Assembly (NCBI GenBank): GCA_025765595.1
Contig: JAIVFH010000054.1
Location: 124,001-188,000, forward strand
From: Obelidium mucronatum
Lineage: Eukaryota > Chytridiomycota > Chytridiomycetes > Chytridiales > Chytriomycetaceae
Direction of reading: 5' to 3'
Length of the DNA: 64,000 bases
The translations under genes and the position numbers were made by a program. A model generated the notes under the pieces. That model was not told the DNA's origin, made no database searches, and was given only the letters and a program-made list of their open reading frames with translations. Of this stretch, positions 1 through 64,000 are shown in pieces (the stretch's first letter is position 1; each line of letters opens with the position of its first letter).

Positions 1-694
1 AGAAGGAATGGCGGATTTACAGTTTGCCATGATTGGAAGCCGTGACCGATTTTTCAAGGCGATTTTGGGATCCGTCGTGGAAGCACGATTTACAATGGGG
101 ACTGCCGTGTCATCACCTGCTGGGCCACCGCCGGTGGCAGTATTTGGACAGCCACATCTAGGAGCTGGTTTGGACGGTATGTCAGTATACGGAGTGCAAC
201 GTACAATGGGTGGGGAATTCCGGTTTCTCTTGTTTACGGATCTGTTGTGTTGGTGTAAGCCGATTATCGTGACAAACTCGTCTCCTCTAAGTGGAACCAG
301 TAGTTCGAATACGGAACAGGAGTTTGACTTGATTCGCGCCATTGAAATTGGTCCACAAACAAAAGTGGAATCCATGTGTATATTGGGTCCGGATGCTCCA
401 GGTGGAATGAGGTTTGCGTCAGATAGAAGTAGTTCAGCTTCGACTGAACAGTTACGGGGTTATGCGCCTGGACCGCCAGTCAAAACACAGAGGTTGTCCG
501 GGTTGTACAATTCGAGTCTTTCTGTGACAAACAGCCGTGGATCAAGTTTACCTAGCACGCCTGTTGTGAGGGAGTTGGAGTCTGTGTTGCGAATTTCAGA
601 CAACGATTCCGTTGTTTACTTGCGTGGTACTCAAACGGAGATTATTGCATGGGAAGAAACGTTGAAAGGGCTTGGTTGTGATGGAGGGGATTGA
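1..694 (+). CDS. 3' end of a PH-domain protein, probably a Rho GEF (5' partial)
   Basis: The frame is open from the first base and stops at 692-694, so the gene enters from the left; the ATG at 8 is internal or a chance methionine. About 230 residues are visible. The segment around FRFLLFTDLLCWCK (near 210-260) looks like the central strands of the PH domain that follows the DH domain in Rho guanine-nucleotide exchange factors, and the end (YLRGTQTEIIAWEETLKGL) resembles the closing PH helix. A Ser-rich stretch of about 60 residues is inserted between strands. No DH domain is in view, so the RhoGEF assignment is inference; another PH protein is possible. The next gene is on the opposite strand, ending at 819. 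Confidence 0.5.
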   Translation, partial: EGMADLQFAMIGSRDRFFKAILGSVVEARFTMGTAVSSPAGPPPVAVFGQPHLGAGLDGMSVYGVQRTMGGEFRFLLFTDLLCWCKPIIVTNSSPLSGTSSSNTEQEFDLIRAIEIGPQTKVESMCILGPDAPGGMRFASDRSSSASTEQLRGYAPGPPVKTQRLSGLYNSSLSVTNSRGSSLPSTPVVRELESVLRISDNDSVVYLRGTQTEIIAWEETLKGLGCDGGD

Positions 695-818
695 TTTTTT
701 TTTTTTTTCTGTCTCATTATTTTTGTTTTCGCGTTTTAAAAAAAGTAGATTATTGTTCATTTTTTCTTATAACCCCGTGCCCAATAAAATATCGTGGTTC
801 CGTTTTTTTTTGACCTTT

Positions 819-1679
819 TCAAGCTTGTGTTTCCACCTCAAGTTTCTTCAAAGACTCCCTCCTTGCGACCAATGCCACCAAAGAACCCGAGTAAACGCCA
901 ATAAAGTAGAAAGCAGGAATTTCGCTCCATACATGTTCCGGATTCTTATTCCTCGAGTCAGTGGTTAATCCCCATAGCATCAACATAAATGTGGCGTGCA
1001 TCACACAACTGACAGCGACAAACATGACAAATCCAATATGTCGACGCCATGGATCCAGCAAGCAGTAAATGAAGCCACACGCATGAGCAGCAAAGATCCC
1101 TCGCCAAAGGAGTTCACCGGAAATCGTGTACTCATACCAACGGATGAACGCTTGAGGCAGGTCCCAAGATTGGAAGACAGGAAACGCAAAGAATCCGATG
1201 GCAAGAAGAACATACAAAACAGCCAAGGCGATTCTGTAAGAGTTTGAAGGGGAAGGAGATTGTGAACGAATTGTCAAGGCTCCGCTTTTGGCAAGTCGCA
1301 TGTGACAAACAACAAGGACACTCAGGTACAGAGTCCACGCGATTCCAGCACCCCACATGCCTCCCACAAAGTTGAGAATTGAAAGTAGAAGAAATAGAAA
1401 GATTTCAAACAAGTCCAAGGCATTGAGGGGGTGAATCCAGTCTGGGCTTTCCACTGCTGATCGTGAAAGCGAGAATAGTAGCCGCGTGTTTACGATCGAT
1501 AGACCAATCATAATAGTTATAAACATGCCGTAGTAGTTGTCATTGGCTGGCGTTGATCGGAATGCTGCCTCGTACCAGGTATTTTTGGCTCCAAGTGTGA
1601 TGAGAGAAGGAAGGACCAGAGATCCGGCGATAGATACAAGTTTCCGAATTCCTACCGGAGTTGAAATCGATTGTGACAT
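819..1679 (-). CDS. Multipass membrane protein, unknown function
   Basis: Single exon, 286 residues from the ATG at 1679; an upstream in-frame stretch adds 18 residues without an ATG. About seven or eight hydrophobic segments alternate with short charged loops, for example LVLPSLITLGA, MFITIMIGLSIV, IFLFLLLSILNFVGG, IAWTLYLSVLVV, IALAVLYVLLAIGFFAF, HIGFVMFVAVSCVMHATF and IPAFYFIGVYSGSLVALVA. There is no obvious signal peptide apart from the first membrane segment. I do not recognise the family. The 3' ends of this gene and the PH gene converge with 124 bp between them. Confidence 0.6.
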   Translation of the reverse strand: MSQSISTPVGIRKLVSIAGSLVLPSLITLGAKNTWYEAAFRSTPANDNYYGMFITIMIGLSIVNTRLLFSLSRSAVESPDWIHPLNALDLFEIFLFLLLSILNFVGGMWGAGIAWTLYLSVLVVCHMRLAKSGALTIRSQSPSPSNSYRIALAVLYVLLAIGFFAFPVFQSWDLPQAFIRWYEYTISGELLWRGIFAAHACGFIYCLLDPWRRHIGFVMFVAVSCVMHATFMLMLWGLTTDSRNKNPEHVWSEIPAFYFIGVYSGSLVALVARRESLKKLEVETQA

Positions 1680-1863
1680 TATAGAAAATGTTAACTCGTT
1701 TAAAATGATGATTTGAAATGTTGAAAATCGCAAAACAAAAAGGTTTTGCCCGCTTCACACAAGGAGTCTTCGAGCGTTCATTTTCAGAAAAGTTAACAAT
1801 CTTTTCGCTTTCCGGTAACTCTGCAAAAATGGAAAAGTGCCAAGAAAACAGTTACATTGGCTT

Positions 1864-3027
1864 TTACGACGCCAAAATCCGCTCAACTTGCACCTTTCCC
1901 TGCTCATCTGTTTCATTCTTGACTCTGTTTCTAACCAGTTGAATAGCACTGTCCAATTGGTTTGAAAGCAGCTGACCACCCGCCACTGCGTCCTTCGCCA
2001 AGCTCCACACTATATCACTGTACCCATCCTCATTCCATCCATCGGCAACACAGTAGGGATATATGACGCTGGCTAAAGCACAGGCAGGAGAATCTTTTAG
2101 ACGCGCCTATTCACAGCGCGTTTCAGAAAACGGATACAGAAGAGAAACAAATTATACCCATATCAGCTCGCGTACGGAATGATCTTCGGCAGCTAGCAAA
2201 AATCGAAAATGCTGATATCCTGAGAAATTCTCCTCATCAATGTCCATTGCATTCAAAACGTCTGCGTTAAGACGAAAATTCAAATCTTGCACAAGATGCC
2301 GAAGGAGGCGAGTGGAGAGACGATATTGTATGGCAGTATGTAGAGCAGCATCCATTTCGTCTTTTGTTACTTGCCATTTGGACGCATCATAGTCATCTGG
2401 AATAACAACCCTTTCGTCATCATCATGGCTATAAGGTGCTCCAATTAATTTGAAAGTGTGGTTGAGGACGTGATCCAAGATTGAAATATCCGCCACATCT
2501 TCTACAGCTTGATGGTCCGGTGGTGTGGATTGGTACTCAGGAAGGTCCTTTGCAAAATAGTTGCGTTTGACACCTTCCACTGCAGAAAAAGATGTCACAA
2601 TTGATTGCAGCATCTTCAATCTCGTAAACCACACACTACCAAAGCCCCGCAGTTCCTTTGAATATTCTTCGGCGATCAAGTCCAACAGAGCCACATTTCC
2701 TATCACGGCGGCATTGTTTGCCAGTTTACAGACATCCAACGAACAGTTTTGAATCAACCAGAAGATTAAATCTTTCGATTCATCGCGAGATATTGCATTC
2801 GGTAAGGCGATAGCATCAGGTAGACGGCGTCTTATTGTGAATGAATGTACATTCGGGTTTGCAACTGTTTCGTTCCACAAAATCCACACAGAGGACTGCT
2901 TCAACAGCCTGTGAGCACTTGGATTGTCGCGAACAAACCTTCGAAGGAGGTCAAAATTTGATAACTGCTGAGCTCGGACCGGAGCGATGTTGCTGGCAAA
3001 GAGTGATTGCATCCAACGGGTGGCCAT
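1864..3027 (-). CDS. Hypothetical protein, two exons
   Basis: Exons 3027-2158 and 2106-1864, joined by a 51-bp intron with GTATAA at the donor and a TAG acceptor (phase 0); the product is 370 residues. The second exon was chosen because reading through the donor stops after two codons, while the spliced frame runs another 80 codons. The protein looks soluble and helical, with leucine/alanine-rich segments such as LANNAAVIGNVALLDLIAEE that recall diverged ankyrin-type helical repeats, and acidic patches (YSHDDDERVV, AMDIDEENF). No catalytic motif is visible and I cannot name the family. Confidence 0.6.
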
Positions 3028-3268
3028 TTTTGTTTTTCCCCACCTTCATGTTTGCACACCTTCAAATGCCATATAAAGGCTATATTGGCGTGTTTTCAAA
3101 TGCTGCAAAAGATGGCGTACTCCCTGTCAGATTAGTTGAAAGAACCAAGAGTTAAAAGCTGTAAGGTCACAACAGCTGCAGCCAAGCGTAAGATAATCAA
3201 CGCTACTTCTGGGTTACAGTGTACTCATCATTACTTCATAGACAACAAAGTGTTGTCAACAAACATCT

Positions 3269-3341
3269 GGTTGCTTAGTGTAGTGGTTATCACGTTTCCT
3301 TTACACGGAAAAGGCCGCGGGTTCGAGCCCCGCAGCGACCT
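3269..3341 (+). tRNA. tRNA-Val (anticodon TAC)
   Basis: A complete cloverleaf can be drawn. The acceptor stem GGTTGCT (3269-3275) pairs with AGCGACC (3334-3340), with discriminator T at 3341. The D arm carries AGTGGTTAT. The anticodon stem TTTCC/GGAAA closes the loop TTTACAC, giving anticodon TAC at 3302-3304 (reads GUA). The T arm is GCGGG-TTCGAGC-CCCGC. There is no intron and no encoded CCA. Confidence 0.95.
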
Positions 3342-3476
3342 CACTTTTCCCACAGTATTCTTTCACTGTCTTGTTCTGTGATGCAGTGACACGCGCAGAG
3401 ACGCCAGCGATATGTTTATGCTTCGCCGGGCAATAGATTGTAGTACAAGAGTTCATGATTGATTTATTTGTATTTT

Positions 3477-3712
3477 AGACAATGGGGAATATGCATTCAA
3501 GCCATCAGTTTGTCCAAAGAAAGAGACTCGTCTTCCATTGGATTTACTTCGAGCACTGTATAAGGATACTGGACCATATAATTGTATGCAGACCCTTAAA
3601 TACGTTAATTTGTTTTACTTCCCATGGTATTTACGGTGCCAAATTTGTGCCATTGATTTTTATTTTTCAACAGAGTGTTATCCAAAGATTTTGGAAAGGA
3701 CTTTTGCTTTAA
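3477..3712 (+). other. Possible exon pair or gene remnant
   Basis: After an acceptor-like TTTTAG near 3476 an open, protein-like frame runs past the tRNA (it includes KPSVCPKKETRLPLDLLRAL). One reading splices a 70-bp intron (GTTAAT to CAACAG) and stops at 3712. Without splicing the frame stays open to about 3798, but that end is antisense to the ESF2-like coding sequence. No upstream ATG exon could be found between here and the tRNA. Treat as unproven. Confidence 0.2.
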
Positions 3713-4906
3713 CCGAGGATTTGGAGACTTGGCTCTTGACAGTGTCATTTTGCTTTACTTCTCGCTGCTTGAATTTTCGGCCAGCAGCGGCGGCTTGATC
3801 ACCACCACCACCAACAGCCTTGACGTTTCCACCAGACCCATCAGTATCGTCGAGTCCAGCTTCTTCACGTTTCCGCTTCTTTTTGGCTTCCATTGCTTCA
3901 ATCATTTTTGCTCGCTCGACATTTTGCATGTATGCTTTTGTTTCCCGCTTCACTTGCTCCATTTCAGCCTTCAGTTTCTGATCTCTCACGGCCCGCTCGT
4001 ACGAAATCTGGTCAGTCAAATGATTCCACTTGAATCTGGGTAGGTATCTACAACAAGGAGAAAGAATAGCAATCGTTAAGCAAAAGATATGCAAAAAAAA
4101 AATGGTACGCTGGTGAAAAAAAAAAAATCCCACAAAAAGGAGGATTATTACCGAATGTTCCATAAATCATCAAAGAATCGATCTCTCTTTCTTGTCCCCA
4201 TTGGCCTCAAATTCAAAAATTCTGCAACTCTCCGAGCCACTTTCTTGTCCTCAAATTCTACCCAAGCTTCCGTATAATTCACTCTCTTGTTTCCGCGATA
4301 CTTTTTTCGCCGATATGCAGTTTTGGCGTCTTCAGGCGCCGCGTATAGCCGCCCAATCTTTCCATGAGGAGTCAACAATGACCTCAGCTTCTCTGGAGTC
4401 ATGAAAGGAGGAACTCGAGAAATATAACAAAGGCCAGTGTTGTTCACGGTTTCAGAGTAACTCTTCAGGGACTCGAGCGTGATTGGGCCTTTGGGGGCAG
4501 CAGCGGCACTCGTTTCAGAGTTGAGGATATCGGGTTGTTGATCAGGAGGCAAGTTCAACTCTTCAGGCAAGTCTTCCTCATTGTCTTCTTCATCGTTGTC
4601 TTCTTCATCGTTGTCTTCTTCTTCATCATCGTCGTCGTCGTCCACTACTTCATCGCCTTCTTCATCGTCTGGCTCATCATCATCTTCATCCAAAGGAGCT
4701 TTAAACTTTTTCGCCCACTTTGCATCGTTTGCAGCAGCAAATCGCGGATCATTCGTTTTCTTTGCCGGCTGGGTTTTCTTTTGCAGCTTCAATCCAGGCT
4801 TCCTCGCATCATTGTCTTCTTCTGAAGAATTGCCGCCTCGATCGCTGTCATTGTCTTCATCGTCAAACGGATGGTGGAAGCGCGGGTCGATTGGTTTCGG
4901 GGGCAT
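3678..4906 (-). CDS. ESF2: ESF2/ABT1-family pre-rRNA processing factor
   Basis: Exons 4906-4152 and 4047-3678 (374 residues). Nucleolar RNA-binding protein of the 18S rRNA/small-subunit pathway; in yeast, Esf2 works with the DEAD-box helicase Dbp8. The N-terminal third is a long acidic run (D/E repeats, residues about 75-125). It is followed by the family RRM: GLCYISRVPPFMTPEKLRSL, YTEAWVEFEDKKVARRVAEF, then RFFDDLWNIRYLPRFKWNHL. That last block crosses the splice junction and confirms it (phase 2). A basic coiled-coil tail rich in K/R/E ends in VLSKIFG. The length suits the family. Acidic residues in exon 1 produce a long Ser-rich shadow frame on the other strand. Confidence 0.93.
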
Positions 4907-5040
4907 TTTTTTTTAAGAAAAAAAAAAAAAGAAAGAAAGAGAAAATGACAGACTCTTTTTATTACTATACATAACTTATAAAGAAAGAAAAAAAAGAAAC
5001 CAAAACCCAAAAAACCCCCCATTTCACCAAAAAGCACTTG

Positions 5041-7085
5041 TTACAAAGAGCGAGTATTAAAATGACGACACGGAAATGAAAATTTCCCTTGCCCCTCCAA
5101 CGTATCTCGCAACTGGTCATGATCATAAGAAGAAGAAGAAGAAGACGACGAGTTTGGCGGCGCGGGTATAATGTTCTCTTCTGGACCAAGAACAACGCCA
5201 CTCGGGGACACATACACAATCTCTGGCTCATACACACTGATTCCCTCCATCAAATCTTTTAAACACGACTCACACATTCCCAACCCGCTTCGCACACTGG
5301 CAGTGTACGCGTCCAGCAATAGCTTCATCATTCTGTCGGGAGTTACTCCTCCGTGTTGTTTGAATTTCAAAGATACAACGAGTTCCTCTTTAAACCGGGA
5401 GTAGTTCTTGATCAGGTATGCTGTACTGACCAAAATGTCACTGCTTACAGCAAACATGTTGGAGGCAGCAAACGAGCTCGTCTGAACCGCGGCAATAAAC
5501 TGAGACACAGAAAGACATGCGGGAATGTGTCTGGGATTCTCTCTTGCAGCAGCTGTCTCTGTACTTTGGGTCGGGGGTATCTTTTCCAGTATTGGACCCA
5601 ATTGATACAGTGACGAAACGAATCCATCAAAAACCCTTACTCCTCCTCCGCCTCCTCCACTCTCATTTCCCATCCCTCTTGAATTCCTTGCCGCCGCCTG
5701 CGAAGCCGCCATTGTAGCCCGCCTCCGCAACCCAGTCATACCCATCCCCAACGTCTCAGAAACCGACCCGTCCCCAAGATTCAAAAGCTCCAACAGATCC
5801 TTTGCCACGAAATCCATATTATCCACCGACTGCCGAAACAATTCACTCAAGATGTAAAAGTCGCCTTGCTCATGGTTATAACTCGCTTCCACCCAGTCGT
5901 TCTTCCCCATCATGGATCGTATTAGTAGCGATTGCTGCGTTTTGAAATCAATTCCTACACCAATTCCAAAAACATGCTGATTTTTGGGGCCTGGTCTGTT
6001 GCCATCTCCTCCTCCTCCGCCTCCTCCTCCTTCTATTCCATTGTTGTCGCTATTGCTGGTCCGAGATAAAGTATCAAACACATTTGATTGCCTCGCGAAC
6101 CCAGAAGCCCCAATATACGGAAACAAGAGAGAATAATGCACTCCTTGAACAATTTCATCCCGTTGCAATTCAAGAATATGAAAGGAAGCCAAAAACTCGC
6201 TCGCCAGCAAATTCAGATCCAAAACATTGTCAATTTGTGGGCTCAGCGAGATGGCCAGTTTTTGGATCGGTTCCAAATCGCAAAAGAGCATCTGTTCTTG
6301 CTCCTTGTCAAAGAATATGACTTTTGGAAAAAGTGATTCAGGGAATGGTGGTGGTTGTCGTTGTGGTGGTGAGCCGTAATTATTCGTTTCAGGTTTTTTG
6401 TAGCGATAAATGAGGTATATTGATTGGCATAGAAGGTAGTGCGTTTGTAGCTTAAGGTGTTCAGGTATTCTCGGGGAGTTGGTGATGATGGCTTCTGCGG
6501 TGGATGAAAGACTCTTTCCGGACTCTGTTTCCTCCATAAGCATAGAGCCTAGAATATAGAGAGCGATAAACGGCTCATTGTTTGTCAACTGGGCGGACGC
6601 TAGTGTGCGAGTTCAGCATCTCAAGAAAGGTAAAATCAAAAAAACTCCAATTCAAAGTACAAACCCATATTCAGCATAGCCAAAAGCATTCCACCCAAAT
6701 CATTTTTTTCCTTGAAAATTTTGAATGATTGCTTCAAACCCATCCACCCTGGAGTTGCCCAGATTGATCCATAATGCCTACGAGCTGCAGACTCAAGCCC
6801 AAGAGGCTGCCAATAAACAGCCGCTTCTTCAGCTGAAGACGTACCCGAGACTACCATCTCCATTAGTTTAGACCAATGAAGGTTCTTGAACGAATGGCCA
6901 AGGTGAACCTTCAAGGCTGCTATCGAAGATCTAACTCGAGCCAGCGGCAGAGTGAAATTTAGGGTTTTGAAAACCTGAGATGCTTCAATAAGTTGATTAA
7001 AAGCGGCAGCGGGTCTTCCTTTGGCATCTGAATAAGAATGAAAAAAAAAAAAAAAAACAGTTAGCTTAATTAAATCCAAACAAAA

Positions 7086-7116
<31 letters not shown>

Positions 7117-7131
7117 AAGAAGAAGAAGAAG

Positions 7132-7163
<32 letters not shown>

Positions 7164-9374
7164 GAAGAGAGAGATAAAAAAAAATAGTACTCAACAGTAA
7201 GACGCAGCAAAATTAGCCAAAACCATTCCAATCAAAGGATCCACCAACTCCCTTGTATACACTCTCGTCTTCTCCTCCTGCTCCAACTGCATCTGCCATT
7301 GAGCCTGTTTCTGCGCCAGCTCCCCAGCAGCATTCGCATTCGATTTCCGATTTTCTTTCATCGAGATACTACTCTGCTTCATGGACTCTTCCACCTCTTC
7401 TTTATCAGCCTCCCCGCCTCCGCCGCTACTACCACCGCCGCCGCCGCCGTTGCTAATTTCCACTTCCTGACACGACGCCATACCCCCAACCACACTATAC
7501 TTTTTATAGAACGCTATAATCTCAAACGCATGCGAATTACATTGCACCGCTGCATCATCGAGTCCCAACGATTGACAACAAACCCCCAACAAAGTCAGTG
7601 ACCGCGTCTGCGCCAGGATAATCGATCGATGCAGATACGATAGATGGATTTTATGGTTGGGTGCCGGTATAGGAAGATTGGGATCATGAAAAAATGACTT
7701 TTCTTGTTGAAGTGATGCGGGCGGTGGTGGTGGGGGTGTGGGTATCACGCCAGTCATGGCTGCCGAGAGACGCCATGACACGGCCAATGGGAATGACATT
7801 CGGAATTCCGTGTCCAATGGGAAGTATTCGAGGACGCTTTCAGCGAGACGGAGACAGTTTGAATGGGAATCAATGGATTCTTCGATTTGGCCCAGATTGA
7901 AGAGAACGTTGCCAAAGTTTGTGAGGAGGTCCAAAAAGAGGATCACGAGGGGTGGGCCGTGGATGGTTTTGCTGTTTGCTGGATCACGGAGGAGTCCTGG
8001 TTCACGAGATGTTCCACTGTTTCCACTGGATTCAGACTTGATTGAGACTTTTCGCGCGGAATCAATGTCTTTGCCGTAGGTTGTGCTCGTTATGCCTGTT
8101 CGTATTGAATCGGATAGTTTACGACCATCGATTTCCTTGCCCAAGGTGGATGACTTTCCAGATATTCGACGGCCATTCAGCTCTTTACCAAGAAAAGAAC
8201 GAGCAGATAGTTTTCGAACACCGCCGCTGCCATCCTCATTTACTGAATATCCTCCTGGAGTAATACTTCTGGCTTGTGACCCAGAGGAGCTTCCTCCACA
8301 TTCCGACTCTGACCTAATGGAGGTTCCACCCCCATCCCTTTCCTGTGATGGAACAATTGTTGCCATAGCTATTTTGCTTTCTTCATAACTGGAGAAAAGT
8401 CGAAGTGAAAATTTTTTGTCAGAAACATAAAAAAAAAAAAAAAAAAAAAAAACGCTACACTTCACTTCACTACACACTTACGTGATCCATTCCGAAGAGT
8501 TTTCCAAATCCAGACCTCGAATCACTTGATCCATCCACCCATCCCCTAAATACATTCCCATTGTAACCAAGCGTTCCTTTTCATCCACAAGTGCACGAAC
8601 AGAAACACCCAACGCTTGCTGAAGAATCTCGAGAGCCTCACTATACTCGCCGCACTGCCGTTTCGCAACAGCCATATTGTTGAGGCAGGTGGCATGCGAA
8701 TACCAGTTATAATCATACGACGTGTGGATCGCAGCTTTTTCCAAAGCGGTTTCAAAGTTTTTATAGGCCTGTGCAGGGTTGTGTGATTTTTCGTTTAGTG
8801 AGAGCTGCTTCAGGCCCAGTTGAAAGAGGGATCGTGACGTGTTTGAGTGCGGCAGCTGCTGTTGTGTCTGTTGTTGATCCGATGATTGCAATTGGCTGAG
8901 AGGCCGTGTTGCAGTTGTTGTGTTGTCGTCAGTGTCGAAGAGAAGCCTCTCTTTGCCCTTGCCGCCGATCGACCGCGCCGCAATCGCCTGGCTGTTGTTT
9001 GCGACAGCGACTGTGGCGTCGGACCCGAGCGAGTGCGCGCGTCTGTCGGCATTCTCTGTTGTTGTTCCTGTTGTTGGCTCTTGAACCGCCGCAAGCGCCT
9101 CGTCCGCACCGCCGCCGCCGCCGCCGCCGCCGCCCGCGTCCGCCGCCATCATCGACGACAGCCGCGGCGGCGCAACAACAAGCCGCTTGCGGTCGCCGCT
9201 GCCGCCGCTGCCGCCGCTGCCGCCCGCCTCCGCCGCCGCAAGTGCCTCGCCGCCCGCCCCCGCGCCCGCGCCGCCGCTCTCGCGCCGGCTGCGCTGGAAC
9301 ATCGCCTTGAGTCCGTTCATCGACGTCTTCAGACTCAGTCGGCTGTTGCTGCTGCTGCGCTCAGTGAAATTCAT
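5041..9374 (-). CDS. Large TPR-type protein, paralogue A
   Basis: Four exons: 9374-8482, 8388-7196, 7027-6665 and 6599-5041 (1,335 residues). The N-terminus is low-complexity Gly/Ala/Ser. From about residue 195 there are TPR-like helices (LGLKQLSLNEKSHNPAQAYK; CLNNMAVAKRQCGEYSEALE). In exon 2 further TPR-like units follow (IHGPPLVILFLDLLTNFGNV, then LFNLGQIEESIDSHSNCLRL). The C-terminal 500 residues form a conserved block with VFGIGVGIDFKTQQ. No enzyme motif is seen. It is the tandem partner of the next gene to the right, with identical splice phases (2, 1, 1). The third intron's acceptor (ACTAG, at 6600) and the GTTGAGT donor at 7195 were chosen by matching that paralogue. Probably a scaffold or adaptor, by inference only. 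Confidence 0.8.
7087..7161 (+). repeat. Intronic (GAA)n microsatellite
   Basis: A nearly perfect run of about 24 GAA/AAG units lies within the second intron (7195-7028) of TPR gene A. On the transcribed strand it is (CTT)n, so it may serve as an extended polypyrimidine tract upstream of the CAG acceptor. Confidence 0.95.
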
Positions 9375-9521
9375 TTCATGAACTTGACTTTGGACTTGGT
9401 GCTGTATTCTTTATTAAATATATAATAATAAATATTAATAATCCGGCCAACAAGAAAAAATATTTTCAAACGTCCTATACATTGTCATTTGCAAACTAAA
9501 ATTTACTGAAGCAAACAAACT

Positions 9522-12500
9522 CTACAGGTAATAGTGCACACAGGGGAAAACATGCTTGTGCAGCAAATTACTCCTGGCTGTCGACCGCATCTCAGTAATC
9601 GCGTCGAGCGTCAAATCTCTCCCTACCTTTGTCAAGCCACCCACATACGACGTTTCACCACCCGATTCAACAACCCCACCCGTCTTGGATATAAACACAA
9701 ACTCCCCATACCGATCCGTATCCGCCAACGCTTCCTTCAAACAAAAGTCACACATCCCAAGATACCCACGATACCCATCAAACGCCGCCTCCAACAAATC
9801 CTTATGAATCTTGGCCGGCGTCGGCGTCTGCGGAATCTTCAACGCACTCAACAAATCCGCCACAAACGCCTCCCCAGCTACACTCCCCATATTCTGCAAC
9901 GCTGTCATTTGATACGCTCCATACGCCATCAAATCCGCACTCACCGCATACAACATGGGAACTAAAAACGGACTGCTCTGAATCGCCGCTGTGAACCGCA
10001 TCACGGGCTGTCGAAGCAGATTCGTGCCGACTTGCTGTGGACACAGTGGAGGCATGTTCTTGAGCGCCATCGTGCATTCATGTAAATGCGCAATCAGCCC
10101 TTCAATGTTTTCGTTCCCGTCGTCCCCTGTCCCCGCCCGCAACAGCTGCAACACGTCCTTGACGGTGGTTTCAAGCCGTTGGAGGCCTTGCGTGAAAAAG
10201 TGGATGGCGCTGTTGAAGCCTCCCTTGTCAAAGGTTACGGAACTGCTGGCGGTTACCCAGTCGCTTTTCCCAGTCATTGCGCGGATCAGGAACCCTTGTT
10301 GCGTGAAAAAGTCGATTCCAACGCCGATTCCAAACACGTGTTGGAATCCTGCCTCGTTGTTTCCAATAGTTGTTTTGGTTTGTGGTGCTGGTGGTGCATT
10401 TCCACTGTTGTTGTTGTTGTTGTTGTTACTGTTGTTGTGGTTGCCACTGCCCGAGTCTTGAGATCCAACAGAGTTCACAGTGTTGCTCCGATGCACACTA
10501 TACGACTGCCCAAAGAACCCACTTTCTCCAACATACCACAACATCAACACAGCATATTGAACACTCGAACAAATATCCCTCCTCTTTCTCTCCAACTCTT
10601 GGATAGACCCAATAAACGCCATCGCCAACATATCAATATCCATAAAATCATCCAACACCACATCCAGAGCCGGAAGCAACGCATTGATGGGCTCGGCACT
10701 GCAGAATATTATGTCGAAATGACTCACGTAGATGGCTTGTGGTAATAGTTGTTGGACTTGTGGGTCTTGCATCCGCAACAAGAGGAATACGGTTTGGCAT
10801 AATGTGAAATGGACGTGGATTCGCAAGACTTCGGGGATTTTGGGTTGCCCTGATTCTACTGCAGTCTGAGAGGTTGACAGACTTAGGCCAGAGGCGGTTT
10901 CTTCAGTCAAGAGGGATCCAAGGAGGAACAGTGCAATGTACGGCTGTCCGTTCAACAAATGACCAGTAGCTGTAGAGAAAAAAAAAACATGCCGATTAAT
11001 TCCTTTTTTTTTTTTTTTTTTTTTACCAAGGAACTTACTTACCCATATTCACCATTGCATACAGCATACCCAACAAATCATCCTTCTCTTTAAACGTCAA
11101 AAAACACTCCTTCAACCCTTTCAACCCAGGCGCAGCCCAAACAGCCCCTAGCGATGCATCTGCAAAGTTGTCTGGTTCAATATTGTTGGGATCCTTGTTG
11201 ATGTTGGTCATTCGGGACGGACCCCAATACCGGGTACACTCGGTGACTTCTGCTTGTCCTACGGCCTGGGTCTCCATTTGCCGCATCCAGTGTAAGCCTT
11301 TCAATGCACGCGCCATTTCGAGTTTCAGGGCGTGGATAGTTGACAGTGCATGTGCACATGCCAGTCTGTGGTCTAGTGATTTAAAAACAGCTAGTGCCTG
11401 ACCGGCATGATCCAGAGCCGCAGGAAGTCTTCCCTTTGCGTCTATTTTTTTTTTTTTGTCGTAAAGTCACAAAAACAAATAAATAAATAATAAATAAAAA
11501 ATAAAAAATATAAACACATGTGAAAACTTACAAAAAGAGTTGGCCAAATTCCCCAAAATAACGCCTTGCAGAGGATCAATAGACTCTTTGATGAAGGCTT
11601 TTGTTGTCTTTAGTTGGGCTTGCTGTCTTTCCCATCGTTGTTCGCGAGACAATTCGGATATCTTTCGTTTGACGGAGGAGCTCGACACAATAGAGTCAGT
11701 TTCCAATTTATCGAGAGACGGATCAGAAGTGTTGTTGTTGTTGTTGTTTATGGGGGGAGTAGAAGTCGGAGTGTTGGTATTGGGAGTTGTTGGAGGCGCT
11801 TCCCCATTGCCTACAACGCAATACTTTCGGTAAAAGTTTACAATTTCCAATGCCTGAGAATTGCATTGCAGGGCAACATCATCAAGTCCGAGAGCTTGGA
11901 AGCAAACTGCGAGATGCGTCAAAGACCGGGCTTGAGCAAGAATGATGGTGAGATGCAAGAAAGACAGCTGAATCCGACGATCCGGAGGCGGAGTCGGGTA
12001 ATTCGGGTCATCGAATACTTTTTGGCTTGATCCACTGCTTTGTGGTCTGTTGGCGAAGCGACCACCCGAGAAATCAGGAATGCCACCCACCATGGAGTTG
12101 CCAAAGCGGGCAGACATGGAGAGAGGGAACGACATGCGGAACTCATGGTCCAGCGGGCAGTATTCAAAAGCGGTATCGGCTAGTCGGAGGCACTTTGTGT
12201 GGCAATCGATTGCTTCTTCAATGTGGCCCAGGTTGAAGAGGATATTGCCCATGTTGGTGTCCATGTCCATGAATAGAGCCACGAGTGGTGGACCATGGAT
12301 CATTTTGCTGCTGACGGGTTCTTCGGGCAGCCCAGTCTGTGGATTGATATCAAAGTCCGGCGAGTCCCAGCGGCCGCCGGCGACCTGCTTTCCCTTCCCG
12401 ACAGGATCAAACGCATCGTCCGCATGATGCGAGCGAGGCGAATTAGCGTATCTGTGAGTGAGTGATAGAGAGAGTGTGAGAGAGAGTGATAGAGAGAGAG

Positions 12501-13181
12501 AGAGAGAGATTCATTTGATTGGATCGGATTCGTGACTCACCGCACCCACTCCTCGTCCGTCTCCAGCTCGTGCACCGACACGACAATGCCCGCAAACGAG
12601 TCCGGGTCGAAGGCGACGCCCCACTCGTCCAGACGCGCGCGCTCGTCGACCAGCGCGCGCACGGCCACCTTCCACGCGTCGCCAATCAGCGCCAGGGCAT
12701 CGGCGAGACGCGTCTGGCGGCGGCGCGCGACGGCCATGTTGTTGAGCGCCGTCGCGTGCGCGTGCCAGTTGTACGCCGCCGCCGGCCAGCGCGGCGCGCG
12801 TGCGAGCGCCTGGCTGAACTTGGCGTGCGCCGTCGCCGCGTCGCCGTGCGCGTGCAGCTGCGCCACGCCGAGTCCAAAGAACCGCCGGAAGTCCGCGGCC
12901 CCCGGCGGCGGCGCTGCGATCGTCGGCGGCGCTGCGATCGTCGGCGCCGCTTCAAAGCGGCTTTCGCTGTCGCCGGCGGCGTCGCCCGTTTTAGCATCCA
13001 CCCCCACACCCACCCCCGCATGCGCACTGCTCGTGCGCGGCGGCGGCGGCGGCCGTCGTGCCGCCCGGTCGGCCGCCCGCGCAGTGTTCATCCGGGTGAG
13101 ATACGATATCGATCCCGCACTGCCGCTTCCGCTTCCGCCAATGCCGCTGCCGCTACTGCTTCCACCGTTGCTGTTTTCCAT
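9522..13181 (-). CDS. Large TPR-type protein, paralogue B
   Basis: Four exons: 13181-12541, 12451-11532, 11441-11043 and 10969-9522 (1,135 residues). Domain order matches gene A. A GC-rich Gly/Ser/Pro N-terminus contains an 18-bp tandem repeat near 12900-12955. TPR-like pairs follow (ATALNNMAVARRRQTRLADA), then MIHGPPLVALFMDMDTNMGN with LFNLGHIEEAIDCHTKCLRL. The C-terminal block has VFGIGVGIDFFTQQ and VNMATGHLLNGQPYIALFLL. Intron 1 holds a (GA)n run near 12484-12510. Intron phases 2, 1, 1 match A, so the duplication came after these introns were fixed. Exon 1 is far more GC-rich than the rest. Function unknown; a scaffold role is inference. Confidence 0.8.
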
Positions 13182-13810
13182 TCAATTTCGATCTGTGTTG
13201 ATTTTTTTGTCGTCTTTATTTTATTCTCTTGATTTGCTTGAAAGCATTTTTTCCAAAGCCAAGACAACAACAAATACACTCAAATAGTAGACAACAAAGA
13301 AAGGCCAAAGTAAACATGACGTTAGAACAAACAACAAAATAAAAAACAAACAGTGTCCGAATATACAGATTCATAATTATTATCGATAACACTGCCCCTG
13401 ATCTTACGTCGTTTTTATGTTCTTAAGAACCGTTTTTGTCATAAAGAGACCCAAAACAATTTGGAATACTATACCTATCTACTCAACACAATTCATATCT
13501 GTGAAATAATGCCCCCTTATTATTTGCAAAAGAACATTTTTTTCGAAAGTCCATGAAACCAGCGGCTTTTTCCTCATAAATCCCCCTCTTGAGGCATCAC
13601 AAAAACATCTCAAAATTGTTTGAATCTTCAGCGATGCTTCAACCTTTTCATGACCAGTACTCGGTTATCTCTAGCTCCTGACCGACTTCTGCCAAATCTC
13701 ACTTCTTTAATTCAGAAATTCAAGATAAATTTTTCACCCCACGATTTTACAACGCCACTTGCAACAACCACTAAACCACATTCCAAAGAGTAAAAAAATC
13801 AAAAAAAAAA
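13182..13810. other. Intergenic region between divergent genes
   Basis: No supported coding, tRNA or repeat signal. AT-rich with a few poly(A) runs just before the lactamase-like copy. It should contain the promoters of TPR gene B (leftward) and the truncated lactamase-like gene (rightward). Confidence 0.6.
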
Positions 13811-14842
13811 ATGATAATGGCTGCCTCCCCTGATAATGCTTTGGCCATTGCAAGTTTCGAAGATGCCATCATTGCATCAGCCGGCCCAGAAGTCACAACT
13901 GATCCAACCGCATCTCGCAAAGACCTTGTCACAAGAGCCCTGCTGTCAAAGGGAAACGTTGCGCTCTCTATCGCCGTAAAGGGCACCGGTGGTGAAATCC
14001 TCTGGGCCGAAACGTACGGCACCGTCAGAAATGCTGCTGGCTTGAAAGCTGCCAGTGAGAAGGATCCCAACACGGTCGAAATCTTGTATCCAAGCTTCTG
14101 TGACACGCCAGAACTGAAGCAAGAATGGAAGGAGTGGCAGCTGTCTGTTCGTGAAACGCTGGTGCAAGAAAGCATGGCTGATACAGATGCCAGTGTGGGT
14201 TTAACTGCTGGCAGCAATTTGAGTGCGGACACTGCATTTCAAGCAGCTTCGGTTTCGAAACCCATCACTGCCGTCGCCGTCATGCTTTCTGCTGGAGTTT
14301 TCTGTGTTTAAAAAAAAAAAAAACTGAGAACATAGCATGACGGTTGGAATGAAGGATACAGATCCAACTGCCTCAGTTTCGCTGATTCAGGTGCAGGTAT
14401 TTCGTGGCTCCTCTCAGGCGAATACACCAAACAAATTCGTGCTGGAGTGGATTCTCTCGTGAAGTTCTACAACATGCCAATTCGAGCAACTACTAGTAGC
14501 AATCAACAACAACAAGGAGTTGACGAAGGAGAACTGAAAACGACAGTGTTTCCATCTTGTTTGGCTGAATGCATCGGAACGTATATTCCAAGAAACCCAC
14601 TTCTCGCCGCAAACAATACAGTGATTCGCGTTTCGGAAGGATCAGAGAAGAATACTCTTGTCTTTCACTTTGACTCAATCAAGGGTGCGATTCCTTGTAA
14701 ACAAGCGGGCGACGATACTGAAAAGAATTCATTCTCGTTTGCTGTCGTTCCCAGAATGGATGTGGTGTTCACTGTGGAGAGTGGTTTGGTTTTGTTATCT
14801 TGGTCTGTCAATGTTCACATCTTTTCGAAAAGAGCTGAATAA
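13811..14842 (+). pseudogene. Truncated copy of the beta-lactamase-like serine hydrolase gene
   Basis: The first 472 bp (13811-14282) are nearly identical to the start of the intact gene at 15281, including the catalytic SVSK motif. Homology then jumps to the last exon (14336-14842, beginning HDGWNEGYRSN), so about 700 bp of exon 1, with the Tyr motif, is missing. The first frame stops at 14309-14311. A weak donor (GTTTTC at about 14297) spliced to CATAG at 14335 would restore one frame of roughly 330 residues, so a shortened product cannot be excluded. In either case the middle of the catalytic domain is gone. Confidence 0.75.
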
Positions 14843-15280
14843 AAGAAAAGCAGATATGTTGCAGGAAATAGAGACTTTATTTTCTGTTGAATTTCCTTGT
14901 TTTTGTTAGCTTTCGTGCGGTGAAAAAAGTCACCTTTGTTTTTCGTACAAGGGACAACCCTGTTCTTCCCTTCCCACGAAATGAAAGCAAGACTTTCTCA
15001 AACGAGTCCAAGCGAAGATAATATGAGTTCCAGACTAAATTGCTGGCAGTCCGCTCTTGGCCGTCCACGACGTTTGTGTGGTGAATAGGTCATTTTCAGA
15101 AAGATTACGTTACATAGTCCTTACGTTATCTTCTATAACGTTTTTACAATAAAGAAAGATTTGTGATTTGAGTTTTGGGACACAGCCACCTGTTTTTAAC
15201 GCCACTTCGGGGCGATAAATTGAATTTTTGACAGATGCTGAAAGAAAAAAACAAAACAAAAAAAAGCAACTAAAACAAGG
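14843..15280. other. Intergenic spacer between the two lactamase-like copies
   Basis: No convincing open frame. AT-rich, with an AATAAA (near 15150) and short homopolymers. It should hold the 3' end signals of the truncated copy and the promoter of the intact copy. Confidence 0.55.
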
Positions 15281-17049
15281 ATGTCTGCCTCCCCCGACAA
15301 TGCTTTGGCCATTGCAAGTTTCGAAGATGCCATCATTGCATCCGCCGGCCCAGAATTCACAACTGATCCAACCGCATCTCGCAAAGACCTTGTCACAAGA
15401 GCCCTGCTGTCAAACGGAAACGTTGCGCTCTCTATCGCCGTAAAGGGCGCCGGTGGCGAAATCCTCTGGGCCGAAACGTACGGCACCGTCAGAAATGCTG
15501 CTGGCTTGAAAGCTGCCAGTGAGAAGGATCCCAACACGGTCGAAATCTTGTATCCAGGCTTCTGTAACACGCCAGAACTGAAGCAAGAATGGAAGGAGTG
15601 GCAGTTGTCTGTTCGTGAAACGCTGGTGCAAGAAAGCATGGCTGATACAGATGCCAGTGTGGGGTTAACTGCTGGCAGCAATTTGAGTGCGGACACTGCA
15701 TTTCAGGCGGCTTCGGTTTCGAAACCCATCACTGCCGTCGCCGTCATGCGGTTGGTCCAAAGCGGATTACTGGACTTGGATGCAGACATTCGCTCATATC
15801 TGAAGGACGGGGAGGGCTGGAAACTAGTCAATGCTCTGCCACAGGGAGCGGAACCAACCGAGCCAACCACGATTCGCCAACTGCTCGGTCATGCTGCCGG
15901 TACAAGCTGCTCAGGTTTTGGCGGATACAGACGCAACAAGGTCAAGCAAGGTTCCCTCCAAGTCCCAGGAACGACCGAAGCTATCCTGAAGGGAGAAGGA
16001 AACGGCGAAAAAGTGGAACTGTCAGCACTTCCAAACATTGTCGGCCAGTATTCCGGTGGCGGTACCACAGTCGTCCAACACATTGTCGAGGTTGTGACGG
16101 GTAAGCCATTGCATCAAGTGATTCTCGAAGAAATAGTGCAGCCTTTAAACCTCTCCCACACGAGTGCGGATTTGAACGATTCTCCCAATGGTGGAGACTT
16201 TGCGTGCGGACACTGTGGATCTGAAGGGCTTCCTTGTCCTGGTGGTTACAACCTGTATCCTGAAACTGGTGCTGCTGGTGTTTGGACAACTGCTTCTGAG
16301 CTATGCAAGATTTCGGACGCGGTTTATCAGAGTCTTCAGGGTCGTCAAGTGAATGGAGCCGTTTATTTGACGAAGGAGTTGGCACAAGAAATGTTGACTC
16401 CCAGGTTTCCGTCCATCAAAAGCGGTACAGCTTACGGAATTGGATGGGGAATTACAGATATTGATGGATCGCTCCAGTTCGAGGTGATTTTCTTTTTATC
16501 ACCGATTTTGGCTGCAGAAAGTTTCTAAAACAATAATCTTGAAAGCATAACGGTGGGAACGACGGGTATCGATCAAACTGCGTTTGTTTTGCCGATTCTG
16601 GCGCCGGAATTGCGTTTCTCCTTTCGGGAGAATGGACTGATCAGGTTTTTGCGGGAGTGACCGCCCTCAAGAAATACTATAAAATGCCAATTCGAGAAAC
16701 TGCGACGACACAGTCGGAAGAAGGAGGAGATGAAGGAGAAGTGAAAGCTACGGTGTTTCCGTCTTCTTTGGCTGATTGTATTGGAACCTATCTTCCAAGA
16801 AACCCGCTTCTCTCCAGAAACAATACAGTGATTCGTGTTTCGGGAGGCCCAGACAGTAACACTCTTGTTTTTCACTTTGACTCAATCAAGGGTGCAATCT
16901 CCTGCAAACATGCCGGCGACGACAATGAGAAGAATTCATTCTCGTTTTCAGTTCTTCCCAGATTAGATGTGCAATTCACTGTAGACAAGGGTGGGAAGGT
17001 TTTGTTGTCTTGGTCTGATGATGTTCACGTTTTTGAAAAGTCTGAATAA
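15281..17049 (+). CDS. Beta-lactamase-like (class C/PBP fold) serine hydrolase
   Basis: Exons 15281-16483 and 16546-17049 (568 residues). The catalytic SxxK is SVSK within AFQAASVSKPITAVAVM. The second motif is a Y-S-G (NIVGQYSGGGTTVVQHIVE), the usual class C Y-x-N position. The third box is HNGG (KTG-box position), formed across the 62-bp intron as FE|HNGGNDGYRSN, which confirms the junction. The family includes esterases, D-aminopeptidases and LACTB-like proteases as well as lactamases, so the substrate is unknown. There is no signal peptide; it is probably cytosolic. A C-terminal lipocalin-like beta segment (about 130 residues) follows. The stop sits in an AATAAA, and the next gene's ATG is 7 bp downstream. 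Confidence 0.88.
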
Positions 17050-17056
17050 AAAGGAT

Positions 17057-17924
17057 ATGTCTGTTATCCCTCCGACTTTCTTGTTGATTCGCCACGCCGA
17101 AAAGCTTACATGGCCAACTGGAATATCACCTGGTCCATTAGCAAAACTCAATTACGAGGACGACCATCAGGTAGTTCGATCTTGATCCCCAATAGCATCC
17201 CCTCATGTTTAAAAGAAAACATCAACAGTTGTCCTCAAAGGGACTCGAGAGATCACATGCCCTCGTTGGATACTTTCTTCACCGCCAGGAAATGCTCGAC
17301 ATTTATGCGAAAGCGCCGCTAGCTGCGATCGTCTGTCAAGGCGTGAATCCCACCGGGAAGGGAAAGAGTGAACGCCCCAAGCAGACTATTTATCCACTAT
17401 TTGAACACCTAGCACTTGCCTCATCATCTTCTTTTGCTATAAATGCATCTGCTGCTGCTGCTGCTACTGCTGGCACAGGATACGTGTCGTCGCTAGGATC
17501 AGATCACACGTACCATCCGTCGCGCTCAACAGCGTCTCTAATGAACAACAACAATGCTCCTGTTCAGTTTCTGGAATACACAAAGGCTCAATTTGGATCA
17601 ATGGTCCGCCACTTGACCAGCGCGCCTGAATTTAGTGGAAAGACTGTCATCATTAGTTGGTCGCATCAAACGCTTCCGCATTTGGCTGTTGCGCTTGGAG
17701 TTCCAAGTGAACAAGTTCCAGGGAAATGGGGAAAGCGATTCGATGTGACGTGGGTTATCTCAAAGGAGCGTGAATTGAAGCAGTGGCCACAACGGCTCTT
17801 GTTTGGGGATTTAGATGATGGGATCAAACTAAAAAGTGGCGGGGCCTCTGGACAGATACAGCAGGAAACGCTGGCACTGCTGGGTGGAGGTGGTGATGAC
17901 AGTGAAGGAGACGAGGATGATTGA
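17057..17924 (+). CDS. Histidine-phosphatase-superfamily protein
   Basis: Exons 17057-17170 and 17229-17924 (269 residues), intron 58 bp, phase 0. The N-terminal strand FLLIRHAEK gives the phosphohistidine RH motif (RHA instead of the commoner RHG). The second conserved basic/acidic segment is LSSKGLERSHALVGYFLH, formed across the junction. The second histidine is probably in IISWSHQTLPHLAVALGV. The tail is acidic. The ATG is only 7 bp past the upstream stop, so its promoter must lie in the lactamase-like coding exon unless the two are co-transcribed. Substrate unknown. Confidence 0.85.
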
Positions 17925-17967
17925 CGGATGTCCAGACACGAACTTTATTGAAATTTAAAAGAAAAAC

Positions 17968-20498
17968 ATGTTGAGAAAGCTCACACCGCAAGAAGTCCAA
18001 CTCGGCATCGATGAAGTGCAGCTGATGTGTCCACATTTGGCCAGCGAAGACATTCGCCTTGATTTGGAGGCGAGCGGGTCTATCGAAGCCACAATCAACC
18101 GCGTGTTTGACTCACTGTTTCTAGTGGTGAGGTCCCAAGCTGCACTCAGTTATCTCAGAAACAAAAAGCTAACAAAACCACATATAACAAAAGGGTACAC
18201 GCAAAGACCCTTCCCTTGCGTTACTGTCAGAGCCAGACTTTGCCCAAGATGAATTCAGACCTGCCACTGAACCGTCTAGTTGTAGCCGACCACCGCCTGC
18301 CTTGAAAAAGACGGAAACCATTTGTTTGGATAGCTCAGACGACGACGCCGAATTGATTGATTTGAGTCAAAAGTCTTCAAGCTATCGAGCAATGCCACAT
18401 GTAGCTCCAACAACAACAACCGCAATGCCATCCTCCCTACTGGTTTCATCAAACAAAGGCTCTGATGTCGTTGTAATCGATGACTCAGACGAAGAAATTC
18501 CTCTCCCTACACCCAGAAAACCAGTTCAGTTTCGTCCCCTGTCTTCGATAACTGTTTCACCACCACCCGAAAAATGCACCTTTTCACCAAAAGCACCTTT
18601 ATCATGGAAGGCCCAACTAGAAAGAGAAGCAGCTTTCCTTGCCTCTTCGTCTGATGAGGACAAACCCAAGAAACCAAAAAAACGCGAAATATTGGGTCTT
18701 TCAACATCCTCATGGCTGGATAAACCACTCGACTCAAGCGATGATGAAGATTCCGGCAAGAAGGAAGACGATAAGAAGAAAAAAAAGAAGCAGGAGAAGG
18801 AGAAGAAGAAGAGCGGCTCTTCTCATTTGAATGATTTGATGAACAAAAAGTATGGAATGGTTCAAAGTGACTCCGACGATTCAGACTGCAGCCCAAAGCG
18901 ACGGCGGAAAGGAGATGCCTCCGGAAGTGATGTCGATGAAATGAAAAAGTCGCGGAAGAGGAAGAAAGGCCGCAGCAGAAACGCTGATAGCAGTAGCAGC
19001 AGTAGTTCGGACGAAGAAACAAACTCGAAAAAGAAGAAAAAGTCCTCGGCAGATAAGGAGGCCGAAAAGGTTAAAATTGAACTACGAAAAACATTTCCAT
19101 CATTTCTAACTGGATTTTTTTCTGTCTTGCACAGAGGTACAAGGCTGAAGAAAGGGAGCGAGTGAAACAAGAAAAGGCGGAAGCCAAGCGTCTTGAAAAA
19201 GAGGAAAAGGAGCGTGAGAAAGAACGAAAGAAGTTGGAGAAGGAAGCCGCCAAGGTAAGATTACCTTTTCTATGAGTATTTATTTAACAATGGCCTGTCG
19301 TACAGAAAATCACCGCAGAAACTACAGCAGCCAACAAGTTGCGCGACAAAAGGGCGGCAGTGACAGAAATGACGGTCGTGATCGATCCATCTTTTGTGAC
19401 AGCGCTACCTGGTGGTGCGAGAATAATTGATGCAGTTCAAGAAGTTGGGGCCAAAATAGCCATGTCCCGGCAAGATATTCCCAGTGCTCTTCAATGGACA
19501 CGGAACGTGACACGTCAATGGAATGCTGATCGAGAAATATGGATCCCTTGTGTCCCTCGTATTGAAACAGAGCCTTACGTCTTGGTTCGACTATCGGCGA
19601 CTGAATTTTCAAAGTTGGTTTTAGAAGATGATGGAGTGGACAAGTACTTGCTGAATATTCGACGTCTGTACGGCCAGCAAAACAAACCAATTTTGTTTAT
19701 TGAAGGAATGCGAGATTTATTGAAGTCAAGAACAAAAATTATAAGCAATCAAATTCAGACTCAGGTTCGGATGATGGGTGGAGGCAGTGTGGGAAATGCA
19801 GGATCGCGATCACAAAGCCATCAGAAGATTGCCTCCAAAGAGGAGTTTGACGTCGCTTTGTTACGGTTACAAATGTTTGGCGACTGCTTTGTTCAACTGT
19901 CGGAAACGCTGGAAGAAACAGCTGACCTGATTGTAAGTTTCACGACGTCAATCGCCATGATTCCAGAGAGGAAGTAAGTGGTTATTTTTCAGTGTGTACC
20001 TCCTGTAACGAGTTTGAAATTTTGATCAGGTCTCGTTCAGAACAGCAGCTAAGACTCAATTTTGGAGATACAGTGAAATCGGGAGATAGTTTATCAGACG
20101 TTTGGCGGCGAATGCTTATGGAAGTTAAACCCCTGTCCGTTGCGGCGGCTGACATCATTATGAAGGATTATCCATCGTATAGATCCTTGATGGACACTTA
20201 TTCAAGGACTCCAGCGAGGGAAAGAGAGTCTCTGCTGGAGCACATTCGAATTGATCTTGTTACCTCCCAGAGAAAGCTCGGCCCGAAAATGTCAAAGAAG
20301 ATATGTTTGGCCTTGACTTGTGAAGACGAAAATGTTGCGGTCTTTGAAGCGCCTCCTCCAAAGAAACAATACCATGTTGAAAGTGGTGGTGGAAATTCTA
20401 GTGCCGCAGGTGGCAGCAATCACTTTCAAAGGGCAAACTTTTACAGCAGGGGCGGTGGAAGAGGCGGATTTGGAAGAGGAAGAGGACGAGGCGGATAA
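17968..20498 (+). CDS. EME1: EME1/MMS4-like structure-specific endonuclease subunit
   Basis: Five exons: 17968-18126, 18194-19069, 19135-19254, 19306-19973 and 20030-20498 (763 residues). Predicted non-catalytic partner of MUS81 in cutting branched DNA at stalled forks and crossovers. The N-terminal 50 residues resemble a CUE/UBA ubiquitin-binding helix set. Then come a Ser/Asp/Lys-rich disordered region with SUMO-interaction-like acidic patches (VVVIDDSDEE) and a charged coiled coil. The XPF-like nuclease fold starts with VVIDPSFVTALPGGARIIDA; the canonical ERKxxxD is replaced, as in EME1. The helix-hairpin-helix region is short and the protein ends in an RGG-rich tail, unusual for the family. 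Short gaps (43 and 66 bp) separate it from both neighbours. Confidence 0.85.
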
Positions 20499-20564
20499 TC
20501 AGTTTAAAATATAAGTTATTATTTAGATTTGAAAGTTTTTACATCCGTTTCAAAAGTTGCTAAA

Positions 20565-23500
20565 ATGGGAGCAGGAGGACCATCAAATGCGCCGCTGCCA
20601 TCAGCCCTGCTTCCGAAGAAAGCCCTAAGTCGCTCAATCAGTTTCCAGGTGACCGATGACGATGTCTTTGAGCAATTTGAGCAGAAAGTTGTCGAGCCTG
20701 AACCCAAGGTGGATCTTGGGTACTTGGTCCTTGGGACCTTCTCGGCCCAGCTGAATCATACTTTCGGATTCCATACGATGCGAGGCCAAGAAAACATCTT
20801 TAAGAAGATTTCAGTCAAAGAGCAAACAACGTACCGGCGTCGCAACCAATTCGAGTATTGGTACTGCCTGATTGTCGACGGATATTCAAACACAAGGGAT
20901 GTGTCAAACTTGTTCCCGTTTGTAGCATGCGCTGAAGCCATGAAGTCAAAGTGTGAGTTTTGGATGGCAGCTGCTTATCCACCCGGTGGTAAGGTGGACA
21001 TCAAGATCGAAGTCCGCTGGCCAGGAGATGAGCACAGCTTGAAGGCCGTCGCAAACAAGGAAGATCGCCTCATTTGCTTCTATTGGGCAAATGGTGGATC
21101 GCCGTATACGTTTTTGGACAACTCGTTTGTGTGGCCTTGCTTGGAGGAGGGTGTTTTGGATTCAACATTAGCCACATTCAAGGTTCCTGCAACTTTCGAC
21201 ATTGTCCCCTGTCCTGGTCCAGAGGCCCCTTTTGCGCTGAAATTGTACGATTATCAGTTGAGAACGCTGGCTTGGATGCAGGGTATTGAAGACGGAGAAA
21301 CGTGTTTGTTTTATGGTTCCAATCTCGTGCCTTTGGGAGAAGATGGTGACGACTTGTTCATGGATTTGACAACTTTTGAATTTGGGACTTTGGACACGGT
21401 GCACTTTAGAGAAAGAAACGTGCGAAGCGGTATTATTGCTGTGAGTGTTTGTTATCGTCAAACCATCTTTCCAAACTCAAATCGCATTGTTTCAATAGGA
21501 CAAACCAGGAGTTGGCAAAACCATCACGACATTGGCTCTTTGTCATTCCCGGCCCTTTGAAGATCCAAACTACCTCTATACCATGAAGGATGGTCGTTTT
21601 CGTTCCAGAGCAACCGTCTTACTAGTTCCCAACAATATAGCAGAGCAGTGGGAGCAAGAAATTAGAAAGTGTCTTGGCGACAGCGTTTCTGTCATTCAGA
21701 TCAAGGGCAAGGGAGAATACTCCAACACAACCCTTGACGCCGTTCTCAAGTGCGACTTAGTAATTGTTTCCTACCAATTCTTGACAAACGGAGCGTACAA
21801 GGGCTCGAAAACTCACGGCAGAAACCTTGCCAATTTCGGAAAAAAGTACGACTTTGAAAACTCTGCCGAGGATTGTCAAGAATTCGCTGAATCACGAGTT
21901 GGTGACTTTGCATTCACTTGGGTCCACTTTCATCGTGTTGTGTGTGACGAGTTCCACGAAATCACTGACAAGGCTGCAGGAATCAGAGACCAAGTCCGCG
22001 AAATGAGTGGCGATTTCTTGTGGGGGCTTACCGGAACCCCTCGATTCGAAGAGTTTGGAGTTGTTGCAAAGTTTGCCGACTTTTTGAACCTGAATGCTAC
22101 TTCGAGTTGGGTCGCTCCAGAAGTTGAAGCGTTCAGGTTCATTCAACACCGTGTCCGTAGAAATGAACCCGATGTTACCTTCCCTGCCCCAATCTACGAG
22201 TTGAAGAAAGTGGTCCAGACACCAATGGAGAGAGCCTTCTACCAATCGTGTTTAACCAATCTCAGCATTGTTGAACTTCTCAAACTCTGCAATCACTATC
22301 AAATTGGAAATGCAGCTGCTGCCTTGATTGGAAATGAAGCAATGACCATTGAAAAAGTCACCGAGCTCGTACAAAAGAACCGTGGGGCTCAAATTCGCGA
22401 CTTGAAGAGACAGGTCGAAAATGCAGAAAACGGAATTGTGGACTGCAAAAAACAAAAGGTGGAGGAGACCGAGAAAGCCTACGAGTCTGGAAAAGAAGAC
22501 AAGTTGCCAGCTAAACTTCGCACTTTGGATGCCCGCATTGAAAAGCTGAAGGAGGATATCATTGAGCTGAAGAATCAAATCGCCCCTATTCAAGCGCAAT
22601 TTAACTACTTTGAGAACTTTGTCAACTCGTACCTGTCGCCCACTGGAAACAAAGTCGAATGCAATATTTGTTTGGATGATGATGTCCGCTCTGACATTGG
22701 AATTGTTCCTTGTGGGCACGCATTTTGCTGGCCTTGTACCGAAGAAGTGGTAAAATCGCAAGGAAAATGTCCCAACTGCCGTGCTGCCATCAGTGCTGGC
22801 GAAGTTATGAAAGTTCTTCCTCCGGCTTTACCTGTTGAGGAGATTGAAGTTGCTCCTGAAGATGGCGATGGTGACAGACTTGATCCCAATATGGTAAACA
22901 ACAGCCAGTTTGATGAAAGAAATACTAACATTGCGCTTTTCTTCAACAGTTTGGCTCCAAAATTCGTGAAATGGTCAATTATTTGCACCAAGAAATGACT
23001 GCATCTGAAGATGCCCGGTTTATCGTATTCATTCAATTTGCCGATTTGGCCGACCTTGTGTCTGGAGCTTTGAACACTTACGGCATCGCGACGGCCCGTT
23101 TGAAAAAGGGATGGCAAGATCGTGAAAAGGCTCTGAGATTGTTCAGAGCCGGTTTGGGCTCTTCTTCTATTCCAGTTGTTGCATCTGCCGCCGAAGTGGA
23201 ACCTCAAGAGCCATTACCAACCGTTTCAACCAATTCCAATACCGATGAATCCAGTACTCCTTTGAACTTTCCTGAATTGGCTGCCAATGATAAGGGAAAA
23301 CGCAAAGCTGAATTCCTTCCTGACGATTTGCCCAAGAAGGCCGCCAAAATTCGCAAAGTAGCTGCAAAGAAGGTAGACAAGCCTGTAAGAGTCTTGATGC
23401 TTTCTGCTCGAGACTCTGTTAGTGGACTTAACTTGACAGAAGGTGAGGTTTCCTGAGTCCTCTTGAACTTTTCTGACAATTTATTCTCATCGGCAGCTTC

Positions 23501-23699
23501 GCATTGTATTGTTTTGCATCCGTTTCACTCTGATATTGATGAGTACGCCATTGCATCAGAAAAGCAAGGTATTGCAAGAGTCCTTCGCAATGGACAAACG
23601 AAAGTTGTCAAGATCGTGAGATTTTACGTCGAAAACACGGTCGAATCTCGTATTCACGAAACTCGTGTCCAAATCCATGGTGAAGATCAACAAAATTGA
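20565..23699 (+). CDS. SNF2-family ATPase with embedded RING finger
   Basis: Exons 20565-21440, 21499-22893, 22950-23442 and 23497-23699 (988 residues). The first ATG is at 20565. The order is: N-terminal region; Walker A PGVGKT (about residues 295-300, at the start of exon 2); motif II DEFH (about 442) in place of DEAH/DEGH; LTGTP; a coiled coil (about 590-660); a C3HC4 RING (about 680-719, CNICLDDD...CGHAFCWPC...CPNC); then helicase C with GLNLTEASHCIVLHPF and SEKQGIARVLRNGQ. The RING between the two helicase lobes is the Rad5/HLTF/SHPRH/Irc20 layout, so a chromatin ATPase with ubiquitin-ligase activity is likely. A Lys-rich insert interrupts lobe 2. Which subfamily it belongs to is open. 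Confidence 0.88.
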
Positions 23700-23808
23700 T
23701 AGTTTCTGTTGTTTTGTTGTTGTGTTGTTTTTTGAGAGAGATTGAGTGAAGAAAGAGTTGCAACCAATCAAATTTCGTTGAAAGAAACCAAAAAAAAAAA
23801 AAGACGAA

Positions 23809-24986
23809 ATGGGTTCCATCACAAACCCCATTTCCCAACCTCAACTTGTATTATTCGGAATAGTATTTGGACTCACATTCCAGGTTGCCATGTTGGGCCT
23901 CTTCAGTTCCTTGTCGCGTTGGGTGCAATCCACTTCCCATCACTTTTGGAAAGTTGGAACCATTATGGTTCTCTTCAATACAGTCGCGATTATATTCACG
24001 GCTTTGTTCTACTTTAATCTATTCACGAATGAGGAAGTTTGTGGAATCACTTCCTTTTGTATCAACTTGTTCAGCCATTTCTTCTTTCTTTTGTTCAGTT
24101 CAGTAGTGTCACCCTTTTCCCCATCAATTTGAAGCTAACAAACAGGTCACATTTTTTTTAGATTGCTTCATGTTATACAAATGCTATGTCACGAGTAGCT
24201 TCAGACGTATCGTTTTGGCTGGAATCATTGTTCTTCTAATTCATCGAATTGGTTGGGCTGTTATAGATTTGGGTAATATTTAAACTGCCCCCCATACAAT
24301 CTTATATTAACCCCAAAAAAAAATAGTTAAGAGCGGGGGATCCTGGAATCCCGAATCCAAAGCATGTGACTACATACAGAATCCAATGACAGGCCTTGGT
24401 TACAACCTTGCTGATGTTGGGGGTGTTTCCTTTTTTTTTTCTTCTTAACCTTTTTTCGTCCTCACCAATAATCTTCATATTTTTTTTTTTTGGTATATAC
24501 GACCAGATGATAACAGACCTTTTTTGTTCCATTGTGGCTATTGGATACAACATCAAAAACTTTTCTTCAAAACTTTCAAAACTTGTCGTTATCCTTGTCC
24601 ATGAGAACAGTTAGTTTACTTTACCAAAGATAAAAGAAAAAACAAAAGAAGGATTTTCTGCTATTAATATCGTTGTCTAATCTTGTTTTTTTTTATTTTA
24701 TATAAATATAGTTATTCGATCAGTATTCATCTTGGCAGTCCAAACAACAATGATTTATGCCCTTCACCACCTGACGACCCCATTTGCTCTTAACATCTGC
24801 TACGCCTTACAAAACTACATTTACGTGCTTGCACTGAATGCTGAGTTGCTTTTGCTTGATGCCAGGAAGGCAAGCGTGAAAGACAGCAATGAGGAGCCAG
24901 CATCTGAGAATACGCAAGACTACCGATGGAAATCAGCATATCAAGCTATGGTAGCAAACGCATACCAAGCGGAATCAAAAAGTTGA
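23809..24986 (+). CDS. Seven-TM-like membrane protein, unknown
   Basis: Five exons: 23809-24097, 24162-24272, 24327-24415, 24507-24609 and 24712-24986 (288 residues). About seven hydrophobic helices are present: QLVLFGIVFGLTFQVAMLGL, VGTIMVLFNTVAIIFTALF, FFFLLFNCFMLYK, RIVLAGIIVLLIHRIGWAVI, TDLFCSIVAIGY, VFILAVQTTMIYALHHL and a last one near YIYVLALNAELLL. A hydrophilic cytosolic-looking tail follows. Donor 1 (A|GTTCAG) and donor 3 (GAT|GTTGGG) are weak and were chosen by phase. GPCR-like topology is possible, but no family motif is recognised. Confidence 0.65.
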
Positions 24987-25082
24987 TATTCAAAGAAAAA
25001 TATAAAAATATATATTGATATATAATTATGCATTTATTTAATATAATAAAAAGTGACTTGCAAAAAAATTAAAAAATATTAC

Positions 25083-25084
<2 letters not shown>

Positions 25085-25120
<36 letters not shown>
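25085..25120 (+). repeat. Poly(T) tract of about 36 nt
   Basis: An uninterrupted T run in the 190-bp gap between convergent genes (stops at 24986 and 25177). Either a genomic homopolymer or, because of its length, a possible sequencing or assembly inaccuracy in copy number. Confidence 0.9.
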
Positions 25121-25125
<5 letters not shown>

Positions 25126-25176
25126 CCACCTTCCTTCCTTCTTTCCACACACACACAGACCTTTTTTTTTCTCTCC

Positions 25177-25884
25177 TCAACAAAACGAAAACCCAGTAGA
25201 CCCATGCCGAATCGCCAAAAACAACTTTTCCCGCATCTGCTCTTTCGAAACATAATTCGGGATCTTGATCAAATTGAAACAAGTGCTCGCAGAAGGTAAA
25301 TTGACACTCAACGCTCCCGTGAAGGCAATCTTGAATATCCAAGACCCGTTGCCTCCTCCTCCTACTCCTCCTCCAGGCGGGGTTCGTGACATTCCAGTTG
25401 AAAACTTCAACACGAGGACGCGGTCGGCTTCACTCATGTCTTGTTCTATAATTGACCAGAACCAGTCGCGAAGGGTTTCGTCTTTGGAACTAGAGTCGCC
25501 GCCTGAAGAATAGGATTCGTAGATGGTGGCTTTTTTCCAGTCGCGGATATTGATGATGGGCATGCCGCATAAAAGTAGTTCCAAGTCGGTTGGTTCGAGT
25601 ATTTGAAGGATTTTTCGAGGTATAATTTGTGTGAACCCTGTGATACCAAAAAAAAAAAAAAAAAAAAAAAAAGAATTGTAAGTAAATAAAAAAGTCCTAT
25701 AAAGCCAAAAAAAAAAAAGTAAAAAAAAAAAAAACCTTCTCGAAACGCAACAATCTTGTATCGAAACCGCCTCACATGATTCTTTGCCGACAATTGCACA
25801 AACTCCTCCCGATTCTCCATCGTCACACAATCTTCAACTTCATGTCCCGCAAGAGCTTTCGTAACAACAGTTTTTTCCTTACCA

Positions 25885-25915
<31 letters not shown>

Positions 25916-28500
25916 CTCCATGGCGGCTTTTCCCAAACTTTGTTTCATCAACTGCAAATGTTAATTCCGCCGCTTCAAGCTCACTTGAATCGTTCAAATT
26001 CAACAACCATTCCCAACTTTTGAATAACGAGGCATCCAACGTTTCAAAATCCTTCCACTCTAGAGAAATGGTTTCTTGCACAAGAAGGCGAAAACAGTGT
26101 GGGGATAATGATTCCAAGCCTGGAAGCAGCTGGTGATTCAAAATGGCCAGGGCACAGAGTTTGCCCACGAATTTCATGAGAAGCGCCGACATTGTTGTCT
26201 CGATTTCATTGTCTGAAAGCTCAAAGAATACTTGGGATGCAACGGGTGCCTTGTCGGGGGCAAAGAATAGCGGCTCGGTAGTTGAAGTATTATTGTCGTT
26301 TGCAGAAAAGTAAGATGGAGGGGATCCAAAGGGGGCAAAGACACCATACTGGGGCTTAATCATATCGCGACTCAAATTATCCCAAAACTCGCGCGTCACT
26401 CCAGGGCCAGTGCCGATACTATTATCGAAAGTAGCTGATACAATTGGCGGTCGGGAGAATGACAGAATTCTGTTCATTTGATTGAATGCAGACACAAACT
26501 CGCTGTCTTTGGTAGCAACAACCTGAAAATAGTCACTTGCAATTCCGCCAATCGAGCGCCGAAACACAGATACTTTGTTGGAGTGATCCAGGAGACCAGG
26601 AAATGCTGCAAACCATTCAATGATTTCAAATCGATGGCCTTCATTTGACGCCAGGAACGTGTTGACGAATTTCCGAGCTTGCGGTTTGGTGGCCAGACTC
26701 TTCATAAGACGGGTTATAATTGTTTCGTGCCCGGATGCATTCATGAGATCCATCAGTTTTCCCAATTGATTTGGGTCAGCTTCAAGGAGTGCAAGTAAGC
26801 ATCCATCAGGAATTTGATCGCAGGATTCACCCCAGTGAGCGTAAATAAGTGGTGTCCAATGCAGTTTGTCTTTGACTGTTGGGGAAACGCCTCGCTTTAA
26901 CAAGAGCTTGACAATGCCCTCTAAACCATGAAGTGCCGCCAAGTGCAACAAAGAAGTCTCTGAACACAATTACGTTAGAAAACAAAAACTGAAAAAGAAT
27001 AGAGAGAAAAACTCGGACTTTAATTCAAACCTGATCCTTGTTCGGTTGAATACGTGGAAATTCCCGCATCCAGCAGACATTCGACAATGTGAAGCAAGTT
27101 TGATTCTTTTGCTTGTTGCTTCTTCCACAAATCATCTTCTGATTCTATTTCCTGGGCAATTTTTGCAGCAGTTTCTTCGCCGCCATCATCTTCCCAAAAC
27201 GACTTTGGGACTCCATAGTCGGGATCATCTTCATCATCGGCAGCACCTTCCCCGACGACCCATGGGGCCTCGGTACCAACAGCAAACAGAGCTGCAGTCC
27301 TTCCACCCAATCTAGTTTTTGTTGTTTGAATAATATCGCGTGCCGTTATAATTCGATCCAGGTTGTTGGTTTGCAAGAGTTTGACCATGAGTTTTACACA
27401 CTCCACGCAAGATTCTGATCGTATAGCAAACGCAGCAGCACTTGCATAATGGAGAGGTCTAAATATTTATATTTTTTTTTGGTTTGTAAATGTGAAATCT
27501 CGTCTCACAACACGTACGTGGCACCAGTTACAGTCCTGTCAGAGAGCCCAGAACACACTTGCTCTTTCCCAAATATCGTGACGCATTCATTCAACACATC
27601 TGCGCGGCCCATTCTTGCGGCCAAGAAACAAATGGATCCATCGCGAGAGTCAGAGTGGTCCATGACAGATTCGGAACCGTCAAAATCCTTAATCGCGATT
27701 CCCAATTCTTTCATCCATTTCAGCAAGACGGATATATGGTTGATTGGTGCATCCGCTAGAATACAGCGTGCTATCGGAGTGTATCCATCAGCGTCGGGTT
27801 GTAGCAAGACTTCTTTCGCGATTGGGATCAAATTCGAGTGCAGCATCAAATGTGATTTGATAATGTTTAAGCATGCCTCAGACCATATAGCAGCCACGTG
27901 AAGAGGATTAAATTCATTGCCATCTTGACATAGAAACACGTTATCGGATTTTGAGGATGATCCCGCCAGCTTGGGTACAGCGCTGATCAGTTGAGTGAGA
28001 AGCGTGGGTGCATCATGTGCACAGACATGGTGGAACAGATTCCTGTTGTTGTTTTCAGGGACAGGTTTTGCGACAAGCGACTTGGGGGAGACTTGCGGGA
28101 ACAGCGACGCGTAGGCGGGGATATTTTGCTGGTGCAGAAGCAGGGACAGGCGCTTCCACGGAGGCATCAGTTGTTTGAGTTGTTTGAGTGGTTGTTGTTG
28201 TTGGCGCTCATCGCCGCCGTCGTCGTCCGCATCGTCGTCGACCACAAAGGCGTCGTCGTCGTCGTCGTCTTCGGACGCAGACGCGGACTCGTCGCCGGAC
28301 TCGCCGTCGGACGCGGACTCTGTCTCCGAACTCGCGCTCGCACTCGCATTCACACGCGCACGCGCACTCGAACGCCGCCGCCGCACCGCCGCCGCCGCCC
28401 GCCGCCGCTGTTCCGCCGTCGCGCGGATGCGGCGCGATGCGCGGCCGCCCGCGTCCGCCTCGGGACTCGCGTCGCGCTGGCGCAGGCGTCGGAGGCCCAT
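25177..28500 (-). CDS. Ankyrin-repeat HECT E3 ubiquitin ligase
   Basis: Four exons: 28500-27518, 27458-27031, 26959-25736 and 25637-25177 (1,031 residues). The N-terminus is Arg/Ser-rich, then strongly acidic (D/E run about 75-100). Ankyrin repeats follow (FNPLHVAAIWSEACLNIIKS; TSLLHLAALHGLEGIVKLLL). The HECT domain begins near ATFDNSIGTGPGVTREFWDN and ends at the C-lobe with FSTGMSRTPPGG and the catalytic Cys in STCFNLIKIPNY. It transfers ubiquitin through a Cys thioester; ankyrin repeats probably select substrates. A poly-Gly run interrupts the N-lobe. Intron 3 contains long A/T homopolymers. The start codon is 40 bp from the start of the divergent carboxypeptidase gene. Confidence 0.92.
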
Positions 28501-28540
28501 TTGCTGAATAATAAATATTTATTTAATAAAGCACAATTAA
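28501..28540. promoter_or_regulatory. Very short divergent intergenic region
   Basis: Forty AT-rich bases separate the ATG of the ankyrin-HECT gene (28500, -) from the putative ATG of the carboxypeptidase gene (28541, +). If both starts are right, the two promoters overlap each other or the neighbouring first exons. Confidence 0.45.
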
Positions 28541-31263
28541 ATGTCAAGTAAGCGCCAGTCTGCTTGCCGCCTGAGCTCTAAACGATGCCCGCCCGGACTG
28601 ATTAGATTCGCCGCAGGAGGCGAAAGCGTTTCTCGTTGCGTCGCTGCCGGGCCTCAAGGACAGCGACCTGAAGGCCCTGGGTCCAATGCATGCAGGGTAT
28701 GTAACATCTGCATTTGATGAGTCTTCTTGGGTTGCCCTGTTTTGGGGGTGGGCATTCGACAGTCAGCCTGACCTCAAGCTTCACTTAGACTCTTGCCTGT
28801 AATCGGAAAGGACAATGCAGATCTTGGATCCCTGTTTTTCTGGATGTTTAGTGCCCGAACAAAGCAAAAGACTTCTAAACTGGTAAAGTGTGTGTTGCCA
28901 TGGGGTTGGTGTTGTTGTTGTGCAGAATTATTAAGTTGTGTATTCAGGTGTTTTGGCTGAATGGAGGTTCGCGCATTTGCCCTGCATCATAGTCTTTAAA
29001 CGCTTGGTATATAAAGGTCCAGGATGCTCATCCATGGACGGACTGTTTCTCGAAAACGGACCCTTCATTCCCACAGCCGATGGAAATATTCTCATCCGGG
29101 AATCTTCTTGGACTCATCATGCAACAGTCGTTTATGTCGATCAACCAGTTGGAACCGGTTATTCCACTCTTGGAAAGTCGAAAAGATACACTCAGTCCTT
29201 GACAGAAGTCGCGGCCTCTTTTCGGCCGTTTCTGGACCGGTTTTTTGAAACCTTTCCTGACTTGAAGGCATCAGATGTATTTATTTTTATTTCTTTGTTT
29301 CTTAATATTTTAGTTTTTGTGGTTTCTTGAACTTGGTTTTTTTTTTTAAAAAAAAAAAAACTTTGTTCTTGTCAGGTCTACATTGCAGGCGAAAGTTATG
29401 CAGGACAATACCTCCCATACATTGCGAATAACATTATTTCTGTACCGGGAAAATTTAATGTAATTAACTCTTTTTTTTTCCTCTTGCATTCCTTCATATC
29501 ATTAAATTTTTGTTATATTCAGATCAACCTGAAAGGAATGTTGATTGGAAATGGTTGGATAGATCCACAACGACAGGTATAAACCCAAAAAAATAATAAT
29601 AATAATAATGACATTGCGTTGGGTGGTAGCCGCGGCTTTCTAATTTTGTTTTTTCCAGTACTTGTCCTTTGTCGAATATGGAAAGCAGAACAATATACTT
29701 TCAGGACCATACTTGGTAAAAATTCACTCTCTCACTTTCGATTCTTTTTTTTTGTGTACTGACGAAAAAAAAAAAAAAAAAAAACGTCTTTGTAGGAAAG
29801 CGCCATCAAATCATCCAACACTTGTAAAGACAAATACCAATCCACCAAACAAGACAAAATCAAGTCAGACTCCTGCGAAGGAATCATGGACGCGATCCTC
29901 AACAACTCCACAGCCAGTGGTGAAACATACTGTTTAAACATGTACGACATTCGACTGTTTGATGATACAGCAGAAGGCGCGTGTGGACTCTATTCATGGC
30001 CTCCTCATTTGAATGAAATGAAAAAATATCTCGGTCGATCTGATGTCAAGACGGCGGTGCATGTTCCCAATGCAGGAGGAGGCCAGGAGAATGAAACGTG
30101 GGAAGAATGTGATGGGGCTGTGAATGATCATCTTGGTGTTAATCCAGATGCCCCTTCGTATACGTTACTTCCTGCTCTGCTGGAAAAGATTCCTATTCTT
30201 TTATTCAAGTATTTATTATTATTATTTTTTTTTTTAAGTTGTGCATGGTTTTATCGCTAATTTCTTTTGTGCTACCAAAAAAAAAAACAAAAAAAACAGC
30301 GGAGATAAGGACTTGGTTTGTAATTGGATTGGTCTATACGATATGGTTGAGAGTATGACTTGGAATGGCTCTTTAGGGATGAATGTAAGTGAGGGGGGAG
30401 TGTTTTTTTTTTATTGTCATTGTGAAGAAAAGTTTTGTGAGACATATTCAATTTTTCTTCATATCCACATTCCTGCCCCCCTAGAATGTCACAAAGCAGG
30501 ACTGGTACATTAATTCTGAACTTCAAGGATGGTACCAAACCGCCAAAAACCTGACTTTTGTTGTCAAGTACAATGCGTCCCATATGATGCCCGTGGATTC
30601 GCCTGTTGCCAGTTCAGATCTGTTTAACCGATTTATTGGAGTAGATGTTTTCGATCCTGTTGATAAAAAGACGGTGGGGAAACTGGTGGATGCGAAATCT
30701 GCAATAGTTCCAAGTGGTGGTGGTGGTGGTGGTCTTGTGCTGGCGACAACGAAGCTGGAAAAAGTGACTGCAGTTCCGTTTATTACGGCTGGAATCGAAG
30801 ATTATTTGGAAGGAGGAGGAGGAGGATATGCTGATGGGGATAGCTCTGCTGATGCAGACATTGGGACATCAGAGAGTTTTGGGTGCGTATTTTTTTTTTC
30901 TTTTTGTATTCTTTTGTTGTTTGTAAGTTAACTTCTCTCCATTCTCTAAATGCTTCACATAAACGGGAAAAAAAAATTACCATCAAAAGAAGTGGAGCCT
31001 TTTTCTTGCTCTTGATTATTGTTTCAGTGATGGGGTACCTACTGTATCGAAGCAATCGGGCTAGATTCTCTTCCTTGTTTTTGAGACGGTCATCACAACG
31101 GCGTACAGTTGTTGTTGGGACACGGACGCATGATTGGATGGAGTTGAATACAGTCGATGGGAGGGACGATGAGGACGATGGGTCTGCCATGGGGGATGAT
31201 GAATTGGATGCAATGCTTGAATTGGAGTCGGGGCCTTCTTTAAATACTCGCAAAAGGGCTTGA
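28541..31263 (+). CDS. KEX1: KEX1-like serine carboxypeptidase (S10 family), membrane-anchored
   Basis: Twelve exons: 28541-28547, 28606-28696, 28789-28882, 28948-28966, 29017-29276, 29376-29459, 29523-29576, 29659-29715, 29796-30208, 30300-30384, 30485-30882 and 30990-31263 (611 residues). The pro/N-terminal block SLPGLKDSDLKALGPMHAG leads to LNGGPGCSSMDGLFLENGPF (oxyanion region). The nucleophile Ser is in GESYAGQYLPYI, the Asp lies in NGDKDLVCNWIG and the His in NASHMMPVDSP. A TM helix (AFFLLLIIVSVMGYLL) and an acidic cytosolic tail match Golgi Kex1, which trims basic residues from secreted precursors. The seven-base first exon is inferred from phase; it leaves no signal peptide, so the true 5' end may differ. 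Confidence 0.87.
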
Positions 31264-31493
31264 TATTCCTCCTTTTTTTTTTTAAACCCAAATTGAACTG
31301 GTCGCGTCAAGAAGGGTCCAATTAAAAAATCGGTTTCTTTGATATCGTTGCGGTGCCAATAGAGTTAAAATAATGTTGCAGTTATATTATAAAAACACAT
31401 GAAAAAATTGTAATCGGAATGTGTTCCCAGTTTATTAAGCAGTGGACGAGAGAAGGAGAGAGAGTAATGGGTGTCGTAAATAAAATTTCTCTT

Positions 31494-33689
31494 TTACTCC
31501 CATTCAATGGTGGCTGGTGGCTTGGAACTAATGTCGTACACACATCTGTTGACTCCCTTTACCTCGTTGATGATTCTGCTGGAGATGGTTTTGAGAACAT
31601 CGTATGGGAACTCGAACCAATCAGCAGTCATGAAATCTGTTTGCCGAAAAAAAAAAAGAAAAAGTTTGTTGTTGGTTAAAAGAAGAAAAAAAAATCAAAA
31701 AGTATTATTAAAGAAAATACCAGTAGTTTCAACGGCACGAAGTGCAATGACTTGCTCGTACGTTCTGTGGTCTCCCATCACACCGACAGCCTTCACTGGA
31801 AGTAATGCAGCATAGGCTACGGAGGGAGGAGAAGGTTAAAAACCCCGTTTTAACATCGCTACTTTTTTTTTTTCTTACCTTGAGAAATCTTCCTGTACAA
31901 TCCAGCCTTCTTGATTTCTTCAATGTAAATGTAATCGGCTTCACGAGCAATTCGAACTTGCTCTGGAGTCACTTCTCCAAGAACACGAATAGCAATTCCT
32001 GGTCCTGGGAATGGGTGGCGCCAAATCAAGTTGGCATCAATCTTGAGGAGTTCTCCGAGAGCACGGACTTCATCCTTGAAAAGTTCACGGAGTGGTTCAA
32101 TGAGCTTCAGTTTCATGTTGGCAAGCAAACCACCGACGTTCTGTGGAAAAAAAAACAAGTTAATAAAAAAAAAAAAAAGGGTTTATGTTTGTAAGGGTAG
32201 GTGCTTGTCTTACGTGGTGAGTCTTAATGGTGGCACTTGGTCCCTTGAAAGAAACACTCTCAATGACATCGGGGTACAAGGTTCCTTGCAACAAGAATTC
32301 AATCTTACGGCCCGTCTTTTCAACATCCGCTTCCAATTTGGCGGCTTCGGCCTCAAAGACTTCAATGAAGGTGTTTCCAATAATTTTTCTCTTCTTTTCA
32401 GGGTCAGTTACCTGAAACGAAATTTGCGTCAGACAATCCACTAAAAAAAAATAAATAAACAGAAAAACAGCAGACTCACTCCCTTCAAACGTCCCAAAAA
32501 CAAGTCGGCAGCATCAACAACAGTCAACTTGATTCCCAACTTTTCCCTCAATTCGATACTGGCGTCTCTGCATTCGTTCAAACGCATCACTCCGTTATCA
32601 ACCATGATTGCGTGGAAACGTTCTCCAATAGCCAAGTTGAGAAGTTTGGCAGCAACAGTGGAGTCAACTCCTCCAGAAACGGCTCCAATAACTTCAGCAG
32701 TTGGACCGACAACGGCTCTGATTCTTTCGATTTCAGTGTCAATGAAGGAGTTCTTTTGTATAAGCAAGGGATTCTTTAGAACTAGCTGACGGATATTAGA
32801 AAAAAAAAAGTGGCGCTTACCATTGACCAACCACCGCTCTTGATTCCACAGATTCCAGAAACAAAGTTCTTGATCAACAAGGTTCCTTCAGGTGTGTGTG
32901 TAACTTCAGGGTGAAACTGGATTCCGTAAATTTTCTTCTCTTCGTGTTCTACAGCGACAAAGGGAGCGGAAGATGTCTTTGCAATCACTTTGAAACCAGT
33001 TGGGGCGGCGGAGAGGGAGTCTCCATGGGACATCCAAACCTTTTTTATATTCCTAGGTGGTTAGTGGTTTTCCTTTTTTTTTTTTTTTTTTTTTTTTTTT
33101 TCCTTGAAACTCACAGTGGGGTGGCTCATTCCTTCAAACAACTTGCTGTGGCCCAAGATATCGATTTCAGCTTTTCCGTATTCACGCTTGTCGCATTTCT
33201 GAACTTTGCCACCCATAGTGTGAGCAATTTCTTGCAATCCATAACAGATTCCAAGAACTGGAACCTTGAGGTCCCAAACAGCAACGTCAACGTGAGGAGA
33301 GCCTTCTTCGTAGACAGAGTAAGGACCGCCGGAAAAGATGATACCTTTATTTTTTTTTTTTTTTTTGTGTTGGGTTAATAAAGTGTTCACTTGTAAAAGA
33401 AAAAAGGAAAGCGGCTAGTTCCCAATTACCCTTTGGCTTAAACTTGAGCTCAGTCTTGAGGTTAATGTTGCACGCCATGACTTCACAGTAGATTCCGAGT
33501 TCTCTGATTCGACGTGCAATCAAGTGGGAGAACTGGGATCCAAAGTCCAAAATAAGGATCGTATCTGTTTCGTTTGTTGTTTGTTATGGCCGGTCGGGGT
33601 TTTTAGTAAACTGCTGCTTCCTTTGTGGTTTTCAATGAGGGGAAGAGACGAGTTGGCGCACCGTAGATTTGGGAAACGTCAGTGGCCAT
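31494..33689 (-). CDS. GUA1: GMP synthase, glutamine-hydrolysing
   Basis: Nine exons: 33689-33662, 33564-33430, 33344-33115, 33039-32821, 32752-32480, 32411-32214, 32140-31879, 31816-31721 and 31636-31494 (527 residues, the usual fungal length). Converts XMP to GMP with glutamine and ATP. The class I amidotransferase domain has [17 protein letters not shown], the Cys in GICYGLQE, and the His/Glu in [14 protein letters not shown]. The ATP pyrophosphatase P-loop is SGGVDSTVA. The dimerisation domain carries [15 protein letters not shown] and the end is [11 protein letters not shown]. The 28-nt first exon gives [18 protein letters not shown], as in fungal Gua1. Several introns hold long A/T runs. 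Confidence 0.97.
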
Positions 33690-34083
33690 TTTGGTTTCTT
33701 TTTTGAATTTGGCTTGCAAAAGAAAAAAGAAAGAAAGATACTCACTGAATAAAGGGAACAACAGAAGGGTGAGAAACACAGTACAGTGGTTACTTCAAAA
33801 CTAATTAGTAACTGCTTTTGCTTTCCAAAAGCTGCTCATATTAAATACGGTCTCTTTCGTTCCAATATTCTAGGCAAGGTTCGGGTAATGCAACCTCTTT
33901 GCTTTGATCGGCCCTCGAATATTAAATGCTATTATCTATGGGAATCATTGTGAAGAAAGTACAACCGAAGATTGCAGTCATTATTCAACTTGTTATTCCT
34001 TCAATGATCAATCAAAACACCAAAAAAACATAGCAGCAGCAATGAATTCATATCCTTCAACGACAAAAAAAAACAAGCTCCAT
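33690..34083. other. Intergenic region
   Basis: No supported gene. It should contain the GUA1 promoter (leftward transcription from 33689) and the 3' end of the acyl-CoA-binding protein gene, which ends at 34084. Confidence 0.55.
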
Positions 34084-34560
34084 TTATTTGGCTTGCAAGT
34101 CCTTGACATACTGGATGTACTTTGCTTGGGCGTCCTATAGAAAGAGCACACCAACATGCACATAGTGAATTCAATGAAAGAAGAGGCTGTTTAGTAACAG
34201 AAAGAATGCAGTCCAAGAGAGCGAAGTTTGCGTTGACACGAAAACTTCAGCCACCCAGGGTTTCCTAATCTCAGTTTTGCCCTCACCTCCTTCGAGAGAC
34301 CCTTGTTTGCAGTCCAGGCATCCCACTTGGCCTTTCCCTGGAGGTCAAACATTCCTGGTCTGTCGGTGGTGTTGTCGCCAACGGTTCCCTGCTTGAAGTA
34401 CCCGTAGAGCTTCAACAATTCATCGTTGTTTGGGTTGTACGACAGCTGCTTAGCGGCGGCAGCAGCGTCAGCAAAGGCTTGCTGTGAGTAGTTTTGCGGT
34501 TAGAATAGTTGGGTGGTTGGAGGGACGCACGTTTCCAGTGGCAGCAGCAGCGTCGGCCAT
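34084..34560 (-). CDS. ACB1: Acyl-CoA-binding protein
   Basis: Exons 34560-34531, 34481-34287 and 34134-34084 (91 residues, typical for the family). Binds long-chain acyl-CoA esters in the cytosol and carries them to lipid-synthesising enzymes. The four-helix signature is complete: LYGYFKQGTVGD with the ligand-contacting Tyr/Lys, GMFDLQGKAKWDAW, and the end DAQAKYIQYVKDLQAK. An Ala-rich N-terminus (ADAAAATGN, then AFADAAAAAK) precedes helix 1. Its start is 55 bp from the divergent kinase gene. Confidence 0.97.
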
Positions 34561-34615
34561 TTTTTTTGAATACTTTTTTAATTTATTCTTCCACAGTCAA
34601 AACGTAATAAATACC
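34561..34615. promoter_or_regulatory. Bidirectional promoter region
   Basis: Only 55 bp, T-rich then A-rich, separate the start codons of the acyl-CoA-binding protein (-) and the Hippo-like kinase (+). A CCACAG at about 34591-34596 could be the acceptor of a 5'UTR intron of the kinase gene. Confidence 0.5.
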
Positions 34616-36511
34616 ATGGCACTCTTGACCGAGGAGGAGCTTGGCATGGACCCCACGCGAGTCTTTGAGCTTCAGGAAAAGCTGGGCGAAGGGTGAGTCC
34701 CGAGCCAAGCGGACTCCCGGGCATGGCACTGATCACCAGCGGATCATCGCAGGTCTTACGGAACTGTCCACCGGGCCCTGCACACTCGCTCCAACACCAC
34801 TGTCGCTGTGAAAATCCTGCCGGTTGCAAACACTGATCTGAATCAAAGCATCAAGGAAATCAGCTTCATGACTGGGATCCAGTCGCAGTATGTTGTCGAG
34901 TATTACGGAAGCTACCTGCGAGACACCGAGCTCTGGGTGCGTTCTTGAAACTAAACCTTTTTTGACGATTATGAATCTGTGTTTGATTTTGAGTGCTGTT
35001 CAGATTGTGATGGAGTATTGCGGGGCCGGATCAGTCTCTGACTTGATGGAGTTTTGCAACATGACACTCTCAGAGGATCAAATTTCTGTCGTTTGTAGAT
35101 ATACTCTTAAGGGATTGGCATATATGCACTCTATGCGGAAGATCCATCGTGATATCAAGGCAGGGTGAGCAGACTTAAACGAGCATGGCCATTGCAATAA
35201 TCACTGACAATGGTTCTCAGAAATATCTTGATAAATACCAAGGGAGAAGCAAAGTTGGCGGATTTTGGAGTATCAGGGCAGTTGTCAGATTCCGCCTCAA
35301 AGCGTCAGACCGTTATTGGAACCCCGTTTTGGTAACGGCAGTTGTTATTCGTTTCAAGCAGATTGTTTTTTAATTTCTTTTGATTCATTTCACAGGATGG
35401 TATATACGAATTTTCTTTCTGTATCACAGGCGGCTAATGATATTTTTCCAAAAAGGCTCCAGAAGTCATTCAAGAAGTAGGATATGGAACTGCGGCTGAT
35501 ATTTGGTCTCTTGGTATTACGTGCATTGAAATGGCTGATGGGCGACCTCCATATCATGATATCCATCCAATGCGAGCCATTTTTATGATTCCCACCAAGC
35601 CACCACCAAAACTCGAGGATGAGGAACGTTACTCCAAAGTGTTTCGCTCGTTTGTTGCACGGTGTTTGACAAAAGATCAGAAAGCACGCCCATCTGCTGA
35701 GGAACTATTAAATGTATGTTACCTCTTAAAGGAAGTTGCCTTCTCACTTTTGTTTTCAGGATCCTTTTATTCGCCGGAATCCATCTACCGCCACCTTTTC
35801 CTCAATGATGTCCATTGCATTGAACCATCGACGGGGGAGCATCGCTACATTTCTGCCAACTTTAGACGACGATGACGAGGTTCAAGTCAGTGGAGAAATA
35901 GATGAACCGTCATACATTCAAGAATCTGCTGCTCACCAAATTCAAGCTGTTGATCGAGGAAACCGAGACACTATTATCGTGAGAGACACAGAAGATCAGT
36001 ACGATGAGGTGGAAGTCTTTATGGCCGAAGAAGAATACTCCATATACGCAGGTACTTTTTTAAAAAACGATGTATCAAACTTTGCTTAAAAAAGCGATGG
36101 ATAGACGAGTACTCTTCACGTCCTGCTTCTCCGGAGACAGACCTCGCCCCTATCGCATCTTCTCTTCCCTTGGATAAACCGAAACGAGATTATGGTCTTG
36201 GTTTTGTTACAAAAGCATTCGAGTACTTTTCCCCGTCTGGCCAATCTCCTCCTGTCAATAGTCCCGTACAATTGCCTCCCAATGTACCTACACCTCCGAA
36301 CGCAATTCCATCATCAATCTTGAAGTCTTCATCTCGACCTCCATCACCTGGTGCTGGCGTAAGGTCTCGGAAACGATCCATCACAGAGGAACGGATGTTG
36401 GCTTCGTTGGATGATAGGAGGGAAGTCGAGATTGCCAACGTAATTGCAAAGTATAAACGACGAAAAGAACCCGTCATGCAGGCAATTTTGATGAAGGGTG
36501 GGAAAGTTTGA
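34616..36511 (+). CDS. STE20-group kinase of the Hippo/MST type
   Basis: Eight exons: 34616-34692, 34753-34936, 35004-35164, 35221-35331, 35396-35399 (four bases), 35456-35713, 35760-36051 and 36105-36511 (497 residues). Kinase motifs are complete: [11 protein letters not shown] loop, VAVK lysine, [12 protein letters not shown] hinge, HRDIKAGNIL catalytic loop, DFGVSG, and GTPFWMAPEV, which needs the micro-exon. The middle is Ser/Pro-rich. The last 40 residues ([20 protein letters not shown], then [12 protein letters not shown]) resemble the SARAH coiled coil by which MST1/2 dimerise and bind Salvador/RASSF. Placement in the MST branch rather than the Sid1/Nak1 branch rests on the hinge and this tail. 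Confidence 0.9.
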
Positions 36512-36582
36512 AACTGTACAAAAGGGGGAAAAAAAATGGGATCCAATAACTGTTATATTGAAAAAAAATGAAAGCCAATATT

Positions 36583-38399
36583 TTATACGCCAAAAGATTT
36601 CATTGTTCGAGGTCGGATTCCTCCAAACAGTTGCGATGCGTTGGCTCGTTCGGCATAAATCTTTTGAACTTCTTCCGTCATTTTCGGATATTCCTCAAAT
36701 GAGATTGATGAATCATGGTTGGTATCAGCAGAAGCTAGAATGCGCATAGTTGCATCCAAAATCTGTTGGAAACCATGTCAATAACAAGAAGCAACAAGCG
36801 AAACCAAGGTACCATTTTCTCATATTCGGCATCTTCGAAATTAGACTTCGGTATCACGGCTCGCATAGCTTCTGCCAGCTCTTTCCTGTCAAGGACGCCA
36901 TTTCCATCTTGATGGCAAACAAGGTCAGCTTGTTCAAGAGTAAGAACAGTACCCACCTTGGTCAAACTTCTTGAAAGAATCACGCATATCGAGATAGTGA
37001 TAAGCTTCTGCTAACTGACGGCGAAACATTCCCAAGAATACGAAGGTCACTATACAAATGGGATTTAATGAACGGTGTGTGATTGATTGGAAGCAGTTGC
37101 TTACAACAAAAATGAGGCCCGATTCGCAAAAAATGCGTAGTAAACCCTTTATAGAAAGCTGGCAGTCCTTCCACTTTGACAATGTGTTTGATCTACATTG
37201 GGTCAGTAATCATACCAACAACATCAACCACGAAAAACACTCACAGCGTCTCCTCCACTTGAATATAAGGTTCCTTTTCCATCAACATAGGGCTGATTAT
37301 AATAACGGGTTCGCACAACATCAATTGGATTCATTGCCGCACAACTCATGACACCGCTGGTCATTCCTGCAATCATGTCCAACACCCAATCATCCTTCCA
37401 ATTTTTTTTCAGAATCAGGTATTCTTTCATCATACTATACGTAGCGAGATTCACGCCACTCCCAACAAAACTTCGCGCCATGCTTAAGACAGATCCTCGA
37501 TAAAGTCCCTTCACTCCATCTCCTCGATACGTTTTTGCTATTGCATCCCAAGTATTTTTATATTGAAACTGATGCCCAACCGCATTTTGTACATTTTGAG
37601 GAGACACTGAGGATTGTAACCGAGTTTTGATGAGTTCAAACGGGTTGCACGCGAACGCCCCCATAACCCCACACAATGAGCCCGCAAGCATCCTTTTCCA
37701 CGGAGGTGAAGACCCAGTAGCTGGATCGTGAATAACTGTCATGATTGGGTCATACATTCCAATCCGAAAAAAGTTCTTTGATCCTTCCTTCAGGATCGCC
37801 GGAAACAGTCCCTTTTGGATTCCTCGAATTCCTTCGTTTTTGAGGATTTTGTAGATTGCATCGAAACTGTTTTTGTAAACCTGTTTTTGGGAGGGGCAGT
37901 ATTGAGCTATTTATCTTTTTTTCTTTTTGAACCCTTTGTTTCGAAACACTTATGAACGTACCAGTTCTGAAGCAATCTTTCCTTTCGATGCGCCGATAGC
38001 TGATGTGTTTGATCGCTGTCCTTGAAGCTGCAACCGAACTCTGCAAAAAAAAAAAAAATGCAAACACTTCTTTGTCAATCCAATGAATCCCCTTACTGGA
38101 AATACGTACTTTGCTGTGTCAAATGGATTCGTAAAAAAGACCGCCACTGTGGGTTGCAAAAACGTGTCAACAACAAGAAAAAAAAGAACCTCTCTGCCAA
38201 CCACAACACCACCATCTCACTTCGATCCACCGAATTTTACAAAACTAGTTTGCATGACTTTCTAACCTGCAGGTGCCAAGGCCGATAGTCCAAATCGCTC
38301 TGCTGCTCCGAGTTTTCGCGGTTGCCCCTTTTGAGGGTATAGAGCTGGGATCACAATGCCAGTCGATGGACCGCCTCCCATAACTGAATCCGCGCTCAT
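36583..38399 (-). CDS. Mitochondrial carrier (OAC1/SLC25A34-35-like) with C-terminal EF-hand pair
   Basis: Eight exons: 38399-38267, 38146-38110, 38040-37962, 37880-37245, 37192-37105, 37049-36957, 36907-36813 and 36762-36583 (446 residues). Three carrier repeats are recognisable: TNPFDTAKVRLQLQGQ, CNPFELIKTRLQ and MNPIDVVRTRYYNQ (Px[DE]xx[KR] signatures). The third ends in LRIGPHFCLTFVFLGMFRRQ. Without a stop the frame continues into two EF-hands, with loops DQDGNGVLDRKE and DTNHDSSISFEE carrying all Ca-ligand positions. OAC1-type carriers move oxaloacetate, sulfate or related anions across the inner membrane; the Ca control is inference. Known Ca-regulated carriers have EF-hands at the N-terminus, so this order is odd. 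Confidence 0.88.
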
Positions 38400-38594
38400 T
38401 ATTTCTTCTTGAGTTTTTTTCTTTGCAGTAGACAGAAGTGGCGTTTGTGTCTGGGTTGTGTCTGTTTTTTTTTTGGGACACTGGTGATTCGAACAAAATT
38501 CCAAAAATAAAAAAAGAGGGAAGGGGGAAAGTCCGCCAAGGCACTTTTTTTTTGTTTTTCAATGTTATTTATATACTTTTATTTTCGACTATCC

Positions 38595-39949
38595 TTACTT
38601 TGGAAGAACTAAAGAAAACGATTTTGGAGCAACTGGGTGTTGTACCATGATGGCAGAAGGCAAAATCGTTGCATTGTTACGCGGGGCAGATGAACCTTTT
38701 GCCAAGTTCGACTGCACGATTGCAGGATGAGGCTTTACTTTTGCTGGTGGGGGGCGAGGCGTTCCAGAGCGGGACTCTACGGACGATGATTGTATTTGTC
38801 TTGCCATGTAAGATTCAAATCTTGGAGCTCTGGCAAAAAAAAGGCGTGCATTTTTTTTTTAGATCCAAATGTGGGGCGAAAAACAAAAAAAAAAAACAAA
38901 AAAAAAAAACAATTACGGACCTACTTCCTTGGATTTCTTTCTTCACAGAATTGATGGCTCGACTCATTGGATTCGATTTCGCTCCTGAATAGCACACACA
39001 AAATTTCAGTTTTTTTTTTACGTAATGAGAATATTCCCTCCAAAAAAAGTGCTAAAAAAAAAAACGCTAATCAAACCCGGCGATGACGCAGAACCCCATC
39101 CTTTGCTTTTCGCAGGAGGTGCAATAAAATGTTGCAACCTCTTGGTACTGTTTCGCTCCTTTTCTTCATCCATGCTCTTGTAAGACTTGTTCATACTGGC
39201 TTTGACTTTCAATAGCTTTTCATCGCGTTCGCGTTTCATTTTCTGCGAGATTTTTTTCGGCGAGGGTTGTTGAATTTAACCTTTTTTTTTTTTTTTTTGG
39301 TTTTTTGGACTGGGAGCTTACTGCATAGTATCTCCTCCAACTCGGTGGCTCGATAAAATCTGGTTTATCCACTTCTTTACGTAACAAGGCAAATTCACGG
39401 AGGGTTGCCGTACGATAGTAGGCTGGGTTTCATTTTTTTTTCCGTGACATGTGTGCATGTGTTTGAATGATCAAAGTGAGAAGCCATTGGTAAAGAGTTG
39501 AAATTAAAATAAAAAAAATAAATAAAAAAAAAAAAACTCACGATCCAAATCATCCACTAATTCATCTTGCATATGTGGGTTATATTCAATGAGACGTTCC
39601 AACTATGTAAAAAAAAAAATAGATAGATAATTTTGGGAATTTGGATACACAGCAGACAAGACAGAACATTTTTTTTTTACCTGTCCATAATTCAGCGCTT
39701 TCGGTAGTATTTGCTTCAATAGATGGCTTGGAACATCTCCGAGACTTGTGTTGAGAGAGTATACTTCTGTAAATGAGGTATTTTTGATCTCTCCACCATC
39801 AAAAAAAAAAAGAGCCTCCAACAACACCACACCAGCGCCAAGAGGGGGGAGGGTTTTGTAGATAACGTACGATCAAATCGACGGTTGACCTTTGCAATGC
39901 AGAGTCGGAGAAGCGAGGGAGGTTCGTTGGTTGTGTGAGAGCAGCTCAT
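38595..39949 (-). CDS. ELA1: Elongin A-like protein
   Basis: Seven exons: 39949-39871, 39766-39681, 39602-39542, 39422-39322, 39242-39095, 38984-38925 and 38827-38595 (255 residues). The Elongin A homology region is complete: SLLRLCIAKVNRRFD at the start, then SLGDVPSHLLKQILPK (the BC-box/F-box-like segment that recruits Elongin C), LERLIEYNPHM, and the basic helix KMKRERDEKLL. In yeast, Ela1-Elc1-Cul3 ubiquitinates stalled RNA polymerase II; animal Elongin A also aids elongation. The acceptor of exon 7 (CCAGAG at 38828) was fixed by phase and is the weakest junction. The C-terminal half is Ser/Pro-rich. Confidence 0.83.
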
Positions 39950-40319
39950 TGCGAAAGTTGTGGACAATGTAAAGAATTTTTGAATCGTTGTTTGTAATGG
40001 GAAAGGGACTCCAACATCCCCTCTCCCCTCCCCTCCCCCAAAAAAAACCAATCTTGAATACAAATATACTGCTGAACAATGGTTTATAATATGCTTTAGA
40101 ACCTGATCTCCTGTAGTCCACAAAAAATATAATCTTGTGGTTCCGTCGCATATAAAAATTAAATGGTGCAGCCAGTTCACTGTGACATGGATATAACCCT
40201 GTTGGAATCACTCAGACACAAGCATCGGTACAAGTGTCAAAAAAAAAAGGCTCAAAGATTAAATTCAAATTCTTCCAATCAAGGCCCCAAATTGGTCAGA
40301 GGAGGAGGAAAAAAAAAAA
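39950..40319. other. Divergent intergenic region
   Basis: Promoter space between Elongin A (-) and the next + strand gene. Nothing recognisable beyond C-rich (40020-40040) and A-rich tracts. Confidence 0.5.
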
Positions 40320-40892
40320 ATGACAGCCACTATCAAAGAAGGGATCCGAAGCCTGAAAGCAAGATGGCTGAAAGCTCATGGAGGCGGTAGTGATCGCTCG
40401 AGCATTGACTCGACCACAGAAACAGACAACGACAGCATTCGCTCAAGTAGCAAGGAGCTGTCACCTGAACACCGTTCTTCAAGCGGTGACTTTGGAACTA
40501 AAGACATCATCGTGAGTGGTCGGGGATCCATCAGTCTTCAGCAAAACAATGGAAATCGAGTCTTGCAGCGGTCGAATACCATCGGATCGCCAAGGCGAGC
40601 TAATGGCTTTGCAGTTTCAGGACGAACTTTGAAAATTCAAATCCCCCAACAACAAGTGCAACAACCCCAGTCAAGACTGGCGCAGCTTAGTGCCACTATT
40701 GCTTCAAGCTCAAGCACTTGGGATGATCGCAATATCGCCACAGCGCCAGATACCAATGAAGCCATTGAATTTGTCTCTTTGCCGGTTTATCCCAGAGGTT
40801 ATATTGGTCCAAAGAACAAAATCACCTCTCGAGAACAGAGTTTGCCATCCACTCGTGGTAATCCCATGATACGATCACGGTCCATGAAATAA
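40320..40892 (+). CDS. Disordered Ser-rich protein
   Basis: Single exon, 190 residues from an ATG preceded by a 12-A run. It starts with a basic amphipathic helix (IKEGIRSLKARWLKAHGGG). The rest is Ser/Thr/Gln-rich, including RTLKIQIPQQQVQQPQSRLA, with many RxxS-type phosphosites. The end is RGNPMIRSRSMK. It is the first of the series of short disordered + strand proteins up to 47.3 kb, but it lacks their DRP motif. I do not recognise it. Confidence 0.65.
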   Translation: MTATIKEGIRSLKARWLKAHGGGSDRSSIDSTTETDNDSIRSSSKELSPEHRSSSGDFGTKDIIVSGRGSISLQQNNGNRVLQRSNTIGSPRRANGFAVSGRTLKIQIPQQQVQQPQSRLAQLSATIASSSSTWDDRNIATAPDTNEAIEFVSLPVYPRGYIGPKNKITSREQSLPSTRGNPMIRSRSMK

Positions 40893-41044
40893 TCACATTC
40901 ATTTCTACTTAATTGCTATTTGAGGCCATATACCACCTGAGAAAAAATCAAAATAAAATAAATATAATAATACGCTTTATTTGTTGATATTCGAATTAAG
41001 TATATGCTGAAAACATGTGAGAAGGGGTTGGAATTACATGAAGT

Positions 41045-41464
41045 TCATTTTCGACTTTTCAAGAATAAACGGTATTCATTGTTGTAACGTGCCGTTTGTG
41101 AAGGAGTCCAATGGTACAAAGCCTCGCTTTTCGGTGCAGGGGTGCAGTCTGGCTTTGTTGTTTGTGCTGCGCTTGCTTGAATTCGCAACTTTCTTCGCTC
41201 AAACCCCACAGGAGCTACTGGCAAGACTTCAAACTGGACCAAAGGCTTCTCAACTTGAACAGGACCGTATCGTCCAGTTGCGAACCGTGTTTTTGACGCC
41301 ATGCATGTTGTTGGTGTTTGCTTTGCCAGCGGCTTGACTGGTACAGGTTTTAAGGCACAACAACGCCCAAGAGATGCAAGTGAAGAATTCGGCTTCACTT
41401 CGAATATTCGATGTGGATCTGGAAAAGTGGAATGGAACCCCTTGGACTTTTGGGGGTTCGTCAT
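41045..41464 (-). CDS. Small hypothetical protein
   Basis: Open frame of 139 residues with an ATG at 41464 directly after an in-frame TAA. Pro/Lys-rich, ending in HWTPSQTARYNNEYRLFLKS. A second frame from 41540 (KKKKSEAAKQEKFTQFRGGN) overlaps and could supply an N-terminal exon. No family recognised. It is the only minus-strand candidate within the small-protein cluster. Confidence 0.35.
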   Translation of the reverse strand: MTNPQKSKGFHSTFPDPHRIFEVKPNSSLASLGRCCALKPVPVKPLAKQTPTTCMASKTRFATGRYGPVQVEKPLVQFEVLPVAPVGFERRKLRIQASAAQTTKPDCTPAPKSEALYHWTPSQTARYNNEYRLFLKSRK

Positions 41465-41601
41465 TTAGCCCCCCCTTGTTTCCACCACGAAATTGAGTGA
41501 ATTTCTCTTGCTTGGCGGCTTCACTTTTTTTTTTTTTCATGTAAAGGTATTATTTTTAAGTGAGGAATTTGTGGTCAGCGCGATAGTTGGATCCCATAAT
41601 G

Positions 41602-41813
41602 AGTTCGATTTCTGGCTGTTCTGGTCACTGCGAAGAAATTTGTCTGATTAATGGCATGAAGCAACAAAATGTGTACAATTTGACTGAATGTGACGTGTCT
41701 TGGCTGCAACATTGTCTTTGTAAGCTAAAAACCTTACCAAAGAGAAAAAATTTCGTATCAGTTTTTTTTTTCCATCCACAGACTTCCGTTCCTTGTCACA
41801 CTGGCTGATTTAG
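41602..41813 (+). CDS. Possible small Cys-rich spliced ORF or 5' exon of the next gene
   Basis: An ATG at 41602 opens a 39-codon frame with six Cys (for example ISGCSGHCEEICLINGMK). A GTAAGC donor at 41720 and a CCACAG acceptor at 41781 would add ten codons before a stop at 41811. A further TTTCAG at 41843 lies just before the next gene, so this may instead be its 5'UTR or leader exon. Confidence 0.25.
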
Positions 41814-41857
41814 TTTATCGATCGAAGGATACTTTACTTTCAGATTTGAGAAATCGA

Positions 41858-42328
41858 ATGTCCATCATACCGTCGCCGCCATCTTCTTCATCGCAAACCA
41901 TGACCATGCCATCGTGGCCCATGGTTCCATTTCCCCGATTGTTCAAGAAGCCTCACCAAATCGGGTCATTTGGGGAAGGAACTCATGCAGTTCATACGCT
42001 ACAACTATCTGGTCATTCTGCAGCTGATCATATTATATCTTGCAACGGATGTGGAGATGAAGTTATTCGAACCAATTCACATTCATTGGCCTCCCCACAT
42101 TTTGAATCGACAACTCGCAAAAGCACAGTCACGGCCATTACCTGTGAATCTGGCTCTCTTCCGTCATTCAATCCCTTCCCTTCTTTGTCAATGCCGGTAT
42201 CACCAACTTCTCTGTCAGAGTCATCCCCAAAGACACTGACGATTGCTCGAGGGTTAAGAACTCGACAATCGAGTCTTCACGACTCAGACCGCCCCGATAT
42301 CACTGCGATCGAGCAGCTTGGGTTTTAA
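41858..42328 (+). CDS. Small disordered protein with C-terminal DRP motif (family member 1)
   Basis: 156 residues from the ATG at 41858; a TTTCAG just upstream suggests a spliced leader exon. The N-terminal part has the shared PFPRLFKKP element (about residues 23-31). The middle is Ser/Pro/Thr-rich with a HxxxxxxCNGCG patch. The C-terminal motif RTRQSSLHDSDRPDITAI (42257-42310) matches four neighbours position for position. No known domain. The conserved short motifs in an otherwise disordered chain suggest docking to a common partner. Confidence 0.65.
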   Translation: MSIIPSPPSSSSQTMTMPSWPMVPFPRLFKKPHQIGSFGEGTHAVHTLQLSGHSAADHIISCNGCGDEVIRTNSHSLASPHFESTTRKSTVTAITCESGSLPSFNPFPSLSMPVSPTSLSESSPKTLTIARGLRTRQSSLHDSDRPDITAIEQLGF

Positions 42329-42333
42329 ACGTA

Positions 42334-42382
42334 TCTTGTATTATTCATCCATAATTTAAATCTTGTATTATTCGTCCATAAT
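42334..42382 (+). repeat. Tandem 22-bp direct repeat
   Basis: Two copies of TCTTGTATTATTC[AG]TCCATAAT (42334-42355 and 42361-42382), one mismatch, 5 bp apart, just after the stop of the first DRP-motif gene and followed by AATAAA. Possibly a duplicated 3'-end signal. Confidence 0.85.
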
Positions 42383-42679
42383 AATAAATCATAATGCCCT
42401 GTTATTGCTGTTTAAAAAATTCGCAGTGGACAATATCCCACACCATCTCCCAACTCGCTCTTGTGCGTGTGAGTGAGTGTGTGTCTCATTGTGACAACAA
42501 AAAAAAAAGACAACGGGCGGGCAATGGGCTTGTTTAATCTGAAAATTCTCATTTCAACAGTTTTTAGTTTCCTCCACCATCGAAAACTTCTTCAATCGCA
42601 ACCAATCACAGCAGGGGAAACCCAACGCCACGCTAGCACCACCACCACCACCACCACCGCCGCCACGACCACCGCCCGA

Positions 42680-43051
42680 ATGCTCCCCCCCAGCAGCAGC
42701 AGCAGCGCGCCCGCGCCGCCGCTGCCGCGCATGTTCAAGCGGCCAGCGTCGATGCTCGCCGTGGTGTCGCCGTACCGAGTCGAGCCCGCGCCGCCGCCGC
42801 CGCTGCCGCCGCCCGGACTCGCGCCGCTGGCGATTGCGGCGATGCCCAACGGCCGCTGCCGCCGCGAGCGCGACGCTCTGGCGCTGAACAACCACCACAA
42901 CCACCACCACCACCACCACCACCACAAGGGCCGGCCCCGTCTGAACGCCCTGGTCTCCAAGGAGCGCCCGAGCGCCAGAGACCTGATGCCGTCGCCCGAG
43001 GATCTGGTGCTGATGCAGGCGCCAAGTGGCCTGCTGATGAACATGGAGTGA
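42680..43051 (+). CDS. Small disordered protein with DRP motif (family member 2, poly-His)
   Basis: 123 residues from the ATG at 42680. An earlier in-frame ATG at 42524 would add a hydrophobic, Thr-rich leader that does not fit the family. The element PPLPRMFKRP is followed by a Pro-rich stretch, a poly-His run near 42890-42925 and the motif RPRLNALVSKERPSARDL (42932-42985). Much more GC-rich than the surrounding sequence. Same strand and motif order as members 1 and 4. Confidence 0.65.
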   Translation: MLPPSSSSSAPAPPLPRMFKRPASMLAVVSPYRVEPAPPPPLPPPGLAPLAIAAMPNGRCRRERDALALNNHHNHHHHHHHHKGRPRLNALVSKERPSARDLMPSPEDLVLMQAPSGLLMNME

Positions 43052-43380
43052 CACAACACATTGCCAATTTCTAAAAAAACACTCCATATACCCCTGCCAC
43101 ATGTTTGGTCTTCTCTACACTTAATCGACAATCACATGTTTGCATTTCTCTTCCGTTTCTCATTTTTCGTATTTTATCATCTTTAATAATTCAATTCCTT
43201 TTGTTTTACCTTTAATCAATCTTCAAATAAAAAGGGTCTTTAATGTTTTTAGTTTTTTTGACGCGGGGCGGTCTTTTTTCATTGTTGTGTTGCTGGGCAA
43301 AGAAAATAGACCCTCGAAAAAGACCGAAAATAACCCAAACACGCACTTTTCGGCCGATACAATATCAAATCAGAATTATC
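43052..43380. other. Intergenic spacer in the small-protein array
   Basis: AT-rich with poly(T) runs. No supported gene. Confidence 0.5.
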
Positions 43381-43749
43381 ATGGCATCATCATCATCAAA
43401 ACCAATTTGCATCAAGTCAGCTGCTGTGAATCCAAGAAAGTCCCTCCGCCCACCTGCATCGTTGGATTCATTGCTATCATCCACAAGTTTGGTGCCACCA
43501 CAAATGATGATGGACCCCGTCGCTTCTGTCGAGCCATCACGACTTCATATTCCACACAACGTCTCGTCGCGTGCTGCATTCAAGTCATTCACCAACAGCA
43601 GTTCATCATCGAAACCTCGATTCACGAACGGTCGCGGCCGGCAACGGATGAACTGTTTGAACGAACTCGACCGCCCCACACCCCAATCATTGGAACTAAA
43701 CGCAAAAGACTTTACTCTTCCGGATGGAATCGTTTTATCTTTACACTAA
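43381..43749 (+). CDS. Small disordered protein with DRP motif (family member 3)
   Basis: 122 residues. Ser-rich N-terminus with PRKSLRPPASLDSLL, a possible diverged form of the PRxFK[KR]P element. C-terminal motif RQRMNCLNELDRPTPQSL (43639-43692) followed by 20 further residues. No known domain. AT-rich spacers with poly(T) flank it. Confidence 0.65.
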   Translation: MASSSSKPICIKSAAVNPRKSLRPPASLDSLLSSTSLVPPQMMMDPVASVEPSRLHIPHNVSSRAAFKSFTNSSSSSKPRFTNGRGRQRMNCLNELDRPTPQSLELNAKDFTLPDGIVLSLH

Positions 43750-44522
43750 AACAAGTTTTGTCCTCTCCTTTTTTTTTTTTTTTGTCGAGGCGCTTCGTGT
43801 GTGGCACTTGAACTGTTTTTCACCCGACGATTTGTCATCCTGTATTCCCAAGTTCACATCTCTCTTTACAAAAAAACACTCTCCTTCCTTTTTTTTTTGG
43901 TTACAGCATCGTACTATAGTGTTAATAAATAATGTTTCGATCAAAGAACATCCTTCATTGTGGGTGGCACAGTTGCGTATTTGTGGACTCTCACGTGGAA
44001 GGTCACTGGTCCAGTAAAATACCAGCTGGAATTGGTGTAAAATGCAAAACAGACCCAGATGATGATCTGTATTCCGTATTTTGTTTGCTTCTTCTAAAAA
44101 AAAAGAACAAAGTCAAAACAAAGTAATTTGGTTAAAACCCCTCTATCGGGATAATTAAAATGAGTGCTTCTCTTTATTAGTGGATGAAATCGTTGTTTAT
44201 TGAAACTAGTTGGAACGATTTTTGCATCTCGAGGAGAATAGAATACCAGGTGCTTTTGATTTGATTCTTTTAATTGTTTGGAAGTGAGTGGGTGCCAATT
44301 TACACCTTCCTTTTTTTGGGTTCGCGTCTTTGAAGGTTGAACACTGGGTTGAACACAATTTGCTTTTGAGTCTTGGTGTCAACTGAAACATCTAAATGAC
44401 GTAATGGTGCGTGGACTCCAACTTTTGCATGAAAAATTGTCATTTCGATATTGGACATTTTATTTTGAGCCACAAGAAACTAAAAAAAAAAAAGCCAAAT
44501 AAAAAAAAAAAGTCTCCTTGAC
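43750..44522. other. Intergenic spacer
   Basis: AT-rich with several 10-15 nt A/T runs. Short open frames are not protein-like. It should include the 3' end of member 3 and the promoter of member 4. Confidence 0.5.
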
Positions 44523-44807
44523 ATGATGGTTGTACATCCTCCGCTTCCCCGGGAATTCAAGAAGCCCAGGCGGTTCTCCTTCTCAGCAACAAGCTCTGCC
44601 AAAGTACTTCCCCTGTCGCCTCTTCCAGCTGGTAGATGGCAATCATCAACAAGGGCCAGCAACACCCATTGCATGTCCCCAACACAGTCGTTTTCAGCGG
44701 GGAAGTTGTCACCGAAACCGAATGGCTGTCGGGGATCTGGACGAAGCCGGATGACTTCATTGCGAAACTGTGACCGGCCATGTCTTTCGGACCTGGGGTT
44801 CAAGTGA
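44523..44807 (+). CDS. Small disordered protein with DRP motif (family member 4)
   Basis: 94 residues from ATGATG at 44523. The N-terminal element PPLPREFKKP comes within ten residues of the start. A basic/Ser-rich middle follows, and the protein ends almost directly after the motif RSRMTSLRNCDRPCLSDL (44742-44795). It is the most compact member, so it suggests that the two elements alone are the functional core. Confidence 0.65.
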   Translation: MMVVHPPLPREFKKPRRFSFSATSSAKVLPLSPLPAGRWQSSTRASNTHCMSPTQSFSAGKLSPKPNGCRGSGRSRMTSLRNCDRPCLSDLGFK

Positions 44808-45678
44808 AAGTTCAACGAACATTGAACCTTTTGTTTTTGATTCTACGCCATGCCTGCAATCAAACTCCCCCCTCCCCCCTCTTGCATTTCAATCCTTTTT
44901 ACCACGCAAACTCAAATCAAGTTCATCAGGAAGCGTTTTTTTTTTAATTATTAATACTTTAATAATAATGTTTCACATACGATTTAACTTAAAAAAGAAA
45001 AATAAACGCTTAATTATAACATTTTTTCCATCAAATGACAAGATTGAATGATGTGCTTGTTTATTCTAGAGGTGGTGTTTATTACAACTGGTTGTTTCCT
45101 GGTTGTTTCCCAGTTGTTTGTAGCAATTTTTTTTTCTGGTTGTATATTGAGGTCATCCTGTGCACCACGTGCCTCATTATTGACATCAAAGTCGTTTGCA
45201 ACCATGCCCTCGACAATTAATACGTTTGCACCATGCCCTCGTTTTTCATATTCCATCATGTTTCAATTTCTAAAATCAATGTTATTTTTTATTTAAAAAA
45301 TGGGTGAAACATTGGATGGGTTAATTCAGAAGTGATGAAAAAGTATGATATGGAACAGAGTGCAGAGTGCCAGTCCGTTTCTCTTACGGGCATGCAGTCC
45401 ACTGTTTTTTTGTAGTATTGGGCCTAGACCAAATTGTTCTTCGGGGCATGCAGTCCAATGTTTTTATAAGATTTTCAAAAAGAGTTACTTCTTTCGAGAT
45501 CCTACCGTAAACCAAGAGTCTTTCATCCTTTTATTTATTCAGAGTGAATGGCATGTGCCGTTGACTCACCTTCATTCTTCAAAAAAACGAAATTCAATCA
45601 AAATTTTTCTGGCAAGAAAAAAAAAAAAACATCCCCCCAAGCAATCCGATCATCTTTGAAATAGCCTTTCTTCAAGAA
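44808..45678. other. Intergenic spacer with short direct repeats
   Basis: No supported gene. Two pairs of direct repeats upstream of family member 5: CGTTTGCA(A)CCATGCCCTCG at about 45193 and 45223, and GGGCATGCAGTCC[AC]ATG-like copies at 45388 and 45444. Both pairs contain CATGCCC/GGGCATG, so they could be binding sites for one regulator. Confidence 0.5.
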
Positions 45679-45933
45679 ATGTCAGCTGCCACTTCTTCTG
45701 TGAATCCTACGACAGCCGCTTCAACAACTAGTGCCCCGGCAAGCGTTATTGGAACAGCGGCAATGACGAGACAGCCAAGCAACCGGCCACGGTTGAATGC
45801 CCTCTGTTCATTGGACCGGCCCACATCCGAGAATATCGGTCGCACCAGTACGGGAACATCAAACATTACAGATGCCTCTTCTCTATCCCCGAGCGGTGCT
45901 TCTTCTCCTGCAACCGCTGCTGGCGACCCTTAA
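45679..45933 (+). CDS. Small disordered protein with DRP motif (family member 5)
   Basis: 84 residues, Ala/Ser/Thr-rich. The motif RPRLNALCSLDRPTSENI (45784-45837) sits mid-protein, closest in sequence to member 2. The N-terminal PRxFK[KR]P element is absent. Ends in a Ser/Ala/Pro tail. Confidence 0.6.
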   Translation: MSAATSSVNPTTAASTTSAPASVIGTAAMTRQPSNRPRLNALCSLDRPTSENIGRTSTGTSNITDASSLSPSGASSPATAAGDP

Positions 45934-46744
45934 AAAAAAATAATAGTACTCAGCTTTTTTTTTAAGGGGCGGGAAGTAGCCAAGCCTCCCTCCTTAAGCA
46001 ACAGAACACCGCCCTTTCCCCCCATCGCCGCTCGCCTATCCAACCGCTCTTAATGCCCTCGCACATTTAATTTATTCGTTAGAGATGCTGCCTACCCCCC
46101 CTTTTTTTTTGGTGTTTTGTTTTTCCATTACCCGTATGCCCTTCATGTTATAATCAGTGCCTCAGTTTTTTTTTTTAACAATACACTTTGAATACCCCGT
46201 TGTTTTATTCTCTGACTATATATAACCGCGTTTTTTTTTGATTTTTTTTTTTTTGTGAATAACCATCGCTGTAGCTGAAATAGCGTCATTTATTCCAACT
46301 CCCAACAAAGGATATTTTTTTTTTCAGATTTGACTGTTTTTGTACATAATTATCCCAAGCACCAGAATATTGAACTGTGATTTCTAAACACCCTCTTTTT
46401 TTTCTTTTTTTTCATTTATTTGTTTTTATTTATTTTATTGAGGAGAAAAAACACACGATATTGATTGAATTTGAAATGCGCCAAGTTGTCTATTGATGAA
46501 TTGGGGGATTCGAAAGCTGTTGGCATGATTGTTACATCACACACACAAAAATAAACAAAAACAACAATTAAAAGAAATCAAGTAAACCCGTTGTCACAAA
46601 AAACCCTTATTCGTTTCTTTCATTGAATTTTTTTTTTTGGGCGTGCTCCATTGCGTGCCTTCCCTGTTTTCATCAAAGTTGAAAATTTCCCCTTGTTACC
46701 CGCCAAGACAGACGAGTAATTAAAAAAAAAACCTACAACCGAAA
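45934..46744. other. Intergenic spacer
   Basis: Poly(T)-rich, with many 8-12 nt homopolymers. No coding or RNA signal recognised. Confidence 0.5.
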
Positions 46745-47251
46745 ATGGGAAAGCTGCGCGACCTCCTTGAACGGTCACCGACAATCTCTCGAATCCGAAG
46801 CAAGAGCCGGACACGCAACAGTCCGCCCCTCATGTTTGCCATGGACTCACCCGCCAGTAGCAGCAGCAGCAGCAGCAGCAGTCCTGACCTCGTTCGCGAT
46901 ACTCCGCCAGTCGAATTTGAACCAATTGCAATCGTCCCAGAACGGTTCAAGGGAAATCTTAATCATCATAGATTTGCTGGCGGCGGTGGTGGCATCTCTG
47001 GGGACGTTCAGTCAGAGTCTGGAGTCATTTTGGGTGCTGGTTTGGGTATCCAGTTACAACCATCATCAGGTAGCGCTAGCGGTAGTGTGTTGGATCTGCC
47101 ACGTCGCTCGTTTGCGATTGAAAGACCTGGTAATGCGGGTCTCGGTGATCAGCTGCAGCCATTCTCGTTGGATCGGGGTTCTCAGACTGTTCGAGGACGT
47201 TCCTTCTCTGCAAATCCGCGTAGTAACGCCGTGAACAAGCTCGTTCTTTAG
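46745..47251 (+). CDS. Disordered Ser/Gly-rich protein, possible divergent array member
   Basis: 168 residues. N-terminus KLRDLLERSPTISRIRSKSR, then a Ser run encoded by (AGC)n near 46857-46880. It includes RRSFAIERPGNAGL, which contains ERPxxxxL, and it ends PRSNAVNKLVL, similar to the PRLNALxxL part of members 2 and 5. The full motif is not present. No known domain. Confidence 0.6.
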   Translation: MGKLRDLLERSPTISRIRSKSRTRNSPPLMFAMDSPASSSSSSSSSPDLVRDTPPVEFEPIAIVPERFKGNLNHHRFAGGGGGISGDVQSESGVILGAGLGIQLQPSSGSASGSVLDLPRRSFAIERPGNAGLGDQLQPFSLDRGSQTVRGRSFSANPRSNAVNKLVL

Positions 47252-47620
47252 AACAACCCCCAAGACCCCGTTTTTTGTTGTTGTTTTACTTTCTTTTCAC
47301 GTCTCTAATTTTCGGATCATTTTTATTTACTTATACTTTTTTTTTTTTATCAGTAAGCATCTTTTTATCATATGCTTTTAACTTGGAATGTTTTGAATCG
47401 AATACAAATTGCATGGTTTAAACATTTGTTTTGTTTTTTCCATTTTTATTTTTACTGTTGGGCTGATAAAAAATTTGCCGCAATTTCACAAGCTTGGCAC
47501 ACCCAAAAAACCAAAATTGCCTGCTTGCTTCTCTCCTTCCCTTTCTTTTTTTTTCTCTTCTCTATAAATCAAACACCATTCAACTTCTCTTCCCACCTTG
47601 GATATCTCGAAAAAAAAAAC
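47252..47620. other. Intergenic region
   Basis: AT-rich with poly(T) runs. It holds the promoter of the next + strand gene; nothing else recognised. Confidence 0.5.
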
Positions 47621-48505
47621 ATGGTCAGCCTGAACCTCTTCCAACGCGGAGTCTTGTATTTCACTGTCAAGGCTGGTAACTTTCTACCGCTCATTAAACA
47701 TGGAATGGACGTCTACTACTACAAGAAAAATGTCTTGATGCGAGGTATTTACCCTTTCTTCTCTCTTCCTCTCCTTCCTCTTGTTTGAATATGAGCGAGC
47801 AAAGCTTGGTTGTTACCCAGCAGCAACAACAACAACAAAGCACCGAGCACCCAACTAAAACGACCCAAAAAAAAATGAAATAAAAAATTACAGCACCCGG
47901 CCAGGAATGCGACCGATTCTTGTTTCCGTTAGTCTGTTACGACGATATGGGAACCGAATGGACAATCTACACTGAACTGGGCTGCGCCGACGTGATTGCG
48001 ATGCTGACGTGGATTCTGATTGCCTTCCATACACTTGTGTCCATTTTTTTCTTGGTCAAGAACTGTGGGACGGATAAGGGGTCGCCTGATTTTCTGGCTG
48101 GAATGGAGGTAAACATTCTTTTCGTGCTCTTTATTTTTATTATTATTAAATTCATCCTCCCATTTATTCTCTTTCTAAACCCCCTTTGCTTCATATTAAT
48201 AGAGTGGTTGCTGTGGTGCTGGAGCCGTGTTTGTTTCTATGGGATCTTACGACGTGGAGGTGGAAGTACACAGAAAACAAGCCAACCCCAAATGGAGACG
48301 CGGAATGAGATACATTACTGCTGTCTTCCAGTTTGTGATTATCGTTTTCATTTGCAGTGCGATTCGAATTGTGACTGGATATGCTGGGGTTGCTGTGGAT
48401 GACATGCAGAGAACCAGCTTGTTTTTGTACTTGTATGCCTTGTTTTTGAATCTGTTTACAATGACGGAGCATTTGTTTGAAGGGTTCTCGTTCTCCTTCA
48501 TGTGA
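47621..48505 (+). CDS. Multipass membrane protein, four TM-like helices
   Basis: Exons 47621-47744, 47894-48108 and 48203-48505 (213 residues). Hydrophobic segments include the N-terminal GVLYFTVKAGNFLPLI, MLTWILIAFHTLVSIFFLV, the Cys/Gly-rich SGCCGAGAVFVSM, TAVFQFVIIVFICSAIRIV and LFLYLYALFLNLF. A Cys pair in APGQECDRFLFPLVCYDD between helices 1 and 2 suggests a disulfide loop. Tetraspan-like topology is inference; I do not recognise the family. Confidence 0.72.
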
Positions 48506-48711
48506 AAAAAAAATTTTTTTTGAGGGGAATATTGGGCTCTATCCTTTTGTCACTATTATATCTATCCTTTTCTAATTATTGTTATTATTTACTGTTATTA
48601 AATATATATTCTTACTGTAGTATATTTAATATTTTTTTGGTCATGTCTGCCTCCCAGTTTTTTTTTTTTTTTTTTTGTGGAATCGAATTCTCTTTTACAA
48701 TAAGCGGGTAT

Positions 48712-49631
48712 TTATTGAAATGAGAGCACCCCTCTTCCTTTGGATCTGATGCCTCCAGATGAGAACGCCCCCGCCACTGCTTCATTTCCATTCCCATTCA
48801 ACATCAGAATACTTTGTCCTGACTGAATATCATAGGCCGCATCAGTGGCATCGAAATCAAGCCCAGGTACTGTCAGCATTGGTTGAGCATGAATTCGAGC
48901 AAACCGAGAGCTCAGTGTTGGCTGAAAACACCAACAAAAAAAAAAAAAAAGGTTTCGGGGTGTGAGAATGCAACACACAAAGAAAAAAAAGAAATAAAAA
49001 ATCGTACCCCTCGAGCACTTGATCCGTGAATTTCTTCCAAATTGATATATGTGATTACTTCAGCTGGTTTTCGAGGTTGCTCTGCACGCGGGCTTCGGTC
49101 ACGTGAACTTCTTGATTGTTGGTGCGCTGGAGGCGGTTTCTGTGGAAGTGGGTTCTGATTCCGGTATTGAGTATCTTGATGTTGGTGTACTACTGGTTGC
49201 GGATGTTGCTGTTGGTGATAGTGATGTTGGGATTGGTGTTGGTGGGATTGGTGTTGGTGGTGGTGCTGCTGCCGCTGCTGCTGTACTTGTTGCTGTACTT
49301 GTTGCTGTGGCTGTTGTGGTTGTAGTTGTGGTTGTAGTTGAGGCTGTACTTGGTGTTGCTGTTGGCGTTGCTGATGCAGTTGTTGGCTTTGGCCGCCCCC
49401 TTGCCCCCGCCCTTGCTCAACTGCTGCGGCTGAGGCATTTTTGCGGCCCAATCGGTCTGCGATGCTCGGCCGCGGCGGCGCGGCAGCGGGCACGCCGGAC
49501 GCTGCGACGGGGCCTTTGCCGAGGCGCGCGGCAATCGGCGGGCGGCGGAGTTCGTCGGGCGGCGCGGGCGCGTGCGCGGGGCGGCGGCGGCCCAGGCGCG
49601 CGGCGATGCCCGGCGGCGCGTCTTTCGGCAT
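48712..49631 (-). CDS. RLG-repeat, polyQ/H protein
   Basis: Exons 49631-49008 and 48921-48712 (277 residues). The N-terminus carries three copies of a P-x-I-A-[AD]-R-L-G-[RK] motif (GIAARLGRRR, PIAARLGKG, SIADRLGRKN) spaced 20-30 residues apart. A long Gln/His tract (about 95-165), an Arg/Ser patch and a conserved-looking end (ITYINLEEIHGSSARG; PMLTVPGLDFDATDAAYDIQ) follow. The repeats look like short linear binding motifs. I do not recognise the protein; a nuclear RNA-related role is a guess from composition. Its start is 39 bp from the end of the MGRN1-like gene. Confidence 0.7.
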
Positions 49632-49670
49632 TTGTTTGTTTTTTCTTTCTTTTTATTTCTTTTTCTTTAT

Positions 49671-51770
49671 TTATTTATTCGACAGCAGCTGCGTCGTCGA
49701 CTCGTCACCGACACACGCCGCCATGCTGCTCTGCTGTGAGAGGCTGCCTATTCCCTGCCGCAGAGGCGCCGGCAGGCTGATCTGGAGCAGCGACTCGAAC
49801 GCTGTGCAAAAAACAAAAACAAAAACGTGAGACAAGAACTTGAACAAGGAGGAGAATAACTCACTCTGGCGACAGATGGGACACTTTGGTGCCGTGGCTG
49901 ATCCTAACGCTCCTCCATTCGCATTCCGTCCCTGCATCCTCAATGTTTCTCCACATGAATGACAAAGACACAAATGTCTGCACGGCAGCACAATCGTGTC
50001 TTTGAGTTCTGACATGCACACAACACATTCTCGCATGGTTTGCAAATCTTCTGCTTGCAGGTTCGGATTGGATGCTCCTGTTCCCGTTGGATCAGTGTAC
50101 CCAAAGATTTCTTGAAGCAGATACGGTGTTCCATCAATCAAGACTTTTTGTTTAAGCACTTTGATGGAATAGCTGGATTGGTCTCGATTTTCCACCAAAC
50201 TGGCATATGTGATTTGTATATTTGTTGCCTTCTCGTTGGCTTCTTGGACTTTTGGTATGTTAGGGCAACCACAAGAGAACAGAAACTCTTACATGAACCA
50301 GGATCGTTTCCATCCGTAAAAGCCTCCATCACTATTACCATTGGATAATAAATGGCCTCTCCATCCATCAGTAGGTGATCTGTTGTTGATTCGACATCTG
50401 TACTTGTAGGATTCACGACATCAGCTTCTGCATTCGGTATATTTATCCGCTCAGATCCATCCCCGACATTATTAGTAATTTGTACTGTTGTTGTTCCTGC
50501 TGTTGTTGCTGTCGTTGTTGTTGGCTCTAGCGCTGCACCAGCAGGAGCAGCAGCTACTGCCACCGGTGGTGACTGAACACCAGATCCAAACGTCAACTCC
50601 TCCTTCGAAAACCAACTCGAATCAAAAGCATCCACCTCCGGAACCACAAACTTCTGCCCCAACCCAGCCCCAAACGGCCCATACGTCTTCACAACCGGTT
50701 TTTCAGCCATCTTGGAAGCCAACTGCGGCCAGTCCTTGACTGCCAAATTCATTGGAACCCCATGATCTCCATCCACAGCAATACTTCCTCCCTCTTCTTT
50801 GGTGTTGGTGGTGATGGCGGTTTCCCTGAGATCGCTATTTTGGCGTGAACTTAAAGTCCGCCAGTGTTTCGGTGCGAAGGCCAGTTTTTTGGTGCCATCG
50901 GGTTGAAGGACGAGGACTTCTTTGGATACATAGTGGATACGGATGAGGCAGGGCGTTGAGCAATCGAATGTGAATTCAAGAAGGTGTTTTGTTGTTTCTG
51001 TTGGAGATGGTGGAGGTGGTACTGAGGCAGTTGTGATAGTACGAGTCGTCGTAGCATTGGCTGTGACAGACGTTGGGGAAGAGAGTTCAGCGACATTGAT
51101 GGCCGTCATTTTCAGTGTGGTTTTCCGCAAGTTTGTCAGTGATTGGAGTGTACATGTCAAATTAACGTCTCCAAGTGGCGTCTTTTTGTTAAACAGAGAG
51201 AGAGATCAATGATTTAAAACAGAAAACACAACTCGAATAAAAAACTATAATGAATAATAGATTAAAAAACCTGTCGATAGAGTTTGGATATCTCAATCAG
51301 TTCATCTTCAGTCAATCGCCTTTCCAGATTCAGATTCACATTCTTTTCTTGAAGTTGTGAAGACTGTATCGTTGTTGTTGTGCCTCTGTACCAGTTGAAT
51401 GGATTCCAGCTCCCTTGGCTGCCACCAGATCCTCCCGCTGCAGTTACTGCGCCGCCGCCGCCACCACCACCACCACCACCACTTCCAGCTAAGCTTGGAT
51501 TCAAGGACGCAGCATTAGTTATAAAGTGTGGTCCAAAAAAGAGCTTTGATGATTCGCCAAAGTAGGCTGCTGCCAACTGAACATCCACCAAAAGATCACA
51601 AATATTTTTTAGCTTCAGTTTTGTAATTCTCAACCCCCCTAATTTCTTACCGGATCGTCGGGTGGTTCCTGTCTAGCGGTTCTTTCAGAGACTGTAGCCA
51701 AAGGTATGTCGGCCTGAGGAGCAGGTGGTTGTTGTGGATCTGTCCTTCGACTTTGGAGCCAGGAAAGCAT
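49671..51770 (-). CDS. MGRN1/RNF157-like RING E3 ubiquitin ligase
   Basis: Five exons: 51770-51651, 51576-51271, 51181-50293, 50248-49865 and 49801-49671 (609 residues). The family core is present: LTCTLQSLTNLRKTTLKM, EFTFDCSTPCLIRIHYVSKE, and ITYASLVENRDQSSYSIKVL followed by KQKVLIDGTPYLLQEIFGY. The RING has CVVCMSELKDTIVLPCRHLC then CHSCGETLRMQ...CPICR, and the FESLLQI helix follows directly, as FRALLQI does in MGRN1. MGRN1-type ligases act in endosomal sorting; plant relatives (LOG2) act at the plasma membrane. Two large Thr/Ala/Ser-rich inserts and a poly-Gly run are extra. Confidence 0.9.
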
Positions 51771-51819
51771 TTTTTTTTGTTGGGGAAAAAAAGTTTATTA
51801 TTCCAAAAAAAAAAAAAAG

Positions 51820-52470
51820 ACGCCTGAACAACCACGCCATCAAAAGGGCATCCGCGAGGGGCCATTCAGGAGTCGTCAAACTGTTGCTGGAATCTGGAAA
51901 GGGAGATCCTACAGCATTTCATGACTTCGCAATTGAAGGCATGACGAAATAGTAAAGCTCCGTCTTACTTATGGGAATGTCAATCCAGCAGTCTTTGACA
52001 ACTATCCCTTAAGAAAAGCATCTGAGAATGGCCATACAAAAGTCGGCAAACTCCTGTTGGAGTCTGGAAAGGTGGATCCCGAGGTGGACAACATCTGGGC
52101 CATCAGAATTGCGTCAATCCATGGTCACGATGATGTGGTTCGACTGCTGCTGGAGTCAAACAAAGTGATTCCGGCCGCCGAAGATAACGAAGCTATCAAA
52201 AAAGCATCTGAGAATGGCCATACAAAGTCGTCAAACTGCTTCTTGAATCCCTAAAGGTTGACTCAACGGCGCGTAATAACTATGCCTTGCGATGGGCTTG
52301 CTCTCACAGCCACACGAGTATTGTTAAACTGATTCTTGAATTGAGAGAAAGTGGATCCAGCAGCGCACAATAACGACTGCATCACACAAGCCGCAGCAAA
52401 TGGACATGCATCTGTTGTTCAACTGTTGCTGGAGTCTGGAAAAGTGGATCCAACTGTTTGCCATTAGTGG
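51820..52470 (+). pseudogene. Decayed ankyrin-repeat gene fragment
   Basis: About seven ankyrin-like repeats of the form KASENGHTKVxKLLLESGKVDP can be followed across all three frames. Breaks include an in-frame stop after EGMTK (about 51950), a one-base loss near 52227 (GHTK-SSNC), another shift near 52345 and a stop near 52465. There is no start codon or promoter context. It lies upstream of, and antisense to, the MGRN1-like gene start. Unlike the ankyrins of the HECT gene, these repeats are near-identical to each other. Confidence 0.8.
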
Positions 52471-52662
52471 GCGTAACTTGGCTGACAAATGCTAGAAACG
52501 GCACTACCACATACACTCAAATAAATATCACCCATATCATATTAAGCTATAGAAGAAAACAAACAACAAGAAAGAAAAAACAGCAAGCTTTTACAAGCAT
52601 GACTTCCTTGCTCCTCTCAACAACGCCTCCTATTCCCCTTTCCGATCCCTCTCCCACTCCCT

Positions 52663-54709
52663 CTAAATCATCCCACTCTCAAAGTCATACCCTTCTCTCA
52701 ATAAAAACTGACTCACTGGCTCATACTGATACTGCTGTGGATACTCTAAATCATTTCCGTGTTCTTCAAATTGTGCAGCGCCACCACCACCAACACCGCC
52801 GCCGCCACATACATTCCCTGTTCCATACAAAAACTCGTGTGTACTAGCATCTAAATCAACCGTAATATCGGCTCCGTACCCCAACACTTGATTATAATCC
52901 GCATCAGTGGTGCTACCGTCGAATACCGGGAGATATGTTGTATCGCTTTGGTGTTGATGCTGGTGTTCCAAACTCGATGCCCAATCCAAGGTGTTGTTGT
53001 TTTGCTGCTGTAGCTGTTGTTGTTGTTGCTGGTGGTGGTGGTGGTGATGGGGTGTGGAAATTGTTGTTACCGCCGATGATACTGGTGCTAATGATGCAGA
53101 TGCAGATGATAAGGACGATGTTGATCCTACGCTCACGGCAGCGGTGGAATTTGGATCGTTTGATTTCGTTGCTGTCGTTGTCGCTGTTGTTGCTGCGGTT
53201 GTTGAGTTGTTTGCAGCAGAAGTGTTTTCTGTCCTTGTTGCAAGTTTTGTGGCAGGGATTGGTGGTTTTCCGCTACCAGCCGGCCAAGCATATGTTTGGT
53301 ATGTATTTGATATGGCGGAAGATAATTGAGGTTGTTGTTGGTGCTGTTGTTGTGATGACGCTTGTTGTTTGTGTTGGAATCGCAGCTGTTGTTGCTGTTG
53401 CTCATGCTGCTGCTGCTGTTGCTGTTGCTCTAATTGATGTGCCAAATGCTGCTGTAGTTGCCGCTGCTGTTGGAGCAGCTGTTGATGCTGTTGATATTGG
53501 TGGTGCTGTTGTTGCTGAAAATTCTGGTACAACTCATTACTTCCTTCTGACCAACTGTTTAGTGGAACACCAATATGTTCTCCGCCCAAAGAGCCCTGCC
53601 TGCGCCTTGAGGAATTAGTCGATGCGGAGAATAAGTCGTCTTGCGAAAGACCGAAATCAAACGTTGATGACAGGGCATCCAGTTCGGGTGGGCTTATATT
53701 TGACATTGATTCCAATCTTGATAGTGGGGAGGGAGTGTATTCGTGCATAATTGGATCAAATCTATTGTTATCATGACCGACAGAGTTACCCATGTATTGT
53801 GGGAATATCATATTCGAAGGACTGTTCCATTCATAGTTGAAGTATTGAGGAGATTGAAAGTATATTGTTGATGGACTTTCATTGTTCGATTTTTGGACCA
53901 AATGACTGGGAAGTAAAGTTGTCGCCATCGAGGCTGGAACGCCCATTAGCTCAGTCGGTGATGCGAGCGAAAGTTTTGATGATTGATGGGTTGTCCTTGC
54001 TTGGTGATTGTATGGGTGATATTGATGTTGCTTGATATCGGAATCGCTTTGGCCAATACTTGGCGTTAGACTTGATCGACATGAATTGCTCTCGAGCTTC
54101 TTTGGGGCGATGGATATAGGTCTGGGCCCAGAGTTTGTAGAAACAACGGGTCTTGCAGATCCCCGCTCGGATCGTTCAACTTTAACTCTCCAATGAATGT
54201 AACAAGCATTGCAGTAATTCTATTTTTTCACCCGTCAGGTAAAAGACCGAAAGAATTAAAAAAGCAGAAAAAAATATTTTTAAGCATACCCTCTTCTTAT
54301 CGGGACCTTTTCTCTTTAATGGAGTGTCCGCTTCTCCAGCCCCACATTGAATACACTTCCACTCCTCTCCAGGCGCAGAATCACAATCCTTTGCCTTTTT
54401 CGCGCGCTTTCTTGTCCCCTTTTCTGCTCTGAAAGGAATGATAGATAATCGAGGAAGTCCCAAAGAATCCAGTTTTGTAAACGCGTGGGTTTGAGTCTTG
54501 CCAGTTGTTCCAGTTGTTGTTGCTGCGTCCAGACCCTCAAAGCAATCAGCAAGAGACTCGAGCGAAGATAAAGAAACTAGCGATTCATCATAATGTTCAA
54601 GAGGTGCAGCCAGTGGCAAATGAGTGTTTCCCAAAACCCCTGGAATTGACGAGTCCATTGCGTCAACAAAGTGGGAGTCAAACTCTGCTGGGAGACTGGC
54701 TGCTTGCAT
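52663..54709 (-). CDS. GATA-type zinc-finger transcription factor, polyQ-rich
   Basis: Exons 54709-54290 and 54219-52663 (658 residues). The finger straddles the intron: WKCIQCGAGEADTPLKRKGP, then DKKR|NYCNACYIHWRVKVE, a Cx2C-x20-Cx2C GATA-type module with TPLKRKGPD in place of TPLWRRGPD. A basic KKRAKK-like patch precedes it. The long second exon is Gln/His/Asn/Ser-rich, typical of activation regions. The ATG at 54709 is the first in frame, but an open, Pro/Ser-rich frame continues upstream to about 54840 with a possible acceptor (TTTATAG), so a 5' exon may be missing. Confidence 0.82.
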
Positions 54710-54943
54710 TGTATAAGGGAACGTTTCGTGGTAGGAGGGGGGAAAGCTGGCGTCGGAATAAGATTGAGGGGGACTTTTTTTTTCTTTGTGTTGAACAAAC
54801 AATGGGGGTCGAGTGTGTCTCCACACAGTGACACTATAAAACAAAAAAAGGAGGAAAACCTTTCACACAATAGATTTTTTTTTTAAGAAAAAAGGAATTA
54901 TTATTTTCGAGCACGGCTTGTTTTTTTTTGTGTGGTTCGTCTC

Positions 54944-56638
54944 TCAAGATTCCTGTGCATCAACAAATGACTCTTCACAATCCGTTTCACTTCCCGTATT
55001 GTCATCACCGTCCTCATCTTTTTTTTCATCTTCTTTGTCATCGTTGTCTGAAGCTACAATTGTGTCATTCAATGAGATTTGAGAAACTTGCTTTTCAAGC
55101 GGCTCCATTTTCTTTGGCAAGTGAAGAGGAGCTGCTGACAAGAGTTTTCGAATAATCCCTGGGTTTTTGCATTCACGCACAACTTCTTCCATGAGCTTAG
55201 GAAACTTGGAGACTACTGCCAACGCTTCGGATACATTGTATGGGGTTACTTGAATAACAGCGGCTGGAAGGTTGAATGGAGGGAGTGATTCTCCTCTTGA
55301 TGTGACTGCGTAAATTCGAATGTGAAACTAGACAACATGAATTTCGTTTTTAGTAAGCGGTTGCGAAATTTTTTTTTTGGGCGGAAGTCATACCTTATGC
55401 TCAATGTGGATCCTATTTGCGAATTGACCGGATGGGTTGATGCCTAAGGGTTTCTTGTCAAAGATGGACTTTGCTGTTGGAATCCGGGCTGCAAGAGAGG
55501 GTACATCAAATGACAGCTAAAAGAAATATATATTACAAAACGATAATACAAAGACACCCATAGTTTCGTCTTCTTTCCTACTCACTTGTTGAATGGCTTC
55601 CCAAAATTCTCCCTCTGTGTCTTCTGTTCCTTTCCAAACCAACAATTCCTGGGCCAAGTATTTTCTGTCTAGTGTTGTCCCACTCATCAAGTTGGTTAAA
55701 TCAATTTTTTTTGCATCTTGATTGTTTTTTTGCTGATTGTATTGGCTCCGTTGTCCATCTGACGTTGTTGATGCTGTTATTCCAACACCTTGAATTTCCT
55801 CTAACCAAACACGGACAGACGAGATTCGAACTCGAGCAAGAGGTTTTGGGCGAATTTGGAACTCAAATTTGACCTTGTCTCCAGGACCAAAGATGGTGGA
55901 TGACAGACGCGCATTGTACTCAAAATTGTGACCCACACCCAGTTCTTCATTTTCAGAAAAGATGTCAGTCTCGGAGGACCATATTTTACAATTGTTATCG
56001 GAAAGTAGTATGCTTTTTAGAGCGGCTGGAGTATATCTGATGATTTCAACAGGGCATGTAATTCTAGTGGTTGATAGGAATAGCCGTTCGTATGCAGAAT
56101 TAACTATTTTAACGTATGGAATCATTTCGAAGTTTCGGTGTATCGGGGCTTTGCTGACACGAGTGCCTATTTGCACATCCACCACTATCTGATACGAGAT
56201 TCTTGCACCAAACCCCCATTCTGGATTTGATGCTGAGATTGATTCATGAATTTTGTGTACACCGCCCCATGATATAGGGAATACGAATGGAATATCCCAT
56301 CGACTGAGCGTCGTATTCCACATGTGTTGTTGAGGATTATTTGTATTATCGTCGGCATAAAATTCAGTAGGCCCAAGAGTCAAGAATCCAAAGGCCTCAT
56401 ACGGACTATGTTTTCGGGCATCGCCATTAGAGGTGAATATTTTGCCCTCTAGGGACGCTGTGACGCTGACAAGAGGTTGAGTTGTTTTGATCCGGATGAC
56501 ACCCTCTACGCGGATGTTGTTCGTGAGGCCAAGGTACCCGTCAACTAATTCCACTAAATTTGAATCTCCATCTTTAGCTACGATCTGCACTTCAGCCGAC
56601 TGTCTAAGTTGATTCACGACCAATTCGAAAATTGTCAT
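54944..56638 (-). CDS. Arrestin-like protein
   Basis: Exons 56638-55586, 55516-55394 and 55327-54944 (519 residues). Predicted two-lobed beta fold. N-lobe: VEGVIRIKTTQPLVSVTASL, a typical arrestin strand pair; DIPFVFPISWGGVHKIHESI; YQIVVDVQIGTRVSKAPIH. C-lobe: FGPGDKVKFEFQIRPKPLAR and VRVWLEEIQGV. The tail is acidic (DNDDKEDEKKDEDGDDN). Fungal alpha-arrestins adapt membrane transporters to the Rsp5 ligase, but no PPxY motif is seen here, so a conventional Rsp5 adaptor role is not shown. Confidence 0.72.
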
Positions 56639-56783
56639 TTTGGGGGGGAAAAATCACGACCTCGTTTTCTTGACCACACCCCCTTTCAAACAGGCAGAAA
56701 ATTTAGTTTGAAACCGTTGATGAAAATGATAATAGTTGGAAAGCTGTTAATTTAACATGTAGCGAAAAGGGGGGAAAAAATCA

Positions 56784-57119
56784 ATGAATAACTGCCATCA
56801 AGAGTTGGGCTCTGATACAAACCGATTCGGCCACCGGCGACCGCCAAGCAAACCATTTCTGCAACTCGTTCGCCCTCTAGCATCATTCAAGACAAATTCG
56901 TGCCGCTCACCTCAAGAACGATCCCAATCAACAACTCTGGAAGATATTCTGAATTCAATACCGGATCAGAAACCGTCTTCACCCAATTCAATATCAACAA
57001 AAAAACCAAGGCATTCACGCAATAGGCATTCAGACGTTGTACAACTTCAGTTAATGATTTCACAAGCCAACCAGCAGATTCCGATAGAAATGGGCAACAA
57101 GCATTTAAGCAACTATTAA
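56784..57119 (+). CDS. Small hypothetical protein
   Basis: 111-residue single-exon frame from an ATG at 56784, basic and Ser/Pro-rich (HRRPPSKPFLQLVRPLASFK). It ends just before AATAAA near 57120, which supports a real 3' end. No known motif. Divergent from the arrestin gene (145 bp). Confidence 0.5.
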   Translation: MNNCHQELGSDTNRFGHRRPPSKPFLQLVRPLASFKTNSCRSPQERSQSTTLEDILNSIPDQKPSSPNSISTKKPRHSRNRHSDVVQLQLMISQANQQIPIEMGNKHLSNY

Positions 57120-57222
57120 AATAATAAAAGCATTCTGTAACTTAAAGTTTATGATATTGTGTTTCAAATCCCTTTCGGCTTTTGAGTTGCAGAAAAAAGA
57201 AACATCCAAAACCGCAACAGAA

Positions 57223-58981
57223 ATGCGGCTGTGCCTTAAGCAGCTGTGCCCCGTCTTACTTCTGTCAGCAAGTGTTACTGCAGCACCTCCAAGAAATGGT
57301 TCGATTCCAGATGCTTTCGGTAGGAAGATGACGGATTCAAGAGCGTGGGACGAGGCGGTGTTTTTGACTCACAACCCCCCCATTTTGTACAGTCGACTTG
57401 AACGTATACCTTCGGCCCAGTCAAGTAACCATCTTCGACATTTGCGGAACTTGCAATGATACCATTGGGTCACCACCAGCAGGCTGTAACGCTGCGCTTG
57501 TGGCCAAAGAGTGCAGCTACATCCCAGGTCGAATAGGACGAAACGGTGCTGCTATTGGAACTATTCATTCACTCCTCGGGAACAATATTATAATTCAATT
57601 CAATTACGATAGCTGGGCAAATCGCAAAATGGAGTTTTACCTTGTGGTGAGAGAGAGGAGAGAGAGAGAGATAGACTTGACGACGCTCATTATGAAGCAA
57701 AACGGACACAAAAAAAATACAGCAAACAGCAGTATCTGGTCTTGGATCCACATTTCAGCCGATTTCTTTATCCGATTACAAGAATCCGAATGACCCACTG
57801 CCTGGCTCTTTTTTCCCACAGGACAAGGGCCACAACCCAGCCTCATTTGTCATGCAAGTACCGCCCCGAATCGCATTAGGGAGTGGATATGCCGTTATTT
57901 ATAAAGTAAGTCTTTGTAAAGACCAAATGGATTCTAACCTTCGTTTTAGTATTATCTTGAAAAAAGCACTTCAGTCTACAACAGCAGCACACTCACACAC
58001 CTAACAATTGACCAAGATTACTCTACCTGGGTTGTCCCTATGCAATCCCCCCTATCTTCTAACCCCAGTCCAACCGGTAACTCTACTGGAACACAAGACG
58101 GCTCAAGCAACCTTGTGCAAACTGCATGGACGGCTGTTATAGTATCGCTGGTTGTACTGGCTCTCATTATGACTGTTTGTGGGTTCTGGTTTGGTCGATA
58201 TGCTAAACGGCGGAAGGAAGGATCTGGCATTGTTGGTGGTGGTGATGGTGGCGTGGGTGATTCGACCGATGGTTTTGTTGGAAACACTTCGACGATGGCA
58301 ACGATGAGATCATACGGCTCACGCGAAATGGCCATGATGAACTATATCCCCGATGAAAACCAGTTCTTGACTGCCAGTACCGGATTCGATTCTCGCGGAA
58401 CATATGGACGGAATAGCAGCCACGGGAGAAGTTTATACGATGGACACAATAGTGATGATGAAGTCGTTATATATCGAAAAAGTGTCGATAAGTTGAGGTC
58501 ATATGCTGGATCCGTGGCGAGTGGGGTTTCTGGCGGGAGTGCGGGCACCAATGGATCTCAACCTAAATCGATCCTCAAGAGGAGGGAAGATGTGGAGCGG
58601 GAAGCGTTGGAAGCTCAGTTGTATGATCCCGTTGTTATTGGTCTTCACAATATGCAACGTGGGAACGCAAATTTGGGCGGAGGTGTTCATTCTGTTCCTC
58701 ATGGTGTATCTCCTGCAAAGAAGGTTGTGAAGTTCAAGGATCATATTGAGTCGCCGTTATTTGACTATGCTGTCCCTGGCATTTCAAATACTTCGATTCC
58801 TGAGGGGTTGTTTGTAGACGAAGGGGAAGGAGATAATGCATTTGATGACAGCAATTTACAATTTAATGATGGAGGAAAAGAACGAGACGTGGGTAATATT
58901 CTGGGGAAAGCGGTGCATGTAGACGAAGACGATGATGAATACAACTCAGACGTATCAGATGGTTGGCGTAAAGAGCATTGA
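57223..58981 (+). CDS. Type I membrane protein with SILK and RVxF motifs (triplet member 1)
   Basis: Exons 57223-57319, 57393-57646, 57822-57905 and 57950-58981 (488 residues). Signal peptide RLCLKQLCPVLLLSASVTAA. The ectodomain has VTIFDICGTC and N-glycosylation sequons and ends STWVVP. TM helix about 205-227 (WTAVIVSLVVLALIMTVCGF). The cytosolic tail holds SILK (about residue 352, 58568-58579), then QLYDP, KVVKF (about 403, 58721-58735), FNDGG and the end SDVSDGWRKEH. SILK followed by [RK]x(0,1)[VI]x[FW] is the docking pair of PP1 regulators. The two downstream genes share every block. Role inferred: membrane-bound PP1-recruiting receptor-like protein. Confidence 0.78.
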
Positions 58982-59040
58982 AAAATAGAACTGTTCACAG
59001 GCACGTTGTTCATGTTCAAGTAGAAAAAAAATCTATCGAA

Positions 59041-60535
59041 ATGCCGTTGTACTCATTTGTGCTACTGGCACTGCTGGCACCGCATGTGCTCTCCCAACGG
59101 CGGGCTCCTGTAGGATCAACACCACCTGACTGTAAGCAACTCTTCTGTTGTCATCCTTCTTGGCAATTGCCTGCTGCTTGAGAGCCAATTTAAACTCTTG
59201 ACACCCTAGTCGCTGTAATGGTCCCTCTCCAGGCAACCGTCTTCGATATTTGCGAGATTTGCTTAGTTGTCAAAAATAACCCGACGACTCTTGTCCCCGC
59301 CTGTGTTGCCGAAGCATTGGGCGGGCGAGTGAGCGATGAATGCGGAGTGGGAAAGGCCTACCCTCTCCATGTAATCCCTGGCTCTCAATTCAACATCAGC
59401 ATTGAGTACGGTGCGCTGGCATCGAAGCTAGTGACTTTTGGGCTGGAGTCTGTGAGTTCCCCTTCTTTTTTTGCCGTGTTGTTTGTCCTGGGCTTGTGTT
59501 GGTGTTGTTTTGTCCCGCCACTCACAAAAAAAAAACACCCACACCCACATCCAGAGCGCTGCCTCGGCAAACTTTACTCCTCTCATGAATGTAAATCCTC
59601 AAGCGCAAGGTCGCTCGCCGTTCCTCGTATCGCTTTGGATCCCTCCCAGCGCCGACACATTTGGTGGTGGAAATGGTCTCGTCTATCGATACTTTCAAAA
59701 CGAAACATCATCCAACTACACGACGTACTCTCTCAGGAATATAACTCTGGATCGGTCCACGAATTTCTGGGTAGCACCACCACGAGCGTCTCCTTCCCCA
59801 TCACCAAGTCCCCCGGATTCTGGAAGTCCTGCGCAGTCTGTTTGGACTTATGTTGCGGCTGCCATTGTTATTGGTGCACTCTTGTTTACTGGGATTGCTT
59901 GGTTTATTAATAGCCGTCGAGTCAAGAATGCTGTTGACAATGACGTTGAGTCTGTGAAGGACTACGGGCCTCCACAAATGCATCAAACGACAGAAGGAGG
60001 AAATTCGGATGGACGAATGCCTGATTTGGATGACGATGACGAGGAAGGTGACATCAAAATCGTGTACAAGAAGTCAGTCGACGGAGGGTATACTGCGTCT
60101 GTAAGCAGTGGCAGAAGTAGTACGAGTGGAAACCGACTTCAGTCAATCTTGAAAAATAGACAGCAAGTAGAGGATGAAATGGTGACGACACAAATGTACG
60201 ATGTCAATTTATTGGAAATTCAGCAACAGCAGCAACAGCAACACGGCGTTAGCACGAGCAATCATCATGATGCGTCTGGAGCGGGGAAGAAGGTGGTTTT
60301 TAAAGAAACGGTTGAGATTGCTGTGGAAGATAGTCCAGCCCTGGGTCCAAAAGTTGGAGGTGGTTTGTTTGGGGATTCGGAAGTGAATGATGATAGCAGT
60401 TTAGATTCATTAACACCACATTTTAATGATGGTGGTGTTGAGAAGGGAATGAGGGAAGTGCTGCGCCAGAATGTTTTAGATGACAACGAGTCCGTTTCGT
60501 CGGATGTTTCTGATGGGTGGCGAAAAGAGCAGTAG
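59041..60535 (+). CDS. Type I membrane protein with SILK and RVxF motifs (triplet member 2)
   Basis: Exons 59041-59131, 59210-59451 and 59555-60535 (437 residues). Signal peptide LYSFVLLALLAPHVLS. Ectodomain with ATVFDICEIC, several NxT/S sites and STNFWVAP before a Pro/Ser stalk. TM about 207-229 (VWTYVAAAIVIGALLFTGIA). Tail: acidic run, SILK (about 308, 60143-60154), QMYD, a Gln run, KVVF (about 357, 60290-60301), HFNDGGVEKGMREVL and the end SSDVSDGWRKEQ. It lacks the third intron of the other two. It starts 60 bp after member 1. Confidence 0.8.
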
Positions 60536-60641
60536 CGACGCTAATCAATGTCGCTTCAGTCTCCCATTTCTTCCTTCTCTATGTTCGTAAAGTAATAAAC
60601 CATTCCCCGTTTTTTTGTTATTACACCCGAAAAATTGGGAG

Positions 60642-62372
60642 ATGCTGTTTCTGCTCCTTGTCACTGGATCCCATGTCGACAGCTTGCCAGGTTAGACGCA
60701 TGTCCGCCTGCCTCCTCTCACACAAATTTAACTAACAACACTACCTTTGCAGCGTCTCCAACTCAGGCAACGCCATTGACGCTTGGGATAAGTGCAACCC
60801 TTGCCCCAGGCCAAACCACCTACTTTGATCTCTGCACAACATGCATTATAACGGACGAAATCGGAACTCTGATCTTGACGGAAGCATGTGCACCCTTGGG
60901 AGACAGTGGGCTCTACGACTTTGAGGCCGAGTGTGGTCCCAACGGACAACGGTCAATTTATGTTCTTCCCGGATCCAGTATCAACACAAAGATTCTATAC
61001 AACCCTCGAGTGGCTAACATGACTCAATTTGCTCTGCGGTATCACTTTCCGGTACGTGTGTGTTTTTTGGTGCCCAAAATCAATTTGTGTGGTTGTTGCC
61101 AAACAAGAAGGGCCCTGTTTAACACTCGCTTTTTTTTTTTCCGCCTACCACCCTCCTCTTACCCTCCAGGATTATATCAATAGCACAGATCAACCATGGA
61201 CGGATACTGTGCTGGATAATGCTCCCTTCTATCCTGCCGATTTGGGGCATGCGCCAGTCTACCACACATTGACGATACCAAAAAACATCTTGAACCGAAC
61301 GTGGGCGTACGACTATGGATATTTCCAACTTGGATACTTTGTTAGTATAGTTAACTTATATACTTGTTTTGAGTTCTTTGTCTTTTAACTCGGTTTTTTT
61401 TTTGTTGAAATTTTTTTTTTTTTTACTCAGACTTTCGGAAAAACACAACAACCAAGCGACTTTATCCTCCGAGTAGTACGAAACGTGAGCATAGACACAA
61501 CAAACGAATACTGGATCGCACCGCCACCAGCAATCCCCGACCCGACGGATTCAGCAACAGATTCAGATATACCCAACAACAACGCACCAACAACAATAAC
61601 AAATCAATACGTCTACGTCACTATAATATCCGTGCTCATTGGAATAGCAATTCTATTCACAATCATTGGATACATTGTAATCCAACGGAAACGGAAAACC
61701 AAAAACCGGATTGGCGATTCGCCGTCCTCTGAAGAACTGACGGATCTACCACCCAAAACGTCTATGCAAATGATTCCGGATTTGGATGATTTCGATGATG
61801 ATGATGATGCGGGGGTGATTGTGTATGTGAAGCAACGTGGGGGTGCGTATACGCCTTCCATGAATAGTCGCGGCGGTGCTGGTGGTACTAGTGGTGGTGG
61901 TAGTATTGGGTCTTATCCGCGATCTATTTTGAAGTCGAGTAAACAGGTGCAAGAGGAGACGATTGCAGCGCAAATGTATAACCCGGATCCGATGGTAGCG
62001 ATGCAGCAGCAGCAACAGCAGCATGAACATGTGGAATCAGGCAATTCTAGAAAAAGTGATGGAAATGAGGATGGTGGAAAGCTTGTTTCAGCGAAAAAAG
62101 TGTTCTTCAAGGAAACTGTTGAGTTGGCTGTTGTGGACATGTCCATGCCACCTGCTATTGGAGCGATACCGAATGGATTGTTTGATGATTCTGATTCTGA
62201 ATATGATGATGAAGTGGATGAAGATGGGGAAGACTTTGTTCACTTTAATGACGGAGGTGTGGAGAAGGGAATCAGGGAGATTTTGGGTAAAGCAGTTCAA
62301 GTGGATGAGGATGAGGAAGAAGACGGCGAAGACAACAGTAGTGATGTTGGCGACGATTGGAGGAAAGAGTAG
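60642..62372 (+). CDS. Type I membrane protein with SILK and RVxF motifs (triplet member 3)
   Basis: Exons 60642-60690, 60753-61051, 61170-61340 and 61431-62372 (486 residues). The signal peptide is short (MLFLLLVTGSHVDS). Ectodomain: TTYFDLCTTC, further Cys pairs, NxT/S sites and NEYWIAP. TM about 233-257 (VYVTIISVLIGIAILFTIIG). Tail: SILK (about 338, 61923-61934), QMYNPDP, a Gln run, KVFF (about 396, 62097-62108), HFNDGGVEKGIREILGKAV, acidic stretch and the end SSDVGDDWRKE. The start codon was chosen because it gives the signal peptide; the longer upstream frame does not. Confidence 0.8.
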
Positions 62373-62723
62373 CCCTTGCTCTTCATTTTTATTGACACTG
62401 TTCAAGTGGGTTTTCAAAATGGCCTCTTAATCTATCTACTGTTGCAAAACGCTTTGCCTCGAATTCCCTTTCTTTGAGAGAGTTATTAGATCATTTAAAT
62501 AGATTTTTTCTTTTTTATTATTTAAGAAGAATGGATTCTGAACTTTTTTGATGTTCTGTGGAGGTGTACACAAGAACACCAAATCTACCAGCCACAAAAT
62601 TGAATCAACTCAAAAAGAGAAAAATGGAACACATTGACAAAAAAAATATCTTGCAGCTTCAATTTGGAACCACTCAGTCACTCCTTGGCTATAAGTCCGT
62701 CAAGACAACAACTCGATCATACT
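62373..62723. other. Intergenic region
   Basis: AT-rich, with weak overlapping open frames (from about 62624) that do not look like a family protein. It may hold the 5' exon or promoter of the small membrane protein that follows; an ATCTTGCAG at about 62648-62656 resembles an acceptor. Confidence 0.45.
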
Positions 62724-62957
62724 ATGTACCGAATACTGAAGAGAGACAACACGACAAAGACGAGTCAAGTAGTGTTTTCGTCAATTTTCTTGTCGTGTTT
62801 CGCTATTGCCATCTTGATGGTCATTGTTGCTCTGTTTCGGCGTTGGAGGAACAGGGGGGATGCCACAAAAGACAAGAAATCACCACAAGGACGTGTGCCA
62901 TACACGAGAATTGATGAGAGCGACAAGTTTCCTGGAACTTATCAATCCTTGGCGTAA
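62724..62957 (+). CDS. Small single-pass membrane protein
   Basis: 77 residues from the ATG at 62724: a short polar N-terminus, one TM helix (VFSSIFLSCFAIAILMVIVA), then an RRWR stop-transfer and a polar tail ending in YTRIDESDKFPGTYQSLA. The frame is open further upstream without an ATG, so an additional 5' exon is possible. An overlapping frame is less protein-like. Tail tyrosines (PYTR, TYQS) are notable. No family recognised. Confidence 0.5.
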   Translation: MYRILKRDNTTKTSQVVFSSIFLSCFAIAILMVIVALFRRWRNRGDATKDKKSPQGRVPYTRIDESDKFPGTYQSLA

Positions 62958-63193
62958 AAAAAAAAAAAAGACAAACAAATATTCATTAAATAAATATATA
63001 TAATTCGATTTAATGCATGCATATATTATAGGATGTTATATAATAATTGTGTAAATATTCCGACTGTTTTTTTTCAAGTCGGGTTTAGAACTTGAGCTAA
63101 AAACAAGCCAAGGGTTCGAATCCAGAGATCGAAACCTGTTCAAATTTCTGTAAATAAGGAAACAATCAAAAAACTAGTTTCTAAATTCCAAGC

Positions 63194-64000
63194 ATGCAAC
63201 CACCACCACCACCACTCCCGCACGTAAGTTGAGAGTTGACAGAGTGCCGTTGAAAGTGTGCTGATGCGGCATCGCAGGGCTTCACGGCGCAGTGGAGCGC
63301 GCAGTACAACCGCTACTTTTTTGTCAACCAGGCGACGGGCCAGTCGCAGTGGGACGTGCCCGCGGGCGGTGCGGCGCCGCCGCCAGGCCCGCCGCCGCCC
63401 GGGGCGCCCGGCGGGTTCCCCGGGGCGGGCGGCGGATTCCCCGGGGCGGCTGGTCCGGGGCCGAAGATGGGCCTGCAGCAGCAGCTGCAGCAGAACCCCG
63501 TGGCGGCGATCAGCGGCGTGCTGGGCGGCATCCTGGGCGGCGGCGGCCTGGCCGGCGCGCTGGGCGGCAAGCCGCAGGCGCAGCAGCAGGGCTTCTTCCC
63601 GCAGCAGCAGCACCCACAGCAGCAGCAGTACCACCCGCAGCAACCGCTCCAGCAGGGCCCCAACGCGTACATTACGCAGCAGCAAATCACCCTGACCCTC
63701 AAGGAGTCGTACGGCTCCTTCAGCGGCGACGACATGACAATCTCCGACCAGAGCGGCCGCCACTGGTTCCGTCTCGATGCTCAGACTTTCTCCATGCGCG
63801 ACAAGCGAACCCTGCTCGACGCAAACACGGGCGTCCCCGTTGTTCGCTTGGAAAAAAAGTTTGGTCTTGGCAAAAAGTGGCAAGCCTCGGGTCCAAGCGG
63901 AAACGTGCTCTTTACTATCGAGTCGCAAATGTTCTCCTTCACTCCTCAAATTAGCGTCTACTTGAACGACGGTGACCGCAACCCAGACTACAAGGTTACT
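63194..64000 (+). CDS. WW-domain plus LURP-one/Tubby-C-like protein (3' partial)
   Basis: Exons 63194-63223 and 63278 to the window end (251 residues seen). The WW domain spans the 54-bp intron: PLPH|GFTAQWSAQYNRYFFV then NQATGQSQWDVP, with Phe where the first Trp is usual. A Gly/Pro/Gln linker of about 110 residues follows. Then comes a LURP-one-related (Tubby C-terminal-like/scramblase-like) beta barrel: LTLKESYGSFSGDDMTISD, HWFRLDAQTFSMRDKRTLLD, VPVVRLEKKFGLGKKW. WW domains bind Pro-rich peptides; the barrel fold often binds membranes. The region is very GC-rich compared with its surroundings. Confidence 0.85.

Follow-up and report, generated by a model that had tools for sequence, protein, structure and literature searches.

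Three tandem genes of the chytrid Obelidium mucronatum encode, with a probability that we put at about two in three, single-pass glycoproteins that are membrane-anchored, putative targeting subunits of protein phosphatase-1 (PP1). They lie in a window of 64,000 nucleotides, the whole stretch of DNA analysed (GCA_025765595.1, contig JAIVFH010000054.1, 124,001-188,000, forward strand), and the tail of each product carries a SILK motif followed by an RVxF-type motif, K-x-V-x-F. The conservation of this docking pair suggests a small fungal family that would anchor PP1 at the membrane.

Three tandem genes for receptor-like membrane proteins

The spliced genes span positions 57223-62372 (+) exactly, from the ATG of gene 1 to the end of the stop codon of gene 3 (Table 1). 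Removal of GT..AG introns leaves three open proteins. Those of genes 1 and 2 are the O. mucronatum database proteins P0002 and P0001, respectively, letter for letter, and no protein record was found for gene 3 among the 6 database matches. The gene 3 model was consensus-picked among several splice choices, which alter the ectodomain only. For gene 1, a 488-aa model with the acceptor at 57821 was superseded by the 521-aa model with acceptor 57722, which is identical to P0002. Alignments A1 and A2, as well as the seven-sequence motif and spacing counts and the shuffle counts given below, were built on the 488-aa model; the tail counts are unaffected, because the difference is confined to the ectodomain.

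Table 1. Positions in the window of the three genes and of the conserved blocks in their products
Feature	Gene	Position	Strand	Remark
Type I membrane protein, 521 aa	1	57223..58981	+	exons 57223-57319, 57393-57646, 57723-57905, 57950-58981; splice modelling and identity to P0002
Protein of 437 aa	2	59041..60535	+	exons 59041-59131, 59210-59451, 59555-60535; identical to P0001
Protein of 486 aa	3	60642..62372	+	exons 60642-60690, 60753-61051, 61170-61340, 61431-62372
FDICGTC, ectodomain	1	57434..57454	+
FDICEIC, ectodomain	2	59242..59262	+
FDLCTTC, ectodomain	3	60824..60844	+
SILK	1	58568..58579	+	residues 385-388
SILK	2	60143..60154	+
SILK	3	61923..61934	+
KKVVKF, RVxF motif	1	58718..58735	+	fits all three published patterns
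GKKVVF, RVxF motif	2	60284..60301	+	fits two of three published patterns
AKKVFF, RVxF-like motif	3	62091..62108	+	fits loosest published pattern only
FNDGG block	1	58862..58876	+
FNDGG block	2	60422..60436	+
FNDGG block	3	62244..62258	+
SDVSDGWRKE, C-terminus	1	58946..58975	+
SDVSDGWRKE, C-terminus	2	60500..60529	+
SDVGDDWRKE, C-terminus	3	62340..62369	+

Each product has a hydrophobic N-terminus (judged by eye), one strong transmembrane (TM) segment, a [FY]D[IL]CxxC motif and N-glycosylation sequons; in gene 2 a second, less hydrophobic segment lies around residue 31, with window means reaching 1.91. A four-cysteine module is present in genes 1-3 and in P0005, the relatives P0003, P0004 and P0006 starting within the ectodomain. 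The ectodomain fold is predicted, with low confidence, to be a beta-sandwich. From the TM segment onward pLDDT stays below 50, bar three residues in one of the two models, as expected if the tail is a disordered docking segment; shallow alignments likewise lower pLDDT. Immediately after SILK both models predict, again with low confidence, a helix in which V, E and Q are invariant. In all three tails the blocks come in the order SILK, Q[LM]Y[DN], [KR]x(0,1)VxF, FNDGG, SDV[SG]D[GD]WRKE. The sequence-only reading of this DNA had described three adjacent membrane proteins with a [FY]D[IL]CxxC ectodomain, one TM helix and these ordered tail blocks, and all of this is seen in the spliced models. It had also held the ectodomains to be strongly diverged: they are indeed more diverged than the tails, but only moderately so (25-31% versus 32-45% identity among the three copies). 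The three proteins may be receptors, and the copies might sense different ligands, as the sequence-only reading supposed. To our knowledge, little has been established on the surface signalling proteins of chytrids.

Conservation of the SILK and RVxF pair

Protein searches found relatives outside Obelidium in only three other genera of Chytriomycetaceae, and 6 of 7997 scored candidates were database relatives. With the tail of P0006 as query, 5 of 524 candidates were retained, and with the ectodomain of P0005, 3 of 2228, the query itself included in each case. In these database searches, which require shared 5-residue words, the ectodomain never turned up without the tail. Within the Obelidium genome, the weak matches C14, C273, C150/C51, C76, C331, C215 and C93 (E 0.004-0.4) were not accepted as relatives; frames were inspected for C150, C51, C76 and C331. 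The triplet was seen in Obelidium only: among the proteins searched, Siphonaria has a pair of similar members, and each of the two remaining genera has a single one. No fourth copy was found among the best candidates of an exon-by-exon search of the Obelidium genome. As P0001 and P0002 are genes 2 and 1, they were left out of the count, which gives seven sequences; these are not independent, P0003 and P0004 both coming from one Siphonaria strain with tails 86% identical.

Loss of the motifs in homologues, which the sequence-only reading had named as speaking against docking, was looked for: SILK and a lax K-x-V-x-F are kept by all seven members, from four genera. The K, V and F of the second motif are invariant, and its x positions vary (VK, KV, KF, MS, FS). 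SILK sits N-terminal in every sequence, 40-53 residues ahead of RVxF, and the similar spacing claimed for the window copies was borne out (47, 44 and 53 residues from SILK end to RVxF start in genes 1, 2 and 3). The PhiPhi motif of PP1 partners lies 5-8 residues after RVxF, and two hydrophobic residues occupy this place in some rows only (LF, VV, LV; flanks by eye). An acidic residue stands two places after the RVxF motif in 7/7, which fits the acidic flank described in PMC3792071. Of the three RVxF patterns quoted there, that of Wakula accepts 7/7 sequences, that of Hendrickx 5/7 (failed by gene 3 and P0006) and that of Meiselbach 4/7 (failed by gene 2, gene 3 and P0006); on its sequence, the KVFF of gene 3 would be a marginal RVxF.

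Such a pair is seldom produced by chance. When each window tail was shuffled 20,000 times, SILK followed by a lax RVxF 7-107 residues on was obtained in a fraction of 0.0002-0.0007. Permutation of the 159 gapless tail columns of the seven sequences (200,000 runs, with a statistic that ignores the clustering of conserved columns) placed SILK in every row 3 times, RVxF 1555 times and both 0 times. The unrooted tree separates genes 2 and 3 from gene 1 and its orthologues with support 100/99, and both motifs are retained on either side of this split, across which tails are 32-38% identical. SILK is encoded by TCG ATC CTC AAG, TCA ATC TTG AAA and TCT ATT TTG AAG in genes 1, 2 and 3. These codons differ silently, and the identity of SILK therefore does not stem from recent copying. 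Only 7 of the 25 invariant gapless tail columns fall in the two motifs, so that the tail is also under other constraints; the conserved helix after SILK, DGG and SDVxDxWR are not accounted for by PP1 docking.

PP1 of Obelidium and the possible roles of the tail

The PP1 exons of the genome align end to end with PP1 chains of known structure, and all 16 pocket positions checked are as expected, in an exon composite from two contigs that are 98.7% identical over 1688 aligned bases. These include I169, L243, F257, R261, V264, L289, M290, C291 and F293 of the RVxF groove. Obelidium PP1 also retains E54, E56, N86, D166, E167, D242 and E287, positions named in the inhibitor-3 study PMC10066265. Fungal PP1 conserves both docking sites, according to the PP1/PPZ comparison in PMC8836105 (fungal phosphatases are reviewed in PMC6506691). 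The same genome has an inhibitor-2 gene with PPPKKGILK and a match to PF04979 (IPP-2). The docking proposed by the sequence-only reading thus gains from the motif pair in 7/7, the conserved PP1 pocket residues and the inhibitor-2 gene, and loses from the marginal KVFF of gene 3; overall, PP1 docking is better supported than from motif spotting alone.

Within the targeting-subunit model we infer PP1 binding, topology, location and ligand gating. The four-cysteine module and the beta-rich ectodomain would lie outside or in the lumen, and a single TM helix would connect them to a disordered tail in the cytosol. PP1 would be held bivalently by this tail, SILK entering the SILK pocket and K-x-V-x-F the hydrophobic RVxF groove, with about 40-53 residues between them. 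Such a hold would fix PP1 beside the membrane, close to substrates, and the helix after SILK, DGG and SDVxDxWR would pick substrates or bind a second partner. We favour this model because SILK and K-x-V-x-F are invariant at their defining residues in 7/7 while the x positions vary, because the pair never arose in the column permutation, because the motifs survive a deep family split with silently different SILK codons, and because the genome's own PP1 has the expected pocket residues. The order of the motifs argues in the same direction, SILK N-terminal to RVxF being the rule stated in PMC3792071. The model is weakened by the stricter RVxF patterns, which accept only 5/7 or 4/7, by the sampling of only four genera with non-independent sequences, and by the 18 of 25 invariant tail columns outside both motifs. 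The SILK motifs of LAP1B and inhibitor-3, which contribute nothing or little to binding (see below), weaken it as well. A bolder version, which we consider rather unlikely, is that these surface proteins form a fungal class of receptor-type serine/threonine phosphatases by assembly, in which ligand binding or clustering of an FN3-like ectodomain would control the bivalently held PP1. The Obelidium copies would then be tuned by RVxF strength (KVVKF, KVVF, KVFF), and phosphorylation could switch those relatives in which an x is serine (KMVSF, KFVSF).

It is possible, though we would not bet on it, that the tail docks PP1 as its substrate, a serine-rich, acidic tail being dephosphorylated and the protein thereby reset; this is compatible with the targeting-subunit model. 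Serine and acidic blocks flank the motifs (DGHNSDDE in gene 1 and its orthologues, a terminal SDV in 7/7), and docking of this type was proposed for polycystin-1 and LAP1B, membrane proteins reported to bind PP1 through RVxF and to be dephosphorylated by it (PMC3366979 and PMC3792071). A pure substrate, however, would presumably need no bivalent SILK and RVxF anchor.

Alternatively, both stretches would serve another partner and merely resemble PP1 motifs, SILK being a helix N-cap and K-x-V-x-F a short strand or sorting signal. The helix predicted directly after SILK and the deviation of gene 3 and P0006 from the stricter patterns fit this proposal, as does the idle SILK of LAP1B (PMC3792071). 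It is nevertheless doubtful, since two motifs for one enzyme occur in their usual order, invariant precisely at the residues that are read, in a combination absent from 200,000 column permutations and with the acidic flank in all seven sequences.

A tail that behaves like inhibitor-2, inhibiting or sequestering PP1 at the membrane by blocking the active site with its helix or acidic end, is very unlikely. The predicted helix, the acidic end and the pairing of SILK with RVxF, a pairing also found in inhibitor-2 (PMC10066265), favour this reading. Against it, PF04979 has no match in the three window models at E<=5 or in P0001, P0002, P0005 and P0006 at E<=1, and the count for HYN is 0/7. The inhibitory helix of inhibitor-2 is formed by residues 130-169 (PMC10066265). 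It follows the RVxF of that protein, whereas the helix predicted in the tail comes after SILK and before RVxF.

Comparison with known PP1 partners

The literature matches listed contain no description of a fungal family in which a conserved SILK and RVxF pair occurs in membrane proteins of receptor-like architecture. If PP1 binds, the present proteins would be such a family, and a tractable chytrid case of a surface protein recruiting a general phosphatase to the membrane. Inhibitor-2 (yeast Glc8; PF04979) resembles the chytrid tails by its SILK, its RVxF-type motif and its disordered chain (PMC10066265), but is soluble and has an inhibitory helix, whereas the chytrid tails are membrane-bound. 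For inhibitor-3, loss of a non-canonical SILK altered affinity little, according to the same paper. LAP1B (TOR1AIP1), at the inner nuclear membrane, is likewise single-pass, with SILK and RVxF matches, and binds PP1 (PMC3792071); it differs in being type II, with SILK C-terminal to the active REVRF. PP1 binding was shown not to depend on this SILK (PMC3792071), which is altered in mouse and rat. Polycystin-1 is a membrane protein that has a large ectodomain and a cytosolic tail binding PP1 through a conserved RVxF (PMC3366979), but is an animal protein with 11 TM helices and without SILK. Rif1 differs by its described role in DNA replication and telomere control, and is no membrane receptor. 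Finally, ELFN1 and ELFN2 (PPP1R28/29) cross the cell surface membrane once, with FN3 in the ectodomain and a tail that binds PP1; unlike the chytrid proteins, they are vertebrate and carry LRRs.

The tandem triplet and its setting

The window belongs to a 48.3 Mb genome assembly of Obelidium mucronatum (Chytridiomycota, Chytriomycetaceae), in which the triplet was matched once. Once spliced in the window, genes 1 and 2 were found to be identical in every letter to the O. mucronatum proteins P0002 (521 aa) and P0001 (437 aa), respectively; gene 3 (486 aa) had no protein record of its own among the 6 matches of the protein search. The three genes are arranged head to tail, with stop-to-start gaps of 59 and 106 bases, and contain 3, 2 and 3 GT..AG introns. 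A Pfam and NCBIfam search gave zero matches over the cut-off.

Coordinates of the features discussed are collected in the table. The ORF adjoining the triplet has a sub-threshold match to Arrestin_C (E=0.014), and its product is perhaps an alpha-arrestin, judging by this match. Right after the triplet lies a small ORF encoding a single hydrophobic segment, for which the family search gave no match above the cut-off.

Features in the window and in the Obelidium genome (G000; C324 is a contig)
Feature	Location	Strand	Observation
ORF adjoining the triplet	55517-56638	-	373 aa
RVxF-type motif, gene 1	58718-58735	+	
RVxF-type motif, gene 2	60284-60301	+	
RVxF-type motif, gene 3	62091-62108	+	
DGG block and C-terminal SDV..WR residues	58862-58975 in gene 1, with counterparts in genes 2 and 3	+	invariant in 7 of 7 sequences
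Small ORF after the triplet	62634-62957		107 aa
L037, inhibitor-2 gene	G000:C324:15472-16054		PPPKKGILK and HYNMKERL; PF04979 match

SILK and RVxF-type motifs in the tails

The sequence-only reading had proposed that all three tandem proteins carry SILK and an RVxF-type motif, both of which are short PP1-docking motifs, and the pair is indeed present in each. SILK starts at residues 385, 308 and 338 in genes 1, 2 and 3, and the RVxF-type motifs (KVVKF, KVVF and KVFF, respectively) come after it, at distances of 47, 44 and 53 residues. The same reading had made the docking interpretation depend on homologues keeping both motifs. In the four relatives, from Siphonaria (P0003 and P0004, one strain), Podochytrium and Rhizoclosmatium, SILK is followed by KMVSF or KFVSF 40-43 residues further on, so that SILK and K-x-V-x-F are each kept in 7 of 7 sequences, both x positions being variable. 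Of three published RVxF patterns, used as quoted in PMC3792071, the loosest (Wakula) matches all 7 sequences, the middle one (Hendrickx) 5, with gene 3 and P0006 failing, and the strictest (Meiselbach) 4, with gene 2, gene 3 and P0006 failing. KVFF of gene 3 is a doubtful PP1 ligand.

When each tail was shuffled 20,000 times, SILK together with a lax RVxF was obtained in 0.0002-0.0007 of the shuffles. The tails share 159 columns without gaps, and these were permuted in 200,000 rounds: SILK arose in every row in 3 rounds and RVxF in 1555, while no round produced the two together, a result to be taken as an indication rather than a probability, because the procedure ignores the clustering of conserved columns. 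The SILK codons of genes 1-3 exhibit silent differences among them. An unrooted tree has genes 2 and 3 on one side and gene 1 with the four relatives on the other (support 100/99), and tail identity between the two sides is 32-38%. The motif pair is therefore retained across a family split that was either old or fast.

The two motifs account for only 7 of the 25 invariant gapless tail columns. The predicted helix that comes after SILK also contains invariant residues, as do the DGG block and the C-terminal SDVxDxWR, and their conservation goes beyond what PP1 docking would account for.

The putative PP1 partner and inhibitor-2

A search of the genome for calcineurin-like phosphatases gave 48 matches, and PP1 was found in 2 of the 6 phosphatase loci whose frames were read. 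These two loci, L015 and L017 (contigs C1 and C449), share 98.7% identity over 1688 aligned bases. One exon has a different reading frame in the two loci, so that the PP1 pieces read from them form a composite. These pieces align full length to PP1 chains, the best being a chain named 'PP1-2'. All 16 PP1 positions checked carry the expected residue. Nine of these positions belong to the RVxF groove. The other 7 are named in PMC10066265.

Phosphatase matches with equal or near-equal scores occur in pairs on contigs C10/C193, C17/C570 and C1/C449, which suggests retained haplotypes; the triplet was matched once.

The genome also contains an inhibitor-2 gene (PF04979 match of 27.2 bits, cut-off 25), with MSASLPPPKKGILK in one exon and HYNMKERL in a different one. 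Given this gene, SILK-type docking is probably used in O. mucronatum. A second, weaker inhibitor-2 copy is found on contig C10.

Proposed tethering of PP1 and comparison with known systems

We propose that a disordered, membrane-bound tail would hold PP1 at two points, so that PP1 would probably stay close to the membrane. According to PMC10066265, S/T occupies the x position of RVxF in over half of the regulators with this motif, and phosphorylation there weakens binding. This residue is a serine in 4 of the 4 relatives (3 genera), whereas it is K, V and F in genes 1, 2 and 3. The relatives could therefore be switched by phosphorylation at this place, but the Obelidium copies, which may have lost the switch, could not.

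The sequence-only reading named no described system of this kind, and this holds in part. Judged by titles and abstract openings, no fungal receptor-like PP1 family is described in the papers listed on SILK and RVxF in transmembrane, chytrid, single-pass receptor and fungal proteins, and the listed publications naming Obelidium mucronatum deal with other subjects. Animal membrane proteins binding PP1 via RVxF are already known (PMC3792071, PMC3366979). The former paper describes the membrane protein LAP1B, whose SILK match does not mediate binding, a warning that such a match in a membrane protein can be idle, though the SILK of LAP1B is not conserved and departs from the usual order. What appears to be new, judging by the papers listed, is a fungal receptor-like family with SILK and RVxF, the binding of PP1 by membrane proteins through RVxF being itself already known.
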